Under the pieces are notes generated by a model. That model did no database searches, was not told where the DNA came from, and saw only the letters and a program-made list of their open reading frames with translations. A stretch of 64,000 bases of DNA from Acidobacteria bacterium RIFCSPLOWO2_02_FULL_65_29 (GTDB taxonomy: Bacteria; Acidobacteriota; Vicinamibacteria; Vicinamibacterales; CAVVIG01). Positions 1 to 64,000 of the stretch are shown here, in pieces. Each line of letters starts with the position of its first letter. Within the stretch, counting starts at the first letter, position 1. The stretch covers positions 75,111 through 139,110 of the forward strand of contig MEKT01000191.1 in NCBI GenBank assembly GCA_001767435.1, in the 5' to 3' direction. Position numbers and translations under genes: made by a program.

Positions 1-1
1 C

Positions 2-1066
2 GACCGTGACATGGACGCCCGCATCGATCGACGCGTCGTACACGATCTCGGCAAACGCCGCCTCGTGCACGTGGTACGAACAGCTGCAGGTGACGAGCGT
101 CCCGCCGGGATTGAGGAGCTTCAGCGCACGGAGATTGATTTCCTTGTAGCCGGCGGTGGCCTTGGGTACGGCGGTCTTGCTCTTGGCGAACGCCGGCGGG
201 TCGAGGACGATGGTGTCGAACCGTTCCTTCAACCGCTCGAGTCCTCTGAGCTCGTCGAACACGTTGCCGACGCGCGCGTCGATGGTGACACCGTTCCGCT
301 CGGCGTTCTGTCGCAGGCGGCCGACGGCATCCGCGGAGATCTCGATGGCGATGGTTTCCTGGCAATGCCGTGCCAGCTTGAGCGCGAAGCCGCCGTTGTA
401 GCTGAAGCAGTCGAGCAGCCGGCCCCGGGCGTACGCCGCCGCCGCTTCACGGTTCTCACGCTGGTCGAGAAAGAGACCCGTCTTCTGGCCGCGCCGGGGA
501 TCGACGCGGTACTCGATCCCGCTTTCGACGACGGTCACCTCCTCCGGAACCTCTCCCGACAGCACGTCGACACGCTGTTCCAGACCCTCGAGCTGGCGGG
601 ACCGGGGATCGTTTCGGCCGAGGATGCCCTTCGGCGCCAAGAGATCGTTCAGCGTCGCCACGATGAAAGGCGTCAGCCGATCCATTCCCTGGCAGAGCGC
701 CTGGAGGACGAGATAATCTCCGTACCGGTCGACGATGAGCGAGGGGAGGAGATCGGCTTCGCCGTGGACCAGACGGTAGGCCGACGCGTCGATGGTCAGC
801 GCCTGCCGGAAGCCGATTGCCGCCTCCAGCCGCCTTCTGAGCAACCCCTCGTCGGCGACGGCCTCGCCGTCTGTGAGCATCCGCAGGACGATTTGCGAGC
901 GGTCGCTGTACAGCGCCTGTCCGAGGACGTGACCGCGCGGCCCGCGGACCGAGACGCGGTCGCCGCCCGTCGCGCGCACGTCTGCGATGTCACTGCGATA
1001 GATCCAGGGATGGCCGCTCGCAACGCGTTCGGCTCCTCGCGCGGAAACGATGACGGTCGGAAACAT
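2..1066 (-). CDS. rlmI: RlmI-type class I SAM-dependent rRNA cytosine methyltransferase, C-terminus cut by window edge
   Basis: The frame is open from an ATG at 1066 to the left edge (355 codons), so about 40 C-terminal residues of a roughly 390-residue family are missing. The N-terminus (VIVSARGAERVASGHPWIY) matches the PUA-like domain of RlmI/YccW proteins. The SAM-binding motif LLDCFSYNGGFALKLA lies near residue 212, LDPPAFAK near 285 and TCSCSYHV further on; all three are hallmarks of this family. RlmI of E. coli makes m5C1962 in 23S rRNA; the same target here is inferred. It is divergent from rpiB across a palindromic word array. The symbol is tentative because paralogous RlmI-like enzymes exist. 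Confidence 0.85.
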   Translation of the reverse strand, partial: MFPTVIVSARGAERVASGHPWIYRSDIADVRATGGDRVSVRGPRGHVLGQALYSDRSQIVLRMLTDGEAVADEGLLRRRLEAAIGFRQALTIDASAYRLVHGEADLLPSLIVDRYGDYLVLQALCQGMDRLTPFIVATLNDLLAPKGILGRNDPRSRQLEGLEQRVDVLSGEVPEEVTVVESGIEYRVDPRRGQKTGLFLDQRENREAAAAYARGRLLDCFSYNGGFALKLARHCQETIAIEISADAVGRLRQNAERNGVTIDARVGNVFDELRGLERLKERFDTIVLDPPAFAKSKTAVPKATAGYKEINLRALKLLNPGGTLVTCSCSYHVHEAAFAEIVYDASIDAGVHVTV

Positions 1067-1077
1067 GAGTGCCGTGC

Positions 1078-1214
1078 TGCGTTCTCCGTGCGTCGTGCAA
1101 CGTTCTCTCGTTCGGCGTTCGAAGTGCTGTGTTCCCGTCGCGCCCGGCTCCGAACGACGAGCGCCGAACGACGAACGAACAGCACGTCGCACGGAGAACG
1201 CAGAACTTCGAACC
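1078..1214. repeat. Inverted heptamer word array (GAACGAC/CGTTCGG vocabulary)
   Basis: Words of 7 nt such as CGAACGA, CGAGCGC, TCGTTCG and GCGTTCG repeat in register. The outer arms 1078-1098 and 1182-1202 are 21-nt inverted repeats with a single mismatch, and the inner words also pair, so the whole spacer between rlmI and rpiB can fold as one long hairpin. Confidence 0.75.
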
Positions 1215-1227
1215 GCAAGGAACATAG

Positions 1228-1233
1228 TACAAT
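1228..1233 (+). promoter_or_regulatory. Candidate -10 element (TACAAT) of rpiB
   Basis: TACAAT ends 8 nt before the GTG start of rpiB. No good -35 hexamer and no Shine-Dalgarno are visible. If it is used, transcription would start at or within a few bases of the start codon. Confidence 0.4.
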
Positions 1234-1241
1234 TGTCCGCT

Positions 1242-1685
1242 GTGCGAATCGCGATCGGCGCCGATCACGCCGGTTTTCTCCTCAAAGAGCATCTGAAAGG
1301 CACGCTCGAGCGGCTCGGCCACGCAGTTGCCGACCACGGGACGACGAGTGAGGAGTCCACCGACTATCCCCCGATCTGCTTCGCCGTGGCGCGGGCCGTC
1401 GTCGAGGGCCGTGCCGATCGCGGCATCGTCGTCGGCGGCAGCGGGCAGGGCGAGCAAATGGCCGCCAACAAGATCGCGGGCGCGCGCGCGGCGCTGTGCC
1501 ACGACCTCTTGACGGCGCGGCTGTCGCGCCAACACAACGATGCCAACGTGCTCTCGATGGGCGGACGCATCGTCGCCTTCGGACTCGCGGACGAGATTGT
1601 CGCCCTATGGCTGGAGACCCCGTTCGACGGCGGGCGCCATCAGCGGCGCATCGATCAGATTACGGCCGCTGAGCGGCGGAACTAG
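1242..1685 (+). CDS. rpiB: Ribose-5-phosphate isomerase B (RpiB/LacAB family)
   Basis: This 147-residue protein has the normal RpiB length and starts GADHAGFLLKEHL. It interconverts ribose 5-phosphate and ribulose 5-phosphate in the pentose phosphate pathway. The phosphate/active-site loop reads GGSGQGEQMAANK at residues 65-77, with Glu71 where E. coli RpiB has its catalytic Cys. That is the mycobacterial type, in which a Glu acts as general base. The C-terminal HNDANVLSMGGR is also conserved. I chose the GTG at 1242 because homology begins there; the frame stays open upstream but reads through the word array. glyA follows in the same direction. Confidence 0.93.
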   Translation: MRIAIGADHAGFLLKEHLKGTLERLGHAVADHGTTSEESTDYPPICFAVARAVVEGRADRGIVVGGSGQGEQMAANKIAGARAALCHDLLTARLSRQHNDANVLSMGGRIVAFGLADEIVALWLETPFDGGRHQRRIDQITAAERRN

Positions 1686-1709
1686 AGCGCTCTTGTGCCG
1701 GCCTGTGGT

Positions 1710-1757
1710 GCAGGGCTTCAGTCCTGCCTACGACGGCGCGCGTGCAGGTCTGAAGAC
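1710..1757. repeat. REP-like palindrome (GCAGG..CCTGC, TTCAG/CTGAAG core)
   Basis: GCAGGGCTTCAGTCCTGC (1710-1727) is a stem-loop. GCAGGTCTGAAGAC follows at 1743-1756 as a partial reverse copy. It resembles the GGCTTCAGCC-type palindromes at 10705 and 35331, and sits between rpiB and glyA. Confidence 0.5.
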
Positions 1758-1789
1758 ACCGTTTGGAAAACTGCTGTAGAACACAATTC

Positions 1790-3067
1790 ATGGGCACCGA
1801 TACGATCAACACCTCCATCTGGCGCGCGCTCGCCGACACCGATCCCGAGATCGCCCGGGCCATCGACGAAGAGCGCCACCGGCAGAACACCGGCCTCGAG
1901 CTCATCGCCTCGGAAAATTTCGTGAGCCGCGCCGTGCTCGAAGCCGCCGGCTCGGTGCTGACGAACAAGTACGCCGAAGGCTACCCGGGAAGGCGCTACT
2001 ACGGCGGGTGCGAGTTCGTCGATGTCGCCGAGCGCGCGGCCATCGCCCGGGCGAAGGCACTCTTCGGCGCCGACCACGTCAACGTCCAGCCGCACTCGGG
2101 CGCGCAGGCGAACATGTCGGTCTACATGACCCTGCTCAAGCCGGGCGACACCGTGCTCGGCATGAACCTGGCGCACGGCGGCCACCTCACGCACGGCCAT
2201 CCACTCAATTTCTCCGGGCAGTTGTACACAATCGTTCCCTACGGCGTCCGAAAAGACGACGAGCGGCTCGACTACGACGAGCTCGAGAGGCTCGCCACCC
2301 AGCACACGCCCAGGATGATTATCGTCGGCGCCAGCGCGTACCCGCGCGTGATCGACTTCGCGCGCATCCGCGCCGCCGCCAATCGCATCGGCGCCGCGGT
2401 CTTCACCGACATGGCGCACATTGCCGGGCTCGTAGCCGCCGGCGTGCACCCGAGTCCGGTGCCGCACTCGGATTTCGTCTCGACGACAACGCACAAGACA
2501 CTCAGGGGGCCGCGCGGCGGCATGGTGATGTGCCGCGAGAAGTACGCCAAAGACCTCGACAGAAGTGTGTTCCCCGGCGTACAGGGCGGACCGCTGATGC
2601 ACATCATCGCGGCCAAGGCCGTGTGCTTCAAAGAGGCCGCCGAGCCGGCGTTTCAGGATTACCAGCGCCAGATCGTGGCCAACGCGGGCCGCCTCGCACA
2701 GGCGCTCTCGTCCGCCGGTTTCCGCCTGGTCAGCGGCGGCACCGACAACCACCTGATGCTCGTCGACGTGTTCTCGAAAGGCATCACGGGCAAGGTCGCC
2801 GAAGCCGCGCTGGGCAAGGCCGGCATCACGGTGAACAAGAACGCCATCCCCTTCGATCGGCATCCGCCGATGACCGCGAGCGGCATTCGCGTGGGCACTC
2901 CCGCGGTGACGACGCGAGGCATGCGCGAAGGCGAAATGGATCTGATTGGCGACCTGATCGCCAGGGCGCTCGAAACGCCCGACGACGACGGCGCATTGCG
3001 GATGATTCGGACCGAAGTCGAACGGCTGTGCAGGAAATTCCCGCTGTACCCGGACGCGCAGGCCTAG
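1790..3067 (+). CDS. glyA: Serine hydroxymethyltransferase
   Basis: This PLP enzyme converts serine and tetrahydrofolate to glycine and 5,10-methylene-THF, the main one-carbon source. The 425-residue product carries [19 protein letters not shown] near the N-terminus, [17 protein letters not shown], and the PLP-lysine motif [14 protein letters not shown] with Lys at about 236. The C-terminal [13 protein letters not shown] is also typical. The ATG at 1790 ([11 protein letters not shown]) fits family N-termini; a start 27 nt upstream is less likely. Length and motifs are complete. The following helicase overlaps its 3' end. Confidence 0.97.
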
Positions 3068-5046
3068 CAGCCGCCGGCGCTCAGGACCTCCCGGCCCGTG
3101 TCGCGGCCATCTTCGCCGATGACGGCCCTCTGGCACGTGCGTTCCCGTCGTTCGAGCCGCGCGCCGGGCAGGTCGACATGGCCGCCGCCGTCGCACGCGT
3201 CCTCGCACAGGGCGGCGTGCTGCTCGCCGAGGCCGGCACCGGAACCGGCAAGACCCTCGCGTACCTGATCCCCGCCATCCTCGGCCGCCAGCGGGTGCTC
3301 GTATCCACGGGGACGAAGAATCTTCAGGAACAGATCTTCTTCAAAGACATTCCGGCGCTCCGTGAGGCGCTCGACGTGCCCTTCACAGCCACGTTGATGA
3401 AGGGCCGCGCGAACTACCTCTGCCTGCACCGGCTCGATCAGCTGAACGAGGGCACGGGGCCCGCCGTCCACGACGTGTTTCTGCCGATCATTCGCGAGTG
3501 GTCGGGGCGCACCGAGACCGGCGACCGCGCCGAGCTGGAGGACCTGCCCGAAGACCTGGCGTTCTGGAATGAGGTCGCCGCCACCGCCGACACCTGTCTG
3601 GGCACCGAGTGCCCGCGCTACGACGACTGCTTCGTCACCCGCATGCGCCAGCGCGCCGCCGCATCCGATCTCGTCATCGTCAATCACCACCTGCTGTGTG
3701 CGGATGCGGCAGTGCGGCAGAGCGCGTACGGCGAAGTCATCCCCGCCTGCCCGATCGCGATCCTGGACGAGGCGCACCAGCTCGAGGACGTGGCGACGCA
3801 GTACTTCGGTTACTCGGTCAGCACCTACCGGCTCGAAGACCTGGCACGCGACCTCGAGCGGCTGGCCGACTCCGGCGTCGTCGAGCAGCGCAAGGGTCCC
3901 GACGAGATCGCCAGAGCCGTCGAAGCGCTTCGCGATCGGTCGCGTGCGTTCTTCGGCGACCTGGCGTCTGCGCTCCGCGGGGACCGTGACCGCATTCGCG
4001 TGAGCGAGTCGATGCTGTCCGACACACGCGAAGCCGCGGCCACGCTCGCAGGCGCCCTCGATCTCGTCGAAGCCACGCTGACGCGCCTGATGAAACCGAC
4101 CTCGCCTGGCGACGACGGCAGCAAGGCGGCCGACGATGCCGAGGCGCTGGCGCGGCGCGCCAGGGAACTGCGCGACGAGATCCGCTTCCTCGTCCGGGCG
4201 GGAGACCCCGACTACGTGTACTTCGCGGAGTTCCGCGGCAAAGGCGTCTTCCTCCGCGCCTCGCCCATCGACGTTTCCACGATCCTGCGGGAGGTCCTCC
4301 TCGAGCGGATGCGCGCGACCGTGCTCACGTCGGCGACGCTGACCGTGGACGGGAGCTTCGAGTACGTCCGCAGGCGGCTGGGCATTCGGTCGGCCGCCGA
4401 GATCCGACTGCCGTCCGAGTTCGACTTCGCGCGTCAGGCGCTCCTCTACCTGCCGACGCACATGCCCGACCCGCGATCGCCCGATTTCTCACTGGCGGCC
4501 GGACGGCAGGTCGTGGAAATTCTACGGCGCTCCCGGGGACGGGCGTTCGTGCTGTTCACCAGCTACGCGATGCTCCGCGAGGTGCAGGCGGTCGTCGAGA
4601 TGTCACTCGACTATCCGATCCTCGTGCAGGGCACCGCCCCGCGGACCCAGCTACTGCGGCAGTTTCGTGAGACTCCCCACGCCGTGCTCCTGGCAACGTC
4701 CAGTTTCTGGCAGGGCGTCGATGTGGTCGGCGAGGCCTTGAGTTGCGTGATTATCGACAAGCTGCCGTTTGTTTCGCCGGGCGACCCGATCGCCAGTGCG
4801 CGAATCGACGCCATCCGCGCGCGCGGCGGAGAGCCTTTCGGGGACTACCAGGTGCCGCTGGCGATCCTGGCGCTCCAGCAGGGGCTCGGCCGGCTCATCC
4901 GGCACCGTCAGGATCGGGGGGTGCTGGCGATTCTCGATCCCCGGCTGCGGACAATGGGTTACGGCCGGCGCTTCATTGCCTCGATGCCCCCGGCGCCTGT
5001 CGTGCAGGATCTGGCGGCGATCGAGGGTTTTTTCTCGATCGTGTAA
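3028..5046 (+). CDS. DinG/XPD-family ATP-dependent DNA helicase with Fe-S cluster motif
   Basis: This superfamily 2 helicase has Walker [16 protein letters not shown] near residue 70 and a DEAH box ([12 protein letters not shown]) near 246. A C-terminal helicase half ends in [16 protein letters not shown]. Four cysteines near 132, 190, 195 and 201 ([15 protein letters not shown]) match the 4Fe-4S domain of XPD/DinG, which unwind DNA 5' to 3', often acting on R-loops or damaged DNA. The start is uncertain: GTG 3028 overlaps glyA by 40 nt, and the first in-frame ATG (3178) would remove conserved sequence. E. coli DinG is of similar length. Confidence 0.88.
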
Positions 5047-5094
5047 GATACTATTCAGGTGATAATTCGTGTTTTTTCCGCTGAGGAGGCTTGT

Positions 5095-6039
5095 ATGGTC
5101 CGCCAAACTGCCCGGGTGATGTTCGCGGTGCTGGCCGCACTGGCGATCGCTGTCCCCGCCGCCGCGCAGATGGGCGGGATGGTGAAAGGGCGGGTCCTGG
5201 ACGACAAGGGTCAGCCGGTCGACGGCGCGAAGGTCACCATTACCGCGAACGATACCTCACGAAAATTCGAAACCAAGAGCAACGCGAGGGGCGAATACCT
5301 GCAAATCGGCCTGTCGTCGGGCGCCTACTCGGTGGTCGCTGAGAAAGACAAGCTGGTGTCGGCCGCGCAGCGGGCCACCGTGCGCGCCGGCTCACCAGCC
5401 CAAGTCGACCTCATCATCGGCCTTGCCGCAGCCGCCGCAACGGCCGACGCCGCCGCGAGGGGCGCCGCGCTGACTAAGTCTTTTGATGATGCCATTGCCG
5501 CGCAGAAGGCGGGCAACTACGACGAGGCGATCGAGAAATTCACCGCGGGCATCGCCATCAACGCCAACTGCTTCAGCTGCTACAACGGCATCGGCCGGTC
5601 CTACACGATGAAGAAGGACTACGCCAAGGCCGAAGAGGCGTTCAAGAAGTCGATCGAAGTCCGGCCCAACGACGGCGAGGTCTACAGCGAGATGGCGAAC
5701 ATGTACAACGCCCAGCGGAAGTTCGAAGACGCCGCGGCGATGAGCAAGAAAGCCAGCGAGCTGGCGGGCGCCGCCGGTATGGGCGGCAACCCCGACGTGC
5801 TCTACAACCAGGGCGTGATTCTCTTCAACGGCGGCAAGACCGGTGAAGCGAAGCCGCTGTTCGAGCAGGTGGTGCAGGCCAACCCGACTCACGCCGAAGC
5901 GCACTACATGCTGGGCATGACCATCGTCGGAGAGAATCCGGCGGCCGCCGTAACCGAGTTCGAGGCGTATCTCAAGCTTTCACCGTCGGGACCGAACGCC
6001 GCCATGGCCAAGCAGTTTGTCGACGCGTTGAAGAAGTAG
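5095..6039 (+). CDS. Secreted protein with carboxypeptidase-regulatory-like domain and TPR repeats
   Basis: The start is fixed by a strong GAGGAGG Shine-Dalgarno 6 nt before ATG 5095. A Sec signal peptide (about residues 1-24, ending PAAAQ) precedes a beta-sandwich of the carboxypeptidase regulatory type (GMVKGRVLDDKGQPVDGAKV). A linker and several TPR units then fill residues 130-310 (AIEKFTAGIAINANCFSCYN and AEEAFKKSIEVRPNDGEVY, among others). The architecture suggests a periplasmic protein-protein interaction scaffold. No enzyme motif is visible and the partner is unknown. Its TAG stop overlaps the next GTG by one base, so it may be coupled to yggS. Confidence 0.85.
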   Translation: MVRQTARVMFAVLAALAIAVPAAAQMGGMVKGRVLDDKGQPVDGAKVTITANDTSRKFETKSNARGEYLQIGLSSGAYSVVAEKDKLVSAAQRATVRAGSPAQVDLIIGLAAAAATADAAARGAALTKSFDDAIAAQKAGNYDEAIEKFTAGIAINANCFSCYNGIGRSYTMKKDYAKAEEAFKKSIEVRPNDGEVYSEMANMYNAQRKFEDAAAMSKKASELAGAAGMGGNPDVLYNQGVILFNGGKTGEAKPLFEQVVQANPTHAEAHYMLGMTIVGENPAAAVTEFEAYLKLSPSGPNAAMAKQFVDALKK

Positions 6040-6740
6040 TGTCGGACATCCGGGACCGGCTGGCGCGCGTCCGCGATCGCATCGCGACCGCCGCCCGCCG
6101 GGCCCGACGCGACCCCGCCTCGGTACGCCTCGTCGCCATCTCGAAGACCTTCCCCGCCGCCGACATCCGCGCCGCTGCCGACGCTGGCCAGCGGGAGTTC
6201 GGAGAGAACAAAGTTCAGGAAGCGCTCCAAAAGATGGGCGAGACCTCCGGCCTGGGGCTAAGGTGGCATCTCGTAGGCCACCTCCAGTCGAACAAAGCGC
6301 GAAAGGCCGGCGCCAGCTTCGACGTCATCCACTCGGTGGACGACGTGGCCCTCCTCGCCAAGCTGGATCAGGCGGCGTGCGATGCCGGCCGTCGGCCCGA
6401 GCTATTGGTGCAGGTCGATCTGGCCGGGGAGGCCACCAAGCACGGCATCGCCCCTCAGGGACTCATGCCGATTTTCGAAGCGGCCCGAGGCTGCAAGGCT
6501 GTCCTGGTCAAGGGTTTGATGCTTCTGCCGCCGGCATCGGACCCCGAGGGGGCTCGGCCGTACTTCACGGCCTTGAGCCGGCTGCGAGACGATCTCGCGG
6601 CGCGGGGAGTTGGCGCCTCAATGCTGGCCGAGCTCTCGATGGGCATGAGTGAGGATTTCGAGGTCGCGGTCGAGGAAGGTGCCACCCTTGTCCGGGTCGG
6701 TTCGGCCATCTTCGGGCCTCGGGGTCTGACCCCACTCTGA
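6039..6740 (+). CDS. yggS: YggS/PROSC-family PLP homeostasis protein
   Basis: This 233-residue single-domain PLP-binding protein folds like the barrel of alanine racemase and is thought to buffer PLP and control amino acid and keto acid balance. It shows VAISKTFP with PLP Lys36, FGENKVQEA, WHLVGHLQSNK and the C-terminal signature SMGMSEDFEVAVEEGATLVRVG. The GTG start overlaps the preceding TAG by one base. The final residues LTPL come from a duplicated GACCCCACTCT sequence, so the C-terminus may have been altered by a repeat. yggS often lies near division genes, and divIVA follows here. Confidence 0.95.
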   Translation: MSDIRDRLARVRDRIATAARRARRDPASVRLVAISKTFPAADIRAAADAGQREFGENKVQEALQKMGETSGLGLRWHLVGHLQSNKARKAGASFDVIHSVDDVALLAKLDQAACDAGRRPELLVQVDLAGEATKHGIAPQGLMPIFEAARGCKAVLVKGLMLLPPASDPEGARPYFTALSRLRDDLAARGVGASMLAELSMGMSEDFEVAVEEGATLVRVGSAIFGPRGLTPL

Positions 6741-6750
6741 CCCCACTCTG
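6721..6750. repeat. GGGGTCTGACCCC palindrome with duplicated GACCCCACTCT
   Basis: A 13-nt palindrome (6721-6733) is followed by a second GACCCCACTCT copy. It covers the last codons and stop of yggS. A related GGGGCTGACCCCGCTGACCC sequence sits in the tail of the glycosyltransferase gene ending at 46023. Confidence 0.5.
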
Positions 6751-6792
6751 TGCTTCTATTGAAAAACCGTGTAGCCGCCGATAGGAGCAGGC

Positions 6793-7341
6793 ATGAACGT
6801 CAGCCCTCTCGACTTGAGACAACAACGCTTCCGGACGGCCTTTCGAGGCTTCGATAAAGTCGAGGTCACGTCGCTCCTTGCCGCGGCAGCCGAGGACTAC
6901 GAGCAGGCTCTCAAAGAGGCAGACAAGCTCAGGCAGGACGTGGCCCGTCTCGAAGGCATGCTCAAGGAGCAGCACGATCAGGAAAAGGGCCTGAAGGCCA
7001 CCCTCATGACCGCCCAGAAGCTGTCGGACGACATCAAAGCCAACGCCGAGCAGGAAGCGCGCCGCATCGTGCGTGAGGCGCACAGCCGTTCAGATCTCCT
7101 GCTCGAGAAAACGCAGTCGCGCCTCGAAGACATCCAGCGCGAAATCGACGGCCTCAGGCTGAAGCGGCGCGACGTCGAAACGTCGATCGAGTCGACGATT
7201 CAGACGCTCCGCAACACGCTCGAGTACGTCCGGGAGCAGGAAGCCCGCGAGCGCGAAGACAAGATCCTGCTCCATCGTCCGCGGCATGCGGTCGATGCGG
7301 GGGATGACCGGGTTCCAGATTGGCAGGAAGTCAGCAAATGA
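6793..7341 (+). CDS. divIVA: DivIVA-domain coiled-coil protein
   Basis: The N-terminus (SPLDLRQQRFRTAFRGFDKVEVTSLL) is the DivIVA membrane-binding domain. A long charged coiled coil fills residues 30-165. DivIVA proteins sense negative membrane curvature and recruit division, chromosome or polar growth proteins; the specific role here is unknown. An AGGAG Shine-Dalgarno lies before ATG 6793. At 182 residues it is the usual length. It follows yggS, a common arrangement in bacteria with yggS-yggT-divIVA loci, although yggT is absent here. Confidence 0.88.
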   Translation: MNVSPLDLRQQRFRTAFRGFDKVEVTSLLAAAAEDYEQALKEADKLRQDVARLEGMLKEQHDQEKGLKATLMTAQKLSDDIKANAEQEARRIVREAHSRSDLLLEKTQSRLEDIQREIDGLRLKRRDVETSIESTIQTLRNTLEYVREQEAREREDKILLHRPRHAVDAGDDRVPDWQEVSK

Positions 7342-7347
7342 CCCCTT

Positions 7348-7379
7348 CTGTAATCCTGCAATTCTGCCATTCTGCAATG
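7348..7379. repeat. Octamer word array (CTGCAATT type)
   Basis: Four 8-nt words are in exact register: CTGTAATC, CTGCAATT, CTGCCATT and CTGCAATG. They lie between divIVA and the DUF167 gene. The same vocabulary returns at 25637-25771. Confidence 0.7.
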
Positions 7380-7387
7380 CTCTCTCG

Positions 7388-7702
7388 TTGATCCGCGAGA
7401 CATCCACGGGCGTCGACCTCGACGTCCGCGTCATTCCTCGAGCGAAAAAATCCGGGTTGGGCGGCGAGCGAGACGGCGCGCTCGTTGTGCGTCTGGCCGC
7501 GCCGCCTGTGGACGACGCCGCCAACGACGCGCTCATCAGGTTCCTGAGCGACCTATTTCAGAGACCGCGCCAGTCGTTTCGGATCGCGAGCGGAGCGAGG
7601 AACCGGCGGAAGCGGATTGCGATAGCAGGGCTGAACGCCGCCGAAGCCCGGGCGCGGGTGATTGGAGGGCTGCGGGCTGTTAAGGCTTCCGCGCGGGCCT
7701 GA
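7388..7702 (+). CDS. DUF167 (YggU) family protein
   Basis: This small basic alpha/beta protein of about 104 residues has the family pattern LDVRVIPRAKKSGLGGERDG, then VRLAAPPVDDAANDALIRFL and RIASGARNRRKRIAIAG. The family is conserved but has no settled function; it is usually found with yggS/yggT/divIVA genes, as here. The start is uncertain. TTG 7388 precedes the homologous region directly; a longer reading from 7286 would translate the upstream octamer array and divIVA in another frame. The 3' end overlaps the convergent gene by 23 nt. Confidence 0.8.
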   Translation: MIRETSTGVDLDVRVIPRAKKSGLGGERDGALVVRLAAPPVDDAANDALIRFLSDLFQRPRQSFRIASGARNRRKRIAIAGLNAAEARARVIGGLRAVKASARA

Positions 7703-8054
7703 CCGGTGCTCCGGGCAGGGGGGGAACGGTGTTGGTGAACACCTGCACCTCGAACTCGAACTTCCACTGATAGGGGAACCCGGGAGCGATCTGGATGGGC
7801 TTCGTATAGGACCCGCGGACGAGAGCCTCGCGTCCGTCCCGCCGCACGATGAAGGCGTCGGGCTCGAGGGGGATATTGTGGTTCTCCGCTAACTCGATGA
7901 CCCGCTGGCTGAGTTCTTCGTCGTTCTTCGCGCCAAACATGGCGGTCTCGCGCACCGAGTCCCTGAACTGGTAATGGGCGAGGTACTCTGTTCCAACGCG
8001 AAACGCCGCGTTGGCCAGGAGCGCCGTGATGGCAAGCTTGATGATGAGCTTCAT
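7680..8054 (-). CDS. Small membrane-anchored protein of unknown function (DUF4845-like)
   Basis: The 124-residue product has one N-terminal hydrophobic segment (residues 3-20) and then a soluble extracytoplasmic domain with a Pro-rich tail. Size and layout recall DUF4845 proteins encoded beside lepB in other bacteria, but I cannot confirm the family from sequence alone. Its start codon overlaps the lepB stop as ATGA, so it is very probably translated with signal peptidase I from the lepA-lepB strand. It may be a companion of the signal peptidase; that is inferred from context only. Confidence 0.7.
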   Translation of the reverse strand: MKLIIKLAITALLANAAFRVGTEYLAHYQFRDSVRETAMFGAKNDEELSQRVIELAENHNIPLEPDAFIVRRDGREALVRGSYTKPIQIAPGFPYQWKFEFEVQVFTNTVPPLPGAPVRPARKP

Positions 8055-8752
8055 CGGATCTGGTGCAGCATACGATCCCAGCGCGTCCGCGTGAAAAAGT
8101 GTGTAAACACGGAGGCGAGACGCTTCACGGCAGCGCCGGCGCCTTCTTCCCGGTACTCTTCCCTTTCGGCTTCATACGACCAATAGATTAGAAGGGCTTT
8201 CCCCTTGATGTTCTCCCTGGGCAGGAAACCCCAGTACCGGCTGTCCTGGGAGTTGTCGCGGTTATCGCCCATCATGAAGTAGTGTCCCGGGGGGACCGTG
8301 ACGGGCCCATATCGATCGCGGTGGTCGAGCGACGTCACTTCATGAAACGCCGAGCCCTCGGAGGCCGCAGACAGGTAATGCGCGTACGGCTCGTCGAGCG
8401 GCACGCCATCGATCAGGACCTTCTTCTCCCGCACCTCGAGTGACTCGCCCGGCAGGCCAATCACCCGCTTGATGAAATCGCGGTCTGGCTGTTCCGGGTA
8501 CTTGAACACGATCACATCGCCGCGTTCAATGGTGCCGACGGGCAGGGCCGCGCGCTCGAGCGACGTGGGGGCCGGACCATGGACGAACTTGTTCACGAGC
8601 AGGTGATCGCCGATGAGCAGGTTGTTCTCCATCGATCCGGTCGGAATCTTGAACGCCTGCACGACGAATGTGCGGACGAAGAGCGCCAGAATGACGGCGA
8701 TCACGATCGATTCGAAGTACTCGCGGATTGTCGATTTCTTGAAATCAGACAT
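8051..8752 (-). CDS. lepB: Signal peptidase I
   Basis: This membrane serine protease removes Sec and Tat signal peptides on the outer face of the cytoplasmic membrane. One transmembrane helix (about residues 14-33) precedes the nucleophile motif PTGSMENNL (Ser40). The general-base Lys95 lies in RDFIKRVIGLPGE, and the box MGDNRDNSQDSRYWG is intact. At 233 residues it is a typical single-anchor form. It is followed with a 4-nt overlap by the small membrane gene and preceded by lepA across a word array. Confidence 0.97.
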   Translation of the reverse strand: MSDFKKSTIREYFESIVIAVILALFVRTFVVQAFKIPTGSMENNLLIGDHLLVNKFVHGPAPTSLERAALPVGTIERGDVIVFKYPEQPDRDFIKRVIGLPGESLEVREKKVLIDGVPLDEPYAHYLSAASEGSAFHEVTSLDHRDRYGPVTVPPGHYFMMGDNRDNSQDSRYWGFLPRENIKGKALLIYWSYEAEREEYREEGAGAAVKRLASVFTHFFTRTRWDRMLHQIR

Positions 8753-8756
8753 CGGA

Positions 8757-8873
8757 AGCTCTCAGCTATCGGCTCTCAGCTTTCAGCTATTGGCTATCGG
8801 TTATCAGCTCGACTCGGTTCGCTCTCAGGTGCTCGCCGAAAGCTGAGGGCCGACAGCTGATAGCTGATAGCTA
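8757..8873. repeat. Inverted heptamer word array (AGCTATC/AGCTGAT vocabulary)
   Basis: The left half repeats CAGCTAT, CGGCTCT and CAGCTTT; the right half repeats AGCTGAT and AGCTGAG, which are the reverse complements. The array fills the whole lepA-lepB spacer and contributes the TAG stop codon of lepA (8871-8873). Confidence 0.75.
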
Positions 8874-10679
8874 CTCCGTTTCAGTTCCCATCTTCAACAC
8901 AGCCAGGAAGGCCTCCTGCGGAATCTCGACCTTGCCGACGCGCTTCATCCGCTTCTTGCCTTCTTTCTGCTTCTCGAGCAGCTTCCGCTTGCGGGTGATG
9001 TCGCCACCATAGCACTTGGCGAGGACGTTCTTGCGCATCGCCTTCACGGATTCTCGCGCAATGATGCGGCCGCCGATGGCCGCCTGAATGGCCACCTCGA
9101 ACATCTGCCGGGGGATCAGCTCCCGCATCTTCGACGCCAGCGCCCGGCCGCGCTCGTAGGCCGTGTCACGGTGGACGATGATCGACAAGGCGTCCACCGG
9201 ATCGCCGTTCACCAGAATGTCGAGCTTGACCAGAGGCGACGGCCAGTACCCGGTCACATGATAGTCGAGCGATGCGTACCCGCGAGAGAGCGTCTTCAGC
9301 TTGTCGTAAAAGTCGAGCACGACCTCGTTGAATGGGAGCTCGTAGGTGATCAACACCCGGTCCGACGCCAGGTACTCCAGCGTCTTCTGGACGCCGCGTT
9401 TGTCCTGGCAGAGCTGGAGGAGCGCGCCGACGTGCTCGGCGGGCGTCAGAATCATGGCCGTGATGACCGGTTCCTCGATCACTTTGATCCGCCCGGCGTC
9501 GGGCAGCTTGGCGGGGCTGTCGATCTCCTGCACCTCGTCGTCCGTTGTGGTCACCCGATAGAGCACGCCAGGCGCCGTCGTGACCAGGTCCTGATCGAAC
9601 TCGCGCTCGAGCCGCTCCTGCACGATTTCCATGTGCAGCAGCCCGAGAAATCCGCACCGGAACCCGAACCCCAGCGCGACCGACGTCTCCGGTTCGTAGA
9701 AGAACGACGCGTCGTTCAGGCGCAGCTTCTCGAGCGCGTCCCGCAGCTCCGAATACTTGTGCCCTTCGACCGGATACAACCCGGCAAACACCATCGGCTT
9801 CAATTCCTTGAAGCCTGGAAACGGCTCCAATGCCGGCCGCGCCGCCTCCGTGATCGTGTCGCCGATCTTCGCATCGCTGATCTTCTTGATATTGGCAACG
9901 AGGAAGCCGACCTCGCCGACGCCCAGTTCCTCCGCCACCACGGCCTTCGGCGTGAAGATACCGACCTGCTCGGCGTCGTAGTCCTGCCCCTCCGCCATCA
10001 GCCTGATGCGCATGCCAGGGCGAAGCGTCCCGTCGATCACGCGGACGACGACGACCACGCCTCGATAGGGGTCGTACCGTGAGTCGAAGATGAGCGCCTT
10101 GAGCGGCGCGTCGGGATTCCCGGCCGGGGGCGGCAGCCGCGCGACGATGGCCTCGAGAATCTCCGGGACGCCGGTGCCCATCTTGGCGCTGGCGAGCATG
10201 GCACGGGAACCATCGAGGCCGATGATGTCCGAGATCTGACGGCGCGCCTCTTCCGGCTGCGCGCCCGGCAGGTCGATCTTGTTGATGACGGGGATGATCT
10301 CCAGACCGTTCTCGACGGCGAGGTACGCGTTGGCCAGCGTCTGCGCCTCGACGCCCTGCGAGGCGTCCACCAGCAGCAGTGCCCCTTCGCACGCCGCGAG
10401 CGACCTGGTCACTTCGTACGAAAAATCGACGTGCCCCGGCGTGTCGATCAGGTTGAGGACGTACGGCTCGCCAGCCTTCGAGGTGTAGTTCAGCCGCACC
10501 GGATGCGCCTTGATGGTAATCCCGCGCTCGCGCTCGAGATCCATGGCATCGAGGACCTGGGCTTCCATCTCCCGCGCCTGCAGGGCGCCGGTCAGTTCGA
10601 GGAAACGGTCGGCGAGCGTCGACTTGCCATGGTCGATGTGCGCGATGACCGAGAAGTTACGGATGCGCTGGGGATCCAC
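8871..10679 (-). CDS. lepA: Elongation factor 4 (LepA), ribosomal back-translocase GTPase
   Basis: The 602-residue GTPase has G1 [13 protein letters not shown] at residues 13-25, switch [18 protein letters not shown], domain II, and the LepA-specific C-terminal domain ending in a basic tail ([20 protein letters not shown]). LepA acts on translating ribosomes under stress and in initiation or biogenesis. The start is GTG 10679 ([14 protein letters not shown]). The length matches the family (about 600). lepA-lepB adjacency is widely conserved, including in E. coli. Confidence 0.98.
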
Positions 10680-10704
10680 GATCGATGAATCAATTGTACG
10701 TGGG

Positions 10705-10722
10705 ATCCGGCTTCAGCCGGAT
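10705..10722. repeat. REP-like hairpin ATCCGGCT-TC-AGCCGGAT
   Basis: An 8-bp perfect stem with a 2-nt loop lies in the 56-bp gap between the lepA start and the PIN gene stop. It shares the 9-mer GGATCCGGC with the palindrome found inside the citrate synthase gene at 12722-12742. Confidence 0.6.
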
Positions 10723-10735
10723 TCGCGAGGATTCG

Positions 10736-11152
10736 TTACCGGATGATTTCGATCTTGACCAAAACGTGGAGCGAGCGCCACGCCCGATCGGTCGTGAAGA
10801 CCGGCAGGCGCCGCAGTCGTCCAAGCGCGAGACAAGACCGATCGGCCAGTGAGAGACCCAGCGATGTCGTTCGCAACCGCAGCCGCGCCGTCTCCACCGC
10901 CTGCGCCTCATCGTAGGCCACGATGTGGAGAGCCCCGACGTCAGCGACCGCGTCGGTCACGCGCGGGACGGACCGCTCAACCGGCTCGTCGCGTTCAGCC
11001 ATGATGGAGAGCGCCTCCGCCCAATTGACCGTGCTGATCAGCGCGCCGCGTCGCAGGATCGGTTCGACGCGATGCGCGCCCTTCTCTTCATACACGAACG
11101 CGATCAGGGCGGACGCGTCCAGCACGGCCACCGCCACATCGGCGTCCGTCAC
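10736..11152 (-). CDS. PIN-domain ribonuclease, VapC-like toxin
   Basis: The protein has the PIN acidic residues in order: Asp in VAVLDASALIAFVYEE, Glu in NWAEAL, Asp in GLSLADRSCLALG and Asp in VFTTDRAW. VapC toxins are magnesium-dependent RNases that cleave tRNA or rRNA. I take GTG 11152 as the start because it makes a GTGA overlap with the upstream AbrB-type gene; a longer form starting at 11188 is possible. At about 138 residues the length is normal. Pairing with a DNA-binding partner supports a toxin-antitoxin role, but activity is unproven. Confidence 0.82.
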   Translation of the reverse strand: MTDADVAVAVLDASALIAFVYEEKGAHRVEPILRRGALISTVNWAEALSIMAERDEPVERSVPRVTDAVADVGALHIVAYDEAQAVETARLRLRTTSLGLSLADRSCLALGRLRRLPVFTTDRAWRSLHVLVKIEIIR

Positions 11153-11511
11153 CGCCGCTTCCCGCTTCGGCGCCGGTGCGCCACCCATTTCTCGAATCGA
11201 CGGTCGTCCATCCGGGCCTCGCGCCGCCGCTCGGCGATCAATCGGTCGCTCGCCAACTGGCCCGGTGTCGCGAGGTGCTTGAACATGCCTCGCAAACGCT
11301 TGATCGCCACGTCGCGGGTTCTGACGCTGACTGTGCCGTCGTCTTCAACGCGTACTGCGACACGATCGCCATCCCGGATCTTCAGACGCCCCCGGATCTC
11401 GGCGGGTAGCATCACGCGGCCGCGCTCATCGACCGTCACATGGTAGACGCCGGGAGCCTGAAGCGGCTGGACGTGACTCACAGGACTCACAGGGCTGACG
11501 GGGCTCGCCAT
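11149..11511 (-). CDS. AbrB/MazE-type DNA-binding protein, putative antitoxin
   Basis: The core VYHVTVDERGRVMLPAEIRGRL followed by KIRDGDRVAVRVEDDGTVSV is a SpoVT/AbrB swapped-hairpin domain of the kind found in VapB-type antitoxins. It lies near residues 20-65 if translation begins at ATG 11511; another ATG at 11577 adds 22 residues. The N-terminus contains a short SPV repeat (SPVSPVSPVSHV). The C-terminal 50 residues are very basic (RRREARMDDRRFEKWVAHRR) and probably contact the toxin, as antitoxin tails do. It overlaps the PIN gene by 4 nt and may repress its own promoter; the latter is inferred. Confidence 0.75.
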   Translation of the reverse strand: MASPVSPVSPVSHVQPLQAPGVYHVTVDERGRVMLPAEIRGRLKIRDGDRVAVRVEDDGTVSVRTRDVAIKRLRGMFKHLATPGQLASDRLIAERRREARMDDRRFEKWVAHRRRSGKRR

Positions 11512-11577
11512 CCCGTACTGCGGCACTGCCTCACGCGCCCGCGACACTCGCGGCGGTTTCGCTTCGTAGCCTCTCAT

Positions 11578-11824
11578 ACCACGCAGAGTAGCATCGTTGG
11601 CCCCTTGTGGGCAAGCCTAACAACGATCCCACGAACGTCCCGGTTGTCCCACTTGTTCTGTTTCTGGGGTTCCAGCTAGTTTTGGAGAGCGCTTGGCTGT
11701 ACTTCTAAAGAAGCTATCTCACAAACGCGGGGCGCCACGAAAGCACGAAATCACGAAAACGAATGTTGGGGTTTTGTTTCGTCTCTTCGTGTTTTCGTGG
11801 CCGATCGCATATTTGTGATGCGTT
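11578..11824. other. Intergenic region between the toxin-antitoxin pair and citrate synthase
   Basis: I see no gene here. It should contain the antitoxin promoter (reading left), and it contains the inverted array at 11734-11802. It is less GC-rich than its surroundings (for example TTCTAAAGAAGCTATC near 11703). Confidence 0.5.
11734..11802. repeat. Inverted octamer word array (CACGAAAN vocabulary)
   Basis: The left arm repeats CACGAAAG, CACGAAAT and CACGAAAA. The right arm ends TTCGTGTTTTCGTGGC, an imperfect reverse complement. The arms flank a T/G-rich loop at 11763-11778. It lies just downstream of the citrate synthase stop. Confidence 0.7.
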
Positions 11825-13012
11825 CTAGCGTGCGTCGAGAGCCTGGTATCTCTGCGGATACTCGGGGCCCGTGTACTCGGCGCGGGGGCGAATAAGCCGG
11901 TTGTTCGCGTACTGCTCGAGCACGTGCGCCGTCCAGCCCGACACGCGGCTGACGGCGAAGATCGGCGTGAACAGATCGATTGGGATGCCGAGCACGTAGT
12001 AGGTAGACGCGGAATAGAAGTCGACGTTCGCATTGAGCTTCTTCTCGGCCTTGACCAGCGCCTCGATCCGTTGGGACATCTCGAACCATCCTGGCTGGCC
12101 CGCGCGCAGCCCGAGGTCTCTCGACATCTGGCGCAGGTGGGTCGCGCGCGGATCCTCGGTGTGATACACGCGGTGCCCGAAGCCGGGGATCTTCTCCTTG
12201 CGCGCCAGCTTCGCGCGGACGACTTCCTCGGCCTTCTCCGGCGTCGCGTCGGCGCCGATGTCGAGCAGCATCCGCATCACGTCGGCGTTCGCCCCGCCGT
12301 GCAGCGGCCCCTTCAGCGTGCCGATCGCCGCCACCATGGCGGAATGAATATCGGTCAGCGTCGCGGCCGCGACGCGCGCCGCGAACGTCGACGCGTTCAG
12401 CTCGTGATCGGCGTGCAGCACGAGCGCCACGTCCAAAGCGCGTGTGGCGAGGCCGCTCGGCCGTTCGCCAGTCAGCATGTAGAGGAAGTTGGCGGCGTGA
12501 CCCAGCACCGGATCCGGTTCGATCGGTCCTTTGCCGGCGTTCACGCGCCCGAGCGTCGCCACCAGCGAGGCAAACTGCGCCGTCAGGCGAACAGCCTTCC
12601 GATAGTTCGACTGCGGCGAATTGTCGGACGCGTCCGGATCGTAATGACCGAGGGCCGACGCCAGCGTTCGCAGGGCATCCATGCCGGCGCTGCCTTCCCC
12701 GGGACCCGCGCCGTGCTGCGGGCCGGATCCTGTGGATCCGGCGGGCAACGATCGCATCAGCCGGATGATGGCCTCGGGCAGCCGACGCCCCGCCACGAGC
12801 TCCGATTGCAGGTCGCCCAGCTCAGCCCGCGTCGGCAGGCGACGATGCCACAGCAGGTAACAGACTTCCTCGAACGTCGCGTGCTTCGCGAGATCGTGGA
12901 TGTCGTGGCCGCAGTAGGCGAGCACGCCGCGGTCGCCGTCGAGATAACAAATCGCCGACGAGGTCGCGACGGTGTCTTCGAGCCCGCCTTTGGGCCTCGC
13001 GACCGTCGTCAT
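11825..13012 (-). CDS. gltA: Citrate synthase (type II-like; 2-methylcitrate synthase possible)
   Basis: The enzyme condenses oxaloacetate with acetyl-CoA. The catalytic residues are visible: His in LHADHELNAST, His in KGPLHGGAN and Asp in NVDFYSAS, plus GFGHRVYHTEDPRA. At 395 residues it is slightly long because of a Gly/Ser/Pro insert (SLPAGSTGSGPQHGAGPGEG) just before MDALRTLASALG, where relatives usually have a short turn. That insert is encoded by a perfect palindrome (12722-12742). The short gltA/prpC subfamilies look alike, so propionyl-CoA may also be a substrate. Confidence 0.93.
   Translation of the reverse strand: MTTVARPKGGLEDTVATSSAICYLDGDRGVLAYCGHDIHDLAKHATFEEVCYLLWHRRLPTRAELGDLQSELVAGRRLPEAIIRLMRSLPAGSTGSGPQHGAGPGEGSAGMDALRTLASALGHYDPDASDNSPQSNYRKAVRLTAQFASLVATLGRVNAGKGPIEPDPVLGHAANFLYMLTGERPSGLATRALDVALVLHADHELNASTFAARVAAATLTDIHSAMVAAIGTLKGPLHGGANADVMRMLLDIGADATPEKAEEVVRAKLARKEKIPGFGHRVYHTEDPRATHLRQMSRDLGLRAGQPGWFEMSQRIEALVKAEKKLNANVDFYSASTYYVLGIPIDLFTPIFAVSRVSGWTAHVLEQYANNRLIRPRAEYTGPEYPQRYQALDAR
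12722..12742. repeat. Palindrome inside the citrate synthase reading frame
   Basis: GCCGGATCC-TGT-GGATCCGGC is a perfect 9-3-9 inverted repeat. It shares GGATCCGGC with the intergenic hairpin at 10705-10722. It is read in frame as part of a flexible insert. Confidence 0.7.
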
Positions 13013-13085
13013 GTCGAATCAATGATAGTCGAATGTAGTTATGGGAAGGACAGGCAAGCACGCGCGGCGCCGTCCGGGAACGGGC

Positions 13086-14249
13086 CTAATGCACGCGCGT
13101 CGAGGCGGGCGCGCCGGCGGAACCGACCAAATCGACGGGCGGCTCGCCCTGTGGGCCCATCTGGGCGTACCGCAGGAACAGCTGCCCCCACTCGGTCGTC
13201 TGGCACCACCGCTCGAACACGCGCCGGTCGAGGAGCGGCCAGCGGTAGAAGTCGTGATACACGTCGCTCGCGAGGATGAAGCCGTTGACGAGCGGGGTGT
13301 GGAAGAACAGCTTCTGAAACCGTTTGAGCGGCCCGAACCAGATGAGATCGCCGCCGCCGATGCGCACGAGGTTCTTGCCGACGTGGAACTGCCAGTTCTC
13401 CTTGGCGGCGTCCACGTCGCCGACGATGTCGATGTCCCGCGGGTCGCCCACGCCCAGGCGGTCTTCGTGCGCGAGCCGGATGTAGTCGATCGCCATCGGA
13501 TCGAAGCCCATCATCTTCGCCGAGACGGCGTCGATCGCCACCTGGTCGGCCGACGCCAGCATGACGTTCTTCACGACCGGATACATGGTGCGCGGCCCCG
13601 GACCGTTGCCCGCCGTCGTGCCGTCCATGATCGCGAAGAGGCCCGGATGGATTTCCTTCTGGATCGCCAGCAGGTCGACGAGCGTCTCGTGAATCCACGA
13701 GTGCGTGTAGTGCCGCCGTGTGTTGAGGAGCCCGCCGAAGGCGTTCTTCATCGCGCCCGTCGTGGTCGTGTAAATGTGGCACTTGGTGGTCGGCAGGTGC
13801 ACGATGTTCTTGCCGAAGAAGTAATCCGGAATGTGAATGCCTTCAGGAAAAATGTGCGTGAGCACTCGCATCCGTGCCTTCGGCTCGTAACGAATCCACT
13901 TCATGTCCACATCCTTGAAGTTGTACAGGACTGGAACGCCGTACTTCTTGAAGATCGGCACGTAGTGGTTGAGATCCTCACCCTTGAAGGCGTTGGTGAC
14001 GACGGTCTTGTTCTGGACACAGACCTGATCGTCGAACCCGCGGCGCCTGAGCGCCTGGATCGTGCCTTCGAGCTGCCACGGGGTCGTATTCGCCGCCGGG
14101 AACGGAAAGTGCCAGGAAATGTTGTCCTTGAGGATCGTCGTCTTGCCCGCCGGAAGCGCGTTCGACACGCCGGCCAAGTCGACCAGGCGATCGATGTCTT
14201 CGAGGATCGTGCCGGGCGTCACGCGAAGGACCGCGACCTTGGATGTCAT
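13086..14249 (-). CDS. DUF362-domain protein
   Basis: The 387-residue protein matches the DUF362 pattern: an early KDNISWHFPFPAANTTPW, NIVHLPTTKCHIYTTTTGAMKN, then FAIMDGTTAGNGPGPRTMYPVV and ASADQVAIDAVSAKMMGFDP. DUF362 proteins are often tied to iron-sulfur or corrinoid systems, but this one has no ferredoxin cysteine clusters and its reaction is unknown. It has no signal peptide. It is divergent from larB across 108 bp, with citrate synthase downstream on the same strand. Confidence 0.8.
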   Translation of the reverse strand: MTSKVAVLRVTPGTILEDIDRLVDLAGVSNALPAGKTTILKDNISWHFPFPAANTTPWQLEGTIQALRRRGFDDQVCVQNKTVVTNAFKGEDLNHYVPIFKKYGVPVLYNFKDVDMKWIRYEPKARMRVLTHIFPEGIHIPDYFFGKNIVHLPTTKCHIYTTTTGAMKNAFGGLLNTRRHYTHSWIHETLVDLLAIQKEIHPGLFAIMDGTTAGNGPGPRTMYPVVKNVMLASADQVAIDAVSAKMMGFDPMAIDYIRLAHEDRLGVGDPRDIDIVGDVDAAKENWQFHVGKNLVRIGGGDLIWFGPLKRFQKLFFHTPLVNGFILASDVYHDFYRWPLLDRRVFERWCQTTEWGQLFLRYAQMGPQGEPPVDLVGSAGAPASTRVH

Positions 14250-14357
14250 CTAGAGATACACGAGGGAGGAGGTGCGGCGGGCTTCAGTCGAGCACAATCG
14301 ACTAATATTACTGGCCGGTTTCTGAAAGGTCAAACACCCGAGGGACTTCGTGCGGCC

Positions 14358-15116
14358 ATGACCCCGTCCCAATTGCGACTGTTGCTCGACCAGGTGGCGA
14401 GCGGCGGCGTCGACGCCGGCGACGCCACCCTCCGGCTGCTCGACGTGCTTCGCGCCCGCCCGTTCGCGGACCTCGGCTTCGCGCGCGTCGATCACCATCG
14501 GGACGTGCGCCAGGGGTTTCCCGAGGTCGTGCTGGGTCTCGGCAAGACGCCGGCGCAGATTGCGGCGATTGCCGCCGAGATCGTCGGCCGCGGATCGACG
14601 CTGCTCGTCACGCGCGCCAGCGAGGCGGCGTTCGACGCCGTGCGGCTGGTCGTGCCAGAGTCGATCTATCACGCCGACGCGGGCGTCATCGCGTTCCGGC
14701 AGGGCGACGTCGCACCGGGCAAGGGCGTGATGCTGATCGTCGCCGCGGGCACCGCGGACTTGCCGATTGCGGAGGAGGCCGCGCGCACGGCGGAGCTCAT
14801 GGGCAACGTGGTCGATCGGCTCTACGACGTCGGCGTCGCGGGCCTTCACCGCCTGCTCGGTGAGCGGCCTCGTCTCGACGCCGCACGCGTCATCATCGTC
14901 GTCGCCGGCATGGAGGGGGCGCTGCCGAGCGTGGTGTCGGGGCTCGTGTCGGTGCCGGTCGTGGCCGTGCCGACGTCGATTGGCTACGGCGCCAGCTTCG
15001 GCGGCGTCGCGGCGCTGCTCGGCATGTTGAACAGCTGCGCGTCGGGAGTCTCGGTGGTGAACATCGACAACGGATTTGGCGCCGCGAACATCGCCAGTTT
15101 GATCAATCACCTGTAG
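14358..15116 (+). CDS. larB: LarB, nickel-pincer cofactor biosynthesis carboxylase
   Basis: LarB carboxylates and hydrolyses nicotinic acid adenine dinucleotide in the first step of the nickel-pincer cofactor used by lactate racemase and relatives. The 252-residue product has an N-terminal LarB region (FARVDHHRDVRQGFPEVVLGLGKTPAQ) and a C-terminal PurE-like domain (VAAGTADLPIAEEAARTAELMG, PSVVSGLVSVPVVAVPTSIGYG). The ATG at 14358 fits the family; the frame is open further upstream with no homology. larC and larE are not in this window, so the rest of the pathway must lie elsewhere or be missing. Confidence 0.92.
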   Translation: MTPSQLRLLLDQVASGGVDAGDATLRLLDVLRARPFADLGFARVDHHRDVRQGFPEVVLGLGKTPAQIAAIAAEIVGRGSTLLVTRASEAAFDAVRLVVPESIYHADAGVIAFRQGDVAPGKGVMLIVAAGTADLPIAEEAARTAELMGNVVDRLYDVGVAGLHRLLGERPRLDAARVIIVVAGMEGALPSVVSGLVSVPVVAVPTSIGYGASFGGVAALLGMLNSCASGVSVVNIDNGFGAANIASLINHL

Positions 15117-15121
15117 GGACC

Positions 15122-15157
15122 TGAGGCTAGCCGCCAGTCCCTAGCCTCCAGCCTCCA
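15122..15157. repeat. Short heptamer array (CTAGCCT/CCAGCCT)
   Basis: CTAGCCT and CCAGCCT follow each other in a 7-nt register, and an inverted GAGGCTAG lies at the left end. It occupies the gap between larB and mutS2. Confidence 0.55.
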
Positions 15158-15164
15158 CAATCGT

Positions 15165-15170
15165 TAGAAT
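15165..15170 (+). promoter_or_regulatory. Candidate -10 element (TAGAAT) of mutS2
   Basis: TAGAAT ends 12 nt before the mutS2 ATG. There is no Shine-Dalgarno in the spacer. Confidence 0.35.
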
Positions 15171-15182
15171 TTCTAGTTCCCC

Positions 15183-17594
15183 ATGCACCCTGGCACCCTG
15201 CGAGCGCTCGAGTTCGACCGCATCGTCGAGGCCGTCCGCGGCCTGGCGTCGACGCCGATGGGTCACGAGCGCCTCGCGCGCCTCGCGCCTTCGACCGATC
15301 CGCAGAAGGTCGCGCAGCTGCTGGCCGCGACGACGGAAACGGCCGACTTCCTGTCGAAACACGGACGGCTGCCGCTCAGCGCGCCCGCTGATCTGGCGCA
15401 GACGCTGGACACGCTGGCGATGCAGGGCCGCGCGCTCGACGCGCCGCGGCTCCTGGCGTTCGCCGGCTTCCTGGAGTCGGTCGAAGAAACACGCGCGGCC
15501 ATTCGCAGGGTAGCGGCCACCTGCCCGCTGCTCGATCAGGTGAGCGCGAACGCGGCCTCCTTCAAGTACGAGATCGCGCAAACGAAGGACGCGATCGATC
15601 CGTCGGGCGACGTGCTCGACCACGCAAGCCCCGAGTTGAAGATGATCCGCGAGCGGCTGCGCAAGCAGCGGAGCCGGCTGCGGGGCACGCTCGAGTCGTA
15701 CCTGCGCGGCAAGGACACCTCGAAGTACCTTCAAGAGCAGGTGGTCACCGAGCGGAACGGCCGCTACGTGCTCGTCGTCAAGTTCGAGCACCGGACGAGC
15801 ATTCCCGGCGTCGTGCACGGCGCGTCGGCGAGCGGCGCAAGCCTGTTTCTCGAGCCGCTGAGCACGGTCGAGATCAACAACGACATCGTGGCGCTCGGGG
15901 AGCAGGAAGCCGAGGAAGTGCGGCGCATCCTGCTGGCGTTGACCGACGCCTATCGCACACGGGCCGGCGACCTGCAGCGCACGATGGAAGCCGCAACGGA
16001 GCTCGACGTGCGCCAGGCGCGTGCGCGCTACTCGGAGTCGGTCAACGGCGTCGAGCCGCGGCTGTCTGCCGACGGCGCGTTCGAGCTGCAGGCGGCTCGG
16101 CACCCGCTGCTGAAACAGGCCGTGCCGGTCACGATCAAGATCGTCCCGCCGGCCACCGCACTGCTCATCACCGGGCCCAACACGGGCGGCAAGACGGTCG
16201 CCCTCAAGACCGCGGGTCTCCTGGCATTGATGGCTCAGGCGGGGCTCCGGATTCCGGCGGCGGACGGATCGCGCCTTCCCGTGTTCCGGTCGATCTTCGC
16301 CGATATCGGCGACGAGCAGTCGATCGAGGGGAATTTGAGCACCTTTTCGGCGCACGTCACGAACATCGCGTCGATGGACCGCCACCTGTCGGTGCCCGCG
16401 CTGGTGCTGCTCGACGAAGTCGGCTCGGGCACCGATCCGATCGAAGGCGGCGCGCTCGGTGTGGCGGTCGTGGATCACTTCCGGCGCCGCGGCGCCACGC
16501 TCGTCGCGACCAGCCACTACGACGCGCTCAAGACGTACGCGGCGACCACCGCGGGCGTCGCCACCGGCGCGTTCGGGTTCGACGCTGAGACGTTCGCGCC
16601 AACCTACCAGCTGATGTACGGATCCCCAGGCCGAAGCCTCGCGCTCGAAATCGCGGCCCGGCTCGGACTCAGCCCGTCGGTCGTGAACGCCGCGCGAGGG
16701 AACCTGTCGGCCCGCGAAGCGCAGCTCGCTGAACATCTGGCGAAGGTCGACCGCGACATGCGCACGCTCGAGCACGAGCAGCGCCTCGCGGCGCGCGAGC
16801 GTGAGGCGCTCGCGGCCGACGAGGCCCGGATGCGCCAGCGTGAGGACGCGCTGAAGCAGCGCGAGGAGACCTTCCGGCGCCGTCTGACCGAAGAGCTCGA
16901 CGCCCAGATGCGCCAGGCCCGCCGCGAGATCGACGAGGTGATTGCCGGGTTGAAGGCAAAGACGAACGCGATCGCCCTGGGGGCCGCGAGGCAGGACGTG
17001 ACGACGGGCGACACGGGCGCCGTTCGCACCGACGCGCGCGCTGCGGTCGAAGAGGTCGCCAAACACATCCTCGAGCCCATCGGCGAGAAACCCACGCCGG
17101 AGCAGCCGGCCGGCCCGCCGCCGAGTGTGGGCGACCGAGTGGTGATGGCCGGCCTCGGCCTCGAAGCCGTCGTGACGGCGATTCACGACGGATCCGCCGA
17201 GCTCGACGTGCGTGGGAAGCGCCTGCGGGCGAGTCTCCGGGACCTGCGGGTCGTCGGTGGCGCGCCGGCCGTGTCCACACCCGCGCCGGTGCACGTCGAG
17301 CTGACGCTGAACCGGGGACGGGAGTCGGCCGGGCCGGGTCCCGATTCCCGTCCCCTCGATCTGAACGTGATCGGCTGTACCGTTGACGAGGCCCTGGCGA
17401 AAGCCGAACGGTTTCTCGACCAATCGCTCCTGACCGATCAGCGCGTCGTGCGGCTCATCCACGGGTACGGCACGGGCCAGCTGAAACGGGCGCTGGCGGG
17501 GTTCCTGCAACAACATCCGCTCGTCGCGAAATTCGACGCCGCGCCTCCCGACCAGGGCGGCGGCGGGGTGACGGTGGTAGAGCTCAAGGATTAG
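15183..17594 (+). CDS. mutS2: MutS2 ATPase/endonuclease with Smr domain
   Basis: MutS2 suppresses homologous recombination or rescues collided ribosomes in species studied; it is not a mismatch repair MutS. The N-terminal core (TLRALEFDRIVEAVRGLAS) precedes Walker A ITGPNTGGKTVALKT near residue 331, GDEQSIEGNLSTFSAH, and Walker B VLLDEVGSGTDP. A long charged coiled coil spans about 510-620, and a C-terminal Smr domain spans about 725-800 (TVDEALAKAERFLDQ, HGYGTGQLKRAL). The 803 residues are full length. Its TAG overlaps the dnaG GTG by one base, so mutS2-dnaG-rpoD probably form a unit. Confidence 0.97.
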   Translation: MHPGTLRALEFDRIVEAVRGLASTPMGHERLARLAPSTDPQKVAQLLAATTETADFLSKHGRLPLSAPADLAQTLDTLAMQGRALDAPRLLAFAGFLESVEETRAAIRRVAATCPLLDQVSANAASFKYEIAQTKDAIDPSGDVLDHASPELKMIRERLRKQRSRLRGTLESYLRGKDTSKYLQEQVVTERNGRYVLVVKFEHRTSIPGVVHGASASGASLFLEPLSTVEINNDIVALGEQEAEEVRRILLALTDAYRTRAGDLQRTMEAATELDVRQARARYSESVNGVEPRLSADGAFELQAARHPLLKQAVPVTIKIVPPATALLITGPNTGGKTVALKTAGLLALMAQAGLRIPAADGSRLPVFRSIFADIGDEQSIEGNLSTFSAHVTNIASMDRHLSVPALVLLDEVGSGTDPIEGGALGVAVVDHFRRRGATLVATSHYDALKTYAATTAGVATGAFGFDAETFAPTYQLMYGSPGRSLALEIAARLGLSPSVVNAARGNLSAREAQLAEHLAKVDRDMRTLEHEQRLAAREREALAADEARMRQREDALKQREETFRRRLTEELDAQMRQARREIDEVIAGLKAKTNAIALGAARQDVTTGDTGAVRTDARAAVEEVAKHILEPIGEKPTPEQPAGPPPSVGDRVVMAGLGLEAVVTAIHDGSAELDVRGKRLRASLRDLRVVGGAPAVSTPAPVHVELTLNRGRESAGPGPDSRPLDLNVIGCTVDEALAKAERFLDQSLLTDQRVVRLIHGYGTGQLKRALAGFLQQHPLVAKFDAAPPDQGGGGVTVVELKD

Positions 17595-19366
17595 TGAATT
17601 TGGGCTTGTTCCCCCAACAATTCATCGACGACCTCCGCCTGCAGGCCAACATTCTGCAGGTCGTGCAGGAGTACGTGCCGCTCAAGCGCGCCGGACGGAC
17701 CTACAAGGGCCTCTGTCCGTTTCACTCGGAGAAGACGCCGTCCTTTCACGTCGACCCGGAGAAAGGGTTCTTTCACTGCTTCGGCTGCAAGGCCGGCGGC
17801 GACGTGTTCAAGTTCCTCGAACTTCACGAGAAGGTCGGCTTTCAGGATGCCGTCCGGATGCTCGCGCAGAAGTTCGGCCTGTCGTTACCCGAGACCGAAA
17901 CCGACGAGGGCGGCCAAGGCGACGCACGTGTGCGCGAAACCTTGCTCAAGGTGCACGAGGTCGCCGCGGCTTATTTCCGCACCGCGCTGGCGAGCCCCTC
18001 GGGGGCGCGGGCGCGTCAGCAGCTGCAGGACCGCGACGTGACGCCGTCGACCATCGAGCAGCTGGGACTGGGATTCGCCCCCAACTCGAAGGACGGCTTG
18101 AAATCGGCGCTGCTCGATCACGGGTTTCCCCAGGGCGTGCTCGTCCAGAGCGGGCTCCTGGTGCAACGCGACAACGGCGACGTCATCGACCGGTTCCGCA
18201 ATCGCCTGATGATTCCGATCGGCCGAGATACTGGTTCGATCATTGCGTTCGGGGGCCGGCAGATGGACGTCGACCAGGGCGGGCCCAAGTACCTGAATTC
18301 ACCAGAAACGCCGATCTATTCGAAGAGCCGGACGTTGTACGGCCTCGGCCTCAGCAAGGCGGCGATTCGCAAGGCCGGCTTCGCCGTCCTGGTCGAGGGG
18401 TACTTCGACTTCGCGCAGATGTTCCAGAGCCAGGCGGCCCCCGCCGTCGCCTCGTGCGGCACGGCGCTGACGGCGCACCAGGCGCAGTTGTTGCGGCGGT
18501 TCACGACGAAAGTCGTCCTCAGCTACGATCCCGACGCGGCCGGTCAGGGCGCGGCCGCGCGCTCGTCGGACCTGCTCGTGGCGGAAGGCTTCGACGTCAA
18601 CGTCGTCGTGCTGGACCAGGGGGAAGATCCCGATACGTTCATCAGGCACAGAGGGCCCGACGCGTACCGTGAAAGATTGCGCGGTTCGCGGCCGTACTTG
18701 GACTATCTAATCGAGCAGGCGGCAGCCGGGCGGGATCTCGAACAGGCCGACCAGCGGCGCCAGTTTCTCGGCCGGATGCTCACGGTCGCGGCCCGAATCC
18801 CTGAGGCGGCGGCCCGGGACCAGTTTGCCGACCGGATCGCGCACAAGGCCAGGGTCACCGAAGAGGTCGTCAGGGCCGAAATCCGAAAGGCGGCGGTCAA
18901 CCGGCGCACCGAGATGCCCCCCCGGGACCTGCTTCAATTCGGACAGCTGAAATACGCGGAAAAAGGACTAATCTGGAATCTCATCCATAATACTAGGGAG
19001 GCGTTCGAGGCCCTGGACGGCCTCGACGACGAGGACCTCGAAAGCCTGGCGGGACGGGATATCCTGGAGGCGGCCCGAAGCCTGCGGGACGGCCCCCTGG
19101 ACCTCGTACCATCGACGCTGTTGCAGCGTCTAAGTACCGTGAACGCCCAGCTCGTGACGAGCATTGCCGCCACGGCCAGCCCCCCGGCTCCCCCCCTTGA
19201 ATGCGCCCGCGCGCTGAAGCGGCTCAGATGGGAGCGCGAGCGCGCGGCGATTCAGCGGGAAATCGATCGGTTCCAGGAGATGGGGGCCAGCCGGCACGAA
19301 CGGGAAATCGACGCGCTCTGGCAGAGGAAGAAAGACCTGATGCATCGGATTGAGGAACTGACGTAG
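17594..19366 (+). CDS. dnaG: DNA primase
   Basis: DnaG makes the RNA primers for replication. The zinc-binding module has Cys41, His44, Cys62 and Cys65 (CPFHSEKTPSFH..FFHCFGC). The RNA polymerase/TOPRIM core shows VLVEGYFDFAQ and LSYDPDAAGQGAAA, with FGGRQMD before it. The C-terminal 150 residues are predicted helical and should bind DnaB. At 590 residues it is complete. The GTG start overlaps the mutS2 stop by one base, and rpoD follows after 11 bp: the classic dnaG-rpoD macromolecular synthesis arrangement without rpsU. Confidence 0.98.
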   Translation: MNLGLFPQQFIDDLRLQANILQVVQEYVPLKRAGRTYKGLCPFHSEKTPSFHVDPEKGFFHCFGCKAGGDVFKFLELHEKVGFQDAVRMLAQKFGLSLPETETDEGGQGDARVRETLLKVHEVAAAYFRTALASPSGARARQQLQDRDVTPSTIEQLGLGFAPNSKDGLKSALLDHGFPQGVLVQSGLLVQRDNGDVIDRFRNRLMIPIGRDTGSIIAFGGRQMDVDQGGPKYLNSPETPIYSKSRTLYGLGLSKAAIRKAGFAVLVEGYFDFAQMFQSQAAPAVASCGTALTAHQAQLLRRFTTKVVLSYDPDAAGQGAAARSSDLLVAEGFDVNVVVLDQGEDPDTFIRHRGPDAYRERLRGSRPYLDYLIEQAAAGRDLEQADQRRQFLGRMLTVAARIPEAAARDQFADRIAHKARVTEEVVRAEIRKAAVNRRTEMPPRDLLQFGQLKYAEKGLIWNLIHNTREAFEALDGLDDEDLESLAGRDILEAARSLRDGPLDLVPSTLLQRLSTVNAQLVTSIAATASPPAPPLECARALKRLRWERERAAIQREIDRFQEMGASRHEREIDALWQRKKDLMHRIEELT

Positions 19367-19377
19367 AGGATTACTGA

Positions 19378-21093
19378 ATGTCCATTGAAGAGAAGTACGA
19401 CGAAGTACGGCAGCTGATCAACATCGGTAAGGAAAAAGGCTACCTGCTGTACGACGAGGTCAACGAGCTGCTGCCTGCCGAGATCACCTCGTCGGACGAG
19501 CTCGACGACCTGTTCAACACGTTCGGCAGCGCGGGCATCGAGGTCATCGATTCGGACCAGAAGTACCTGCGCGACGAGAAGACCATCGACCGCACGGCCG
19601 AGGGCGCCGAGGAGCTCGAGCTCGACCTGACGCCGGGCGCGCTCGACAAGACCAACGATCCGGTCCGGATGTACCTCCGCGAAATGGGCACGGTGCCGCT
19701 GCTCACCCGCGAGGGCGAGGTGGAGATCGCCCGGCGCATCGAGCGCGGGAAACTGGCCGTCATCAAGTCGATCTCGCGCACGCCGCTCGTGGCCAAGAAG
19801 GTCATCCTGCTCGGCGACCAGCTGAGGACCGGCGACCGCACGATTCGCGAGCTGGTGATCTTCAACGACGAGGAAATCACCGACGAGCGCATCGCCGAGC
19901 GCTCGCGGCAGGTGCAGAAGCAGATCGACGCCGTGCGCAAGGCGCGTGAAAACTCCGAGAAGTTCGAGCTGAAGCTCGCCGACACGCCCCGCGGCGCCAC
20001 GACCCGCGACAAGCGCAAGTACCGCCGGGCGCGGTGGGCGGCCATGCGCGCGCGGATCGAGCTGTCGCAGCGCATTCGCGAGATCGAGTTCACCGAGTCG
20101 GTCAAGCGCCGCCTCATCGAGGAGATGAAGGAAGCCGTCGAGAGCGTCAGGTCGGTGCAGCGCGAGATCGAGGCCATCGACCGGCTGCTCAACCCAAAGA
20201 ACCGGAAGCAACGGCTGCGCGAGGAGGACAAGAAGAACCTCCTGAAGCAGATCAAGGACCAGCGCGTCAAGCTCAAGGCGATGACCGACACGCTCGAGCA
20301 GGAGCCGACCCAGCTGAAGCGGACGCTCGACACGATTATCCGCGGCGAGTGGCAGGCCGAGCAGGCCAAGAAGGAGCTGGTCGAGGCCAACCTGCGCCTC
20401 GTCGTCTCGATCGCCAAGAAGTACACGAACCGCGGCCTGCAGTTCCTCGACCTGATTCAGGAGGGCAACATCGGGCTCATGAAGGCGGTCGACAAGTTCG
20501 AGTACCGCCGCGGCTACAAGTTCTCGACGTATGCGACGTGGTGGATTCGCCAGGCCATCACGCGCGCGATTGCGGACCAGGCGCGGACGATCCGCATTCC
20601 GGTCCACATGATCGAGACGATCAACAAGCTCATCCGCACCTCCCGCGCGCTCGTCCAGGAGCTCGGCCGCGAGCCAACCTCCGAGGAGATCGCCAAGCGG
20701 ATGGACATCCCCGTCAGCAAGGTCCGCAAGGTCCTGAAAATCGCGCAGGAGCCGATCTCGCTCGAGACGCCGATCGGGGAAGAGGAAGATTCGCATCTTG
20801 GCGACTTCATCGAGGACCGCCAGGTCGTGTCGCCGGCCGAAGCGGTGATCAACCTCAACCTGAAGGAGCAGACCGAGTCGGTCCTGAAGACCCTGACACC
20901 ACGGGAAGAGAAGGTCATCAAGATGAGGTTCGGCGTCGGTGATGGAAGCGAGCATACGCTCGAAGAAGTGGGTCAGAGCTTTGCCGTCACGCGCGAGCGC
21001 ATCCGGCAGATCGAGGCCAAGGCGCTGCGGAAGCTGCGCCATCCGTCCCGGTCGCGGAAGCTGCGCGCGTTTCTCGAGGGAAGGACTTCGTAG
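19378..21093 (+). CDS. rpoD: Primary sigma factor (sigma-70, RpoD)
   Basis: The 571-residue product has all sigma-70 regions: region 1.1 (residues 1-75), region 1.2 ([20 protein letters not shown]), a non-conserved helical insert around 150-310, and region 2 ([37 protein letters not shown]). Region 3 ([20 protein letters not shown]) and region 4 with its helix-turn-helix ([20 protein letters not shown]) follow. It directs RNA polymerase to housekeeping promoters such as the one before mraZ here. Its TAG stop is the first three bases of a heptamer array. Confidence 0.98.
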
Positions 21094-21157
21094 TCGCGAG
21101 TCGATAGTCGTTAGTCGCAAATCGGACTAGCGACTATCGACCAACGACTATAGACTC
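21091..21157. repeat. Inverted heptamer word array (TAGTCGN vocabulary)
   Basis: The left arm reads TAGTCGC, GAGTCGA, TAGTCGT, TAGTCGC in exact 7-nt register, starting on the rpoD stop codon. The right arm is built from the reverse-complement words (GACTATC, AACGACT, ATAGACT). The loop is about 8 nt. TATAGA at 21149-21154 could be a -10 for the tRNA that starts at 21164. Confidence 0.8.
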
Positions 21158-21163
21158 TTGAGC

Positions 21164-21236
21164 GGGCCCATAGCTCAACGGTCAGAGCCGCCGGCTCATA
21201 ACCGGCCTGTTCCAGGTTCGAATCCTGGTGGGCCCA
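21164..21236 (+). tRNA. tRNA with CAT anticodon (Ile2 favoured over elongator Met)
   Basis: The 73-nt cloverleaf has a 7-bp acceptor (GGGCCCA/TGGGCCC), D arm GCTC/GAGC, anticodon stem GCCGG/CCGGC with loop CTCATAA, and T arm CCAGG-TTCGAAT-CCTGG. The discriminator is A, and CCA is not encoded. Position 4 and 5 pairs are C-G and C-G, as in E. coli tRNA-Ile2, whose CAT anticodon is modified to lysidine by TilS. Elongator Met cannot be excluded from sequence alone. The variable loop is short, so it is not tRNA-Ser or Leu. Confidence 0.95.
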
Positions 21237-21251
21237 ATAGTTGCCTCGCTG

Positions 21252-21287
21252 AGATTTCAGATTTGAAGATTTCAGATTTCAGATTGG
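21252..21287. repeat. Heptamer word array (AGATTTC vocabulary)
   Basis: AGATTTC, AGATTTG, AAGATTTC, AGATTTC and AGATTGG follow one another, all direct. It is AT-rich against a GC-rich background and lies between the tRNA and the terminator. Confidence 0.75.
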
Positions 21288-21342
21288 TCGACCGGCCGGA
21301 ACGCACCAGCGAACCGGCGGCGCGCACGTGCGCGCACGATGA

Positions 21343-21371
21343 GGCCCCGTTTCGGCGGGGCCTTTTTTTTT
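21343..21371 (+). terminator. Rho-independent terminator
   Basis: GGCCCCG (21343-21349) pairs with CGGGGCC (21356-21362) around a TTTCGG loop, followed by nine T residues. It is the clearest intrinsic terminator in the window. It ends only 3 nt before the ATG of the next gene, leaving no room for a ribosome binding site. Confidence 0.93.
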
Positions 21372-21374
21372 GAC

Positions 21375-22115
21375 ATGAACGCCGACCTTGAACACCTGAT
21401 CGTGCTGCAGCGGCTCGACTCGACCGTCCTCGACGCCCAGCGCCGCCTGGCCGACGAGCCCGGTCGCCAGCAGGCGTTCGACACCCGCCTGGAGACAACC
21501 CTGGCGGCTATGGCCGCCGCGAAGGAACGCCTCGGCGAAAACCAGAACGCCCGACGCGCGATCGAGAAGGACGTCGCGGTCCACCAGGGACGGCTCTCGA
21601 AATTCCGCGATCAGCTGATGGCGGTGAAAACCAACGTCGAATACCAGGCGGTGCAGAAGGAAATCGAGTTCGCGCAGAAGGAGGTCAAGACGCTCGAAGA
21701 CGGGATCCTCGAGCGGATGCTCGAAGCCGACGAGCTGACCGCGGCGCTGAAACGGGCCGAGAGCGAGCGCGCGGCTGAACAGAAGGCGGTGGACGCCGAG
21801 CGGCGCATGCTCGCATCGGAATTGTCGGAGCTTCGGACCACGCTCGAACGGCTGACGAAGGAGCGAACCGCGCTCGTGGCATCGCTCGATCCGCACACCT
21901 TCAAGATCTTCGATGTCGTCTCGAAACGCCGCAACGGCGTGGCGATGGCCCAGGCCCGCGACGGCATCTGCACCATTTGCCACGTGCGCCTGCGCCCGCA
22001 GGTCTTCAACACCGTGCTGCGCAACGAGCAAATCCTGCAGTGCGACAGCTGCGGGCGCATCCTCTACCACATCCCCGCGCCGCCCGCCGCCGCCGGCGCC
22101 CCGCAGCCCTCGTGA
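21375..22115 (+). CDS. Coiled-coil protein with C-terminal C4 zinc ribbon (DUF164/CdsZ-like)
   Basis: Residues 5-180 form a continuous charged coiled coil. The C-terminus has a CXXC pair (GICTICHVRLRP) and a second pair (LQCDSCGRIL), giving a C4 zinc ribbon as in the DUF164 family (Rv2229c-like). Members bind nucleic acid or influence RNA metabolism, but the role is unsettled. The product has 246 residues from ATG 21375. That ATG directly follows a terminator T-run, so either the transcript reads through or the true start or promoter lies inside. The next gene, an RNase H, overlaps its stop by GTGA; the same pair occurs in mycobacteria. Confidence 0.85.
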   Translation: MNADLEHLIVLQRLDSTVLDAQRRLADEPGRQQAFDTRLETTLAAMAAAKERLGENQNARRAIEKDVAVHQGRLSKFRDQLMAVKTNVEYQAVQKEIEFAQKEVKTLEDGILERMLEADELTAALKRAESERAAEQKAVDAERRMLASELSELRTTLERLTKERTALVASLDPHTFKIFDVVSKRRNGVAMAQARDGICTICHVRLRPQVFNTVLRNEQILQCDSCGRILYHIPAPPAAAGAPQPS

Positions 22116-22525
22116 TCGTCGCCTACATCGACGGCGGCGCCCGCGGCAACCCGGGCCCGGCCGGCTACGGTGTGCGAATCGAGCACGAAGACCGCACACT
22201 CGTCGAGGAATTTGGCGAGTCGATCGGCGTCGCCACCAACAACGTGGCCGAGTACCGGGGCCTGCTGGCCGCGCTCGAATGGACGCGAGCGCACGGACAC
22301 CAGGGTCTGCACGTGCGATCGGATTCGCTGCTTCTGGTCCAGCAGATGCTCGGCAACTTCAAAGTGAAGAACGCGGGCCTACAGCCGCTCCATGCGCGGG
22401 CCCGCCTCCTCGCGCACGAGATCGGACGCGTGACGTTCGAACACGTCCGCCGCGAAGCCAACGCCCACGCCGACCGCCTCGCCAACACGGCGATGGATCT
22501 GGCAAGCGAGGCTAGAAGATCTTGA
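22112..22525 (+). CDS. rnhA: RNase HI-family ribonuclease
   Basis: This 137-residue, single-domain RNase H removes RNA from RNA-DNA hybrids. The acidic catalytic set is present: Asp in AYIDGGARGNPGPAGYG, Glu in NNVAEYRGLLAAL, Asp in VRSDSLLLVQQM and Asp in ANAHADRLAN. The Gly-rich GARGNPG start places it with the short archaeal/mycobacterial-type RNase HI rather than the E. coli form. The GTG at 22112 overlaps the previous stop (GTGA), so the two genes are coupled. A heptamer array begins at its stop codon. Confidence 0.93.
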   Translation: MIVAYIDGGARGNPGPAGYGVRIEHEDRTLVEEFGESIGVATNNVAEYRGLLAALEWTRAHGHQGLHVRSDSLLLVQQMLGNFKVKNAGLQPLHARARLLAHEIGRVTFEHVRREANAHADRLANTAMDLASEARRS

Positions 22526-22545
22526 CTTCTCACTTCTCACTTCTG
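22525..22545. repeat. Heptamer array (ACTTCTC x2, ACTTCTG)
   Basis: Three words in register lie between two convergent genes. Read on the minus strand, they encode the last residues and the TGA stop of pgeF (RSEK-stop). Confidence 0.65.
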
Positions 22546-23462
22546 ATTGCCCGCCTGATGGCGCCGGCCTGGCGACCCGATGGCGGCCCGTCGCGGCGAT
22601 ACGAAGAGAACGTGGCGGGATGGCTGGCCGTGCACAGCTCCGACACGAAGACGGCATCGGGCCCGACGCCAGCATCGATCAACTGATCGCGAGCCGACGC
22701 CCATCCATCGAAGAACCAGCGACCGGCCCGGCGCCGACTCGCGAGACCCGGCATCGCCGGGTTACCCACCGAGACGAGGGGCTCGTCGAAGAACCAGCTC
22801 GCCAGCCGGTTGTCGGCGAACCCCGCTGCCTCGAACGCCTGCCTGACGTCCCGACCGACCTCGTAGCAACAGGCGCCAACCGAAGGCCCGACAGCCGCCA
22901 CGAGATCGCCCGGCGCGCTGCCGAGCTCGCGAAGGAGCGCGGCCACGACCGCCGACGGAACGCGCGCGGCCAGACCGCGCCAGCCTGCATGCGCCGCGGC
23001 GACTGCGCCCGTCCGGCGATCGGCGATGAGCAGTGGCACACAGTCGGCGGCCTGCACCGCCAGGCCGATTCCTGATCGATCGGTCACGAGGATGTCGGCG
23101 GCTACGCCAGAGGGCGGCGTCCCCGCGGTAACGCGCGCCACCAGAACCGTCGCGCCGTGCACTTGCCGCGTGCGCACCAGATCGGCCGGCGGCAAATCCA
23201 GCGCGCCCGCCACCTCAGCCCACACCGTCTCGTCCTGTCCCGGAGTCCCGGACCCGAGAGCCCATGCGCGCGTGGTGAACACATGCGGCGCCAACGCCGC
23301 GAGCGGCCGGCAGACGAGCGCTGGCAGCCCGTGGTGCCTGTGATGAACGTCTGGCGTCGCACCGAGACGAGCGAGGCGCCCCGCCGGCTCACCACCGGCT
23401 GCTTGCCTCGTGGCGGCTTGCACCCAGGCGAACGCCCCGTTAGGCTGGGGAAGGTCTTCCAT
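22530..23462 (-). CDS. pgeF: PgeF/YfiH family (multicopper polyphenol oxidase-like) protein
   Basis: The core shows VFTTRAWALGSG, LVRTRQVHGATVLV, QAADCVPLLIADRRTGAVAA, AHAGWRGLAARV and GPSVGACCYEVG. These include the Cys and His residues that bind zinc in YlmD/PgeF, a family linked to removal of misincorporated amino acids in peptidoglycan precursors or to purine nucleoside phosphorylysis. The start is uncertain. ATG 23462 shares the CATG tetramer with the divergent acpS start; GTG 23423 is an alternative. The last residues are encoded by a heptamer array. At 310 residues it is slightly long because of the N-terminus. Confidence 0.87.
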   Translation of the reverse strand: MEDLPQPNGAFAWVQAATRQAAGGEPAGRLARLGATPDVHHRHHGLPALVCRPLAALAPHVFTTRAWALGSGTPGQDETVWAEVAGALDLPPADLVRTRQVHGATVLVARVTAGTPPSGVAADILVTDRSGIGLAVQAADCVPLLIADRRTGAVAAAHAGWRGLAARVPSAVVAALLRELGSAPGDLVAAVGPSVGACCYEVGRDVRQAFEAAGFADNRLASWFFDEPLVSVGNPAMPGLASRRRAGRWFFDGWASARDQLIDAGVGPDAVFVSELCTASHPATFSSYRRDGPPSGRQAGAIRRAIRSEK

Positions 23463-23841
23463 GTCCAACATCATCGGGCTCGGCCTCGACGCCACGGAAA
23501 TCCACCGCATCGCGGCCACCATCGAACGGTTCGGCGACCGGTTCCTGCGCCGTGTCTTCACGGACGCAGAGATTGCGTACTGTACACGGCGCCGCGTGCC
23601 CGCGATCCACTTCGCCGGCCGGTTCGCCGCCAAGGAAGCCGGGATGAAGGCGCTCGGCACCGGGCACACGCAGGACGTGCTCTGGCGGGACGTCGAAGTG
23701 ATCCGGTATCACGGCCCGCCGCGATTCGAGTTTCATGGCGGCGCGGCGCGACGGTTCTCGTCGATCGGCGCCAACGGATCGCTCCTGACGATCACCCATT
23801 CGGAAACGCTGGCGTTCGCCCAGGCGCTGCTGCTCGGCTGA
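23461..23841 (+). CDS. acpS: Holo-[acyl-carrier-protein] synthase
   Basis: AcpS transfers phosphopantetheine from CoA to the serine of acyl carrier protein. The 126-residue product has the two magnesium-binding motifs: GLGLDATEI (Asp10) and FAGRFAAKEAGMKALGTG (Glu59). A Shine-Dalgarno GGGAAGG precedes ATG 23461. It is divergent from pgeF with overlapping start codons. Downstream lies palindrome-rich DNA and a decayed gene. Confidence 0.96.
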   Translation: MSNIIGLGLDATEIHRIAATIERFGDRFLRRVFTDAEIAYCTRRRVPAIHFAGRFAAKEAGMKALGTGHTQDVLWRDVEVIRYHGPPRFEFHGGAARRFSSIGANGSLLTITHSETLAFAQALLLG

Positions 23842-23852
23842 AGCAAACTAAC

Positions 23853-24049
23853 GTGGGGCTCTGCCCCACACCCCGGCTCGGTCGCTTGCGCCGTTCGACA
23901 GGCTCACGGCGCCCTGAGCTCGTCGAAGGGCGGGGATCCCTACGCCCCGCGCCGCTCCCTCGCCCTTCGACCCTTCGACTGGCTCAGGGTCGTCCCGAGC
24001 CCAGTCGAGGGACGACAATGCTCAGGGCGTCCCGAGCATCGTCGAGGGA
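23853..24049. repeat. Cluster of REP-like palindromes
   Basis: Four stem-loops stand in a row: GTGGGGC-TCT-GCCCCAC (23853-23869), TTCGACAGGCTCA with TGAGCTCGTCGAA (23894-23927), CGACTGGCTCAGG with CCCGAGCCCAGTCG (about 23976-24007), and ATGCTCAGGG with CCCGAGCAT (24019-24039). CTTCGAC/GAGCTCGTCGAA palindromes of this type are dispersed in many GC-rich bacterial genomes. They end where homology of the decayed kinase gene starts. Confidence 0.75.
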
Positions 24050-24054
24050 GTGTC

Positions 24055-24992
24055 GGCCTGTTCGATCGCAAAGGCGGATCGGAACTGCTGAAAATCCAGG
24101 CGGGCCCCTGGCAGCTGCCGCGCATGTCTCCCGACGGCACGCGCATCGCGTTCGGGAGCGACGACGGCAAGGAGGTCAGCATCTGGATTTATGAGCTGTC
24201 CGGGACGAGCGCGATGCGACGGCTGACGTTCGAGGGACAAGGACACAACCGGTTTCCGGTCTGGTCCGCGGACAGCCAACGCGTCGCGTTCCAATCGGAT
24301 CGCGAAGGGGACCTGGGCATCTTCTGGCAGCGCGCGGACGGCACCGGGACGGCGGAGCGCCTAACGAAGGCCGACGAGGGCGCCGCGCACATTCCGGAAT
24401 CGTGGACGCCTGATGGCGAGCGCTTGCTGTACAACGCTGGCCAGGGAAGCCAGGGAGCATCGTCCGGGGCGACGGCTCTGTGGGTGTTGTCGCTGAAGGA
24501 CAGAAAGGCCGCCCGCTTCGATGCCGTCGAGTCGCCGGCCACCACGCTGACCGGCGCCGTGTTTTCTCCGGACGGACGCTGGGTCGCCTATGCCTCGCGG
24601 GAGGGACGGACCTCGAGTGCGGTCTACCTGCAGCCGTTTCCGCCAACCGGCGCGAAGTATCAGATCTCCAAGAACGCCGACGATGCGCACCATCCGGTGT
24701 GGTCGCCGGATGGCGCCGAGCTCGTGTTCATCCGGGCCCGGGTCCTGTCTTGAACGCCGTTCGCGTCACCACGCAACCGAGCTTTACGTTCGGCGACGCC
24801 ACACCTTTGACAGTCCCTTTTCAGAAGGCAGCCCCCAACGTCGAACGACCGTACGATATGAGCCGGGATGGCCAGCGCTTTCTCGGGCTCGTCGACGCCG
24901 CGCAGACGCAGGCCGGGGCGTCCGCCGCGCCGCAGATTCAAGTTGTGCTCAACTGGCACGAAGAACTGAAGCGGCTCGTGCCGATGAAGTAG
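24055..24992 (+). pseudogene. Remnant of a kinase/TolB-type beta-propeller gene, 5' truncated and frameshifted
   Basis: The frame starting at 24055 reads FDRKGGSELLKIQAGPWQLP and then PD40/WD40-like blades (MSPDGTRIAFGSDD, PVWSADSQRVAFQSDREGD, FSPDGRWVAYASREG, PVWSPDGAELVFIR), stopping at 24753. A second frame then continues the expected tail to 24992 (RPYDMSRDGQRFLGLVD, then NWHEELKRLVPMK). This tail is typical of acidobacterial Ser/Thr kinases with C-terminal propellers. The kinase domain and membrane segment are missing, with palindromes in their place, and a frameshift near 24740-24755 splits the rest. A sequencing error could explain the frameshift but not the missing 5' half. Confidence 0.82.
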
Positions 24993-25313
24993 CGTCACCC
25001 AAGGCCGCAGGTTCTTGCTCGTGTTGAATATGACCGGTGTAATCAACGCGTGCTAGAGCGACTGCTCCTTCCCCGCCCAGTTGCACGCGATTGGCCGACC
25101 AGGCATGCTCGCGGCCTCGACAACTGGAGTTGGCGATTCTCCACGCGCCGGCGGCCGCCCTTCCACGCGTTCCCGGGACCTGTCGGCCAACTACCGCCCC
25201 TGCCTGCGTTTCGGGAGTCGGCTCCCCTTCAGCCGCTCTGGGCACCGTTCTTGAAGAGCGTGTAGCCATCAGCCGCCCGATGCGGGCGGCTTACTTCACA
25301 AGGAGCGTGCCGC
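24993..25313. other. Intergenic region with one hairpin
   Basis: No convincing gene is seen in these 321 bp; short frames lack start signals and recognisable sequence. A perfect hairpin GCCGCCCG-ATG-CGGGCGGC lies at 25272-25290, 23 nt before the next gene, with no T-run after it. It could be a leader element or the end of an upstream transcript. Confidence 0.45.
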
Positions 25314-25628
25314 ATGACCGTCAAGATCACACCGAACGACAAGGGCAGCCCGCCCGGAAAGCTCGCCGATGCCGAGCTGCATTTCACGGACAAGGACAAG
25401 GACGGGCCGCTCGACGGCCTGAAGCTCATTGGCTTCACCATCTGGGAGCGGCGGGGCGGCAACGGGCGGAACGTCACGTTCCCGGCGCGGTCCTACAGCA
25501 TCAACGGCGAGCGGCGCACGTTCGCCCTGCTCAGGCCTATCGTCGACAGCACGGCGCAGAGCAAGCTGCGCGACATCGTGCTGGAGGCGTTTCAGGAGTA
25601 CGAGGAGCGGGCCGCCATCACCGCCTGA
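25314..25628 (+). CDS. Small conserved-looking protein, possibly SpoVG-like
   Basis: The 104-residue product has a clear AAGGAG Shine-Dalgarno before ATG 25314. The middle reads LIGFTIWERRGGNGRNVTFP, followed by ARSYSINGERRTFALLRPIV, and the C-terminus is a helix (LRDIVLEAFQEYEE). The order 'strand, variable loop, FPAR/PSK-like turn, PI motif, C-terminal helix' recalls the SpoVG fold (a small site-specific DNA/RNA-binding regulator), but identity is weak and I do not assign it. It stands alone between a hairpin-bearing leader and word arrays. Confidence 0.65.
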   Translation: MTVKITPNDKGSPPGKLADAELHFTDKDKDGPLDGLKLIGFTIWERRGGNGRNVTFPARSYSINGERRTFALLRPIVDSTAQSKLRDIVLEAFQEYEERAAITA

Positions 25629-25636
25629 AGCGCGAC

Positions 25637-25771
25637 ATTGCAGAATTGCGGGATTGCAGAAGTACCGGAAGGATCTCACGGGGTCTACGACCAGGCCACG
25701 CCGCGGTCGACCTCACCTTGGAACAGTCGTTCCTTCACTCCTTCCCTTCTGCAGTCCTGCAATCTGCAATC
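25637..25771. repeat. Inverted octamer arms (ATTGCAGA / CTGCAAT vocabulary)
   Basis: The left arm 25637-25662 has ATTGCAGA, ATTGCGGG, ATTGCAGA in an 8-nt register. The right arm 25746-25771 has CTGCAGTC, CTGCAATC, TGCAATCT, close to its reverse complement. The 83 bp between them are not repetitive. The vocabulary is the same as at 7348. Confidence 0.7.
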
Positions 25772-25772
25772 T

Positions 25773-25835
25773 GAGACCTGCGAGTTGAGACTTGAGACCT
25801 GCGACCGGCGACTTGCGACTTGCGACTTGCGACTT
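25773..25835. repeat. Nine-unit heptamer array (GCGACTT/GAGACCT)
   Basis: Nine 7-nt units are in perfect register: GAGACCT (twice), GCGAGTT, GAGACTT, GCGACCG and GCGACTT (four times). No base is inserted or lost. The last unit overlaps the TAA stop of the radical SAM gene (25834-25836). Confidence 0.85.
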
Positions 25836-27735
25836 ATTGGATGACCGGAAGCAGCCGGGCGTTCTCCTGCTGCCGCTTCGGCGGCAGTGTCCATTCCTCG
25901 CGCAGCGCCTTGGCGTACTCCGCCTGGAAGAACGACGCCTTCATGCCGCCGTCGATGACGTCCCAGGGAAGCACGGCATCGCGGCTGCGGTCGCGGAAGA
26001 TGAAGAAGTCGGCGTCCACGCCCGACTCCTCGACCGCGGCTCGCCAGTTCTGGCCGTTGCGCTCGGCCGCTTCGATGGCGGGCGCCACGCGGCGGTCACC
26101 AAGCGACAGAAGCGCCTGGTAATAGGAGTGTCGTTCAGACTTGATGTTGAAGTACACGTTGTCGATGCCGGCCATCAAGGCGCGTAGCCGCTTGGTTTTC
26201 CGCTCGGTCACGGCCGGATCTTCCATCGGCAGCCACTGGTACGCGGTGCCAGGCTTGGGAATCAGCGGGTTCACGCTGCCGACGATGCGGCCGACCTGCC
26301 CGCGCGTGCGGGCGTGTTTCATCATCCGCTCGCGCATCTGCAGCGTCAGGTCCCGGATCGCGACGAGGTCCTCGTCGGTTTCAGTGGGGAGGCCAATCAT
26401 GTAGTAGAGCTTCAGGTTCTCGATGCCGTTGGCGAAGATCAGATCGGCGCGATCGAGGATCTCGTCGTTCGTCACCGTCTTGTTGACCACGCGGCGCAGC
26501 CGGTCGGATCCGGTCTCGGGGGCAATGGTGATGCCACGCTCGCCGCTCGAGCGCAGGATTCTCACGATTGGCTCAGTCAGGTCGTCGAGCCGGAGCGACG
26601 CCGGGCTGATGGCGTAGCCCATGTCGAGCAGGCCGGCCAGGATGCGCTCGATGTCTGGATGGTCGCAAAGCGCGATCGAAACGAGGCCCACGCGGCTGGC
26701 GTGTGGTCTGGCCGCCGCGGCCAGCTGGAGAATCCGGTCGGTGGGAAACGGTCGCACCGGCAGGTAGTTGTAGCCGGCCCAGCAGAAGCGGCACAGGTTG
26801 GCGCATCCGCGCACGACTTCCACGAGGAACCGCGCGCCGAACTCCGTTTCGGGTGTGAAGATGCTCGTGGCCGGCGGGTCGAGCGCGTCGGTGGTTTTGA
26901 CCGCGGCCTTGCGCACGGGCATTGGCGGCGGACCTGGCAGACCCGGGGCGACCGCGTATCCGGTGAGCGCACCGTCCGCGCCGTACTGCGGCTCGTAGAA
27001 CGAGGGGATGTAGAACCCGCGCTCGAGCGCCAGACGCTGGAGGAGATCGGCGCGGCTCGTGGCGTCGCGGCACGCGTCGGCCAGCGGCGGCACGAGCACC
27101 TCGCCCTCGCCCGCGGCGATCACGTCGGCGAAGAGCGCGAGCGGCTCGGGGTTCACGAAGGTCACCGCGCCGCCGATCACGATCAGCGGGTCGTGCGAGC
27201 CGCGCGCCGTCGCGTAGCTCGGAATGCCCGCCAGCTTGAGCATCGTGAGGACGTTGACGTAGTCCCACTCAAAGGAGATCGAGAAGGCCAGGATGTCGAG
27301 CTCGCCGACCGGCGTTTGTGATTCGAGCGTGAGCAACGGCGCGCGAGTGGCCACGAGCTCGGCGAGCTCCTGCTTCGGCGGCAGAAAGACGCGCTCGCAC
27401 ACGACGTCGTCGCGGTCGTTGAACAGCCGGTACACCGTCTGGAAGCCCAGATTGGACATACCGACCCAGTAGGTATTGGGAAAGGCAAGCGCCACGCGCA
27501 GACGATCGCCGTGCGGCTTGCGGACGTAGCCGGTTTCTTTGGCGAGGGTGGCGAGTGCGCGTTCGCGTTGTTGAAAGGACTTCACACCTGCCGCGGCCGA
27601 CGGGCGCCGTCGTCGTCCGGGCGCTGGCGCTCGGACGCCGGCGTTCCTGCGTGCCGGGGATCTATGTAATCTACCACCAGAGGTCGCGCGCGCGCGCCGG
27701 ACGCGGCTGACCCTTGGGCTCACTCTGCGGTTCAC
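25834..27735 (-). CDS. Radical SAM protein, TIGR03960-like, with N-terminal B12-binding-like region
   Basis: The radical SAM cluster motif [12 protein letters not shown] (three Cys, CX3CX2C) lies near residue 313. Before it is an alpha/beta region ([60 protein letters not shown]) resembling the cobalamin-binding part of MiaB/elongator-type radical SAM enzymes. The family is conserved in several phyla without known reaction and often sits beside DUF2344 and ribonuclease G genes, which are absent here. The GTG start 27735 overlaps the ftsZ stop (GTGA). The first 50 residues are Arg-rich, so GTG 27585 may be the true start. Confidence 0.85.
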
Positions 27736-29024
27736 CCCTCCTGTCTGCGCAGGAACGCCGGCACGTCGAACGACCCGAGGTCGGCGTCAGGATTGACGTC
27801 GGTGGCCTGCGGCGCCGCGGACGACGAGGCCAGCGGCAGCGCGGCCGGTAGGATCGGCAGGTCGAAGAGCGGCCGCCGGGAAATCGAGAGCCGCGCGGAC
27901 GCCAGCGCCTCGGGTGGCTGAACGGCCAAGGCGCCGGCGCGAGGTCTGGCCTGGTCGCCGTAGTGAGCCATGTCCACGGGCGTCTGCAGGCCCGAGGATT
28001 CCGGCCGGACGGCGGTGGCGGCACCGAAGCCGGTGGCGATCACCGTGATCTTCACCTTGCCCTTCAGCGCCGGATCGACCACCGCACCGAAGATGATATT
28101 GGCGTCCTCGTGGGCCGCCTCCTGCACGATCGTGGAGGCATCGTTCACCTCGGCGAGCGACAGATCGGTGCCGCCGGTAATGTTGATGATCACGCCGCGC
28201 GCGCCGTTCACCGACGCGTCTTCGAGCAATGGGCTCGAGATCGCCTTGCGCGCGGCCTCGATCGCGCGATCCTCGCCCTCGGCCACGCCAGTGCCCATCA
28301 TGGCCATACCCATGCCGGCCATGATCGTCTTGACGTCGGCGAAGTCCAGATTGATCAGGCCGGGAACCAGGATCAGATCCGAGATGCCCTGAATGGCCTG
28401 CCGGAGCACGTCGTCGGCCGTCGCGAAGGCGTCGGTGAGAGGGGTGGAGCGATCGATGATCGTCAGCAGCCGCTCGTTCGGGATGGTAATGATCGTGTCG
28501 ACGCAGTCGCGCAGAGCTTCGAGCCCGCGCTCGGCCTGGATCTGACGCTTTCGGCCTTCGAACTTGAACGGCTTGGTCACGACCGCCACCGTGAGCGCGC
28601 CGAGCTCGCCGGCGAGGCTGGCGATGACGGGCGCGGCGCCCGTGCCCGTGCCGCCGCCGAGGCCGGTCGTGACGAAAATCATATCGGCGCCGTCGAGGGC
28701 TTGGATGATCTTCTCGGTGTCCTCGAGGGCGGCCGATCGCCCGACGTTCGGGTCGGCGCCCGCGCCGAGGCCCTTGGTGAGCTTCGATCCGATCTGCAGC
28801 TTGATGGGTGCCGCGTTCTGGGCCAGTGCCTGCAGGTCGGTGTTGGCCACCATGAATTCGACGCCGTCGAGTCCCACGCGGACCATCCGGTTGACGGCGT
28901 TGCCCCCGCCGCCTCCGACGCCAATCACTTTGATCCTGGCGCTGGTTTCGATGCGCTCCTCTTCGAGATGCAGCCGGAGTCGCCTGGCGTCGTCCTCGTC
29001 GTGTGTATGCTCTCTGTCGGCCAT
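27732..29024 (-). CDS. ftsZ: Cell division protein FtsZ
   Basis: This tubulin-like GTPase forms the Z ring. The 430-residue product has [16 protein letters not shown], the tubulin signature [13 protein letters not shown], the T7-loop region [15 protein letters not shown], and the C-terminal peptide [16 protein letters not shown], which binds FtsA and ZipA-like partners. ATG 29024 is preceded by GGGAGCG. A 27-residue acidic N-terminal extension precedes the core. It lies 11 bp after ftsA at the end of the dcw cluster. Confidence 0.98.
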
Positions 29025-29035
29025 TGATCGCTCCC

Positions 29036-30274
29036 TTAGAAAAACTCTTTGAAGAGTCCGCGCAGCCGGCCGGCCGCGCGCACCAGCGCACCCGCGCCGA
29101 CCAGCGACCGCGAACTGTCGGCCGCGGCATTGCGATACCCGTACAGCGCCAGGCCCACTCCGGTGGCGAACGTCGGGCTGTTGACGTGATCGGCGAGCCC
29201 GCCGACGCCCGAGGGACACCCGCGACGGATGGGCAGATCGAAGATCTGCTCGGCGATCTCCGGCATGCCATCGAGGATCGCGCCGCCGCCGGTGAGCACG
29301 ATGCCCGAGTTGAGGCTCTTCTCGTACCCCGCGCGCCGGATCTCGTCCCACACCATGTGGAAGATCTCTTCGGCGCGGGGCTGCAGAATCTCCGAGAGGA
29401 TCCGGCGCGCCATCACACGCGGCTTGCGGCCCCCGACGCTCGCGACCTCCATGGTCTCGTCTTCGTCCACCATGCCCGAGAGCGCGCAGCCGCACTTGCG
29501 CTTGATTCTCTCGGCGTCGGGCACCGGGGTGCGCAGCCCCACCGCGATGTCGTTGGTGAAGTGATCGCCGCCGACTGCGACGACGGCGGTGTGCCACAGG
29601 CTGCCACGCTCGTAGATCGCGATGTCGGTGGTGCCGCCGCCGATGTCCACGAGCGCGACACCGAGCTCTTTCTCGTCGTCGGTCAGCACCGATTCGCTCG
29701 CCGCGAGCTGCTCCACGACGGTCTCCGCGACATGGACGCCGGCGCGGTTCACGCAGGCGACGATGTTCTGGGTCGAGCTCTGGCTTCCCGTGATGATGTG
29801 AACGTTGACTTCGAGACGTGCGCCGGTCATGCCGACCGGTGCGCCGATCCCGTCCTGCTCGTCGACGACGAAGTCCTGTGGGAGCACGTGCAGAATCTCG
29901 CGGCCCGTCGGCAGCGACACGGCCTTGGCCGCCTCGATGGCGCGGCGCACGTCTTCGCGGGTGATTTCGCGGTTCTTGCCTGCCACGGCAATCACGCCGC
30001 GGCTGTTGAATCCCTTGATGTGCGGGCCCGACAGCGCCAGATGGACCGAATCGATCTCGACGCCGGCCATCAGCTCGGCTTCCTCGATGGCCTTCTTGAT
30101 CGAATCGACCGCGGCCTCCAGGTTCACGACCACGCCGCGCCGAATGCCGCGCGACTCGGCCGCACCCAGACCCACGACGTCGAGCCCCTTGCCGTCGAGG
30201 ATCTCGGCCACGACGGCCGTGACTTTCGACGTCCCGACGTCGAGCCCGACCAAATACCGCTCCTTGCGTCCCAC
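29036..30274 (-). CDS. ftsA: Cell division protein FtsA
   Basis: This actin-like ATPase tethers FtsZ to the membrane. ATP motifs are [34 protein letters not shown] and [16 protein letters not shown]. The C-terminal amphipathic helix ([14 protein letters not shown]) is the membrane anchor. At 412 residues it is complete. It follows ftsQ across a 170-bp gap filled by a palindromic element and a word array, an unusual interruption within the dcw operon. Confidence 0.98.
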
Positions 30275-30330
30275 GAATCCTCCCGACTTGCGAGTAGCGA
30301 AGCTTCTCTTCGAATCGCCGAGTAACGGAG

Positions 30331-30378
30331 CCGAAAACCTGCCTCATTCGCATGGACATCGGCTTTAGAAGATGTCTA
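30331..30378 (-). repeat. Dispersed TAGACATC...CTAAAGCCGA element, copy 1
   Basis: Read on the minus strand, it matches 63941-63980 with three mismatches over 40 nt, including an exact shared 20-mer at the start. This copy keeps only one complete arm of the palindrome seen in copy 2. It lies between ftsA and ftsQ. Confidence 0.75.
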
Positions 30379-30462
30379 GCGACTTGCGACTTGCGTGCGA
30401 CTTCCCTTCGCCTAACGCCTCGCGACCTGCGACTCGACTAGCGACTAGCGACTCACGACTTG
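30379..30462. repeat. Heptamer word array (GCGACTT / AGCGACT)
   Basis: GCGACTT, GCGACCT, CGACTAG and AGCGACT units repeat. On the minus strand they encode the last residues (VVSR) and TAG stop of ftsQ. A few related words also occur at 30283-30299. Confidence 0.72.
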
Positions 30463-31274
30463 GGGCTTCTCGACGGGCCTCACGAATATCCGGCCGTCGA
30501 ACCTGAGATCCACGTAGTCGATCTCCGGCACGCGCGCGCGCAGCACCTCCGAGAGGTCGAGATACGACTGCAGCCGCTCCAAGAACCGATCGTCGCCGAC
30601 GTAGATCACCGCCGGATCGCCGTTCAGAATCACGGCAACGTTGTGGAGATCGGCCACATCGAGCTGCGACACCCGCTTCGCCACCGCCGGCTGAAACCGA
30701 AGCGCGGTGATCACCCGGCCGGCCAGCTCCGCGCGCGCTTCGTCGGCAGCCGCTCCGGGCCCGCCCGTGAGGGCCAACCCGTCGACGATCGGCAGATCCA
30801 GGTCGGCGTACTGCGGGCCGTACTCGTCGATCAACGTCGCGTGCTCATCGAAGAGATAGAGGTCGTGGTCGATGCGCCCGATGGCGATCGGCGCACGCTC
30901 CCAGACGGTCACGTCCACCGTCGAGGGCAGGGACCGTCTGAGCGAGGCGTCGCGCACCCAGGGCGACGCCAGCAAACGCCGGCGCCAGGCCGCCAGATCG
31001 GTCCACACGATGTGTTCCCCGCGCAACCCCGTGAGCACCGCCATGACCTCGCCGCTCGACAGCCGCTCGTTTCCGTGAACGTCGATCCGATCGATTCGAA
31101 GAACGCGGGCCTGGGCGACCACGGCGCCGCCGCGGTACGCACCGAACGCGGTGACCAGCGCGATCGCGCCGTACGTGACGACGCGCCGGAGCAGACCACG
31201 CCAGGACCCGCGCCGGCGCGCCGGCTTCACGTGCGCGCGCCGAAAACGCCGGTCGGAGGGCGCGGCAATCAGGC

Positions 31275-31278
<4 letters not shown>
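30445..31278 (-). CDS. ftsQ: Cell division protein FtsQ (POTRA domain)
   Basis: This bitopic division protein bridges early and late divisome parts with FtsB and FtsL. The N-terminus is basic and cytoplasmic, one transmembrane helix lies near 36-58 (VVTYGAIALVTAFGAYRGG), then a POTRA domain (RVLRIDRIDVHGNERLSSGE) and the FtsQ beta domain (PIAIGRIDHDLYLFDEHATL). At 277 residues it is normal. The GTG 31278 start overlaps the murC stop (GTGA). Its final residues come from a heptamer array, so the C-terminus, which in E. coli contacts FtsB, may be altered. Confidence 0.93.
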
Positions 31279-32713
<1,435 letters not shown>

Positions 32714-32720
<7 letters not shown>

Positions 32721-33901
32721 GGGACGGCCGTCGACACCAGTTCGAGCGCGTGGTCGACGATCACGCGGGCAGCGTCGGGTCGCGCGAGCGCCCGGGCGGC
32801 CTTCGCCATCCGCACTCGCGCGGCGCGGTCGGCGGCGAGCGCGAGGATCCGTTGCGCCAGCACCTGTCCCGTCATCTCGGCCTGCACCAGTACCTCGGCC
32901 GCGCCCGCAGCCGCCACGGCCTCGGCGTTTCTGCGCTGGTGATCGTCGGTGGCCGTCGGCAGCGGCACGAGAATCGCCGGTTTGCCCGCCGCCGCCAGCT
33001 CCGCCAGCGTCGTCGCGCCGGCGCGGCAGACGATCAGATCCGCGACGGCCAGACGCGGTCCCATGTCGTACAGGTACGGCTCGACTTCTGCTCGAAGACC
33101 GGCCTGCCGGTACGCGGCGCGGACCATTTCCACATCTCGCTCTCCCGTTTGATGCGTGAGACGAAGACGCACCCCTTCGGCCGCCGGCCTTCGCTCGTCT
33201 CCGTCACCCGAGCGACGGCCAGGCTCGCCGGAGCGAGCATTCGCGTAGGCGGCTAGCCGCGCCGCTGCCTCCACCATGGCCACGTTGATCGCGTGCGCGC
33301 CCTGAGAGCCGCCAAAGACGAGGATCCCGACGCCGGCGTGACTGCTGTCATTGCCACCCCACTCCCTTTCTGCCAAGACCGCGTCCAGAAATTCCGGCCG
33401 AACCGGGTTCCCGCTGACGAACGCCTTGCGACCGAAAAACACTCGGGTCGACTCGAACGTCACCGCCGCGGCGCCGACCACCGGCGCCAGCAGCCGGTTG
33501 GTCAGACCGGGCACGGCGTTCTGTTCGAGCAGCATCGTGGCCGCGCCGCGCACGGCCGCCGCCAGCACCACAGGCCCCGAGCTGTATCCGCCGACGCCCA
33601 CGACCAGGTGCGGGCGGCGCCGGCCGATGATGCGCCAGGCGTCGAGCAGGCTCACGGGCACGAGCGCTGCGCCCCTGAGGCGATCGACGGCCGACTTGCC
33701 CTTGAGGCCGCCGCTCCGGAGCACATCGAGCGCGAACCCTTCGCGCGGCACCACCCGCGCTTCGAGCCCGCGCGCGGTGCCCGCAAACGAAATCACCACG
33801 TCGGGGCGCCGCGCCAGCAGCTCCCGCGCGACGGCAATCCCGGGATACAGATGGCCGCCGGTGCCGCCCCCTGCGATCACGACGCGCAACGCCTCGCCCA
33901 T
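32714..33901 (-). CDS. murG: Undecaprenyl-PP-MurNAc-pentapeptide GlcNAc transferase
   Basis: MurG makes lipid II from lipid I on the inner membrane face. The motifs are VVIAGGGTGGHLYPGIAVA, HLVVGVGGYSSGP, VFGGSQGAHAIN and CRAGATTLAELAAAGKPAILVPLP. At 395 residues it is somewhat long, owing to a charged insert near 220-245 (ARSGEPGRRSGDGDERRPAA). Its ATG (33901) directly abuts a CTAGGAGC palindrome, so no Shine-Dalgarno is available outside the repeat. Confidence 0.97.
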
Positions 33902-33940
33902 CTAGGAGCCCGTCCGAGTAATGCCCCCGCGGGCTCCTAG
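33902..33940. repeat. CTAGGAGC palindromic element, copy A
   Basis: CTAGGAGCCCG pairs with CGGGCTCCTAG around a central CGAGTAATG-containing loop. It shares CTAGGAGC, CGTCCGAG and GCTCCTAG with copies B and C. It touches the murG start codon. Confidence 0.72.
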
Positions 33941-34004
33941 TAGGCGCTTCGCGCAAGATGACCACTCGAATTCAGGCCTCTTTCTTGCCGGCGGAGCCGG
34001 CCTA

Positions 34005-34041
34005 CTAGGAGCGTGTTCACATTTCTCGGACACGCTCCTAG
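34005..34041. repeat. CTAGGAGC palindromic element, copy B
   Basis: This 37-bp element has the arms CTAGGAGCGTGT and ACACGCTCCTAG. It differs from the reverse complement of copy C (52280-52316) at two positions only. A GCCGGC-GGA-GCCGGC hairpin lies just to the left (33987-34001). Both lie between murG and ftsW. Confidence 0.8.
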
Positions 34042-34056
34042 TGTGCGCCTCTCCCC

Positions 34057-35157
34057 TCACGGCCGAGACGACGCGTGCTGCGACACGTTCAGCAGCACGC
34101 CCATGCCCAGCAGGTTGATGAGCAGCGACGATCCGCCGGCGCTCACGAACGGGAGCGGAATGCCCTTGGTCGGCACCAGGCCGAGCACGACGCTGATGTT
34201 CATCAACGCCTGGGCCGCCACCATCGTGGTCAACCCCGCGGCCAGAAGCGCGCCGAACTTGTCGGGCGCGCCGAGCGCCACGCGCATCCCGCGCCACGCG
34301 ATCACGCAGAAACACATCAACACGAGCGAGGCCCCAATCAGGCCCAGCTCTTCGGAGATCACCGCATAAATGAAATCGGTGTGCGGGTACGGCAGATAGA
34401 AGAGCTTCTGCACGCCGTTCATCAGGCCGCGGCCGGAAATGCCGCCCGTGCCGACCGCCAGCAGGGATTGAATGATCTGGAAGTCGGTGTTGAGCGGGTC
34501 GTCCCACGGATTGGTGAACGCCAACAGGCGGCTGCGCCGGTAAGGCTCGGCCACCGCGATGATCGTGACGAGCGGCACGAGCGCCAGCGCCGCGCTGCCG
34601 ATGTAGGCGTAGTTCAGACCGGCCGCAAACACCATCGATGCCGCGATGAGCACCAACGTGACCGACGTGCCGAAGTCGGGCTCGAGCAGAATCAGCGCGA
34701 CGAGCGATCCGACGACGATGGCGATCGGCCCGAGCGAATAGCGAACCTCGTTGATGCGGTGCATGCGTCGCTCGAGCAGCGCCGCGATGAAGAAGATCGC
34801 GCCGAGCTTCGCCAGCTCCGACGGCTGAATGCCGAACCCGCCCAGCGCGAGCCACCGCCGCGCGTTGTTCACGGGCGGGCTGAACAGCACGGCGATCAGC
34901 CCGACCACCACGACTCCAAGACAGGTCCAGATGAACGCCGGCTGGCGGTACGTGCGGTAGTCGACGCGCATCACGACGCCGAGACACGTCAGGCCGAGCA
35001 GCGCCCACATCACCTGCTTGGTGAGAAACAGGTACGACTGCTGGTAGCGCTCCTGGGCCAGCATCGCCGAGGCGCTGTACACCATGACCATGCTCAGGCC
35101 CACGAGCAGGATCGTGGCCAGGAACAGAATCCGGTCCGACTTGAGTTTTCGCGCCAT
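34057..35157 (-). CDS. ftsW: Peptidoglycan glycosyltransferase FtsW (SEDS family)
   Basis: This septal SEDS glycan polymerase works with FtsI. The 366-residue product has about ten hydrophobic segments and SEDS motifs: NNARRWLALGGFGIQPSELA, ALILLEPDFGTS, VGTGGISGRGLMNG, DFIYAVISEELGLIG and GLVPTKGIPLPFVSAGGSS. RodA is a near relative, but its position between murD and murG argues for FtsW. The gaps on both sides hold palindromes or word arrays. Confidence 0.96.
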   Translation of the reverse strand: MARKLKSDRILFLATILLVGLSMVMVYSASAMLAQERYQQSYLFLTKQVMWALLGLTCLGVVMRVDYRTYRQPAFIWTCLGVVVVGLIAVLFSPPVNNARRWLALGGFGIQPSELAKLGAIFFIAALLERRMHRINEVRYSLGPIAIVVGSLVALILLEPDFGTSVTLVLIAASMVFAAGLNYAYIGSAALALVPLVTIIAVAEPYRRSRLLAFTNPWDDPLNTDFQIIQSLLAVGTGGISGRGLMNGVQKLFYLPYPHTDFIYAVISEELGLIGASLVLMCFCVIAWRGMRVALGAPDKFGALLAAGLTTMVAAQALMNISVVLGLVPTKGIPLPFVSAGGSSLLINLLGMGVLLNVSQHASSRP

Positions 35158-35207
35158 TTCTGTCTATAAAGCCCGGTTGCTCATCGCCCGACACCCTGTA
35201 AGCGGTC

Positions 35208-35314
35208 AGCAGTCATCAGTCGGCCCCCGGGCAAAGGCACCAGCTTCGCAGGCCGGGGCAGCCTGCGTTCCCAGCAGCTCGGTCCCCCACCGCAAAAGCC
35301 GACTGATGACTGCT
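35208..35314. repeat. Inverted heptamer arms (GTCAGCA/GTCATCA vocabulary)
   Basis: AGCAGTCATCAGTCGGC at 35208-35224 and its exact reverse complement at 35298-35314 form a 17-bp stem. The 73-nt interior is C-rich and not repetitive. It lies between ftsW and murD. Confidence 0.8.
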
Positions 35315-35330
35315 CACCACTCACAGACCC

Positions 35331-35350
35331 GGCGGGTCTCAAGACCCGCC
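35331..35350. repeat. REP-like hairpin GGCGGGTCT-CA-AGACCCGCC
   Basis: A perfect 9-bp stem with a 2-nt loop, directly followed on the plus strand by the murD stop codon (35351-35353). It is of the GGCGGGYCTNAAGNCCCGCC kind, related to the elements at 1710 and 10705. Confidence 0.65.
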
Positions 35351-36759
35351 CTACGAACGTCTTTCGCGCACAATCCGCGCCACCGCCTCCTTGAACCTTC
35401 GTCCCCGATCCGCGTAGTCGCGAAACATGTCGAAGCTCGCGCACGCCGGTGCGAGCAGCACGACCCCGTCCGGTCTGGCCAGTTCGAAGGCCGCGCCGAC
35501 GGCGTCCTCGATCGACGCGGCGTCGTACACGTCGACGGCCCCCGCGAGCGCCTCGCGAACGAGAGGCCGCGACGCGCCGATCGACACGACCGCCCGGGCC
35601 CGCTTCGCCAGCGGCTCGCGCAGCCGCCCCAGATCGCCGCCCTTGAAGTGCCCGCCGATGATCGGCACCAGGCCCCCCTCGAAGCTCTCGATCGCACCGA
35701 GCGCCGATGCCACGTTGGTCGCCTTCGAGTCGTTCACGAACCGAACGCCGCCCGCTTCGGCCACCACCTCCATCGCGTGCTCGAGACCGCGAAAGGCGTC
35801 GACCGCCGCGGTGATCGCCGCCGGCGCCGCGCCAACAATCGCGCCCACCGTGGCGGCAGCCATCACGTCGTCCACCAGATGGGCGCCAAGCAGGTGGATC
35901 ACGTCCAGCGGCACGAGCCGCTCGGTCCGCGTCTGTCGCCGATCGACAATCCATCCGTTCTCGACGAGCGTGCCTTCGGACACGCCCGACCGCCTCGAAA
36001 ACGCGCGCCGCGCCGCGCGGCTTCGCTCGGCGAGACGCAGCACCCCGGGATCGTCCGCGTTCACGACCGCCCAGTCGCCGGCGTCCTGGTTCTCGAAAAT
36101 CCGCGCCTTCGCTCCTTCGTACGCCGCGACGCTCGGATGGCGGTCGAGGTGATCGGACGACAGGTTCAGCATCACGGCAATCCACGGGTGAAACGTGTCG
36201 ATCGTCTCGAGCTGAAAGCTGCTCACCTCGACCACGTGCAGCGAGTCGGGCGTCGAGGACGACACCTGCGCGGACAACGGCGACCCGATGTTGCCGCCCA
36301 CCGTCGCCGTGAAGCCCGCCGTCTCGAGCACCAGCCCCGTCAACGCCGTCGTCGTCGACTTGCCTTTCGTGCCCGTGATCGCAATCACGCGGCCACGAAG
36401 CCAGCGTGACGCCAGTTCGACTTCGCCGATCACCGCCACGCCGCGCGCGCGCGCCGCCCGGACGGCGGGTTGATCCGGAGGCACGCCCGGACTGAGCACC
36501 AGCAGATCGGCGCCGGTGAAGTCGTGTCCCCCGAGCTCCAACCGCACACCGAGTGCCCGAAGCGGCGCGGCCTCGTCGACCTGGGGCCGTACGTCGGAGA
36601 GCGTGACGGCCGCGCCGCGGCGCGCCAGAAGCTCGGCTGCCGCGATGCCGCTGCGTGCCGCCCCGGCGACCGTCACTCGTTTTCCCTCAACCGAGAACTC
36701 CAGTCCCAGCCTCCATCCGTCAGCTCGCCCCCAAGCCCCGGGTCGCGAGTCCCGAACGA

Positions 36760-36763
<4 letters not shown>
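35351..36763 (-). CDS. murD: UDP-N-acetylmuramoylalanine--D-glutamate ligase
   Basis: MurD adds D-Glu to UDP-MurNAc-L-Ala. Visible motifs are KRVTVAGAARSGIAAAELL, LLVLSPGVPPDQPAV, ATP loop ITGTKGKSTTTALTGLVLE, NLSSDHLDRHPSVAAYEGAK, and FVNDSKATNVASALGAIESF with GGHFKGGDL. I chose GTG 36763 because it makes a GTGA overlap with mraY; it gives 470 residues, including about 27 before the Rossmann start, so a later start is possible. Confidence 0.95.
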
Positions 36764-37845
<1,082 letters not shown>

Positions 37846-37850
37846 CGGCG

Positions 37851-39356
37851 TTACACGACACCGGAGTTGCTGCGCCACCGGGTGAGCGCCTCGCGCGCCA
37901 CCGCGACGTCGTCGAAAGGAAGCGCCTGGCCGCCAATCACCTGATACTTCTCGTGTCCCTTGCCGGCGACGAGCACCAGGTCGCCGGGGCGCGCCAGTTC
38001 GATGGCCGTGTCAATCGCCCGGCGGCGGTCGGGTACGGCCAGCACGCGCTGCTCGCTGCCCCGCCGCGTGTCGGCGGTGATGCCACGGAGCACCTCGTCG
38101 ATGATCCGCTGCGGATCCTCGCCTCTCGGGTTGTCGGACGTGATCAGAATCAGATCGCTCAGGCGTCCGGCCACCGCGCCCATCAGCGGCCGCTTCGTGC
38201 GGTCGCGATCGCCTCCGCAGCCGAAGACCGTAATCAGGCGGCCGCGCGCCAGTGGCCGTGCCGTCTCGAGCAGATTGCGCAGCGCGTCGTCGGTGTGGGC
38301 GTAGTCGACGACCACCACGACTTCGTCTTTCGCGCCCGACACGACCTGAAACCGGCCGGGCACGCCCGCCAGATCGCGGACGCCGCGCTCGATGGCGCTG
38401 AACGACGCGCCGAGCGCCGTGCCCGTCGAGACGGCGGCCAGGATGTTGTAGACGTTGGGACGCCCGACGAGCGCCGAGCGGACGTGGAGCGTTCCCCGCG
38501 GCGTGCGGACGTCGAAGGTCAGCCCGTCGAGCGCGATCGAGAGCGCACCCGGCGTGATGTCGGCCGGACGATTGATCGCGTAGGTGACCGGCCGGCGCCC
38601 GACGTCCACCAGTGAGGCGCCGCGAGGATCGTCGAGGTTGATGAGCGCGGGAGCGCCCGGCGGGAGCATCTCGAAAAGCCGCCGCTTCGATTGAAAGTAC
38701 GCTTCCATGTCGGCGTGGAAGTCGAGATGATCGCGCGTCAGGTTGGTGAACACGCCGGCCGCGAACCGCACGTCGTCGACGCGCCGGAGCGACAGCGCGT
38801 GCGACGACACTTCCATCGCGCAGGCGCCGCATCCGCGGTCGGCCATCTCGCGCAGGAGCGACTGCACGTCTGGGGCTTCGGGCGTGGTGTGGGTGGCGTC
38901 GCGCATCTCGTCGCCGACCTTGTACCCGGTCGTCCCGAGAATGCCGCAACGCTCGCCGGCGGCCTCGAAGATCGACGCGACCAGGTACGCCGTCGTCGTT
39001 TTTCCGTTCGTCCCCGTAATCCCGACGACCTGCATCTCGTCGCTCGGATGCCGGTAGAACGCCGCGGCGAGCACCGCCAGTGCAAGCCGCGCATCGCCGA
39101 CCGTGATCCACGGCGCGAAACTGGGCGGCGCCTGGCGCTCCGACACGATGGCCACGGCGCCGCGATCGAGGGCCTGCCGCGCGAAGTCCGCGCCGTCGGC
39201 GCGAAGACCCTGTAGCGCGACAAACACGTGCCCCCGCTCCACCCGGCGCGAGTCGCACGCGATGCCGGTGACCACCGCCGATGGCGGCAGCGCTGACGCC
39301 GCGCCGTCGAGCAGCCCCTTGCGTTCGAGCTCGACGCCCAGTTCGGACCAGGTCAT
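37851..39356 (-). CDS. murE: UDP-MurNAc-L-Ala-D-Glu--meso-diaminopimelate ligase
   Basis: MurE adds the third stem amino acid. The motifs are GITGTNGKTTTAYLVASIFE, TTPEAPDVQSLLREMADRG, EVSSHALSLRRVDD, NLTRDHLDFHADMEAYFQSK and LITSDNPRGEDP. The DNPR box is the diaminopimelate signature, so a DAP-type peptidoglycan is expected. At 501 residues the length is normal and there is one copy of the ligase fold, so this is not a MurE-MurF fusion. It overlaps ftsI by 4 nt. Confidence 0.97.
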   Translation of the reverse strand: MTWSELGVELERKGLLDGAASALPPSAVVTGIACDSRRVERGHVFVALQGLRADGADFARQALDRGAVAIVSERQAPPSFAPWITVGDARLALAVLAAAFYRHPSDEMQVVGITGTNGKTTTAYLVASIFEAAGERCGILGTTGYKVGDEMRDATHTTPEAPDVQSLLREMADRGCGACAMEVSSHALSLRRVDDVRFAAGVFTNLTRDHLDFHADMEAYFQSKRRLFEMLPPGAPALINLDDPRGASLVDVGRRPVTYAINRPADITPGALSIALDGLTFDVRTPRGTLHVRSALVGRPNVYNILAAVSTGTALGASFSAIERGVRDLAGVPGRFQVVSGAKDEVVVVVDYAHTDDALRNLLETARPLARGRLITVFGCGGDRDRTKRPLMGAVAGRLSDLILITSDNPRGEDPQRIIDEVLRGITADTRRGSEQRVLAVPDRRRAIDTAIELARPGDLVLVAGKGHEKYQVIGGQALPFDDVAVAREALTRWRSNSGVV

Positions 39357-41425
39357 GGCTGACCCGTTGCCGCAGACGCCAGAGGCGCGCGGCCGAGCAC
39401 CAGGAGGCAGGGAGCGGCATCGGCATCGTCTAAGAGCGCGCCGGGCAGCGGATCCTGCGACACCACCACACCGTCGCCGGCGATGCGCGCCGAGAGCCCT
39501 CGCTTGACGAGCGCCCCTATCGCATCACGCGCGCTCAGACCGCGCAGGTCCGGCATCGTGCCCGGGCGTCCGTCGGCGACCAGACTCACCACGGGAGAAT
39601 CGCCGGCGGCCGCCGACAGCGGCTGCGGATCGGCAGGCCCCTGCCGCATGACCAGCACGGGCGGTGCCGGATCGACGGTCGGCGCAATGCCCAGGTGCCG
39701 CAACGCCGACTCGGCGATGCGCCTGAAAATCGGCGCCGACACCGGACCGCCGAAATAGCGATGGGGACCGTGTGGCGAATCGATGACCACGATGATGGCC
39801 AGCGCCGGATCGCGCGAGGGCAGAAAACCCACAAACGACGCGTTGTAGTCGGACTCCGAGTAGCGGCCGTTGACGAGCCTGGCGGCCGTGCCCGTTTTAC
39901 CGGCAATCGTGTAGCCCGCGATCTTTGCCGCCGTCCCCGTGCCGTGCTCGACAACGCCTTCCATGATGGTCGCGAGCGTCGCCGCTGTGTCCGCGCTGAT
40001 CGAGCGGCGCACGACTCTGGGCTGCACGACATAGCGGCGCCCGTCGCGATACGCCGCGCGAACGACGCGCGGCTCGACGTACTCGCCCCCGTTGGCGATC
40101 GCCGCGGCAGCCGCCACCATCTGCAGCGGCGTGACCCCGACCTGGTAGCCGATCGACACGTGCGCCAGCGCGCCGGCGGTCCAGTTCGAGGGATTCCACA
40201 CGATGCCCGGGCTCTCCCCCGGAAAATCTCGCGACACCGGCCGTCCAAAGCCGAAACGCTGCACGTACTGGCCCAGGCGGGCGGCGCCAACCTGGAGCCC
40301 GATTTTGATCGCGCCGACGTTGCTCGAATCCGCGATGACCTCGCTGAAACTCAGAACGCCGTGATTCGACGTGTCGTGCACCGTCGCCGAATCCACGCGG
40401 ATGTAGCCCGGGCTCGTGTCGATCTGCGCGTCGATCGGGACCACGCGGCCCTCGATGGCCGCCGCCGCCGTGACGAGCTTGAAGGTGGAGCCGGGCTCGT
40501 ACAGATCCTGAACGGCTCGATTCCTTCGCTCGACCTCCTCCGATTCGCGATAGGCGTTGGGGTTGAACGTGGGTTCATTGGCCATCGCCAGAATCTCCCC
40601 CGTCCGGGGATTCACGACGATGGCGCTCCCGCCCGCGGCGCGATTCTCGAGAACGCCCGCGCGCAACTCGCGCTCCGCGATGTGCTGCAGGTACTGATCG
40701 ATCGTCAGCTCGATCGATGAGCCCGAGGTCGGCGGCCGCTCGACGCTGTTGAACGCGTGACGGCGCGCGTCGGTGTTGACGAGCACGCTGCCGTCTTTGC
40801 CGCGGATCTGCGTGTCGTAGGCGAACTCGATCCCGTTGAGCCCCTTGTTGTCGACTCCCACGTAGCCCACCAGATGGGCCGCGAGCTCTTTGTTGGGGTA
40901 GAACCGCTTCGTCTCCTTGACGAAGCCGACGCCCTCGAGGCCGAGCGCTTCGACGCGCTTGGCGTCATCGGGCGCAATCTGCCGGCGGACCCAGGCGAAC
41001 TGATTGCGTTTCTGGAATCGTTCGAGGAACGCCTGGCGTTCACGCTCCGTGCAGTCGCCGAAGGCGCCGCACAGCCTCGCGATCGTGCCAGGGGCATCGT
41101 CGATGGCCGACGGGACCGCGTAGATCGAATCGGCATCGGCGCTCGTCGCGAGCACCCGTCCATGCCGGTCGACGATGTCTCCGCGCTTGCCGGGCACCGG
41201 CCTCCGCCGCATGTACTGTCGCTCGGATCGCTCGGCGAGCTCGTCGCGCGCCACGACCTGCAGATAGACCAGCCGCGACTCGATCGCGATGGCCCACAGT
41301 GCGAAGAGGCCGGCGGCGACGCGAACGCGCCTTTGAAACGTGATGCGCCAGTCGGACCCCGGAACCCCGGCGCCGCCAGACGTGGGGCCCTCGCGCCTGC
41401 ACACGCGCCGCAAGTAGTCGATCAC
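39353..41425 (-). CDS. ftsI: Septal peptidoglycan transpeptidase FtsI (class B PBP) with PASTA domain
   Basis: FtsI cross-links septal peptidoglycan. It has an N-terminal transmembrane helix near 33-50 (VAAGLFALWAIAIESRLVYL) and a PBP dimer domain (RRPVPGKRGDIVDRHGRVLA). The transpeptidase active site reads YEPGSTFKLVTA (Ser of SXXK), ADSSNVGAI (SXN) and AGKTGTAARL (KTG). A single PASTA domain lies near 620-680 (TMPDLRGLSARDAIGALVKR). PASTA domains are usual in Gram-positive and some acidobacterial enzymes. At 690 residues it is complete. The GTG start overlaps ftsL (GTGA). Confidence 0.97.
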   Translation of the reverse strand: MIDYLRRVCRREGPTSGGAGVPGSDWRITFQRRVRVAAGLFALWAIAIESRLVYLQVVARDELAERSERQYMRRRPVPGKRGDIVDRHGRVLATSADADSIYAVPSAIDDAPGTIARLCGAFGDCTERERQAFLERFQKRNQFAWVRRQIAPDDAKRVEALGLEGVGFVKETKRFYPNKELAAHLVGYVGVDNKGLNGIEFAYDTQIRGKDGSVLVNTDARRHAFNSVERPPTSGSSIELTIDQYLQHIAERELRAGVLENRAAGGSAIVVNPRTGEILAMANEPTFNPNAYRESEEVERRNRAVQDLYEPGSTFKLVTAAAAIEGRVVPIDAQIDTSPGYIRVDSATVHDTSNHGVLSFSEVIADSSNVGAIKIGLQVGAARLGQYVQRFGFGRPVSRDFPGESPGIVWNPSNWTAGALAHVSIGYQVGVTPLQMVAAAAAIANGGEYVEPRVVRAAYRDGRRYVVQPRVVRRSISADTAATLATIMEGVVEHGTGTAAKIAGYTIAGKTGTAARLVNGRYSESDYNASFVGFLPSRDPALAIIVVIDSPHGPHRYFGGPVSAPIFRRIAESALRHLGIAPTVDPAPPVLVMRQGPADPQPLSAAAGDSPVVSLVADGRPGTMPDLRGLSARDAIGALVKRGLSARIAGDGVVVSQDPLPGALLDDADAAPCLLVLGRAPLASAATGQP

Positions 41426-41811
41426 CGGCGTGCGACTATGGACGCGTCGGGCGGCTGGGCCGGCACCACGCGCTCGATGACGATTGCTTCCTCGCCCTTC
41501 GGCGCCACCAGGTGCAGCGTCTCGGTGGCAAGCGCCTCGATGCGTTTCGGCGACCGCAGGGTTTCGATCTCGAGCCGAAGGTGCCGGGCTTCCTCTTCTG
41601 CGGCGGCGCGCTCGCGCTGCATGTGCTCCACCTCGTAGCCGTGCCTGAGCAGGTAGAAATGCTCTGTTGCCCAGAACAGCAGCATCAGCACCAGGAAGCC
41701 CGCAACGCCCACCGACCTCCAGAGCTCCCGGTGCCGCGTCTCGTCCACCTCCCGTACGATCGGGTTGTTGCGAACGTCCTGTCGGATGGCGTATTCGAAG
41801 GCCTCAGGCAT
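41422..41811 (-). CDS. ftsL: Cell division protein FtsL-like
   Basis: This 129-residue bitopic protein has a short cytoplasmic N-terminus, one transmembrane helix near 32-50 (VGVAGFLVLMLLFWATEHFY) and a coiled coil (MQRERAAAEEEARHLRLEIE). FtsL has little sequence conservation; the assignment rests on topology, size and position between rsmH and ftsI. It would pair with an FtsB-like protein and FtsQ. Confidence 0.88.
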   Translation of the reverse strand: MPEAFEYAIRQDVRNNPIVREVDETRHRELWRSVGVAGFLVLMLLFWATEHFYLLRHGYEVEHMQRERAAAEEEARHLRLEIETLRSPKRIEALATETLHLVAPKGEEAIVIERVVPAQPPDASIVARR

Positions 41812-41868
41812 TGTTCACCTCGCGCGGGGGCCCGCCCCCACGCCAGACGCGCCGGCCTCTGCCGGCAG
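41812..41868. other. rsmH-ftsL spacer with GC hairpin
   Basis: The 57-bp gap holds GGGGGCCCGCCCCC (41827-41840), a GC-rich palindrome, and GCCGGCCTCTGCCGGC (41850-41865). There is no T-run; the hairpins may slow or stabilise the dcw transcript. Confidence 0.5.
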
Positions 41869-42756
41869 TCAAGCGACGCGCTCCGCTGCCCGCAGCTTCG
41901 CGCTACGCGCGCGCGGGTTGTGCTCCACTTCGCTCGCGCCCGGCACGACGGGCTTCTTCGTGAGCACCGCGAGGCTGGCGTCGGTGCCGGCGGCCAGCGC
42001 ACGCAGCGTGTGTTTGACGATGCGGTCTTCGAGCGAGTGAAACGTAATAACCACCAGCCTCGCGCCCCTGCGCAGCCGGCGCGCGGCAGCCTCGAGAAAT
42101 CGATCGAGCCCCTCGAGCTCGCGGTTCAACCAGATACGGAGCGCCTGAAACGTACGCGTCGCCGGATCGATGCGCTGGTACCCGCGGCGGGGAACTGCGC
42201 GCCGAACAATCGCCGCCAGGCGCCCGGTCGTGGCGATCGGCTCCGCCCTCCGCGCAACGACGATCGCTCGCGCCACGCGGCGCGAGAACCGCTCCTCGCC
42301 GTACTTGTAAATCGCGTCGGCCAGCTCCTGTTCCGTCGAGCGCGATACGATGTCCGCCGCCGTCTCGCCCATCGTCGTATCCATGCGCATGTCGAGCGGC
42401 TCGTCGCGCTGAAAGCTGAAACCGCGGTTTGGCCCGTCGAGCTGCAACGAGGACACACCGAGATCGGCGAGCGCGCCGTCGACGACCTGAATGCCCCGCG
42501 CGTCGAGGATCGCGTCGAGCATCCGAAAGTCGGCGTGCACCAGCTCGACCTTGTCTCCCCAGGACGCGAGCGCCGCTCCGGCGGCTGTGAGCGCCGCAGG
42601 ATCGCGATCGAGGCCAATCACGCGGGTCGCTCCGCCTTCGAGCAGCGCGCGCGTGTGGCCGCCCAGCCCGATCGTGCAATCGACGAACAGCCCCCCGCGC
42701 CCGGGCTGCAGGTACTGCAGGGCCTCGGCCGTCAGCACCGGCACATGCCCGATCAA
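41869..42756 (-). CDS. rsmH: 16S rRNA (cytosine(1402)-N(4))-methyltransferase RsmH
   Basis: RsmH (MraW) methylates C1402 in the ribosomal P site. The motifs are GHVPVLTAEALQYLQPG, the SAM loop VDCTIGLGGHTRALLEGG, DGALADLGVSSLQLDGPNRG (ADLGVSS box) and TFQALRIWLNRELEGLDRFL. At 295 residues it is normal. It starts with TTG 42756, overlapping the mraZ stop as TTGA, so it is coupled to the repressor gene. Confidence 0.97.
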   Translation of the reverse strand: MIGHVPVLTAEALQYLQPGRGGLFVDCTIGLGGHTRALLEGGATRVIGLDRDPAALTAAGAALASWGDKVELVHADFRMLDAILDARGIQVVDGALADLGVSSLQLDGPNRGFSFQRDEPLDMRMDTTMGETAADIVSRSTEQELADAIYKYGEERFSRRVARAIVVARRAEPIATTGRLAAIVRRAVPRRGYQRIDPATRTFQALRIWLNRELEGLDRFLEAAARRLRRGARLVVITFHSLEDRIVKHTLRALAAGTDASLAVLTKKPVVPGASEVEHNPRARSAKLRAAERVA

Positions 42757-43193
42757 ATGCCGAACTCCGACAGAGCGCGCGCATCGTCGTCGGTATACGG
42801 CTCGCGCTGCATCTTCGTGAGGAAGCGATCGTGGTTCCAGACATCGAGGCAGCTGACCTGACCGAGCACGTCCACGTCGCCGGTCATCGTGGCGGAGTCC
42901 CGCAGGCGAACGGGGATGATCACGCGGCCTTGCGCGTCCAGTTCCGCCGCCTGCCCGAAATAGTTCACGCGATCGAGGAAGCGGAGTCGCGAGGGATGGG
43001 TCGACGGCATGGCGCCGAGCTTTTGCTCGAGCTCGATCCAGACCGGCATCGGGTAGATGCGGACAAACTCGCCCGACACGCTCGTGAGGAACAGCTCACG
43101 ACCGTACTGGCTTTCGAGCAGGGACCGAAAGGCGTTGGGCACCTTGAGTCGTCCCTTGTCATCGATACGCGCGGGCGAGTTGCCTCTAAACAC
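42753..43193 (-). CDS. mraZ: Transcriptional regulator MraZ
   Basis: MraZ is the dcw repressor, a ring-forming protein with two SpoVT/AbrB-like repeats. The first is GNSPARIDDKGRLKVPNAFR; the second is AELDAQGRVIIPVRLRDSAT. The 146 residues match the family. It is the first gene of the cluster, with its own boxes and a strong promoter just upstream, so autoregulation is expected. Confidence 0.97.
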   Translation of the reverse strand: MFRGNSPARIDDKGRLKVPNAFRSLLESQYGRELFLTSVSGEFVRIYPMPVWIELEQKLGAMPSTHPSRLRFLDRVNYFGQAAELDAQGRVIIPVRLRDSATMTGDVDVLGQVSCLDVWNHDRFLTKMQREPYTDDDARALSEFGI

Positions 43194-43203
43194 TCAGAGT
43201 TAC

Positions 43204-43228
43204 TCCACTTTCATCCACAATTTTCCAC
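43204..43228 (-). promoter_or_regulatory. MraZ operator: three GTGGA boxes at 10-bp spacing
   Basis: On the minus strand GTGGA occurs three times, each separated by exactly 5 nt. MraZ is known to bind GTGGG-like repeats with 5-nt spacers upstream of mraZ. The boxes lie 11-35 nt before the mraZ ATG and cover the predicted transcription start. Confidence 0.88.
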
Positions 43229-43232
43229 CGAA

Positions 43233-43261
43233 ATAGTAGGGGACGGCCAGCGGGATGTCAA
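43233..43261 (-). promoter_or_regulatory. Sigma-70 promoter of the dcw cluster
   Basis: TTGACA (43261-43256), an exact 17-nt spacer, and TACTAT (43238-43233) on the minus strand. It is the best sigma-70 promoter in the window. The start would fall near 43226, inside the MraZ boxes. Confidence 0.92.
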
Positions 43262-43298
43262 GGCACAAAACTCAGCCCGTCAGTAAGTTAGTCCGTGG

Positions 43299-43304
43299 TA
43301 CGAT
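43299..43304 (+). promoter_or_regulatory. Candidate -10 element (TACGAT) of ychF
   Basis: TACGAT ends 12 nt before the ychF ATG. The gene has no Shine-Dalgarno. Confidence 0.3.
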
Positions 43305-43316
43305 GCCGGGTTTGCC

Positions 43317-44426
43317 ATGCTCAGGGCGGCCCTCGTGGGGTTCGGATCAAGCGGGAAAACCACCCTCTTTCAGCTGATGACCAGCGCGCGGGAAACGGCC
43401 CGGCCGGCCCACGGCAAGGGCGAGACCTCGATTGGCATCTCGAAGGTCCCAGACGCCCGCCTCGACCGGCTGACTGCCTTGTACAACCCGAAAAAGCGGG
43501 TGCCGGCGACCGTGGAATTCACCGATCTGGCGGCCGCTGGACAGAGCGGGGGGGTCAAGGCGCTCGTGGATGTCGCGGCGTACAAGAATGCCGACGCGCT
43601 CGTGCACGTGCTGCGCGCGTTTCACGATCCGGCGGTCACCCACCCGTCTGGTTCCGTCGATCCTGCGCGGGATGCGCAAACGATGGAGGAGGAGCTCATC
43701 CTGGCCGACCTCGGAGTGGCGGAGCGCCGGCTCGAGCGGCTCGAGAAGGACCTGAAGAAAGTGCGGACTCCCGAGCTCGAACGCGAACGGGACGTTGTCA
43801 CCGTGTGCAGAGCGGCTCTCGAGGAAGGACGGCCGCTCCGAGCGCTCGACCTGAAGGGCGAGGACCTGAAGCGGCTCCGCGGATTTCAGTTTCTCTCGGC
43901 GAAGCCGCTGCTCGTGGTCATCAATCTCGACGAGGGTGCGTTGTCAACAGGCGGGGAGGCGGCGACGCGAATCGAACGGGCAGCCGAGGCGACGGGCCTG
44001 ACGAAGTTCCTCACCCGGGCGGCGACAGCCGCCGTGGCGGTCTGCGCGAAAATCGAGCTGGAAATCAGCCGGCTCGAGCCGCCGGACGCGGCGGCGTTTC
44101 TCGCCGATCTCGGTCTAGCGGAATCTGGGCTGGATCGGGTCATTCGCGCCAGCTACGATCTCCTCGGGTATATTTCATTCTTCACGGTCGGAGAGGACGA
44201 GTGCCGCGCGTGGTCGATTCCACGCGCCACGCCGGCGCAGCTCGCGGCGGGCGAAATCCACAGCGACATCGCCCGCGGCTTCATCCGAGCCGAGGTCGTG
44301 ACCTACGACGCGCTCGTCGGCCGCGGATCGATGGCGGCCTGCCGCGACCGCGGCGAGGTCCGGCTCGAGGGCAAGGAATACGTTGTCGAGGACGGCGACA
44401 TCATCAACTTCCGGTTTGCCACGTAA
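43317..44426 (+). CDS. ychF: YchF/OLA1-family GTPase/ATPase
   Basis: This Obg-related P-loop NTPase binds ribosomes and often prefers ATP. The sequence shows G1 ALVGFGSSGKTTLFQLM, a NxxE (VVINLDEG) instead of NKxD, which is the YchF hallmark, a helical coiled-coil insert (EEELILADLGVAERRLERLE), and a C-terminal TGS domain (GYISFFTVGEDECRAWSIPR, IHSDIARGFIRAEVV). At 369 residues it is normal. It is divergent from the dcw promoter across 123 bp, so regulation might be shared. Confidence 0.93.
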   Translation: MLRAALVGFGSSGKTTLFQLMTSARETARPAHGKGETSIGISKVPDARLDRLTALYNPKKRVPATVEFTDLAAAGQSGGVKALVDVAAYKNADALVHVLRAFHDPAVTHPSGSVDPARDAQTMEEELILADLGVAERRLERLEKDLKKVRTPELERERDVVTVCRAALEEGRPLRALDLKGEDLKRLRGFQFLSAKPLLVVINLDEGALSTGGEAATRIERAAEATGLTKFLTRAATAAVAVCAKIELEISRLEPPDAAAFLADLGLAESGLDRVIRASYDLLGYISFFTVGEDECRAWSIPRATPAQLAAGEIHSDIARGFIRAEVVTYDALVGRGSMAACRDRGEVRLEGKEYVVEDGDIINFRFAT

Positions 44427-44432
44427 GGGATA

Positions 44433-45182
44433 GTGGGGACGCCGTTCGTGACGGCGATCGTCGTCATCCCGACCTACAACGAACGCGCGAACCTGCCCGT
44501 CCTCGTCGAGGCGCTGATGCAGCAGGCCGGCGTGCGCGTGCTCGTCGTCGACGACGGCTCACCGGACGGCACGGGCGGCGTTGCGGAGGAGCTGACCCAG
44601 CGCTATGCGGGGCGCGTGGAGGTGATGCATCGGACCGGCCGGCGCGGGCTCGGGCGTTCGTACATCGACGGGATCACGAGAGCGCTGGGCGAGAGGGTCG
44701 ACCTCATCTGTCAGATGGACGCGGATCTCTCGCACGATCCGCGGCACCTGCCAGCGCTGATGGCCGCGACGTCGGGAGCGGACGTGGTGCTCGGCTCGCG
44801 CTACGTGACTGGCGGCGCCATCGTCAACTGGCCCGCGCGCCGCCGCCTGCTCAGTCGCTTCGCGAACATCTACATCCGTGCGGTCACGCAGCTCGGCGTG
44901 CACGACTGCACGACCGGCTATCGCTGCTGGCGCCGCGCGGCGCTCGCCTCGTTGCCGCTCGATCGGTTCTTCTCGGACGGCTACTCATTTCTCGTGGAGA
45001 TGCTGTTTGTGGCCGCGCGCCGCGGCTGCCGGATCGCCGAAGTGCCGATTACCTTCGTGGAGCGGCGCGAGGGCGAGTCGAAGGTCTCGCGCGCCGTGCT
45101 GTTCGAGTCGGCCATCACGCCGTGGCGGCTCGTCGCGGACCCCGACCTCTCGCGCAAAACGCCGCCCGACGCCCGGGGTTGA
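44433..45182 (+). CDS. GT2 glycosyltransferase, polyprenol-phosphate mannosyltransferase-like
   Basis: The 249-residue protein has the GT-A pattern VVIPTYNERANLPVLVEAL, VLVVDDGSPDGTGGVAEEL, the DXD motif QMDADLSHDP and TTGYRCWRRAAL. This matches dolichol/polyprenol-phosphate mannose synthases, which load a sugar on a lipid carrier for surface glycans. There is no membrane anchor. The GTG 44433 start lies 6 bp after ychF; GTG 44448 is an alternative. It begins a run of glycan genes. Confidence 0.9.
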   Translation: MGTPFVTAIVVIPTYNERANLPVLVEALMQQAGVRVLVVDDGSPDGTGGVAEELTQRYAGRVEVMHRTGRRGLGRSYIDGITRALGERVDLICQMDADLSHDPRHLPALMAATSGADVVLGSRYVTGGAIVNWPARRRLLSRFANIYIRAVTQLGVHDCTTGYRCWRRAALASLPLDRFFSDGYSFLVEMLFVAARRGCRIAEVPITFVERREGESKVSRAVLFESAITPWRLVADPDLSRKTPPDARG

Positions 45183-45216
45183 GTCTTTTTCATGCTATGG
45201 TTGAGCACTTTTTCCC

Positions 45217-46023
45217 ATGTCAACCCCGCGCGGGTCGAAGCCTCCAAGCCTGAGTGTTTTTTTCCCGGCCTACAACGACAGCGGCACCATCGCCAGCATG
45301 GTGATCCGCGTGGTCAGGACCGCGGCCGAGCTGACACCCGACTTCGAAGTCATCGTGGTCGACGATGGCAGCGCCGATGGCACGGCGCAGATTGCCGATG
45401 AGCTCGCGCGGACGTACCCCCAGGTGCGCGCCGTCCACCATCCGCGAAATCGCGACTACGGTGCAGCCCTGCAGACGGGGTTTCGCTCGGCCACCAAGGA
45501 GCTGATTTTCTACACCGACGGCGATGCGCAGTACGATCCGACCGAGCTGGCCTCGTTGTGGTCCGCCCTGACGCCTGAGGCCGGCATGGTGAACGGCTAC
45601 AAGATCAGCCGCTCCGATCCGCCGCATCGCATCGTCATTGGACGCATCTACCACTACACCGTCAGCATCCTGTTCGGGCTGAGGCTGCGCGACGTCGATT
45701 GCGACTTCCGTCTGATGCGCCGGGCGATTTTCGACCGGATCAATCTCGAGAAAACGAGCGGCATCATCTGCGTCGAGATGATGAAGAAGATTCAGGACGC
45801 CGGTTTCCCGATCGTGGAAGTGCCGGTCCACCACTACCACCGGGCGTTCGGGCGGTCGGAATTCTTCAATGTTCGGCGGTTGTTCAGGGTCGCCAAGGAC
45901 CTGCTGATCCTGTGGCTCGCCCTGGTCGTCCGCCGCGAGCACCTCCGCCCGGGGCTGACCCCGCTGACCCAGACGGCGGCCGACCCGGCCAATCGCGTCT
46001 ATCCCACCCCACCGCGGACGTGA
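45217..46023 (+). CDS. GT2 glycosyltransferase, DPM1/GtrB-like
   Basis: A second GT-A enzyme (268 residues) with LSVFFPAYNDSGTIASMVIR, VIVVDDGSADGTAQIADELA, DXD in FYTDGDAQYDP and DVDCDFRLMRRAIF. It is related to lipid-linked sugar synthases and undecaprenyl-phosphate glycosyltransferases. A hydrophobic stretch near 226-236 (LLILWLALVV) could sit in the membrane surface. The tail LRPGLTPLTQTAADP is encoded by a GACCCC repeat like that ending yggS. Its TGA overlaps the next GTG (GTGA). Confidence 0.9.
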   Translation: MSTPRGSKPPSLSVFFPAYNDSGTIASMVIRVVRTAAELTPDFEVIVVDDGSADGTAQIADELARTYPQVRAVHHPRNRDYGAALQTGFRSATKELIFYTDGDAQYDPTELASLWSALTPEAGMVNGYKISRSDPPHRIVIGRIYHYTVSILFGLRLRDVDCDFRLMRRAIFDRINLEKTSGIICVEMMKKIQDAGFPIVEVPVHHYHRAFGRSEFFNVRRLFRVAKDLLILWLALVVRREHLRPGLTPLTQTAADPANRVYPTPPRT

Positions 46024-47048
46024 CCGAGGACCATCTCGCGTTCTACCAGGGCCGCAAGGTGATGATCACGGGCGGTCTGGGCTTCATCGGCAGCAACCTC
46101 GCTCGCCGGCTCGTCGGCCTTGGCGCCGACGTCCTGCTGGTCGATTCGCTCATCCCCGACTACGGCAGCAACCTGTTCAACATCGACGGGATTGAGGATC
46201 GCGTGCACGTGAACGTCGCCGACGTGCGCCAGCAAAGCACGATGAACTACCTCGTGAAGGACTGCGAGGTCATCTTCAACCTCGCCGGCCAGGTCAGCCA
46301 CATCGACAGCATGCGCGATCCGTACGCGGATCTCGAGATCAACTGCCGCGGCCAACTGACGCTTCTCGAGGCGTGCCGCTATAACAACCCTGGGACGAAA
46401 GTGGTGTACGCCGGCACTCGGCAGGTGTACGGCCGGCCCGATTCACTGCCCGTGACCGAGTTGCACCTCGTACGGCCGACCGACGTGAACGGCATCAATA
46501 AAGCCGCCGGAGAGTACTACCACCTCGTCTACAACAACGTGTTCGGCATTCGCGCGTGCTCGCTGCGCCTGACCAACGTCTACGGACCGCGGCAGCTGAT
46601 CAAGCACGACCGCCAGGGCTTCATCGCGTGGTTCGTCCGGCTCGCCATCGAGGGCCAGACGATCCAGATCTACGGCGACGGCTCCCAGCGCCGCGACTTC
46701 GTCTTCGTCGACGATGCGGTCGACGCATTCGTTCGGGCGGGCGCCGACGACGTGTGCAATGGCGAGGTGTTCAACGTCGGGGGGAGCGAGCCCATGAGCC
46801 ATCGCGATCTGTCGGCGCTGCTCGTCGAGATCGCCGGTTCGGGCCGCGTCGAGTACATTCCCTGGCCCCCGGAGAAGAAGGCTATCGACATCGGCGACTT
46901 CTACGCCGACTCGTCGAAGTTCACCGTCGACACCGGGTGGACGCCGTCGGTCGCGCTTCGGGACGGCCTCGAACGGACCGTCGCGTTCTACCGCCGGCAC
47001 TGGGACCGTTACGTCGATCCGCCCGGCCGCGCCGGGGGGCGCGCGTGA
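46020..47048 (+). CDS. NAD-dependent nucleotide-sugar epimerase/dehydratase (extended SDR)
   Basis: The Rossmann motif is MITGGLGFIGSNLARRL, then GQVSHIDSMRDPYADLEINC and a C-terminal sugar-binding half (YGDGSQRRDFVFVDDAVDAF). The usual YXXXK catalytic pair reads NGINK: Asn where Tyr is expected, in DVNGINKAAGEYYHLVYNN. That points to a subfamily with changed chemistry, or with the general base elsewhere. At 342 residues it is full length. It is coupled by GTGA to genes on both sides, so its product probably feeds the adjacent DegT aminotransferase. Confidence 0.88.
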   Translation: MTEDHLAFYQGRKVMITGGLGFIGSNLARRLVGLGADVLLVDSLIPDYGSNLFNIDGIEDRVHVNVADVRQQSTMNYLVKDCEVIFNLAGQVSHIDSMRDPYADLEINCRGQLTLLEACRYNNPGTKVVYAGTRQVYGRPDSLPVTELHLVRPTDVNGINKAAGEYYHLVYNNVFGIRACSLRLTNVYGPRQLIKHDRQGFIAWFVRLAIEGQTIQIYGDGSQRRDFVFVDDAVDAFVRAGADDVCNGEVFNVGGSEPMSHRDLSALLVEIAGSGRVEYIPWPPEKKAIDIGDFYADSSKFTVDTGWTPSVALRDGLERTVAFYRRHWDRYVDPPGRAGGRA

Positions 47049-48154
47049 CCTGCCCGTCGATCCCGTTCACGTCACTGGTTCCGCGCGAGGACGCGGCCGA
47101 CGTGCGTGCGGCGATCGACCGCGTGGTCGCGAGCGGGTGGTTCGTGCTCGGTCCGGAGGTCGACGCGTTCGAAACCGAGTTCGCCGCCGCGTCGGGCGCC
47201 GCGCGCGCCGTCGGCACCGGCAACGGCACCGACGCGATCGCGCTGGCGCTGCGGGCGCTCGGCATCGGGCCCGGTGACGAAGTGATCACGACCGCCCTGT
47301 CGGCGGCCTACACCGCTTTGGCGGTGCTGATGGCGGGGGCGAGGCCGGTCTTCGCGGACATCGCCCCCGCCCGTTTGACCATCGACCCCGAGGCCGTGAG
47401 TGCCGCCGTCACACCGCGCACACGGGCCATCGTGCCGGTGCATCTGTACGGACAGGCCGCCGATATGGACGCGATCGCGCGCGTCGCGTCACGCCACCAT
47501 CTGGCGATTGTGGAGGACTGCTGCCAGGCCCACCTCGCCACCGCGCGTGGCCGGGCGGTTGGCACCATGGGCGCGGCCGGCGCCTTCAGTTTCTACCCCA
47601 CCAAGAACCTCGGCGCGCTCGGCGACGGCGGCGCGATCGTGACGAGCGATCGCCAGCTGGCCGATCGTCTCGTCCGGCTGCGCAACGGGGGACAAACCGA
47701 TCGCTACCGGCACCAGGAGCCCGGCGTGAACTCGAGGCTGGACGAGATGCAGGCCGCGATCCTGCGCGCTCGCCTGCCACGGCTCGCGGCGTGGACGGAG
47801 CGCCGCCGATCGCTGGCGGGCGCGTATCGAACAGCGCTCGCCGGCGCGCGGGTCGAGGTGCCGCCCGCCGCCGATCCCGGACACGTTTATCACCTCTTCG
47901 TCGTCCAAGCGCCGCGCCGCGGAGGCGACGATCGTCGCGCCGCGCTGCAGCAGCACCTGAAGGCGCAGGGCATCGAGACGCTCGTGCACTATCCCATCCC
48001 CATTCCACGGCAACCCGCCATGGCGGGCTCGGGCCCGGCCGACTGCCCGCGCGCGGCGGCCGCGTGCGACGCCGTGCTGTCGCTCCCACTTCATCCGGGC
48101 TTGACCGACGGTGAACTGGCCGACGTCGCAGCCGCGGTGCACGAGTTTCAGTAG
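47045..48154 (+). CDS. DegT/DnrJ/EryC1-family PLP sugar aminotransferase
   Basis: The family aminates keto sugars on nucleotide carriers. The motifs are IPFTSLVPREDAADVRAAID, FVLGPEVDAFETEFAA, GTGNGTDAIALALRALGIGP, the PLP lysine in FSFYPTKNLGALGDGGAI, and NSRLDEMQAAILRARL. The 369-residue length is typical. The GTG start overlaps the SDR gene. The exact sugar cannot be told from sequence; with the SDRs and GT2 enzymes it indicates an amino-sugar in a surface polysaccharide. Confidence 0.92.
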   Translation: MTCPSIPFTSLVPREDAADVRAAIDRVVASGWFVLGPEVDAFETEFAAASGAARAVGTGNGTDAIALALRALGIGPGDEVITTALSAAYTALAVLMAGARPVFADIAPARLTIDPEAVSAAVTPRTRAIVPVHLYGQAADMDAIARVASRHHLAIVEDCCQAHLATARGRAVGTMGAAGAFSFYPTKNLGALGDGGAIVTSDRQLADRLVRLRNGGQTDRYRHQEPGVNSRLDEMQAAILRARLPRLAAWTERRRSLAGAYRTALAGARVEVPPAADPGHVYHLFVVQAPRRGGDDRRAALQQHLKAQGIETLVHYPIPIPRQPAMAGSGPADCPRAAAACDAVLSLPLHPGLTDGELADVAAAVHEFQ

Positions 48155-48239
48155 CGAACGTCGAATGTGCGCCGTCGAACACCGAGAACGTCGAACGTAG
48201 AGAACGTCGAACGCAGAACGTAGAACACAGAACGTAGAG
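48155..48239. repeat. Heptamer word array (GAACGTC/GAACGTA)
   Basis: GAACGTC, GAACGTA, GAACGCA and GAACACA units are mixed with GAGAACGTC nonamers (7+2), all direct. It starts right after the DegT stop codon. The following gene has its own GGAGG Shine-Dalgarno (48244-48248) outside the array. Confidence 0.8.
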
Positions 48240-48256
48240 CGACGGAGGTCGATACT

Positions 48257-49219
48257 GTGCGAGCACTGATCACCGGCGGCGCCGGCTTCATCGGATCTCA
48301 CCTGTCGGAGGCGCTCCTCGACGCGGGCCACCACGTGCTCGTCCTGGACAATCTGTCCACCGGATCGATCGACAACATCTCGCATCTGAAGGGCCAGCCG
48401 CGCTTCGAGTACTTCATCGACTCGGTCGACAACGAGCCGCTGCTTGCCGAGCTCGTCGATCGAAGTGACGTCGTGTTTCACCTCGCCGCCGCGGTCGGGG
48501 TCAAGTTGATCGTCGAGCAGCCCGTGCACACGATCGAGACCAACGTGCACGGCACCGAAGTCGTGCTCAAACACGCGAACAAGAAGAAAAAGCTCGTCAT
48601 CATCGCCTCGACCTCGGAGGTCTACGGCAAGAGCACGGATGTGCCGTTCCGCGAGGACTCCGATCTCGTGCTCGGCCCCACGCCCAAGCATCGCTGGGCG
48701 TACGCCTGCAGCAAGGCCATCGACGAGTTCCTCGCGCTGGCCTACTGGAAGGAACGGAAGCTGCCGGTCATCATCGTGCGGTTCTTCAACACGGTGGGGC
48801 CGCGCCAGACCGGACAGTACGGGATGGTGATTCCGAACTTCGTCTGCCAGGCCCTGGCGAACCAGCCGATCACGGTATTCGGCGACGGCACGCAGTCGCG
48901 CGCCTTCGCCCACGTGCACGATGTGGTCGGCGCAGTGCTCAAGCTGGTCGGGGAGCCGGCGGCCGTTGGCCAGGTCATCAACATCGGTAATACGGAGGAG
49001 GTGTCGATGCGCGAGCTCGCCGAACGCGTCCGCGAACTGAGCGGGTCGACTTCGCCTGTCACCTTCGTCCCCTACGATCAGGCGTACGAGGCCGGCTTCG
49101 AAGACATGCCGAGGCGCGTGCCCGATCTGACCAAGGTCAAGGCCATGATTGGGTACGAGCCCAGGCACTCGCTCGACGACATCCTCGTGCAGGTGATCGA
49201 ATATTTCAGGAAGAAGTGA
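48257..49219 (+). CDS. UDP-glucuronate decarboxylase / UDP-glucose 4-epimerase-like SDR
   Basis: A 320-residue extended SDR with LITGGAGFIGSHLSEALLDA, STSEVYGKSTDVPF and an intact catalytic YXXXK (WAYACSKAIDEFL). NTVGPRQTGQYGMVIPNFV and the C-terminal FEDMPRRVPDLTKVKAMIG follow. The region resembles UDP-xylose synthases and bacterial 4-epimerases; substrate is undecided. GTG 48257 is supported by GGAGG 8 nt upstream. It belongs to the glycan cluster but is separated by a word array. Confidence 0.9.
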   Translation: MRALITGGAGFIGSHLSEALLDAGHHVLVLDNLSTGSIDNISHLKGQPRFEYFIDSVDNEPLLAELVDRSDVVFHLAAAVGVKLIVEQPVHTIETNVHGTEVVLKHANKKKKLVIIASTSEVYGKSTDVPFREDSDLVLGPTPKHRWAYACSKAIDEFLALAYWKERKLPVIIVRFFNTVGPRQTGQYGMVIPNFVCQALANQPITVFGDGTQSRAFAHVHDVVGAVLKLVGEPAAVGQVINIGNTEEVSMRELAERVRELSGSTSPVTFVPYDQAYEAGFEDMPRRVPDLTKVKAMIGYEPRHSLDDILVQVIEYFRKK

Positions 49220-49233
49220 CTCAGCCAGCGAAG

Positions 49234-49356
49234 TTTGACAGTCAACAGTTCACAGTTGACAGTTGCGGTACCTGTTAACTGTCGACTATCAACTGTCGAC
49301 TGGCGTGGCCGAGAGCCGACGGCTGAGAGCTGGAACCTGAGAGCTACCGCCCCGCA
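49234..49356. repeat. Two-vocabulary array (GACAGTT inverted arms, then AGCTGAG words)
   Basis: GACAGTC, CACAGTT and GACAGTT (49237-49264) face AACTGTC and GACTATC words (49276-49301), forming an inverted pair around GCGGTACC. AGCTGAG-type words follow (49314-49355). Both vocabularies recur at 50096-50234. Confidence 0.78.
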
Positions 49357-49363
49357 TCGGGCG

Positions 49364-49369
49364 TATACT
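49364..49369 (+). promoter_or_regulatory. Candidate -10 element (TATACT)
   Basis: TATACT ends 6 nt before the ATG at 49376, with no Shine-Dalgarno; a leaderless transcript is likely. Confidence 0.45.
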
Positions 49370-49375
49370 GGGTCC

Positions 49376-50089
49376 ATGAATCGCACGTTGATTCTCGGGG
49401 TCGTCACTGCCGCCGCGCTCGCCGCGGCGGCCCCGGCCCGCGCCGAGGTCCGTCTGAGCTTGCACGACGGCAAGGTCACGCTCAAAGCCACCAACGCCAC
49501 CGTCCGCGAGATTCTCGCCGAATGGGCCAAAGTTGGACAGGCGCGGATCATCAACGCCGAACGCATCGTCGGCGGCCCGGTGACGCTCGAGTTGACGGAC
49601 GTCGGCGAACGGCAGGCGCTCGACGTGCTGCTGCGATCGGTGGCCGGCTACATGGCCGCCCCCAGGCCGGCCGCGGCGCCCAACGCCTCACATTTCGACC
49701 GGATCTTGATTCTGGCGACGAGCACGCCTCCGCGCGCCGTCGCTGGGGCGCCAACGCCGCCCCCCTTCAACCCGCCGCCGCAGTTCAACCCGCCGCCGCA
49801 GTTCAATCAACCGCCGCAGTTCAATCAACCGCCTCCGCCCGACGAGGACCCTAACGACCCGAGGACCGCGGGTGGGCCCGGGGCGCGCGCGCCGATCTTC
49901 AACACGTTCCCGCAGCCGGTACCACCGGGCGGCCAGCCTGGATTCCCAGGCGGGCAGCCGGCCCCGCCCGTGCGAGGCCCCGCGGCGCCGGCCGCGGCCA
50001 GGCCAGGGCAGCTGCCCATCGGCGTCGCGACTCCGGGCATGATCGCACAGCCTCCGCCGCCACAGCCCGGGCAGAATCCGCAGGAGTGA
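49376..50089 (+). CDS. Secreted STN/secretin-N-like protein with Pro-rich repeats
   Basis: The 237-residue product has a signal peptide (residues 1-24, ending APARAE) and one small domain near 25-90 (VTLKATNATVREILAEWAKV, VTLELTDVGERQALDVLLRS) like the STN domain of secretins and TonB receptors. The rest is low-complexity Pro/Gln/Gly, with four FNPPPQ or FNQPPQ units encoded by near-identical 15-18 nt DNA repeats at 49766-49831. No secretin barrel follows, so it may act as a periplasmic adaptor. Function is unknown. Confidence 0.8.
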   Translation: MNRTLILGVVTAAALAAAAPARAEVRLSLHDGKVTLKATNATVREILAEWAKVGQARIINAERIVGGPVTLELTDVGERQALDVLLRSVAGYMAAPRPAAAPNASHFDRILILATSTPPRAVAGAPTPPPFNPPPQFNPPPQFNQPPQFNQPPPPDEDPNDPRTAGGPGARAPIFNTFPQPVPPGGQPGFPGGQPAPPVRGPAAPAAARPGQLPIGVATPGMIAQPPPPQPGQNPQE

Positions 50090-50095
50090 GCGATT

Positions 50096-50234
50096 CAGCT
50101 ATCGGCTATCAGCTATCAGCTCAGCGCTCGAGTAGTTGACAGGTCACAGTTGACAGTTCACAGTTCTGCCGACTGTCAACTGTTCGCTTTTCCGAAAGCA
50201 AGCTGAGAGCTGAAAGCTGACAGCTGAGAGCTAC
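50096..50234. repeat. Nested inverted heptamer array with two vocabularies
   Basis: The outer left arm (50096-50122) uses CAGCTAT and CGGCTAT. The outer right arm (50201-50233) uses AGCTGAG, AGCTGAA and AGCTGAC. Inside them lies a second inverted set: GTTGACA, GGTCACA and GTTCACA (50134-50165) against GACTGTC and AACTGTT (50171-50184). The array ends 2 nt before the yqeY ATG. Confidence 0.85.
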
Positions 50235-50236
50235 CT

Positions 50237-50686
50237 ATGTCATTGATAAACGACGTAAGTGCAGCTATCGCCGAAGCGATGCGCCGGAAGGACGCCGCCC
50301 GGCTGAGCGCGCTCAGGATGCTCAAGGCCGCGCTGATGAACCGCGAAGTCGAGAAGGCGCGCGCGCTCGACGAAGCCGAAGGGCTCCAGGTCGTCGCCAC
50401 GCTGGTCAAACAGCGCAAAGACTCCATCGAACAGTTCGGCAGCGCGGGCCGGCAGGACCTCGTCGACAAGGAGTCCGCGGAGCTGGCGCTGCTCGAATCC
50501 TATTTGCCGCCAGCGGCCGACCCGGCGCTGGTGGAGCGCGCGGTGGCCGAAGCCATCGCCGAAACGGGCGCGGCGTCCCCCAAGGATCTCGGCCGCGTGA
50601 TGAAGGCCGCGATGGCGAAGCTCGCCGGCCAGAACGTCGACGGCAAGACGGTCAACGGGGTCGCGCGCAAGAGACTTGGGGGATAG
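50237..50686 (+). CDS. YqeY/GatB-YqeY domain protein
   Basis: The 149-residue helical protein matches the YqeY family: SLINDVSAAIAEAMRRKDAA, RLSALRMLKAALMNREVEKA, QFGSAGRQDLVDKESAELAL, ESYLPPAADP and KDLGRVMKAAMAKLAG. YqeY resembles the tail domain of GatB, which presents mischarged tRNA to the amidotransferase; the role of the free domain is uncertain. No Shine-Dalgarno is visible beyond the array end. murJ overlaps its 3' end by 11 nt; in many bacteria yqeY sits near rpsU/dnaG instead. Confidence 0.92.
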   Translation: MSLINDVSAAIAEAMRRKDAARLSALRMLKAALMNREVEKARALDEAEGLQVVATLVKQRKDSIEQFGSAGRQDLVDKESAELALLESYLPPAADPALVERAVAEAIAETGAASPKDLGRVMKAAMAKLAGQNVDGKTVNGVARKRLGG

Positions 50687-52283
50687 AGGCGGGCGGCTCG
50701 CGCGTTCGGCCGGGCTGGCCGGCGCGGCCACGCTGGGCAGCCGCGTGCTCGGCCTCGCCCGCGAGACGGTGCTCGCGGCGATCTTCGGGGCCGGCAACGA
50801 CATGGACGCGTTCAACGTCGCGTTCAGAATCCCGAATCTCGTCCGCGATTTGTTCGCCGAAGGCGCGATGAGCGCCGCGTTCGTCCCCACCTTCACGCGT
50901 CACCTCACGCGACACGGCAAGACCGACGCCTGGCGCGTGGGCAACAACGTGATCAACGCGCTCATTCTCATCACCGGGACGCTGGTGGCGCTCGCAATGA
51001 TCGGCGCGCGTCCGCTCGTCGGCGCGTATGCGCCCGAGTACGCCTCGGTGCCGGGCAAGCTCGACCTCACCATCCGGCTGACGCTCGTGACGCTGCCGTT
51101 CCTGACGCTGGCGACGCTGGCGGCCGCGTTGATGGGGATGCTGAACTCGCTCAATCGCTATTTCGTGCCCGCGCTCGCGCCGGCGACCTTCAACGCGGCG
51201 ATGATCGCGTGCGCGTTCGCGCTGGTGCCTCTGATGCCGGCGCTCGGATGGCCGCCGATCATGGCCATCGCGATCGCGGCCATCATCGGCGGCGTCGGGC
51301 AGATTGCAGTGCAGCTGCCACCTCTCGCGCGCGAAGGATTCCGGTACCGCCCGCGTCTCGACCTGCGAGACGCCTCGCTGCGAGAGGTGCTCGTGCTGAT
51401 GGGACCCGGGACCATCGGGCTCGCGGCGACCCAGGTCAACCTGTTCGTGAACACCCAACTCGCGACGGCGCAGGGCACGGGCGCCGTGTCGTGGCTCAGC
51501 TACGCCTTTCGCCTGATGTACCTGCCGATCGGACTCTTCGGCGTGTCGATTGCCACGGCCGTGCTTCCGGCCGCGGCGCGCCACGCGACGCTCGACGACA
51601 AGGTGGCGATGCGCGACACGGTGGCGCGTGGCCTGGCGCTCATGGCCATGATGAACGTGCCTGCCACACTCGGGCTCGCGATCCTTGCGACGCCTATCGT
51701 GCGGCTGCTCTTCGAGCGCGGGCAATTCCTGCCGGCCGACACGGCTGCCACCGCTGCGGCGCTGCGGTTCTACGCCATCGGGCTCGTGGGCTATTCCACC
51801 GTGCGCATTGCGTCGCCGGTGTTCTACGCGCTCGGCCAGAGCCGGGTGCCCGTGGCCGCCAGTCTTCTTTCGATGGCCGTCAACGTGGTGGCCAGCCTGC
51901 TGCTGGTCGACGCGCTCGGGTTCCGCGGCCTGGCGCTCGGCACCTCGATCGCCGCGCTCGCCAACGGCGGCGTGCTGCTCGTGCTGCTCGGGCGACGGCT
52001 GCCCGGCGCGGGAGGCACGCATCTCCTGACGTCGACCGCGAAATTGCTGGTGGCGTCGGTGGGAATGGCGATCGTCGCGTGGTTCGTCGAGCGGACGCTC
52101 GGCCAGGCGGTTCCGGGCGGCGGCGTGATGATCGAAGCCGGTCGCCTCCTCGCAGCGATTGGCTCCGGTCTCGCCGTGCTGGTGGTGTCGGCGAAGCTGC
52201 TGCGCCTCGCCGAGCTCGACGAGGCGATCGTCGCGGCCCGCGATGTGGCGCGGACTTTCCTGACGCCTCGATCGTCGCCCTAG
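50676..52283 (+). CDS. murJ: Lipid II flippase MurJ
   Basis: This MOP-superfamily transporter moves lipid II across the cytoplasmic membrane. The 535-residue product has about 14 hydrophobic segments. It starts SAGLAGAATLGSRVLGLARE, then NVAFRIPNLVRDLFAEGAMS (the family signature) and SYAFRLMYLPIGLFGVSIAT. The TTG 50676 start overlaps yqeY. The TAG stop lies inside a CTAGGAGC palindrome. It complements the murG, mraY and ftsW genes of the dcw cluster. Confidence 0.96.
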   Translation: MGDRGGRLARSAGLAGAATLGSRVLGLARETVLAAIFGAGNDMDAFNVAFRIPNLVRDLFAEGAMSAAFVPTFTRHLTRHGKTDAWRVGNNVINALILITGTLVALAMIGARPLVGAYAPEYASVPGKLDLTIRLTLVTLPFLTLATLAAALMGMLNSLNRYFVPALAPATFNAAMIACAFALVPLMPALGWPPIMAIAIAAIIGGVGQIAVQLPPLAREGFRYRPRLDLRDASLREVLVLMGPGTIGLAATQVNLFVNTQLATAQGTGAVSWLSYAFRLMYLPIGLFGVSIATAVLPAAARHATLDDKVAMRDTVARGLALMAMMNVPATLGLAILATPIVRLLFERGQFLPADTAATAAALRFYAIGLVGYSTVRIASPVFYALGQSRVPVAASLLSMAVNVVASLLLVDALGFRGLALGTSIAALANGGVLLVLLGRRLPGAGGTHLLTSTAKLLVASVGMAIVAWFVERTLGQAVPGGGVMIEAGRLLAAIGSGLAVLVVSAKLLRLAELDEAIVAARDVARTFLTPRSSP

Positions 52284-52316
52284 GAGCGCGTCCGAGACAT
52301 GTGAACACGCTCCTAG
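52280..52316. repeat. CTAGGAGC palindromic element, copy C
   Basis: A 37-bp element, inverted relative to copy B with two differences in 37. It supplies the murJ stop codon and ends 5 nt before the candidate -10 of the rhomboid gene. Confidence 0.8.
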
Positions 52317-52321
52317 CGTGA

Positions 52322-52327
52322 TACGAT
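52322..52327 (+). promoter_or_regulatory. Candidate -10 element (TACGAT) of the rhomboid gene
   Basis: TACGAT ends 12 nt before the ATG at 52340. The -35 region would fall inside the palindrome. Confidence 0.3.
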
Positions 52328-52339
52328 CGGGCGGGCCTG

Positions 52340-53083
52340 ATGCGCCGCTATTCTCCGCCCTACGCGTCCTCGTACTCCTTTGGTCCCGGACCACTCTCGA
52401 CCACTCTGAAGGCGCTCATCATCGCGAACGTCGCGGTGTTCCTGCTGGTGTCGCTGTTCCCGTCGCTCCAGCTGACGCTCGGGCTGGTGCCGGCGGCGGT
52501 CGTGCGCGGACTGCAGGTCTGGCGGCTCATCACCTACATGTTCGTCCACGCCGGCATCTTTCACCTGCTCTTCAACATGCTCGTGCTCTGGATGATCGGC
52601 GCGGAGCTCGAGCGCATGTGGGGGATGCGCTACTTTCTGAAGTTCTACTTCGTCACCGGCGCCGGCGCCGGCGCGCTCACGATCGCCTTCTCGCTGCTGC
52701 CGTTCGGATTCGCGTCCGCGCTGTATCTGTCGGTCATCATTGGCGCCTCGGGCGCGATCTTCGGCCTGCTGCTGGCATACGCGCTCTACTTCCCCGATCG
52801 CCTCATCTACATGTACTTCCTCTTTCCCATCAAGGTGAAGTACTTCGTCGCCATCCTGGGCGCGATCGAGCTCTATTCATCGCTGGCCGTCATGAACGGC
52901 ATCGCGAGCGCCACACACCTTGGCGGCCTGCTCGTCGGCTACCTGTACCTGAGAGGCGCGCGGATCGATCCACTGTCGGAGATCAAGTACCGCCTGCTCA
53001 GATGGAAGATCAACCGCGCGCGCCGGAAGTTCGACGTGCACGCGGGCGGTCGGACCGACGACTGGAACCGAAGGGTTCACTGA
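52340..53083 (+). CDS. Rhomboid-family intramembrane serine protease
   Basis: The 247-residue membrane protein shows LITYMFVHAGIFHLLFNMLV (loop and helix 2), IIGASGAIFGLLLAYALYF with the catalytic Ser in GASG, and the partner His in ATHLGGLLVGYLYL. Both dyad residues are present, so it should be active. Rhomboids cut transmembrane helices; the substrate is unknown. The cytoplasmic C-terminus is basic (KYRLLRWKINRARRKF). It is convergent with the cupin gene, 10 bp apart. Confidence 0.93.
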   Translation: MRRYSPPYASSYSFGPGPLSTTLKALIIANVAVFLLVSLFPSLQLTLGLVPAAVVRGLQVWRLITYMFVHAGIFHLLFNMLVLWMIGAELERMWGMRYFLKFYFVTGAGAGALTIAFSLLPFGFASALYLSVIIGASGAIFGLLLAYALYFPDRLIYMYFLFPIKVKYFVAILGAIELYSSLAVMNGIASATHLGGLLVGYLYLRGARIDPLSEIKYRLLRWKINRARRKFDVHAGGRTDDWNRRVH

Positions 53084-53093
53084 CGGAATCGAT

Positions 53094-53453
53094 TCACTCT
53101 TCCGTTAAGTGCGTTTGCTCGAGCCATTCCCGGCGGATTGGGCTGAAGAAATCGAGCTCGAACGTATCTTCCAAGGCTTCGGCCTGGTGCTCGACGCCCG
53201 ACGGAATGTGCAGGACGTCGCCCTCGCGCACGGTGATCTCTTCGCCGCCGACCAGGAATCTCAGCGCGCCCTGAAGGACGTAGGTCATCTGCTCGCTCTC
53301 GTGCGCGTGCATCGGCACGAGACAGCCCCGCTTGACGTAGATCTGCACGATCATCTCGCGATCGCCCGCGACGATTTTTCGCGACAAGAGCTCGGTGACC
53401 TTGTCGAGCGCGATCTCGTCCCAGCGATGCAGCCGCACAGCCTTCCCGCCCAT
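53094..53453 (-). CDS. Single-domain cupin protein
   Basis: The 119-residue protein has the cupin motifs MHAHESEQMTYVLQGALRF (HXH..E) and LHIPSGVEHQAEALED (PXXXH), so a metal site is likely. Small cupins of this kind act as sensors, isomerases or dioxygenases. It has no DNA-binding domain. It is divergent from the 2-oxoacid dehydrogenase gene across 53 bp that hold a perfect palindrome, so the two are probably co-regulated. Confidence 0.85.
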   Translation of the reverse strand: MGGKAVRLHRWDEIALDKVTELLSRKIVAGDREMIVQIYVKRGCLVPMHAHESEQMTYVLQGALRFLVGGEEITVREGDVLHIPSGVEHQAEALEDTFELDFFSPIRREWLEQTHLTEE

Positions 53454-53472
53454 GGCCGGGGACGAGGATATC

Positions 53473-53489
53473 GCATCGGGGCCCGATGC
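53473..53489. promoter_or_regulatory. Operator-like palindrome GCATCGGG-G-CCCGATGC
   Basis: A perfect 8-1-8 palindrome occupies exactly the 17 bp before the TATAAT hexamer, i.e. the spacer between -35 and -10 of the downstream gene. This is a typical repressor site. No regulator gene is nearby. Confidence 0.68.
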
Positions 53490-53495
53490 TATAAT
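53490..53495 (+). promoter_or_regulatory. -10 element (TATAAT)
   Basis: A consensus TATAAT ends 11 nt before ATG 53507. The -35 position (GATATC) is poor. The transcript would have almost no leader. Confidence 0.6.
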
Positions 53496-53506
53496 CCGAC
53501 CCCGGC

Positions 53507-55651
53507 ATGAACACGCCCGTCGTCAACGGTCGGCCGCGGGCCGAAGGACGCGCGCCGTCGGTCGATCTCCAAGGACTGGATCGCGACGCGTTGCTCGATG
53601 TGTATCGCTGCATGGTGCGCTCGCGCAAACTGGACGACAAGGAGATCCAGCTCAAGAACCAGAGCCGAGCGTTCTTCCAGATCAGTGGCGCGGGCCACGA
53701 GGCGGTCCTTGTCGCGGCGGGCCTGACGCTCCGGCCCGGCTACGACTGGTTCCACGCCTACTACCGCGATCGCGCGTTGTGCCTGCAGCTCGGCGTGACA
53801 CCGCTCGAGATGCTGCTCGCGTCGGTTGCCGCGAAATCGGCTCCGTGCAACGGCGGGCGCCAGATGCCCTCGCACTGGGCCAACAAGGCGTTGAACATCG
53901 TGGTCGGCTCGAGCGCCACGACCACGCAGCTGCTGCACGCGGTTGGCGCGGCCGAGGCCGGTCTGATCTACAGCCGGGTGACGGGGATTCCGGATCGCGA
54001 GTCGAGGTTCCATGATGACGAGATCGTCTACACCTCGCTTGGCGAAGGTTCGACGAGCGAGGGCGAGTTCTGGGAAGCGCTGAATACCGCCTGTACCAGG
54101 CGGCTCCCGGTGCTGTTCCTGGTCGAGGACAACGGCTACGCGATCTCCGTTCCAGTCGAAGTCGAGACGGCCGGCGGCGATATCTCGCGGCTCGTACGCG
54201 CGTTTCCAGCGCTCCACGTCGACTCGATCGACGGCACCGACTTTCTGGCCAGTCTTCGCGCGATGCGCGAAGCCACCGCGTACGTGCGCGCGCGCAAAGG
54301 GCCGGCGCTCGTCCATGCCCACGTCATCCGTCCGTATTCCCATTCGCTCTCGGATGATGAACGGCTGTACAAGACGCCGGCGGAACGGGAGGCCGAGGCC
54401 GGGCGCGATCCGATCGTCCGTTTCTCCGAGCTCCTCCGTAAGCACGGCTTCGCCACCGCCGCCGACCTGGCGGCTTCAGCCACCGAGATCGATCGAGAGC
54501 TCGACGAGGCGGCGCAGGAGGCGTTGAAAGCGCCGAGGCCCTCGAGAGACACCGCGGCGCTTTTTGTCTACTCGCCTGATGTCGACCCCTCGTCGGCCGC
54601 TTTCGAGACGCCCGCATCGCCCGAAGGAAAGCCGGAGACGATCGTCGCCACCATCAACCGCACGCTGAAGGACGAGATGGCACGCGATCCGCGGATTGTG
54701 GTGTTTGGCGAGGATGTGGCCGATGCCAGCCGATCCGGCGCGCTGAAGGAAGTCTCGGGGAAAGGCGGCGTCTTCAAAGTGACGCACGGCCTGCAGCGGC
54801 TGTACGGCGACGATCGCGTGTTCAACACGCCAATTGCCGAGGCGAACATCATCGGACGCGGCGTGGGCCTGGCGACGCGGGGATTGAAGCCGGTCGTCGA
54901 GATTCAGTTCTTCGACTACATCTGGCCGGCGATGATGCAGATCCGCAACGAGATGTCGATGCTGCGGTACCGGTCGGCGAATACTTTTTCATGCCCGATG
55001 GTGATTCGCGTGGCGATTGGCGGCTACTTGAGAGGCGGCGGCCCGTACCACAGCCAGTCGGGCGAAAGCATCTTCGCGCACTGCCCGGGCCTCCGAATCG
55101 CGTTTCCATCGAACGCGGTCGACGCGGCCGGGCTGTTGCGGACCGCGATTCGCTGCGACGATCCGGTGCTGTTTCTGGAGCACAAGCACCTGTACCGCCA
55201 GCCCTACAACAAGGGCGAGTATCCGGGGAAGCATTTCATGGTACCGTTCGGCAAGGCCAGCCTGAAGCGCGACGGCACCAGCCTCGTCGTGGTGACGTGG
55301 GGAGCACTGGTGCAGCGGGCGCTCGTCGCCGCGCAACAGGCCGAAAAGCACGGGATCCACGCGGCCGTGCTCGACCTGCGGACGCTCGCGCCATACGACT
55401 GGCAGACGATCGCGTCGCTCGTGAAGCGCACCAACCGGGTCGTCGTCGCGCACGAAGATCAGCTCACGTGCGGATTCGGCGCCGAGATCGCGGCGAGAAT
55501 CGGCGGCGATCTCTTCGAGCACCTCGACGCGCCTCTCCGGCGCGTCGCCGCGCTGGACACGCCCGTCGCCTACTGCCCCGAGCTCGAGGAGGAGATCCTC
55601 CCGCAGACCTCCGACATCCTCGAGGCGATTGTTGAAACCGCGAAGTACTGA
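53507..55651 (+). CDS. 2-oxoacid (branched-chain) dehydrogenase E1, fused alpha and beta subunits
   Basis: Residues 1-350 are E1 alpha: the thiamine diphosphate motif [19 protein letters not shown] ends in VEDNGYAIS. Residues about 375-714 are E1 beta ([75 protein letters not shown]). The 714-residue single chain is like the fused dehydrogenase E1 of Bacteroidetes and Acidobacteria. It decarboxylates branched-chain 2-oxoacids to feed E2. E2 and E3 genes are not in the window. It is followed by the beta-oxidation genes. Confidence 0.93.
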
Positions 55652-55662
55652 TCGGTAACGGA

Positions 55663-57942
55663 GTGACCGCGCCCATTCGATCGGCGGCGGTGCTCGGTGC
55701 CGGCACGATGGGCGCGCAAATCGCCGCCCACCTCGCCAACGCCGGAGTCGCCGTGCGGCTGCTCGACCTCACCGCCGATGCCGCCCGCCAGGGCCTGAAA
55801 CGCGCGTCCGCGCTCAGGCCCGATCCGTTCTTCACGATGGATGCCGCGACACGCATCACGACGGGAGGATTCGATCAGGATCTGTCGAGCGTCCGCGATG
55901 CCGATTGGATCATCGAAGCCGTTGTCGAGCACGTCGACGTGAAACGAAGCCTCCTCACACGCGTCGACGCGGCACGCCGCCCCGGGAGCGTCGTCAGCTC
56001 GAACACGTCGGGCATCTCGATTGGAGGGCTGGCGGAAGGACGAAGCCTCGATTTTCGCCGGCATTGGCTCGGGACCCATTTCTTCAATCCACCGCGCTAC
56101 CTGAGGCTGTTGGAGATTGTTCCGACCCCGGAAACCGACCAGGCCATCGTGGAGCGCGTGTCGTGGTTCGCCGACCACCGCCTCGGCAAGGGCGTCGTCG
56201 TGGCCAAGGACACGCCGAATTTCATCGCGAACCATATCGGACTGTACGGCGTCGTCAAATCGCTCTGCGCGCTCGAGTCCGGCGAGCTCACCATCGAGGA
56301 AATCGACGCGATCACGGGGCCGGCGCTGGGCCGGCCCAAGAGCGCCACGTTTCGCACGATGGACATCGCCGGCATCGACGTGCTCGCGCTCGTGGCGCGC
56401 AACCTGACCGAGCGGCTGTCTGACGAAGAAGCGCGACGCGCGTTCACGCCACCGGCCCTTGTCTCCCGGCTCATCGAACGCGGATGGATCGGAGAAAAGG
56501 CCGGGCAGGGGTTCTATAAGAAGGTCGGCGTCGACATTCTCACCCTCGATCCCGGGAGCCTCGAGTATCGGCCGCGGCAGGCCGCCAGACTCCCCTCGCT
56601 CGAAGCCGTCCAATCGATCGCCGACCCGGGCGAGCGTCTGAAGACGCTGTTTCTCGGCAGCGACAAAGTGGGCGCGTTCCTTCGTGCCACGCTCGGACCG
56701 ATGCTCCTCTACACCGCACAGGTGGCCCCCTCGATCGCGCACTCGATAGACGACGTCGATCGCGCGATGCGGTGGGGTTTTGGCTGGGAGCTCGGACCGT
56801 TCGAGATCTGGGACGCCATCGGCGTCGATCGGGTGCTCGACGCAATCAAGCCGCCGGCGCGCCCACCGCTCGTCGAAGAGGTACTTGGCGCCGGGCGACA
56901 GACATTTCGAGACGGCGGCCTGCCGCCGGCCGCTCCGGGCCTGCAGATTCTGAAATCCGCGAAGGATCGTCAGCGGATCGTGAGAGCCAATCCCGGCGCA
57001 AGCCTCGTGGACCTGGGCGACGGCGTGCTGGCGATCGATCTGCATTCGAAGCTGAATACGATTGGCGGTGACACCGTGCAGATGCTTCGAGCCGGAGTCG
57101 AGGAAGCCACCGCCAACTTCGCGGCGCTCCTCGTCTGCACCGACGCTCCAGATTTTTCGGCGGGCGCGAACCTGATGCTCCTCTTGCTCGAGGCGAGGGA
57201 AGGCAACTGGGACGAGCTCGACCTCATGGTCCGGGCGTTCCAGGCAGCCACGCTCGGATTGCGTTACGCCGAAGTGCCTGCCGTGAGCTGTCCGGCCGGT
57301 CTGGCGCTCGCCGGAGGCTGCGAGATCGTCATACAGGCCGACCGTGTGCAAGCGGCCGCGGAAAGCTATATCGGCCTCGTCGAGGTCGGTGTGGGCCTGA
57401 TTCCGGCGGGTGGGGGCACGACCGAGATGCTGGCGCGCGCGACGGAGCGCGCGCCCGGCCGCCAGGCCGACCTGCTGCCGTTCGTGCAAACGGTGTTCGA
57501 GACCCTCGGGTTCGGCAAGGTGTCGACGAGCGCGCCCCACGCCCGTCAACTGGGCTATCTTCGCGACGTGGACGCGACCACGATGAACCGCGATCGCCTC
57601 GTGGCCGACGCCAAGGCGCTGGCGCTCGAGCGCGTCCGCGAAGGCTACCGTCCGCCGGCGCGCCGCACGGCCATCCCCGTCGGCGGCGAAGGCGTCTTGG
57701 CCGCGTTGAAGCTCGGCGTGCACCTGGCGTGGCGCGCGGGTCGCATTGGCGATCACGATGCGGTGGTCGGCCGCGCGCTGGCGCGCGTGCTGGCGGGTGG
57801 ATCGCTCCCGCACCAGACGACGGTCACGGAAGAGTATCTGCTCGACCTGGAACGCGAGGCGTTCCTGCAGCTTTGCGGCGAGCCAAAGACGCTCGAGCGG
57901 ATACAGTACACGTTGAAGACAGGGAAGATTCTCAGAAACTAG
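55663..57942 (+). CDS. 3-hydroxyacyl-CoA dehydrogenase/enoyl-CoA hydratase, FadN-like
   Basis: The N-terminal half has the NAD fold AAVLGAGTMGAQIAAHLANA and the dehydrogenase motifs SNTSGISIGGLAEG and GTHFFNPPRYLRLLEIV. The C-terminal half (from about 440) is a crotonase: DFSAGANLMLLLLEA (oxyanion loop), PAGLALAGGCEIV and GLVEVGVGLIPAGGGTTEML. The order dehydrogenase-then-hydratase and the 759 residues match Bacillus FadN rather than E. coli FadB. It performs steps 2 and 3 of beta-oxidation. It starts at GTG, 11 bp after the E1 gene. Confidence 0.93.
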   Translation: MTAPIRSAAVLGAGTMGAQIAAHLANAGVAVRLLDLTADAARQGLKRASALRPDPFFTMDAATRITTGGFDQDLSSVRDADWIIEAVVEHVDVKRSLLTRVDAARRPGSVVSSNTSGISIGGLAEGRSLDFRRHWLGTHFFNPPRYLRLLEIVPTPETDQAIVERVSWFADHRLGKGVVVAKDTPNFIANHIGLYGVVKSLCALESGELTIEEIDAITGPALGRPKSATFRTMDIAGIDVLALVARNLTERLSDEEARRAFTPPALVSRLIERGWIGEKAGQGFYKKVGVDILTLDPGSLEYRPRQAARLPSLEAVQSIADPGERLKTLFLGSDKVGAFLRATLGPMLLYTAQVAPSIAHSIDDVDRAMRWGFGWELGPFEIWDAIGVDRVLDAIKPPARPPLVEEVLGAGRQTFRDGGLPPAAPGLQILKSAKDRQRIVRANPGASLVDLGDGVLAIDLHSKLNTIGGDTVQMLRAGVEEATANFAALLVCTDAPDFSAGANLMLLLLEAREGNWDELDLMVRAFQAATLGLRYAEVPAVSCPAGLALAGGCEIVIQADRVQAAAESYIGLVEVGVGLIPAGGGTTEMLARATERAPGRQADLLPFVQTVFETLGFGKVSTSAPHARQLGYLRDVDATTMNRDRLVADAKALALERVREGYRPPARRTAIPVGGEGVLAALKLGVHLAWRAGRIGDHDAVVGRALARVLAGGSLPHQTTVTEEYLLDLEREAFLQLCGEPKTLERIQYTLKTGKILRN

Positions 57943-57974
57943 AAAGTTAAAAGTTAAAAGTTAAAAGTTAAGAA
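57943..57974. repeat. Heptamer array (GTTAAAA x3)
   Basis: GTTAAAA repeats in exact register from 57946, preceded by AAA and ending GTTAAG. It runs from the FadN-like gene's TAG stop to the next ATG, forming the entire spacer. Confidence 0.85.
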
Positions 57975-58769
57975 ATGCAGATCATCGATCGAGGCTGCGG
58001 CGAACCGCTCGTCATGATTCCCGGCATCCAGGGCCGCTGGGAGTACATGAGCCCTGCCCTCGACACCCTCGCACGGTCGTTTCGCGTGATCACGTTCGCG
58101 CTGGCCGGCGAGCGAACGAGCCGTCGGACGTTCGATCCCGACAAGGGCCTCGACAACTTCGTCGAGCAGATTGATGCGGTGCTCGACGATCGCGGCCTGG
58201 TGGGCGCGGCCATGTGCGGGATTTCGTTTGGCGGATTGATTGCACTGCGCTACGCCGCGCGCCGGCCGGAGCGGACCGCGGCCCTGCTGCTCGTCTCGAC
58301 ACCGAGTCCGGCCTTCCGCCTGAAGAGGCGCCATCGGGTCTATGCGCGGGCGCCGTGGCTGTTCGGTCCGGCGTTCCTCGCCGAGATTCCGCGGCGCGTC
58401 GGCCCCGAGCTCGAGCGGACGTTTCCCGCCGGCCGTGATCGGCGGCGCTTTTCGTGGGGCCAGATCCGCACCTTCCTGCGCGCGCCGTGGTCGCTCTCGC
58501 GGATGGCCGAGCGATCGGCGCTCGTCGGCCGTCCCGATTCGCTCGACGACTGCCGTCTGGTGTCGGCGCCGACGCTGGTGGTCGCGGGCGATCCGGTGCT
58601 CGACCGTCTGGTGCCGGCCGACGGCACCTCCGACTACGTGCGCCTCATCGCCGGCGCGCGCGGTGCGCGAATCGACAACAGCGGTCACCTCGGCTACATC
58701 ACCAGACCCGAGGTGTTTGCCGGAATCGTGCGAGAGTTTCTGGACAGGCCGAACGATGCCGCCGCTTGA
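57975..58769 (+). CDS. Alpha/beta hydrolase
   Basis: The 264-residue protein shows the hydrolase fold: an oxyanion turn IPGIQGRWEY, nucleophile elbow CGISFGGLIALRYAAR (Ser), acid VAGDPVLDRLVP and His in IDNSGHLGYIT. A basic cap region lies near 110-150 (FRLKRRHRVYARAPW). The substrate is unknown; thioesterase or lactonase activity would suit a fatty-acid operon. The entire leader is GTTAAAA repeats, with no Shine-Dalgarno. The next hydrolase overlaps by 14 nt. Confidence 0.88.
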   Translation: MQIIDRGCGEPLVMIPGIQGRWEYMSPALDTLARSFRVITFALAGERTSRRTFDPDKGLDNFVEQIDAVLDDRGLVGAAMCGISFGGLIALRYAARRPERTAALLLVSTPSPAFRLKRRHRVYARAPWLFGPAFLAEIPRRVGPELERTFPAGRDRRRFSWGQIRTFLRAPWSLSRMAERSALVGRPDSLDDCRLVSAPTLVVAGDPVLDRLVPADGTSDYVRLIAGARGARIDNSGHLGYITRPEVFAGIVREFLDRPNDAAA

Positions 58770-59421
58770 GATCCCCGGTCCGGTCGGTACGCTCGAGGCG
58801 CTCCTCGACGAACCGGCGTCCGGGCGCGGAGTGAACCGCGACGGCATGGTCGAGGCAGGTCGTCACGAGGGCATTCGTGCGGCGGTCGTGTTCGGGCATC
58901 CGCACCCGCGGCACGGCGGCACGATGCACACCAAAGCGGTCTATCAAGCGGCCAAGGCCCTGGCGCGCATCGGCTGCGCGGTCGTACGGTTCAACTTCCG
59001 CGGCGTCGGCCGAAGCGCCGGGGCCTGGGACGAAGGCGTCGGCGAGAAGGAAGACCTTCGGGCGGCGCTCGCGTTCGCGCACGAGCGATACGCCGGCGCG
59101 CCGCTCTGGGTGGCCGGCATGTCGTTCGGATCGTGGATCGCCCTCACCGCCGGCGCCGAGGACGCGCGCGTGTCCACGCTCATCGGCATCGCGACGGCTG
59201 CGTCGCGTTACGATTTCGCGGCGGTGCGCGACTCGGTGAAGCCGAAGTTCTTCGTTCACGGCGAGCGCGACGAAGTCTGTCCACTCAAAGACATGCGCGA
59301 GTTCTACGCCGGCGCCGCGGAACCGAAGGAGCTCGTGGTCATCGACGGCGCCGATCACGTGTTCGACGGCAAGTCGGGCGAGGTGGCCGACGCCATCGAA
59401 GACCTGTTGGGGGACTGGTGA
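58756..59421 (+). CDS. Small alpha/beta hydrolase (YqiA/KynB-like dienelactone hydrolase superfamily)
   Basis: The 221-residue protein has the pattern VVFGHPHPRHGGTMHTKAVY, FNFRGVGRSAGAWDEGVGEK, nucleophile VAGMSFGSWIALTAG, acid HGERDEVCP and His in GADHVFDGK. This fits the short alpha/beta hydrolases annotated as 'alpha/beta superfamily hydrolase' near fatty-acid genes. The substrate is not known. The ATG 58756 start overlaps the first hydrolase; the two are not close paralogues, since the motifs and lengths differ. Confidence 0.86.
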   Translation: MPPLEIPGPVGTLEALLDEPASGRGVNRDGMVEAGRHEGIRAAVVFGHPHPRHGGTMHTKAVYQAAKALARIGCAVVRFNFRGVGRSAGAWDEGVGEKEDLRAALAFAHERYAGAPLWVAGMSFGSWIALTAGAEDARVSTLIGIATAASRYDFAAVRDSVKPKFFVHGERDEVCPLKDMREFYAGAAEPKELVVIDGADHVFDGKSGEVADAIEDLLGDW

Positions 59422-59440
59422 ATACGACGCGGCACGCGCA

Positions 59441-59500
59441 AGTCAACAGTTGACAGTTCACAGTCAACAGTGCTGTCAACTGTCGACTGTCAACTGTGGA
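59441..59500. repeat. Inverted heptamer array (GACAGTT vocabulary)
   Basis: GTCAACA, GTTGACA, GTTCACA and GTCAACA on the left face CTGTCAA, CTGTCGA and CTGTCAA on the right, with almost no loop. The vocabulary is the same as at 49234 and inside 50096-50234. Confidence 0.8.
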
Positions 59501-59528
59501 CTTTCTGCTGTTGTGGAGAAATGCAATC

Positions 59529-60707
59529 ATGCACGACGCAGTGATCGTTTCCGCCGTTCGGACACCGTCCGGAAAAGCCCCGAACGGCGTGTTCCGCGGG
59601 ACGCGGCCCGACGAGCTTGCGGCGACCGCCATCGCCGAAGCGCTCGCGCGCGCTCCCGGCATCGACCCCGCGGAGATCGATGACGTCATCCTCGGTTGCG
59701 CGATGCCGGAAGCCGAGCAGGGCATGAACGTGGCGCGCATCGCGAGTCTACGTGCCGGCATTCCGGTCGGCGCCTCGGCGGTCACGGTGAATCGCTTCTG
59801 TTCTTCGGGACTTCAGGCCATCGCCTACGCGGCCGAACGGGTCATGTCGGGTGGCGCGTCGGCGGTGGTCGCCGGAGGCACCGAATCGATGAGCCTCGTG
59901 CCGATGGGCGGGCACAAAATCGCACCGAACCCGACGCTGGTCGATCGGTACCCCGATGTGTATCTGAGCACCGGCCTCGTCGCCGAGAACCACGCGCGCG
60001 AATCGAGCATCTCCCGCGACGAGCAGGACGCCTTCGCGCTTCGCAGCCACCAGCGGGCGATTGCCGCGATCGACGCGGGGCGCTTTGCCGACGAGATCGT
60101 GCCAATGACCGCGCGGCTGATCGACGGGAACGGCGGCGGCCACCCGCACGCGACCGACGTGATCGTGTCGATAGACGAGGGCCCTCGCCGCGACACCTCG
60201 GCCGAGGCGCTCGCGAAGCTCCGGCCCGCGTTCCACGCGCGCGGCTCGGTCACGGCCGGCAACTCGTCGCAAACCAGCGATGGCGCGGCGGCTGTCGTCG
60301 TGACCTCCGCCGAGTTGGCACGCGCGCAGGGACTGACACCCCTCGGCCGCTTCGTGGTGTACGCCACGGCCGGCGTCGAGCCCGAGCGTTTCGGCATCGG
60401 GCCGGTGCCGGCGATACGGAAGGCGCTGAAGCGGTCGGGCTTGACGCTCGATCAGATGGACCTGGTCGAGCTCAACGAAGCCTTCGCCGCGCAGGTGCTC
60501 GCCTGCCTCAAGGAACTGCCGATCGATCCGGACCGCCTGAACGTCAACGGCGGCGCGATCGCGCTCGGTCACCCGCTGGGCTGCACAGGCGCCAAATTGA
60601 CGACGACGCTCCTGTACGAGATGAAACGCCGGAAGGCCCGCTACGGTTTGGTCACAATGTGCGTCGGCGGCGGGATGGGAGCGGCGGGGATTTTCGAGCG
60701 GACTTAG
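59529..60707 (+). CDS. Acetyl-CoA acyltransferase (thiolase)
   Basis: The last beta-oxidation step. The 392-residue product has the acylated Cys in TVNRFCSSGLQAIA, LVELNEAFAAQVLACL, the His loop GGAIALGHPLGCTGAKL and the terminal Cys in MCVGGGMGAAGIF. The ATG 59529 (MHDAVIVSAVRTP) fits FadA-like enzymes. It corresponds to fadA of the Bacillus fadNAE operon. Heptamer arrays lie on both sides. Confidence 0.96.
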   Translation: MHDAVIVSAVRTPSGKAPNGVFRGTRPDELAATAIAEALARAPGIDPAEIDDVILGCAMPEAEQGMNVARIASLRAGIPVGASAVTVNRFCSSGLQAIAYAAERVMSGGASAVVAGGTESMSLVPMGGHKIAPNPTLVDRYPDVYLSTGLVAENHARESSISRDEQDAFALRSHQRAIAAIDAGRFADEIVPMTARLIDGNGGGHPHATDVIVSIDEGPRRDTSAEALAKLRPAFHARGSVTAGNSSQTSDGAAAVVVTSAELARAQGLTPLGRFVVYATAGVEPERFGIGPVPAIRKALKRSGLTLDQMDLVELNEAFAAQVLACLKELPIDPDRLNVNGGAIALGHPLGCTGAKLTTTLLYEMKRRKARYGLVTMCVGGGMGAAGIFERT

Positions 60708-60753
60708 AAAGTTAGAAGTGAAAAGTGAAAAGTGAAAAGTGAAAAGTTAAAAG
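60708..60753. repeat. Six-unit heptamer array (GTGAAAA/GTTAAAA)
   Basis: Six units in exact register start at 60711: GTTAGAA, GTGAAAA four times, GTTAAAA. The last unit plus GGA creates the AAAAGGA ribosome binding site of the next gene. Confidence 0.88.
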
Positions 60754-60763
60754 GACAATACTC

Positions 60764-62551
60764 ATGGCTCCTGCGACCGTCGCACCATCCACCCTCCTTC
60801 GTGGCGCCGAGTGGCTGCTGAAGGCCTCCGACGCCGCGGACGTCTTCACACCCGAGCGTCTGACCGACGAGCACCGGCTCATTGGGCAGACGGTGACCGA
60901 CTTCGTCGACAAGGAAGTCCTGCCGGTGCTCGATCGGCTCGAGACGAAGGACTGGGATCTGGCGCGGGCGCTCGTGAAGCGCTGCGCCGACCTCGGCCTG
61001 CTCGGCGTGGACGTGGCCGAAACGTACGGAGGCATGCAGCTCGACAAGGTCACATCGATGATCGTCAGCGAGCGCATGTCGCGCTCGGCCTCGTTTGGCG
61101 CCACCTTCGGCGCGCATGCGAACCTGACGATTCTGCCGATGTCGCTCTTCGCCTCCGAGGCACAGAAGCGCAAGTATCTGCCGAAGCTGCTCGCGGGCGA
61201 GATCGTCGGCGCCTACTGCTTGAGCGAGCCCGGCTCCGGCTCCGACGCGCTCGGTGCCAAGGCGCGCGCGACACGCCACGCCGACGGCAGCTTCGTGCTC
61301 AACGGCGAGAAGATGTGGATTACCAACGGCGGGTTCGCCGACCTCTTCATCGTGTTTGCGAAGGTTGACGGCGAGCACTTCTCCGCGTTTCTCGTCGAGC
61401 GCGCGTTCCCAGGCGTGTCGAGCGGCAAGGAAGAGCACAAGATGGGCCTGCACGGCTCGTCGACCACACCCGTCATCCTTCAGGACGTGAAGGTGCCCGC
61501 TGAGAACCTGCTCGGCGAAATCGGCAAGGGCCACAAGATCGCGTTCAACGTGCTCAACTTTGCGCGCTTCAAGCTGGGCGCGATGTGCGGCGGCGCGGCC
61601 GAGGCGGGCATCGGCGAAGCCGTGCGCTACGCCGCACAGAGAAGACAGTTCGGTCAGGCCATCGCGACCTTCGGCGCGATCAAGCACAAGCTCGGCGAGA
61701 TGATCGTGCGGGCGTACGCGCTGCACAGCCTGACGTACCGGACGGCCGGCATGATCGACGCGCGCATCGAAGCCACCCCGCACGACGCGGCCGACCAGTC
61801 GGTCGCGCTGGCGGCGCTCGAGGAGTACGCCATCGAAGCGTCGATCGCCAAGGTGTTCGGCAGCGAGATGCTCGACTACGTGCTCGACGAGAACATCCAG
61901 ATTCACGGCGGCAACGGCTACGTGCGCGACTATCCGGCCGAGCGCCACTACCGCGATTCGCGCGTCAATCGCATCTTCGAGGGCACAAACGAGATCAACC
62001 GGCTGCTCATTCCGGGCATGCTGGCGCGCCGCGCGGTCAAGGGCGACGTGCCGGTCATCGCGGCGGCCAAAGCGCTGCAGGACGAGCTGCTCGGACCTCC
62101 CACGGCGCAACAAGACGACGCCGCGGTGCTCGCCGACGAGCGGCGCGCGGTCGCCGCGTTCAAGAAGGCGGCGCTGATGGTGTTCGGCGTCGCCCTGCAG
62201 ACCTACGGACAGAAGCTCGGCGACCAGCAGGAAGTGCTGATGCACGTCGCCGACATGCTGATGGACGTGTACGCCGCCGACAGCGTGGTGTTGCGTGCCA
62301 CGGCGGCTTCGCAGGCGAACATGGCTCGCGCCCCGCTCCACGCCGACGCGGCGCGCGTGTTCGTGAGCGACGCCGCCATGCGCATCGAGGCCTCGGGACG
62401 CCAGGCGCTCGCCGCCATGGTGGAAGGCGACACGCTGAGAACCATGCTCGCCGGGCTCAAGCGGTTGTTCAAGATGACACCGGCCAACACGGCCCTGCTG
62501 AGACGACGCATTGCGGACCAGGCTGTCGAACGCGGCGGATATCCATTCTAG
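60764..62551 (+). CDS. Acyl-CoA dehydrogenase, FadE-like
   Basis: The flavoprotein oxidises acyl-CoA to trans-2-enoyl-CoA. The 595 residues match Bacillus FadE (about 594). It shows AYCLSEPGSGSDALGAKARA, MWITNGGFADLFIVFAKVDG, RRQFGQAIATFGAIKHKLGE, IHGGNGYVRDYPAERHYRDS and the catalytic Glu region RIFEGTNEINRLL. A C-terminal helical domain (about 430-595) is typical of the very-long-chain type. The Shine-Dalgarno is made by the upstream heptamer array. Confidence 0.96.
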   Translation: MAPATVAPSTLLRGAEWLLKASDAADVFTPERLTDEHRLIGQTVTDFVDKEVLPVLDRLETKDWDLARALVKRCADLGLLGVDVAETYGGMQLDKVTSMIVSERMSRSASFGATFGAHANLTILPMSLFASEAQKRKYLPKLLAGEIVGAYCLSEPGSGSDALGAKARATRHADGSFVLNGEKMWITNGGFADLFIVFAKVDGEHFSAFLVERAFPGVSSGKEEHKMGLHGSSTTPVILQDVKVPAENLLGEIGKGHKIAFNVLNFARFKLGAMCGGAAEAGIGEAVRYAAQRRQFGQAIATFGAIKHKLGEMIVRAYALHSLTYRTAGMIDARIEATPHDAADQSVALAALEEYAIEASIAKVFGSEMLDYVLDENIQIHGGNGYVRDYPAERHYRDSRVNRIFEGTNEINRLLIPGMLARRAVKGDVPVIAAAKALQDELLGPPTAQQDDAAVLADERRAVAAFKKAALMVFGVALQTYGQKLGDQQEVLMHVADMLMDVYAADSVVLRATAASQANMARAPLHADAARVFVSDAAMRIEASGRQALAAMVEGDTLRTMLAGLKRLFKMTPANTALLRRRIADQAVERGGYPF

Positions 62552-62565
62552 AAACGGGGGCCGGT

Positions 62566-62571
62566 TAAGAT
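62566..62571 (+). promoter_or_regulatory. Candidate -10 element (TAAGAT)
   Basis: TAAGAT ends 7 nt before ATG 62579, with no Shine-Dalgarno. Confidence 0.35.
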
Positions 62572-62578
62572 AGAGCAC

Positions 62579-63193
62579 ATGCGCCGCGCATTTCTCGCCG
62601 CGCTCCTGATCCTCGCGTCGTCGGCCTGCCGCGTCGAGCCGCCGGGCGAAGAGGACTACGTCCAGCGGATCACCATCGCCCGCGCCGAAAAGGATGCGGC
62701 GCTCCAGAAACAATCAGAGCCCGTTCCCGCCGACAAGAAAGCCGAGCTGCTGCCGCTCGAGTACTACCCCATCGACCCGTCGTACAACGTCCCGGCAATC
62801 CTCAAACCGCCGAGCGACACCGAGACATTGCAGATGGGGTATTCGGACGGAGCGATCCGCGACGTGCGACGCCTCGGCACGCTCGAGTTCACGGTGAAGG
62901 GCCAGCCGTTCAAGCTCACCGCGTACCGGGAAGTCGCCAGCCCGGACGTGAACCACGTCTTCGTGCCGTTCGCCGATCTGACGAGCGGCGTCGACACATA
63001 TGCGGCCGGGCGCTACATCGACCTGCGCCGCACTGCGACCGGCTACTACGAGCTCGACTTCAACGTGGCCTACACCCCGAGCTGCTACTTCAGCCCGCTC
63101 TACTCCTGCCCCGTCACCCCGAAGGAGAATCGCCTGCCGATCGAGATTCAGGCGGGGGAAAAAATCAAGATAAAGTTAGAAGTGAAAAGTTGA
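62579..63193 (+). CDS. DUF1684-family lipoprotein
   Basis: The 204-residue protein begins with a lipoprotein signal (LLILASSACRVEPPG; Cys17 is the lipid site). Family features follow: LPLEYYPIDPSYNVPAILKP, AGRYIDLRRTATGYYELDFN and ENRLPIEIQAGEK. DUF1684 proteins are conserved in Acidobacteria and Bacteroidetes with unknown function. The last residues (LEVKS) and TGA stop are encoded by a GTTAGAA/GTGAAAA array, so the C-terminus may have been rewritten by the repeat. Confidence 0.85.
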   Translation: MRRAFLAALLILASSACRVEPPGEEDYVQRITIARAEKDAALQKQSEPVPADKKAELLPLEYYPIDPSYNVPAILKPPSDTETLQMGYSDGAIRDVRRLGTLEFTVKGQPFKLTAYREVASPDVNHVFVPFADLTSGVDTYAAGRYIDLRRTATGYYELDFNVAYTPSCYFSPLYSCPVTPKENRLPIEIQAGEKIKIKLEVKS

Positions 63194-63264
63194 AAGTTAA
63201 AAGGACACCGGCGAATTTCTCACTTTGACTTTTTTTGACTTTTCACTTTTCACTTTTAACTTTC
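63172..63264. repeat. Inverted heptamer array (GTTAAAA/GTGAAAA) around a T-rich centre
   Basis: The left arm has GTTAGAA, GTGAAAA, GTTGAAA and GTTAAAA (63175-63202). The right arm is the reverse complement vocabulary, CTTTTCA and CTTTTAACTTTC (63240-63264), after TTTGACTTTTTTTGAC. It spans the end of the DUF1684 gene and reaches the HAD gene start. Confidence 0.82.
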
Positions 63265-63265
63265 C

Positions 63266-63943
63266 ATGATCAGAGCTGTGGTCTTCGACTTCGACGGCGT
63301 GATCGCCGACAGCGAGCCGCTGCACTTTCGCGCCTACTCGGATGTCCTCATCGCGGCAGGTGTCGCGCTGACGGAAGCCGACTACTACGCCCGCTATCTG
63401 GGCTTCGACGATGCGGGCGCGTTCAGAGAGATTGCCGCCGACCGCGGCGTCGTGTGGAACGGGGCGCGCATCGGCGAGCTCGTTCGGCGCAAGGCGGAGC
63501 GGATGGAGGAGCTCGAGCGCGGCGCTTCAGTCCTGTTTCCCGGCGCAGAGGCCGCGATCCGCCGGCTCGCCGCCGTGTGTCCGCTGGCGATCGCCTCGGG
63601 CGCGCTGCGCGCCGAGATCGTCCGCGTCCTCGAGCGGGAGCGCTTGTCGGCGTACTTCTCAGCGCTCGTGGCCGCGGAAGATGCGTCCGCTGGCAAGCCG
63701 GCCCCAGACCCCTACCTGCGCGCGGTCGACCAGCTTCGGCGCTTCGTCGCCGGGCCGCTCGACGCCTCCGAGTGCGTGGCCGTCGAAGACTCGCGTTGGG
63801 GCCTCGAATCGGCCAGGGCCGCCGGTCTAAGGACCGTCGCCGTCACCCACACGTATCCGGCCGACCAGCTCGCCGGCATCGCCGACACGGTCATCTCGGG
63901 CCTGGGCCGCTTGACGGTGGAATTTCTGAGCAAGTTGGCTTAG
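63266..63943 (+). CDS. HAD-superfamily hydrolase, beta-phosphoglucomutase/phosphatase type
   Basis: The 225-residue HAD subfamily IA protein has motif I VVFDFDGVIADSEP (Asp8 nucleophile, Asp10), a helical cap (residues 17-85), motif II PLAIASGALR, Lys in DASAGKPAPDPYLRA and motif IV VAVEDSRWGLESARAAGL. It resembles sugar-phosphate phosphatases and beta-phosphoglucomutase. Nothing in the context names the substrate. There is no Shine-Dalgarno; the leader is a word array. The TAG stop is the beginning of the palindromic element at 63941. Confidence 0.93.
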   Translation: MIRAVVFDFDGVIADSEPLHFRAYSDVLIAAGVALTEADYYARYLGFDDAGAFREIAADRGVVWNGARIGELVRRKAERMEELERGASVLFPGAEAAIRRLAAVCPLAIASGALRAEIVRVLERERLSAYFSALVAAEDASAGKPAPDPYLRAVDQLRRFVAGPLDASECVAVEDSRWGLESARAAGLRTVAVTHTYPADQLAGIADTVISGLGRLTVEFLSKLA

Positions 63944-64000
63944 ACATCTTCTAAAGCCGATATTCATGCGACTGAGGCAGTTGTCGGCTTTAGAATCTGT
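63941..64000 (+). repeat. Dispersed TAGACATC...CTAAAGCCGA element, copy 2 (palindromic)
   Basis: TTCTAAAGCCGA (63949-63960) and TCGGCTTTAGAA (63984-63995) are a perfect 12-bp inverted repeat around 23 nt. The first 40 nt match copy 1 at 30378-30339 (opposite strand) with three differences. It begins on the stop codon of the HAD gene and runs to the window edge. Confidence 0.82.

Follow-up and report, generated by a model that had tools for sequence, protein, structure and literature searches.

The intergenic spacer at positions 50095-50232 of the window, the 64,000-nucleotide stretch of DNA analysed here, abuts a stop codon on one side and a start codon on the other and is built of two heptanucleotide vocabularies, with AGCTNTC arms (V1) outside and CAGTYNA arms (V2) inside. 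About a dozen such vocabularies exist in the source genome, and they share one rule in which arrays sit at gene borders and read inward. The best explanation is probably that they are intergenic heptad families of the LSSR/STRR kind, which change in length by slippage and spread between spacers.

Anatomy of the nested spacer

A first-pass annotation had claimed that the two vocabularies are nested as one hairpin inside another. This order was confirmed in the sequence, and the arms were recovered independently by a tandem-repeat search and by an inverted-repeat search (Table 1); the inner right arm falls below the three-unit threshold of the array scan described below and was detected as an inverted repeat. 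The folding check proposed with that claim was run on both nucleic acids. As RNA, the region forms one long hairpin of -68.5 kcal/mol against -47.7 ± 4.0 kcal/mol for shuffled sequences (z -5.2, reached by 0 of 200 shuffles), and DNA folding gave the same concentric stem (z -4.5). This stem has six pairs and one mismatch per heptad, i.e., about one unpaired base in every seven. An Rfam covariance search returned no match at E up to 1, a terminator scan of 49100-50400 found no intrinsic terminator (a GC-rich stem followed by a U-tract), and a promoter scan found nothing. The spacer and yqeY are located upstream of murJ. Within the proline-rich ORF that precedes the spacer, an 18-base tandem repeat at 49755-49833 encodes PPQFNQ-type repeats.

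The two vocabularies had also been reported side by side near 49234-49356, which was borne out: the order at 49233-49345 is V2+ V2- V1-, with a degenerate V1 array. The strongest short period of the window is 7, with 14 as its multiple, and further hairpins and lone arrays occupy other gaps. V4 arrays very frequently carry a terminal (A/G)AAGGAC, which at 60704-60758 is in Shine-Dalgarno position and elsewhere does not precede a start. An octamer array of TTCTGCAA, with period 8 and not 7, lies immediately after a gene at 7346-7378, and period 8 is raised genome-wide too.

Table 1. Heptad arrays, hairpins and neighbouring genes in the window.
Feature	Position	Strand	Remarks
V1 hairpin	8754-8875		occupies another intergenic gap
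V3 hairpin (AGTCGNT)	21089-21156		begins within stop codon TAG
V10 array (GAACGTN)	48181-48238	+
V2 hairpin	49233-49305		+ arm 49233-49267, - arm 49267-49305
V1 array	49306-49345	-	minus arm only, right of and outside the V2 hairpin
ORF, proline-rich, secreted-looking protein	49376-50089	+	no Pfam family; upstream neighbour of nested spacer
Outer left arm, V1 heptads AGCTNTC, TCAGCTATCGGCTATCAGCTATCAGCTCAGC	50095-50125	+	begins 6 bases past the upstream ORF stop codon
Inner left arm, V2 heptads CAGTYNA, AGTTGACAGGTCACAGTTGACAGTTCACAGTT	50134-50165	+	tandem- and inverted-repeat searches
Inner right arm, about two V2 heptads (reverse complement), GACTGTCAACTGTTC	50171-50185	-	inverted repeat I8/I9
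Small separate hairpin GCTTTTCCGAAAGC	50186-50199		between inner and outer right arms; from folding
Outer right arm, V1 heptads (reverse complement GANAGCT), AGCTGAGAGCTGAAAGCTGACAGCTGAGAGCT	50201-50232	-	stops 4 bases short of the yqeY ATG
yqeY, YqeY family protein (PF09424)	50237-50686	+	downstream neighbour of nested spacer
Lone V4 array	57936-57974	+	occupies the whole gap between two genes
V2 hairpin	59437-59506
Lone V4 array	60704-60758	+	overlaps stop codon, terminates in AAAAGGAC just ahead of the next start
V4 hairpin (RAAGTNA)	63169-63267

Vocabularies, polarity and gene borders across the genome

The source genome belongs to the Acidobacteriota (Vicinamibacterales), comprises 5.5 Mb in 239 contigs, and is the sole member of its genus among the genomes compared. 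Period 7 was the strongest short period in 0.82 Mb of this genome, and word clustering yielded more than ten heptad vocabularies. Scanning 1.71 Mb (31% of the genome) identified 400 heptad arrays of 11 vocabularies. Each vocabulary has one free base per heptad, and some also have one purine/pyrimidine choice; throughout the genome, AGCTNTC is free at its fifth base and CAGTYNA at its sixth, a property that the first-pass annotation had overlooked together with the number of vocabularies. A reversed-word control gave 183 matches against 240 kept arrays, a comparison that is not a clean null because the reversed words resemble other vocabularies of the genome. The reality of the arrays rests instead on the lag-7 excess and on the orientation tests.

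To each vocabulary a strand sign was assigned arbitrarily and then kept fixed, and arrays at most 200 bases apart were treated as neighbours. Same-vocabulary neighbours were arranged as +- in 81 cases, ++ in 9, -- in 5 and -+ in none, while the corresponding counts for neighbours of different vocabularies were 21, 9, 11 and 4. As the sign is arbitrary yet constant everywhere once set, polarity belongs to the word itself. Among +- neighbours, 81 of 102 (79%) shared a vocabulary, compared with about 12.5% expected from vocabulary frequencies; the earlier proposal that each vocabulary pairs with itself thus holds throughout the scanned sequence, with strict facing of the arms. A single array makes up 149 of the 263 clusters. 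Stop-codon content was considered as a cause of the polarity, but judging from the words themselves it would not be a general one, since V1 and V5 words carry no stop in the inward reading.

Gene calls came from a home-made caller based on hexamers, which gave 1512 genes and a coding fraction of 90%. By these calls, 339 of the 400 arrays lie in gaps of at least 30 bases between genes, and the median distance between the outer array end and the gene border is 6 bases, single start codons being uncertain because of the caller (for yqeY it chose a later start than the ATG at 50237). Arrays of V3, V4, V6 and V7 often include the stop codon itself, e.g., TAG in TAGTCGTTAGTCG. Among lone arrays, the reading direction relative to the gene border is inward in 43 cases and outward in 15 (p = 0.0003), and gaps with three or more arrays nearly always contain all + arrays followed by all - arrays. 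Arrays were present in 32% of convergent gaps versus 13% of divergent gaps, a 2.5-fold difference (p = 3e-5).

Partner arms and nesting

Either copying or selected pairing of the two arms would make partners match better than strangers. Partner arms instead aligned less well, with a normalised local alignment score of 48.57 against 51.33 ± 0.66 when partners were permuted (0 of 500 permutations as low). Their free-base identity was 0.321 against 0.353 for arms of different loci (p = 0.008), a deficit that is uneven across vocabularies, with none in V4 and V6. The arms therefore give no sign of being inverted copies, as the first-pass annotation had held them to be, and the partner permutation rejects a mirror-copy origin. 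A first look had suggested correlated arm lengths within hairpins; no correlation was found (rho 0.02). Perfect palindromes assemble badly in metagenomes, and their loss in short-read assembly could contribute to the low matching of partner arms. Within an array, agreement of the free bases is higher between next-but-one units (0.459) than between adjacent units (0.406), which suggests duplication in 14-base steps.

In the 1.71 Mb scanned, all three gaps with two complete pairs were nested (window 50092, and C174:3541 and C27:52153 elsewhere in the genome), and no crossed or side-by-side complete pairs of different vocabularies were found in one gap. Three cases alone are not beyond chance. 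V1 lies outside V2 in nearly all gaps holding both, and nesting is largely what would be expected from the inward rule, given that V1 arrays fit more closely against gene borders. Nesting is real and requires no special event beyond the entry of a second vocabulary into a spacer.

Associated elements, enzymes and relatives

The end sequences of V4, V5 and V6 are conserved on both the outer and the inner side, V2 has a frequent outer end, and one version of V2 sits in a dispersed element about 145 bases long. Given the conserved ends of V4-V6 and this V2 element, the dispersal of defined pieces contributes to the spread of arrays. Copies of the V2 element, with V2 arms and the loop ATCGACGTCGATG, are 86-91% alike and lie at C27:49935, C28:12362, C173:9521, C42:29712 and C7:16119 of the source genome (G000). 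A second, palindromic and MITE-like element of about 100 bases (element Y), with the ends TGTGAAGAAATCGC and GCGATTTCTTCACA, is located at C173:14155-14267 and also on C27, C17, C91 and C162. It is found mostly within V1 or V7 heptad arrays, which it splits, suggesting that insertion into arrays occurs. A GC-rich multicopy element (element X, GTGGGGCTCCGCCCCACACCCCGGCTCGGTCGCTTGCGGGG...), often truncated or chimeric, is present at C30:20031, C134:5354 and C6:10250 with about 20 more matches.

The Y1 (REP-type) transposase (PF01797) was absent from the source genome, which is 97% complete, and the controls were positive. The single RVT_1 match of the genome (L190, on contig C152) is a reverse transcriptase that, judged from its sequence, looks like the group II intron type, and the RVT_1 search gave no sign of a telomerase-like or UG/DRT reverse transcriptase with a noncoding RNA template. 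DRT10 enzymes make tandem repeats (PMC12632851); the sole RVT_1 protein here is unlike them. Ku is present in the genome and also in relatives without V1 or V2 arrays.

The relatives compared are all metagenome-assembled. Of 27 family genomes, 9 contain V1 arrays and 3 contain V2 arrays. V2 is absent from two genomes with 187 and 374 V1 matches, respectively, and V1 is absent from a genome with 31 V2 matches; several genera have V1 but not V2, and another has V2 but not V1. The idea that the two vocabularies travel together thus did not survive the search of relatives, across which they occur separately. Some genera use the same or other heptad vocabularies and others have few or none, the other words including GAAGTAC, GCAGATT, AAAACTG and GGGATTN, where the 5' side is, by eye, mostly taken up by a single arm type. 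At the yqeY locus of the relatives, no AGCTNTC or CAGTYNA arrays were found, and two (L042 and L048) have unrelated heptads nearby. Because the relatives carry no V1 or V2 arrays at this locus, they present no intermediate state from which an order of insertion could be read.

Possible origins of the arrays

We infer that slippage and dispersal generated the arrays and that the hairpin arises mainly as a by-product. The spacer would then consist of two families of intergenic repeats, each present as two runs facing each other from both gene borders. Runs would lengthen and shorten by 7 and 14 bases through slippage or unequal exchange, and a vocabulary could move between spacers by copying, either through recombination or through element dispersal. 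Each vocabulary would keep a fixed polarity, with its outer end at the gene border and reading inward, so that a hairpin results from two runs of the same vocabulary, and any second vocabulary in the spacer becomes nested. The hairpin would be tolerated at gene ends and may act there as a transcript-end hairpin. Slippage alone leaves unexplained both the fixed polarity and the presence of the same vocabulary at both borders six times over chance, and the conserved ends of V4-V6 resemble a defined element more than a product of slippage. The low matching of partner arms may also be in part an assembly artefact, which limits its weight for this account.

The strong predicted folding, the enrichment at convergent gene ends and the depletion between divergent genes would also fit a hairpin selected at transcript ends, i.e., a long RNA stem with a mismatch at every seventh base that ends or protects transcripts and escapes RNase III, much as REP hairpins do. 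Partner arms being mismatched at the free base more than random is consistent with this as well. However, partners match less than arms from other loci and show no covariation, the many lone arrays cannot form a stem, the spacer has neither a terminator-like site nor an Rfam match, and damage to promoters would explain the divergent-gap depletion equally well; we consider such selection unlikely. Insertion of whole heptad-stem hairpins between genes, with a second one landing in the loop of the first, is close to the view of the first-pass annotation and would account for the conserved ends and loops of V4-V6, the dispersed V2 element and the presence of element Y inside V1 and V7 arrays. Lone arms follow the inward rule too, though, some pairs have a different vocabulary in each arm, no gap was seen to hold two complete hairpins of different vocabularies side by side, and the genome has no Y1 transposase, which makes insertion of this kind somewhat less probable still.

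Facing polarity, independent arms and centrally placed newer arrays, as in head-to-head telomere fusions, are what would be predicted if each 3' end at an intergenic break were extended with the same heptad and the ends then joined, with the inner vocabulary added when the tip of the stem broke later. The 81:0 polarity, the 21:4 excess of facing mixed-vocabulary pairs, the independence of arms and of arm lengths, the +..+-..- order of nearly all multi-array gaps and the presence of Ku agree with this prediction. Against it, the only reverse transcriptase looks like the group II intron type and no telomerase-like templating enzyme is known here, Ku also occurs in relatives without V1 or V2 arrays, and the conserved tip sequences of V4-V6 would be unexpected; we regard accretion at breaks as improbable. 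It is more doubtful yet that 3' ends at intergenic chromosome breaks were extended with genome-specific heptads and joined such that nested arrays form a layered record of break repair; if true, this would be a prokaryotic parallel to interstitial telomere fusions.

Comparison with known repeats

Intergenic heptad families subject to slippage and spread, the reading we favour, have several described counterparts. Like cyanobacterial STRR and bacterial LSSR, which are intergenic heptanucleotide arrays, the repeats here are tandem 7-nt units, with lag 7 the strongest, and are intergenic genome-wide; the portions of that literature drawn on here describe no polarity rule or nesting. The closest match is with the GGGNATC heptads of Xanthomonas (published as GGGANTN, with free positions 5 and 7), whose Nostoc counterpart is GGGGAYT (Rehm et al. 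2015, PMC4692102). According to the parts of that paper used here, the Xanthomonas heptads are intergenic, form 70 and 75 convergent inverted pairs per genome, lie far closer to the ORF on their 5' side than to the one on their 3' side, in some cases overlap stop codons and are under-represented between divergent genes. The arrays described above have the same kind of free position and agree in intergenic placement, stop-codon overlap and divergent depletion, as well as in convergent pairing (81 +- against 0 -+) and in 5' proximity (43 inward and 15 outward lone arrays). In contrast, the same parts of the paper describe a single vocabulary per genome that forms G-quadruplexes and make no mention of two-vocabulary nesting, whereas at least 11 vocabularies are present here and nesting is seen. 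Most of these vocabularies are not rich in G, and quadruplexes therefore cannot be what the placement rule depends on; AGCTNTC and CAGTYNA have no G-tracts and thus lack quadruplex units of the Xanthomonas type.

TAACTGA repeats of marine Beggiatoaceae, Cyanobacteria and Bacteroidetes (MacGregor 2015, PMC4679880) are likewise short intergenic heptad arrays at gene borders in scattered lineages, with strains differing by 7-nt indels, but comprise a single vocabulary found mainly upstream of starts, in 169 direct-repeat sets and one indirect set. Heptad and octamer sites of Geobacter metallireducens (PMC2700814) are similar in being tandem short repeats paired on opposite strands at variable distance, and differ in their sequences, in their number (16-48 sequences per class) and in being possible regulator binding sites. 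REP/BIME sequences are also intergenic palindromic repeats, but the stem here is composed of tandem heptads and the Y1 transposase is absent.

Earlier descriptions of heptads have each dealt with a single vocabulary, and the explanations offered were quadruplexes, regulators or polymerase slippage. What is new here is that many unrelated vocabularies in one genome follow one polarity rule and are sometimes nested, a richer variant of known repeats. That about a dozen unrelated words share the polarity and border rule indicates that the rule is independent of word sequence. Explanations tied to a particular word, such as quadruplex formation, are weakened by this, and the process behind the arrays becomes testable.
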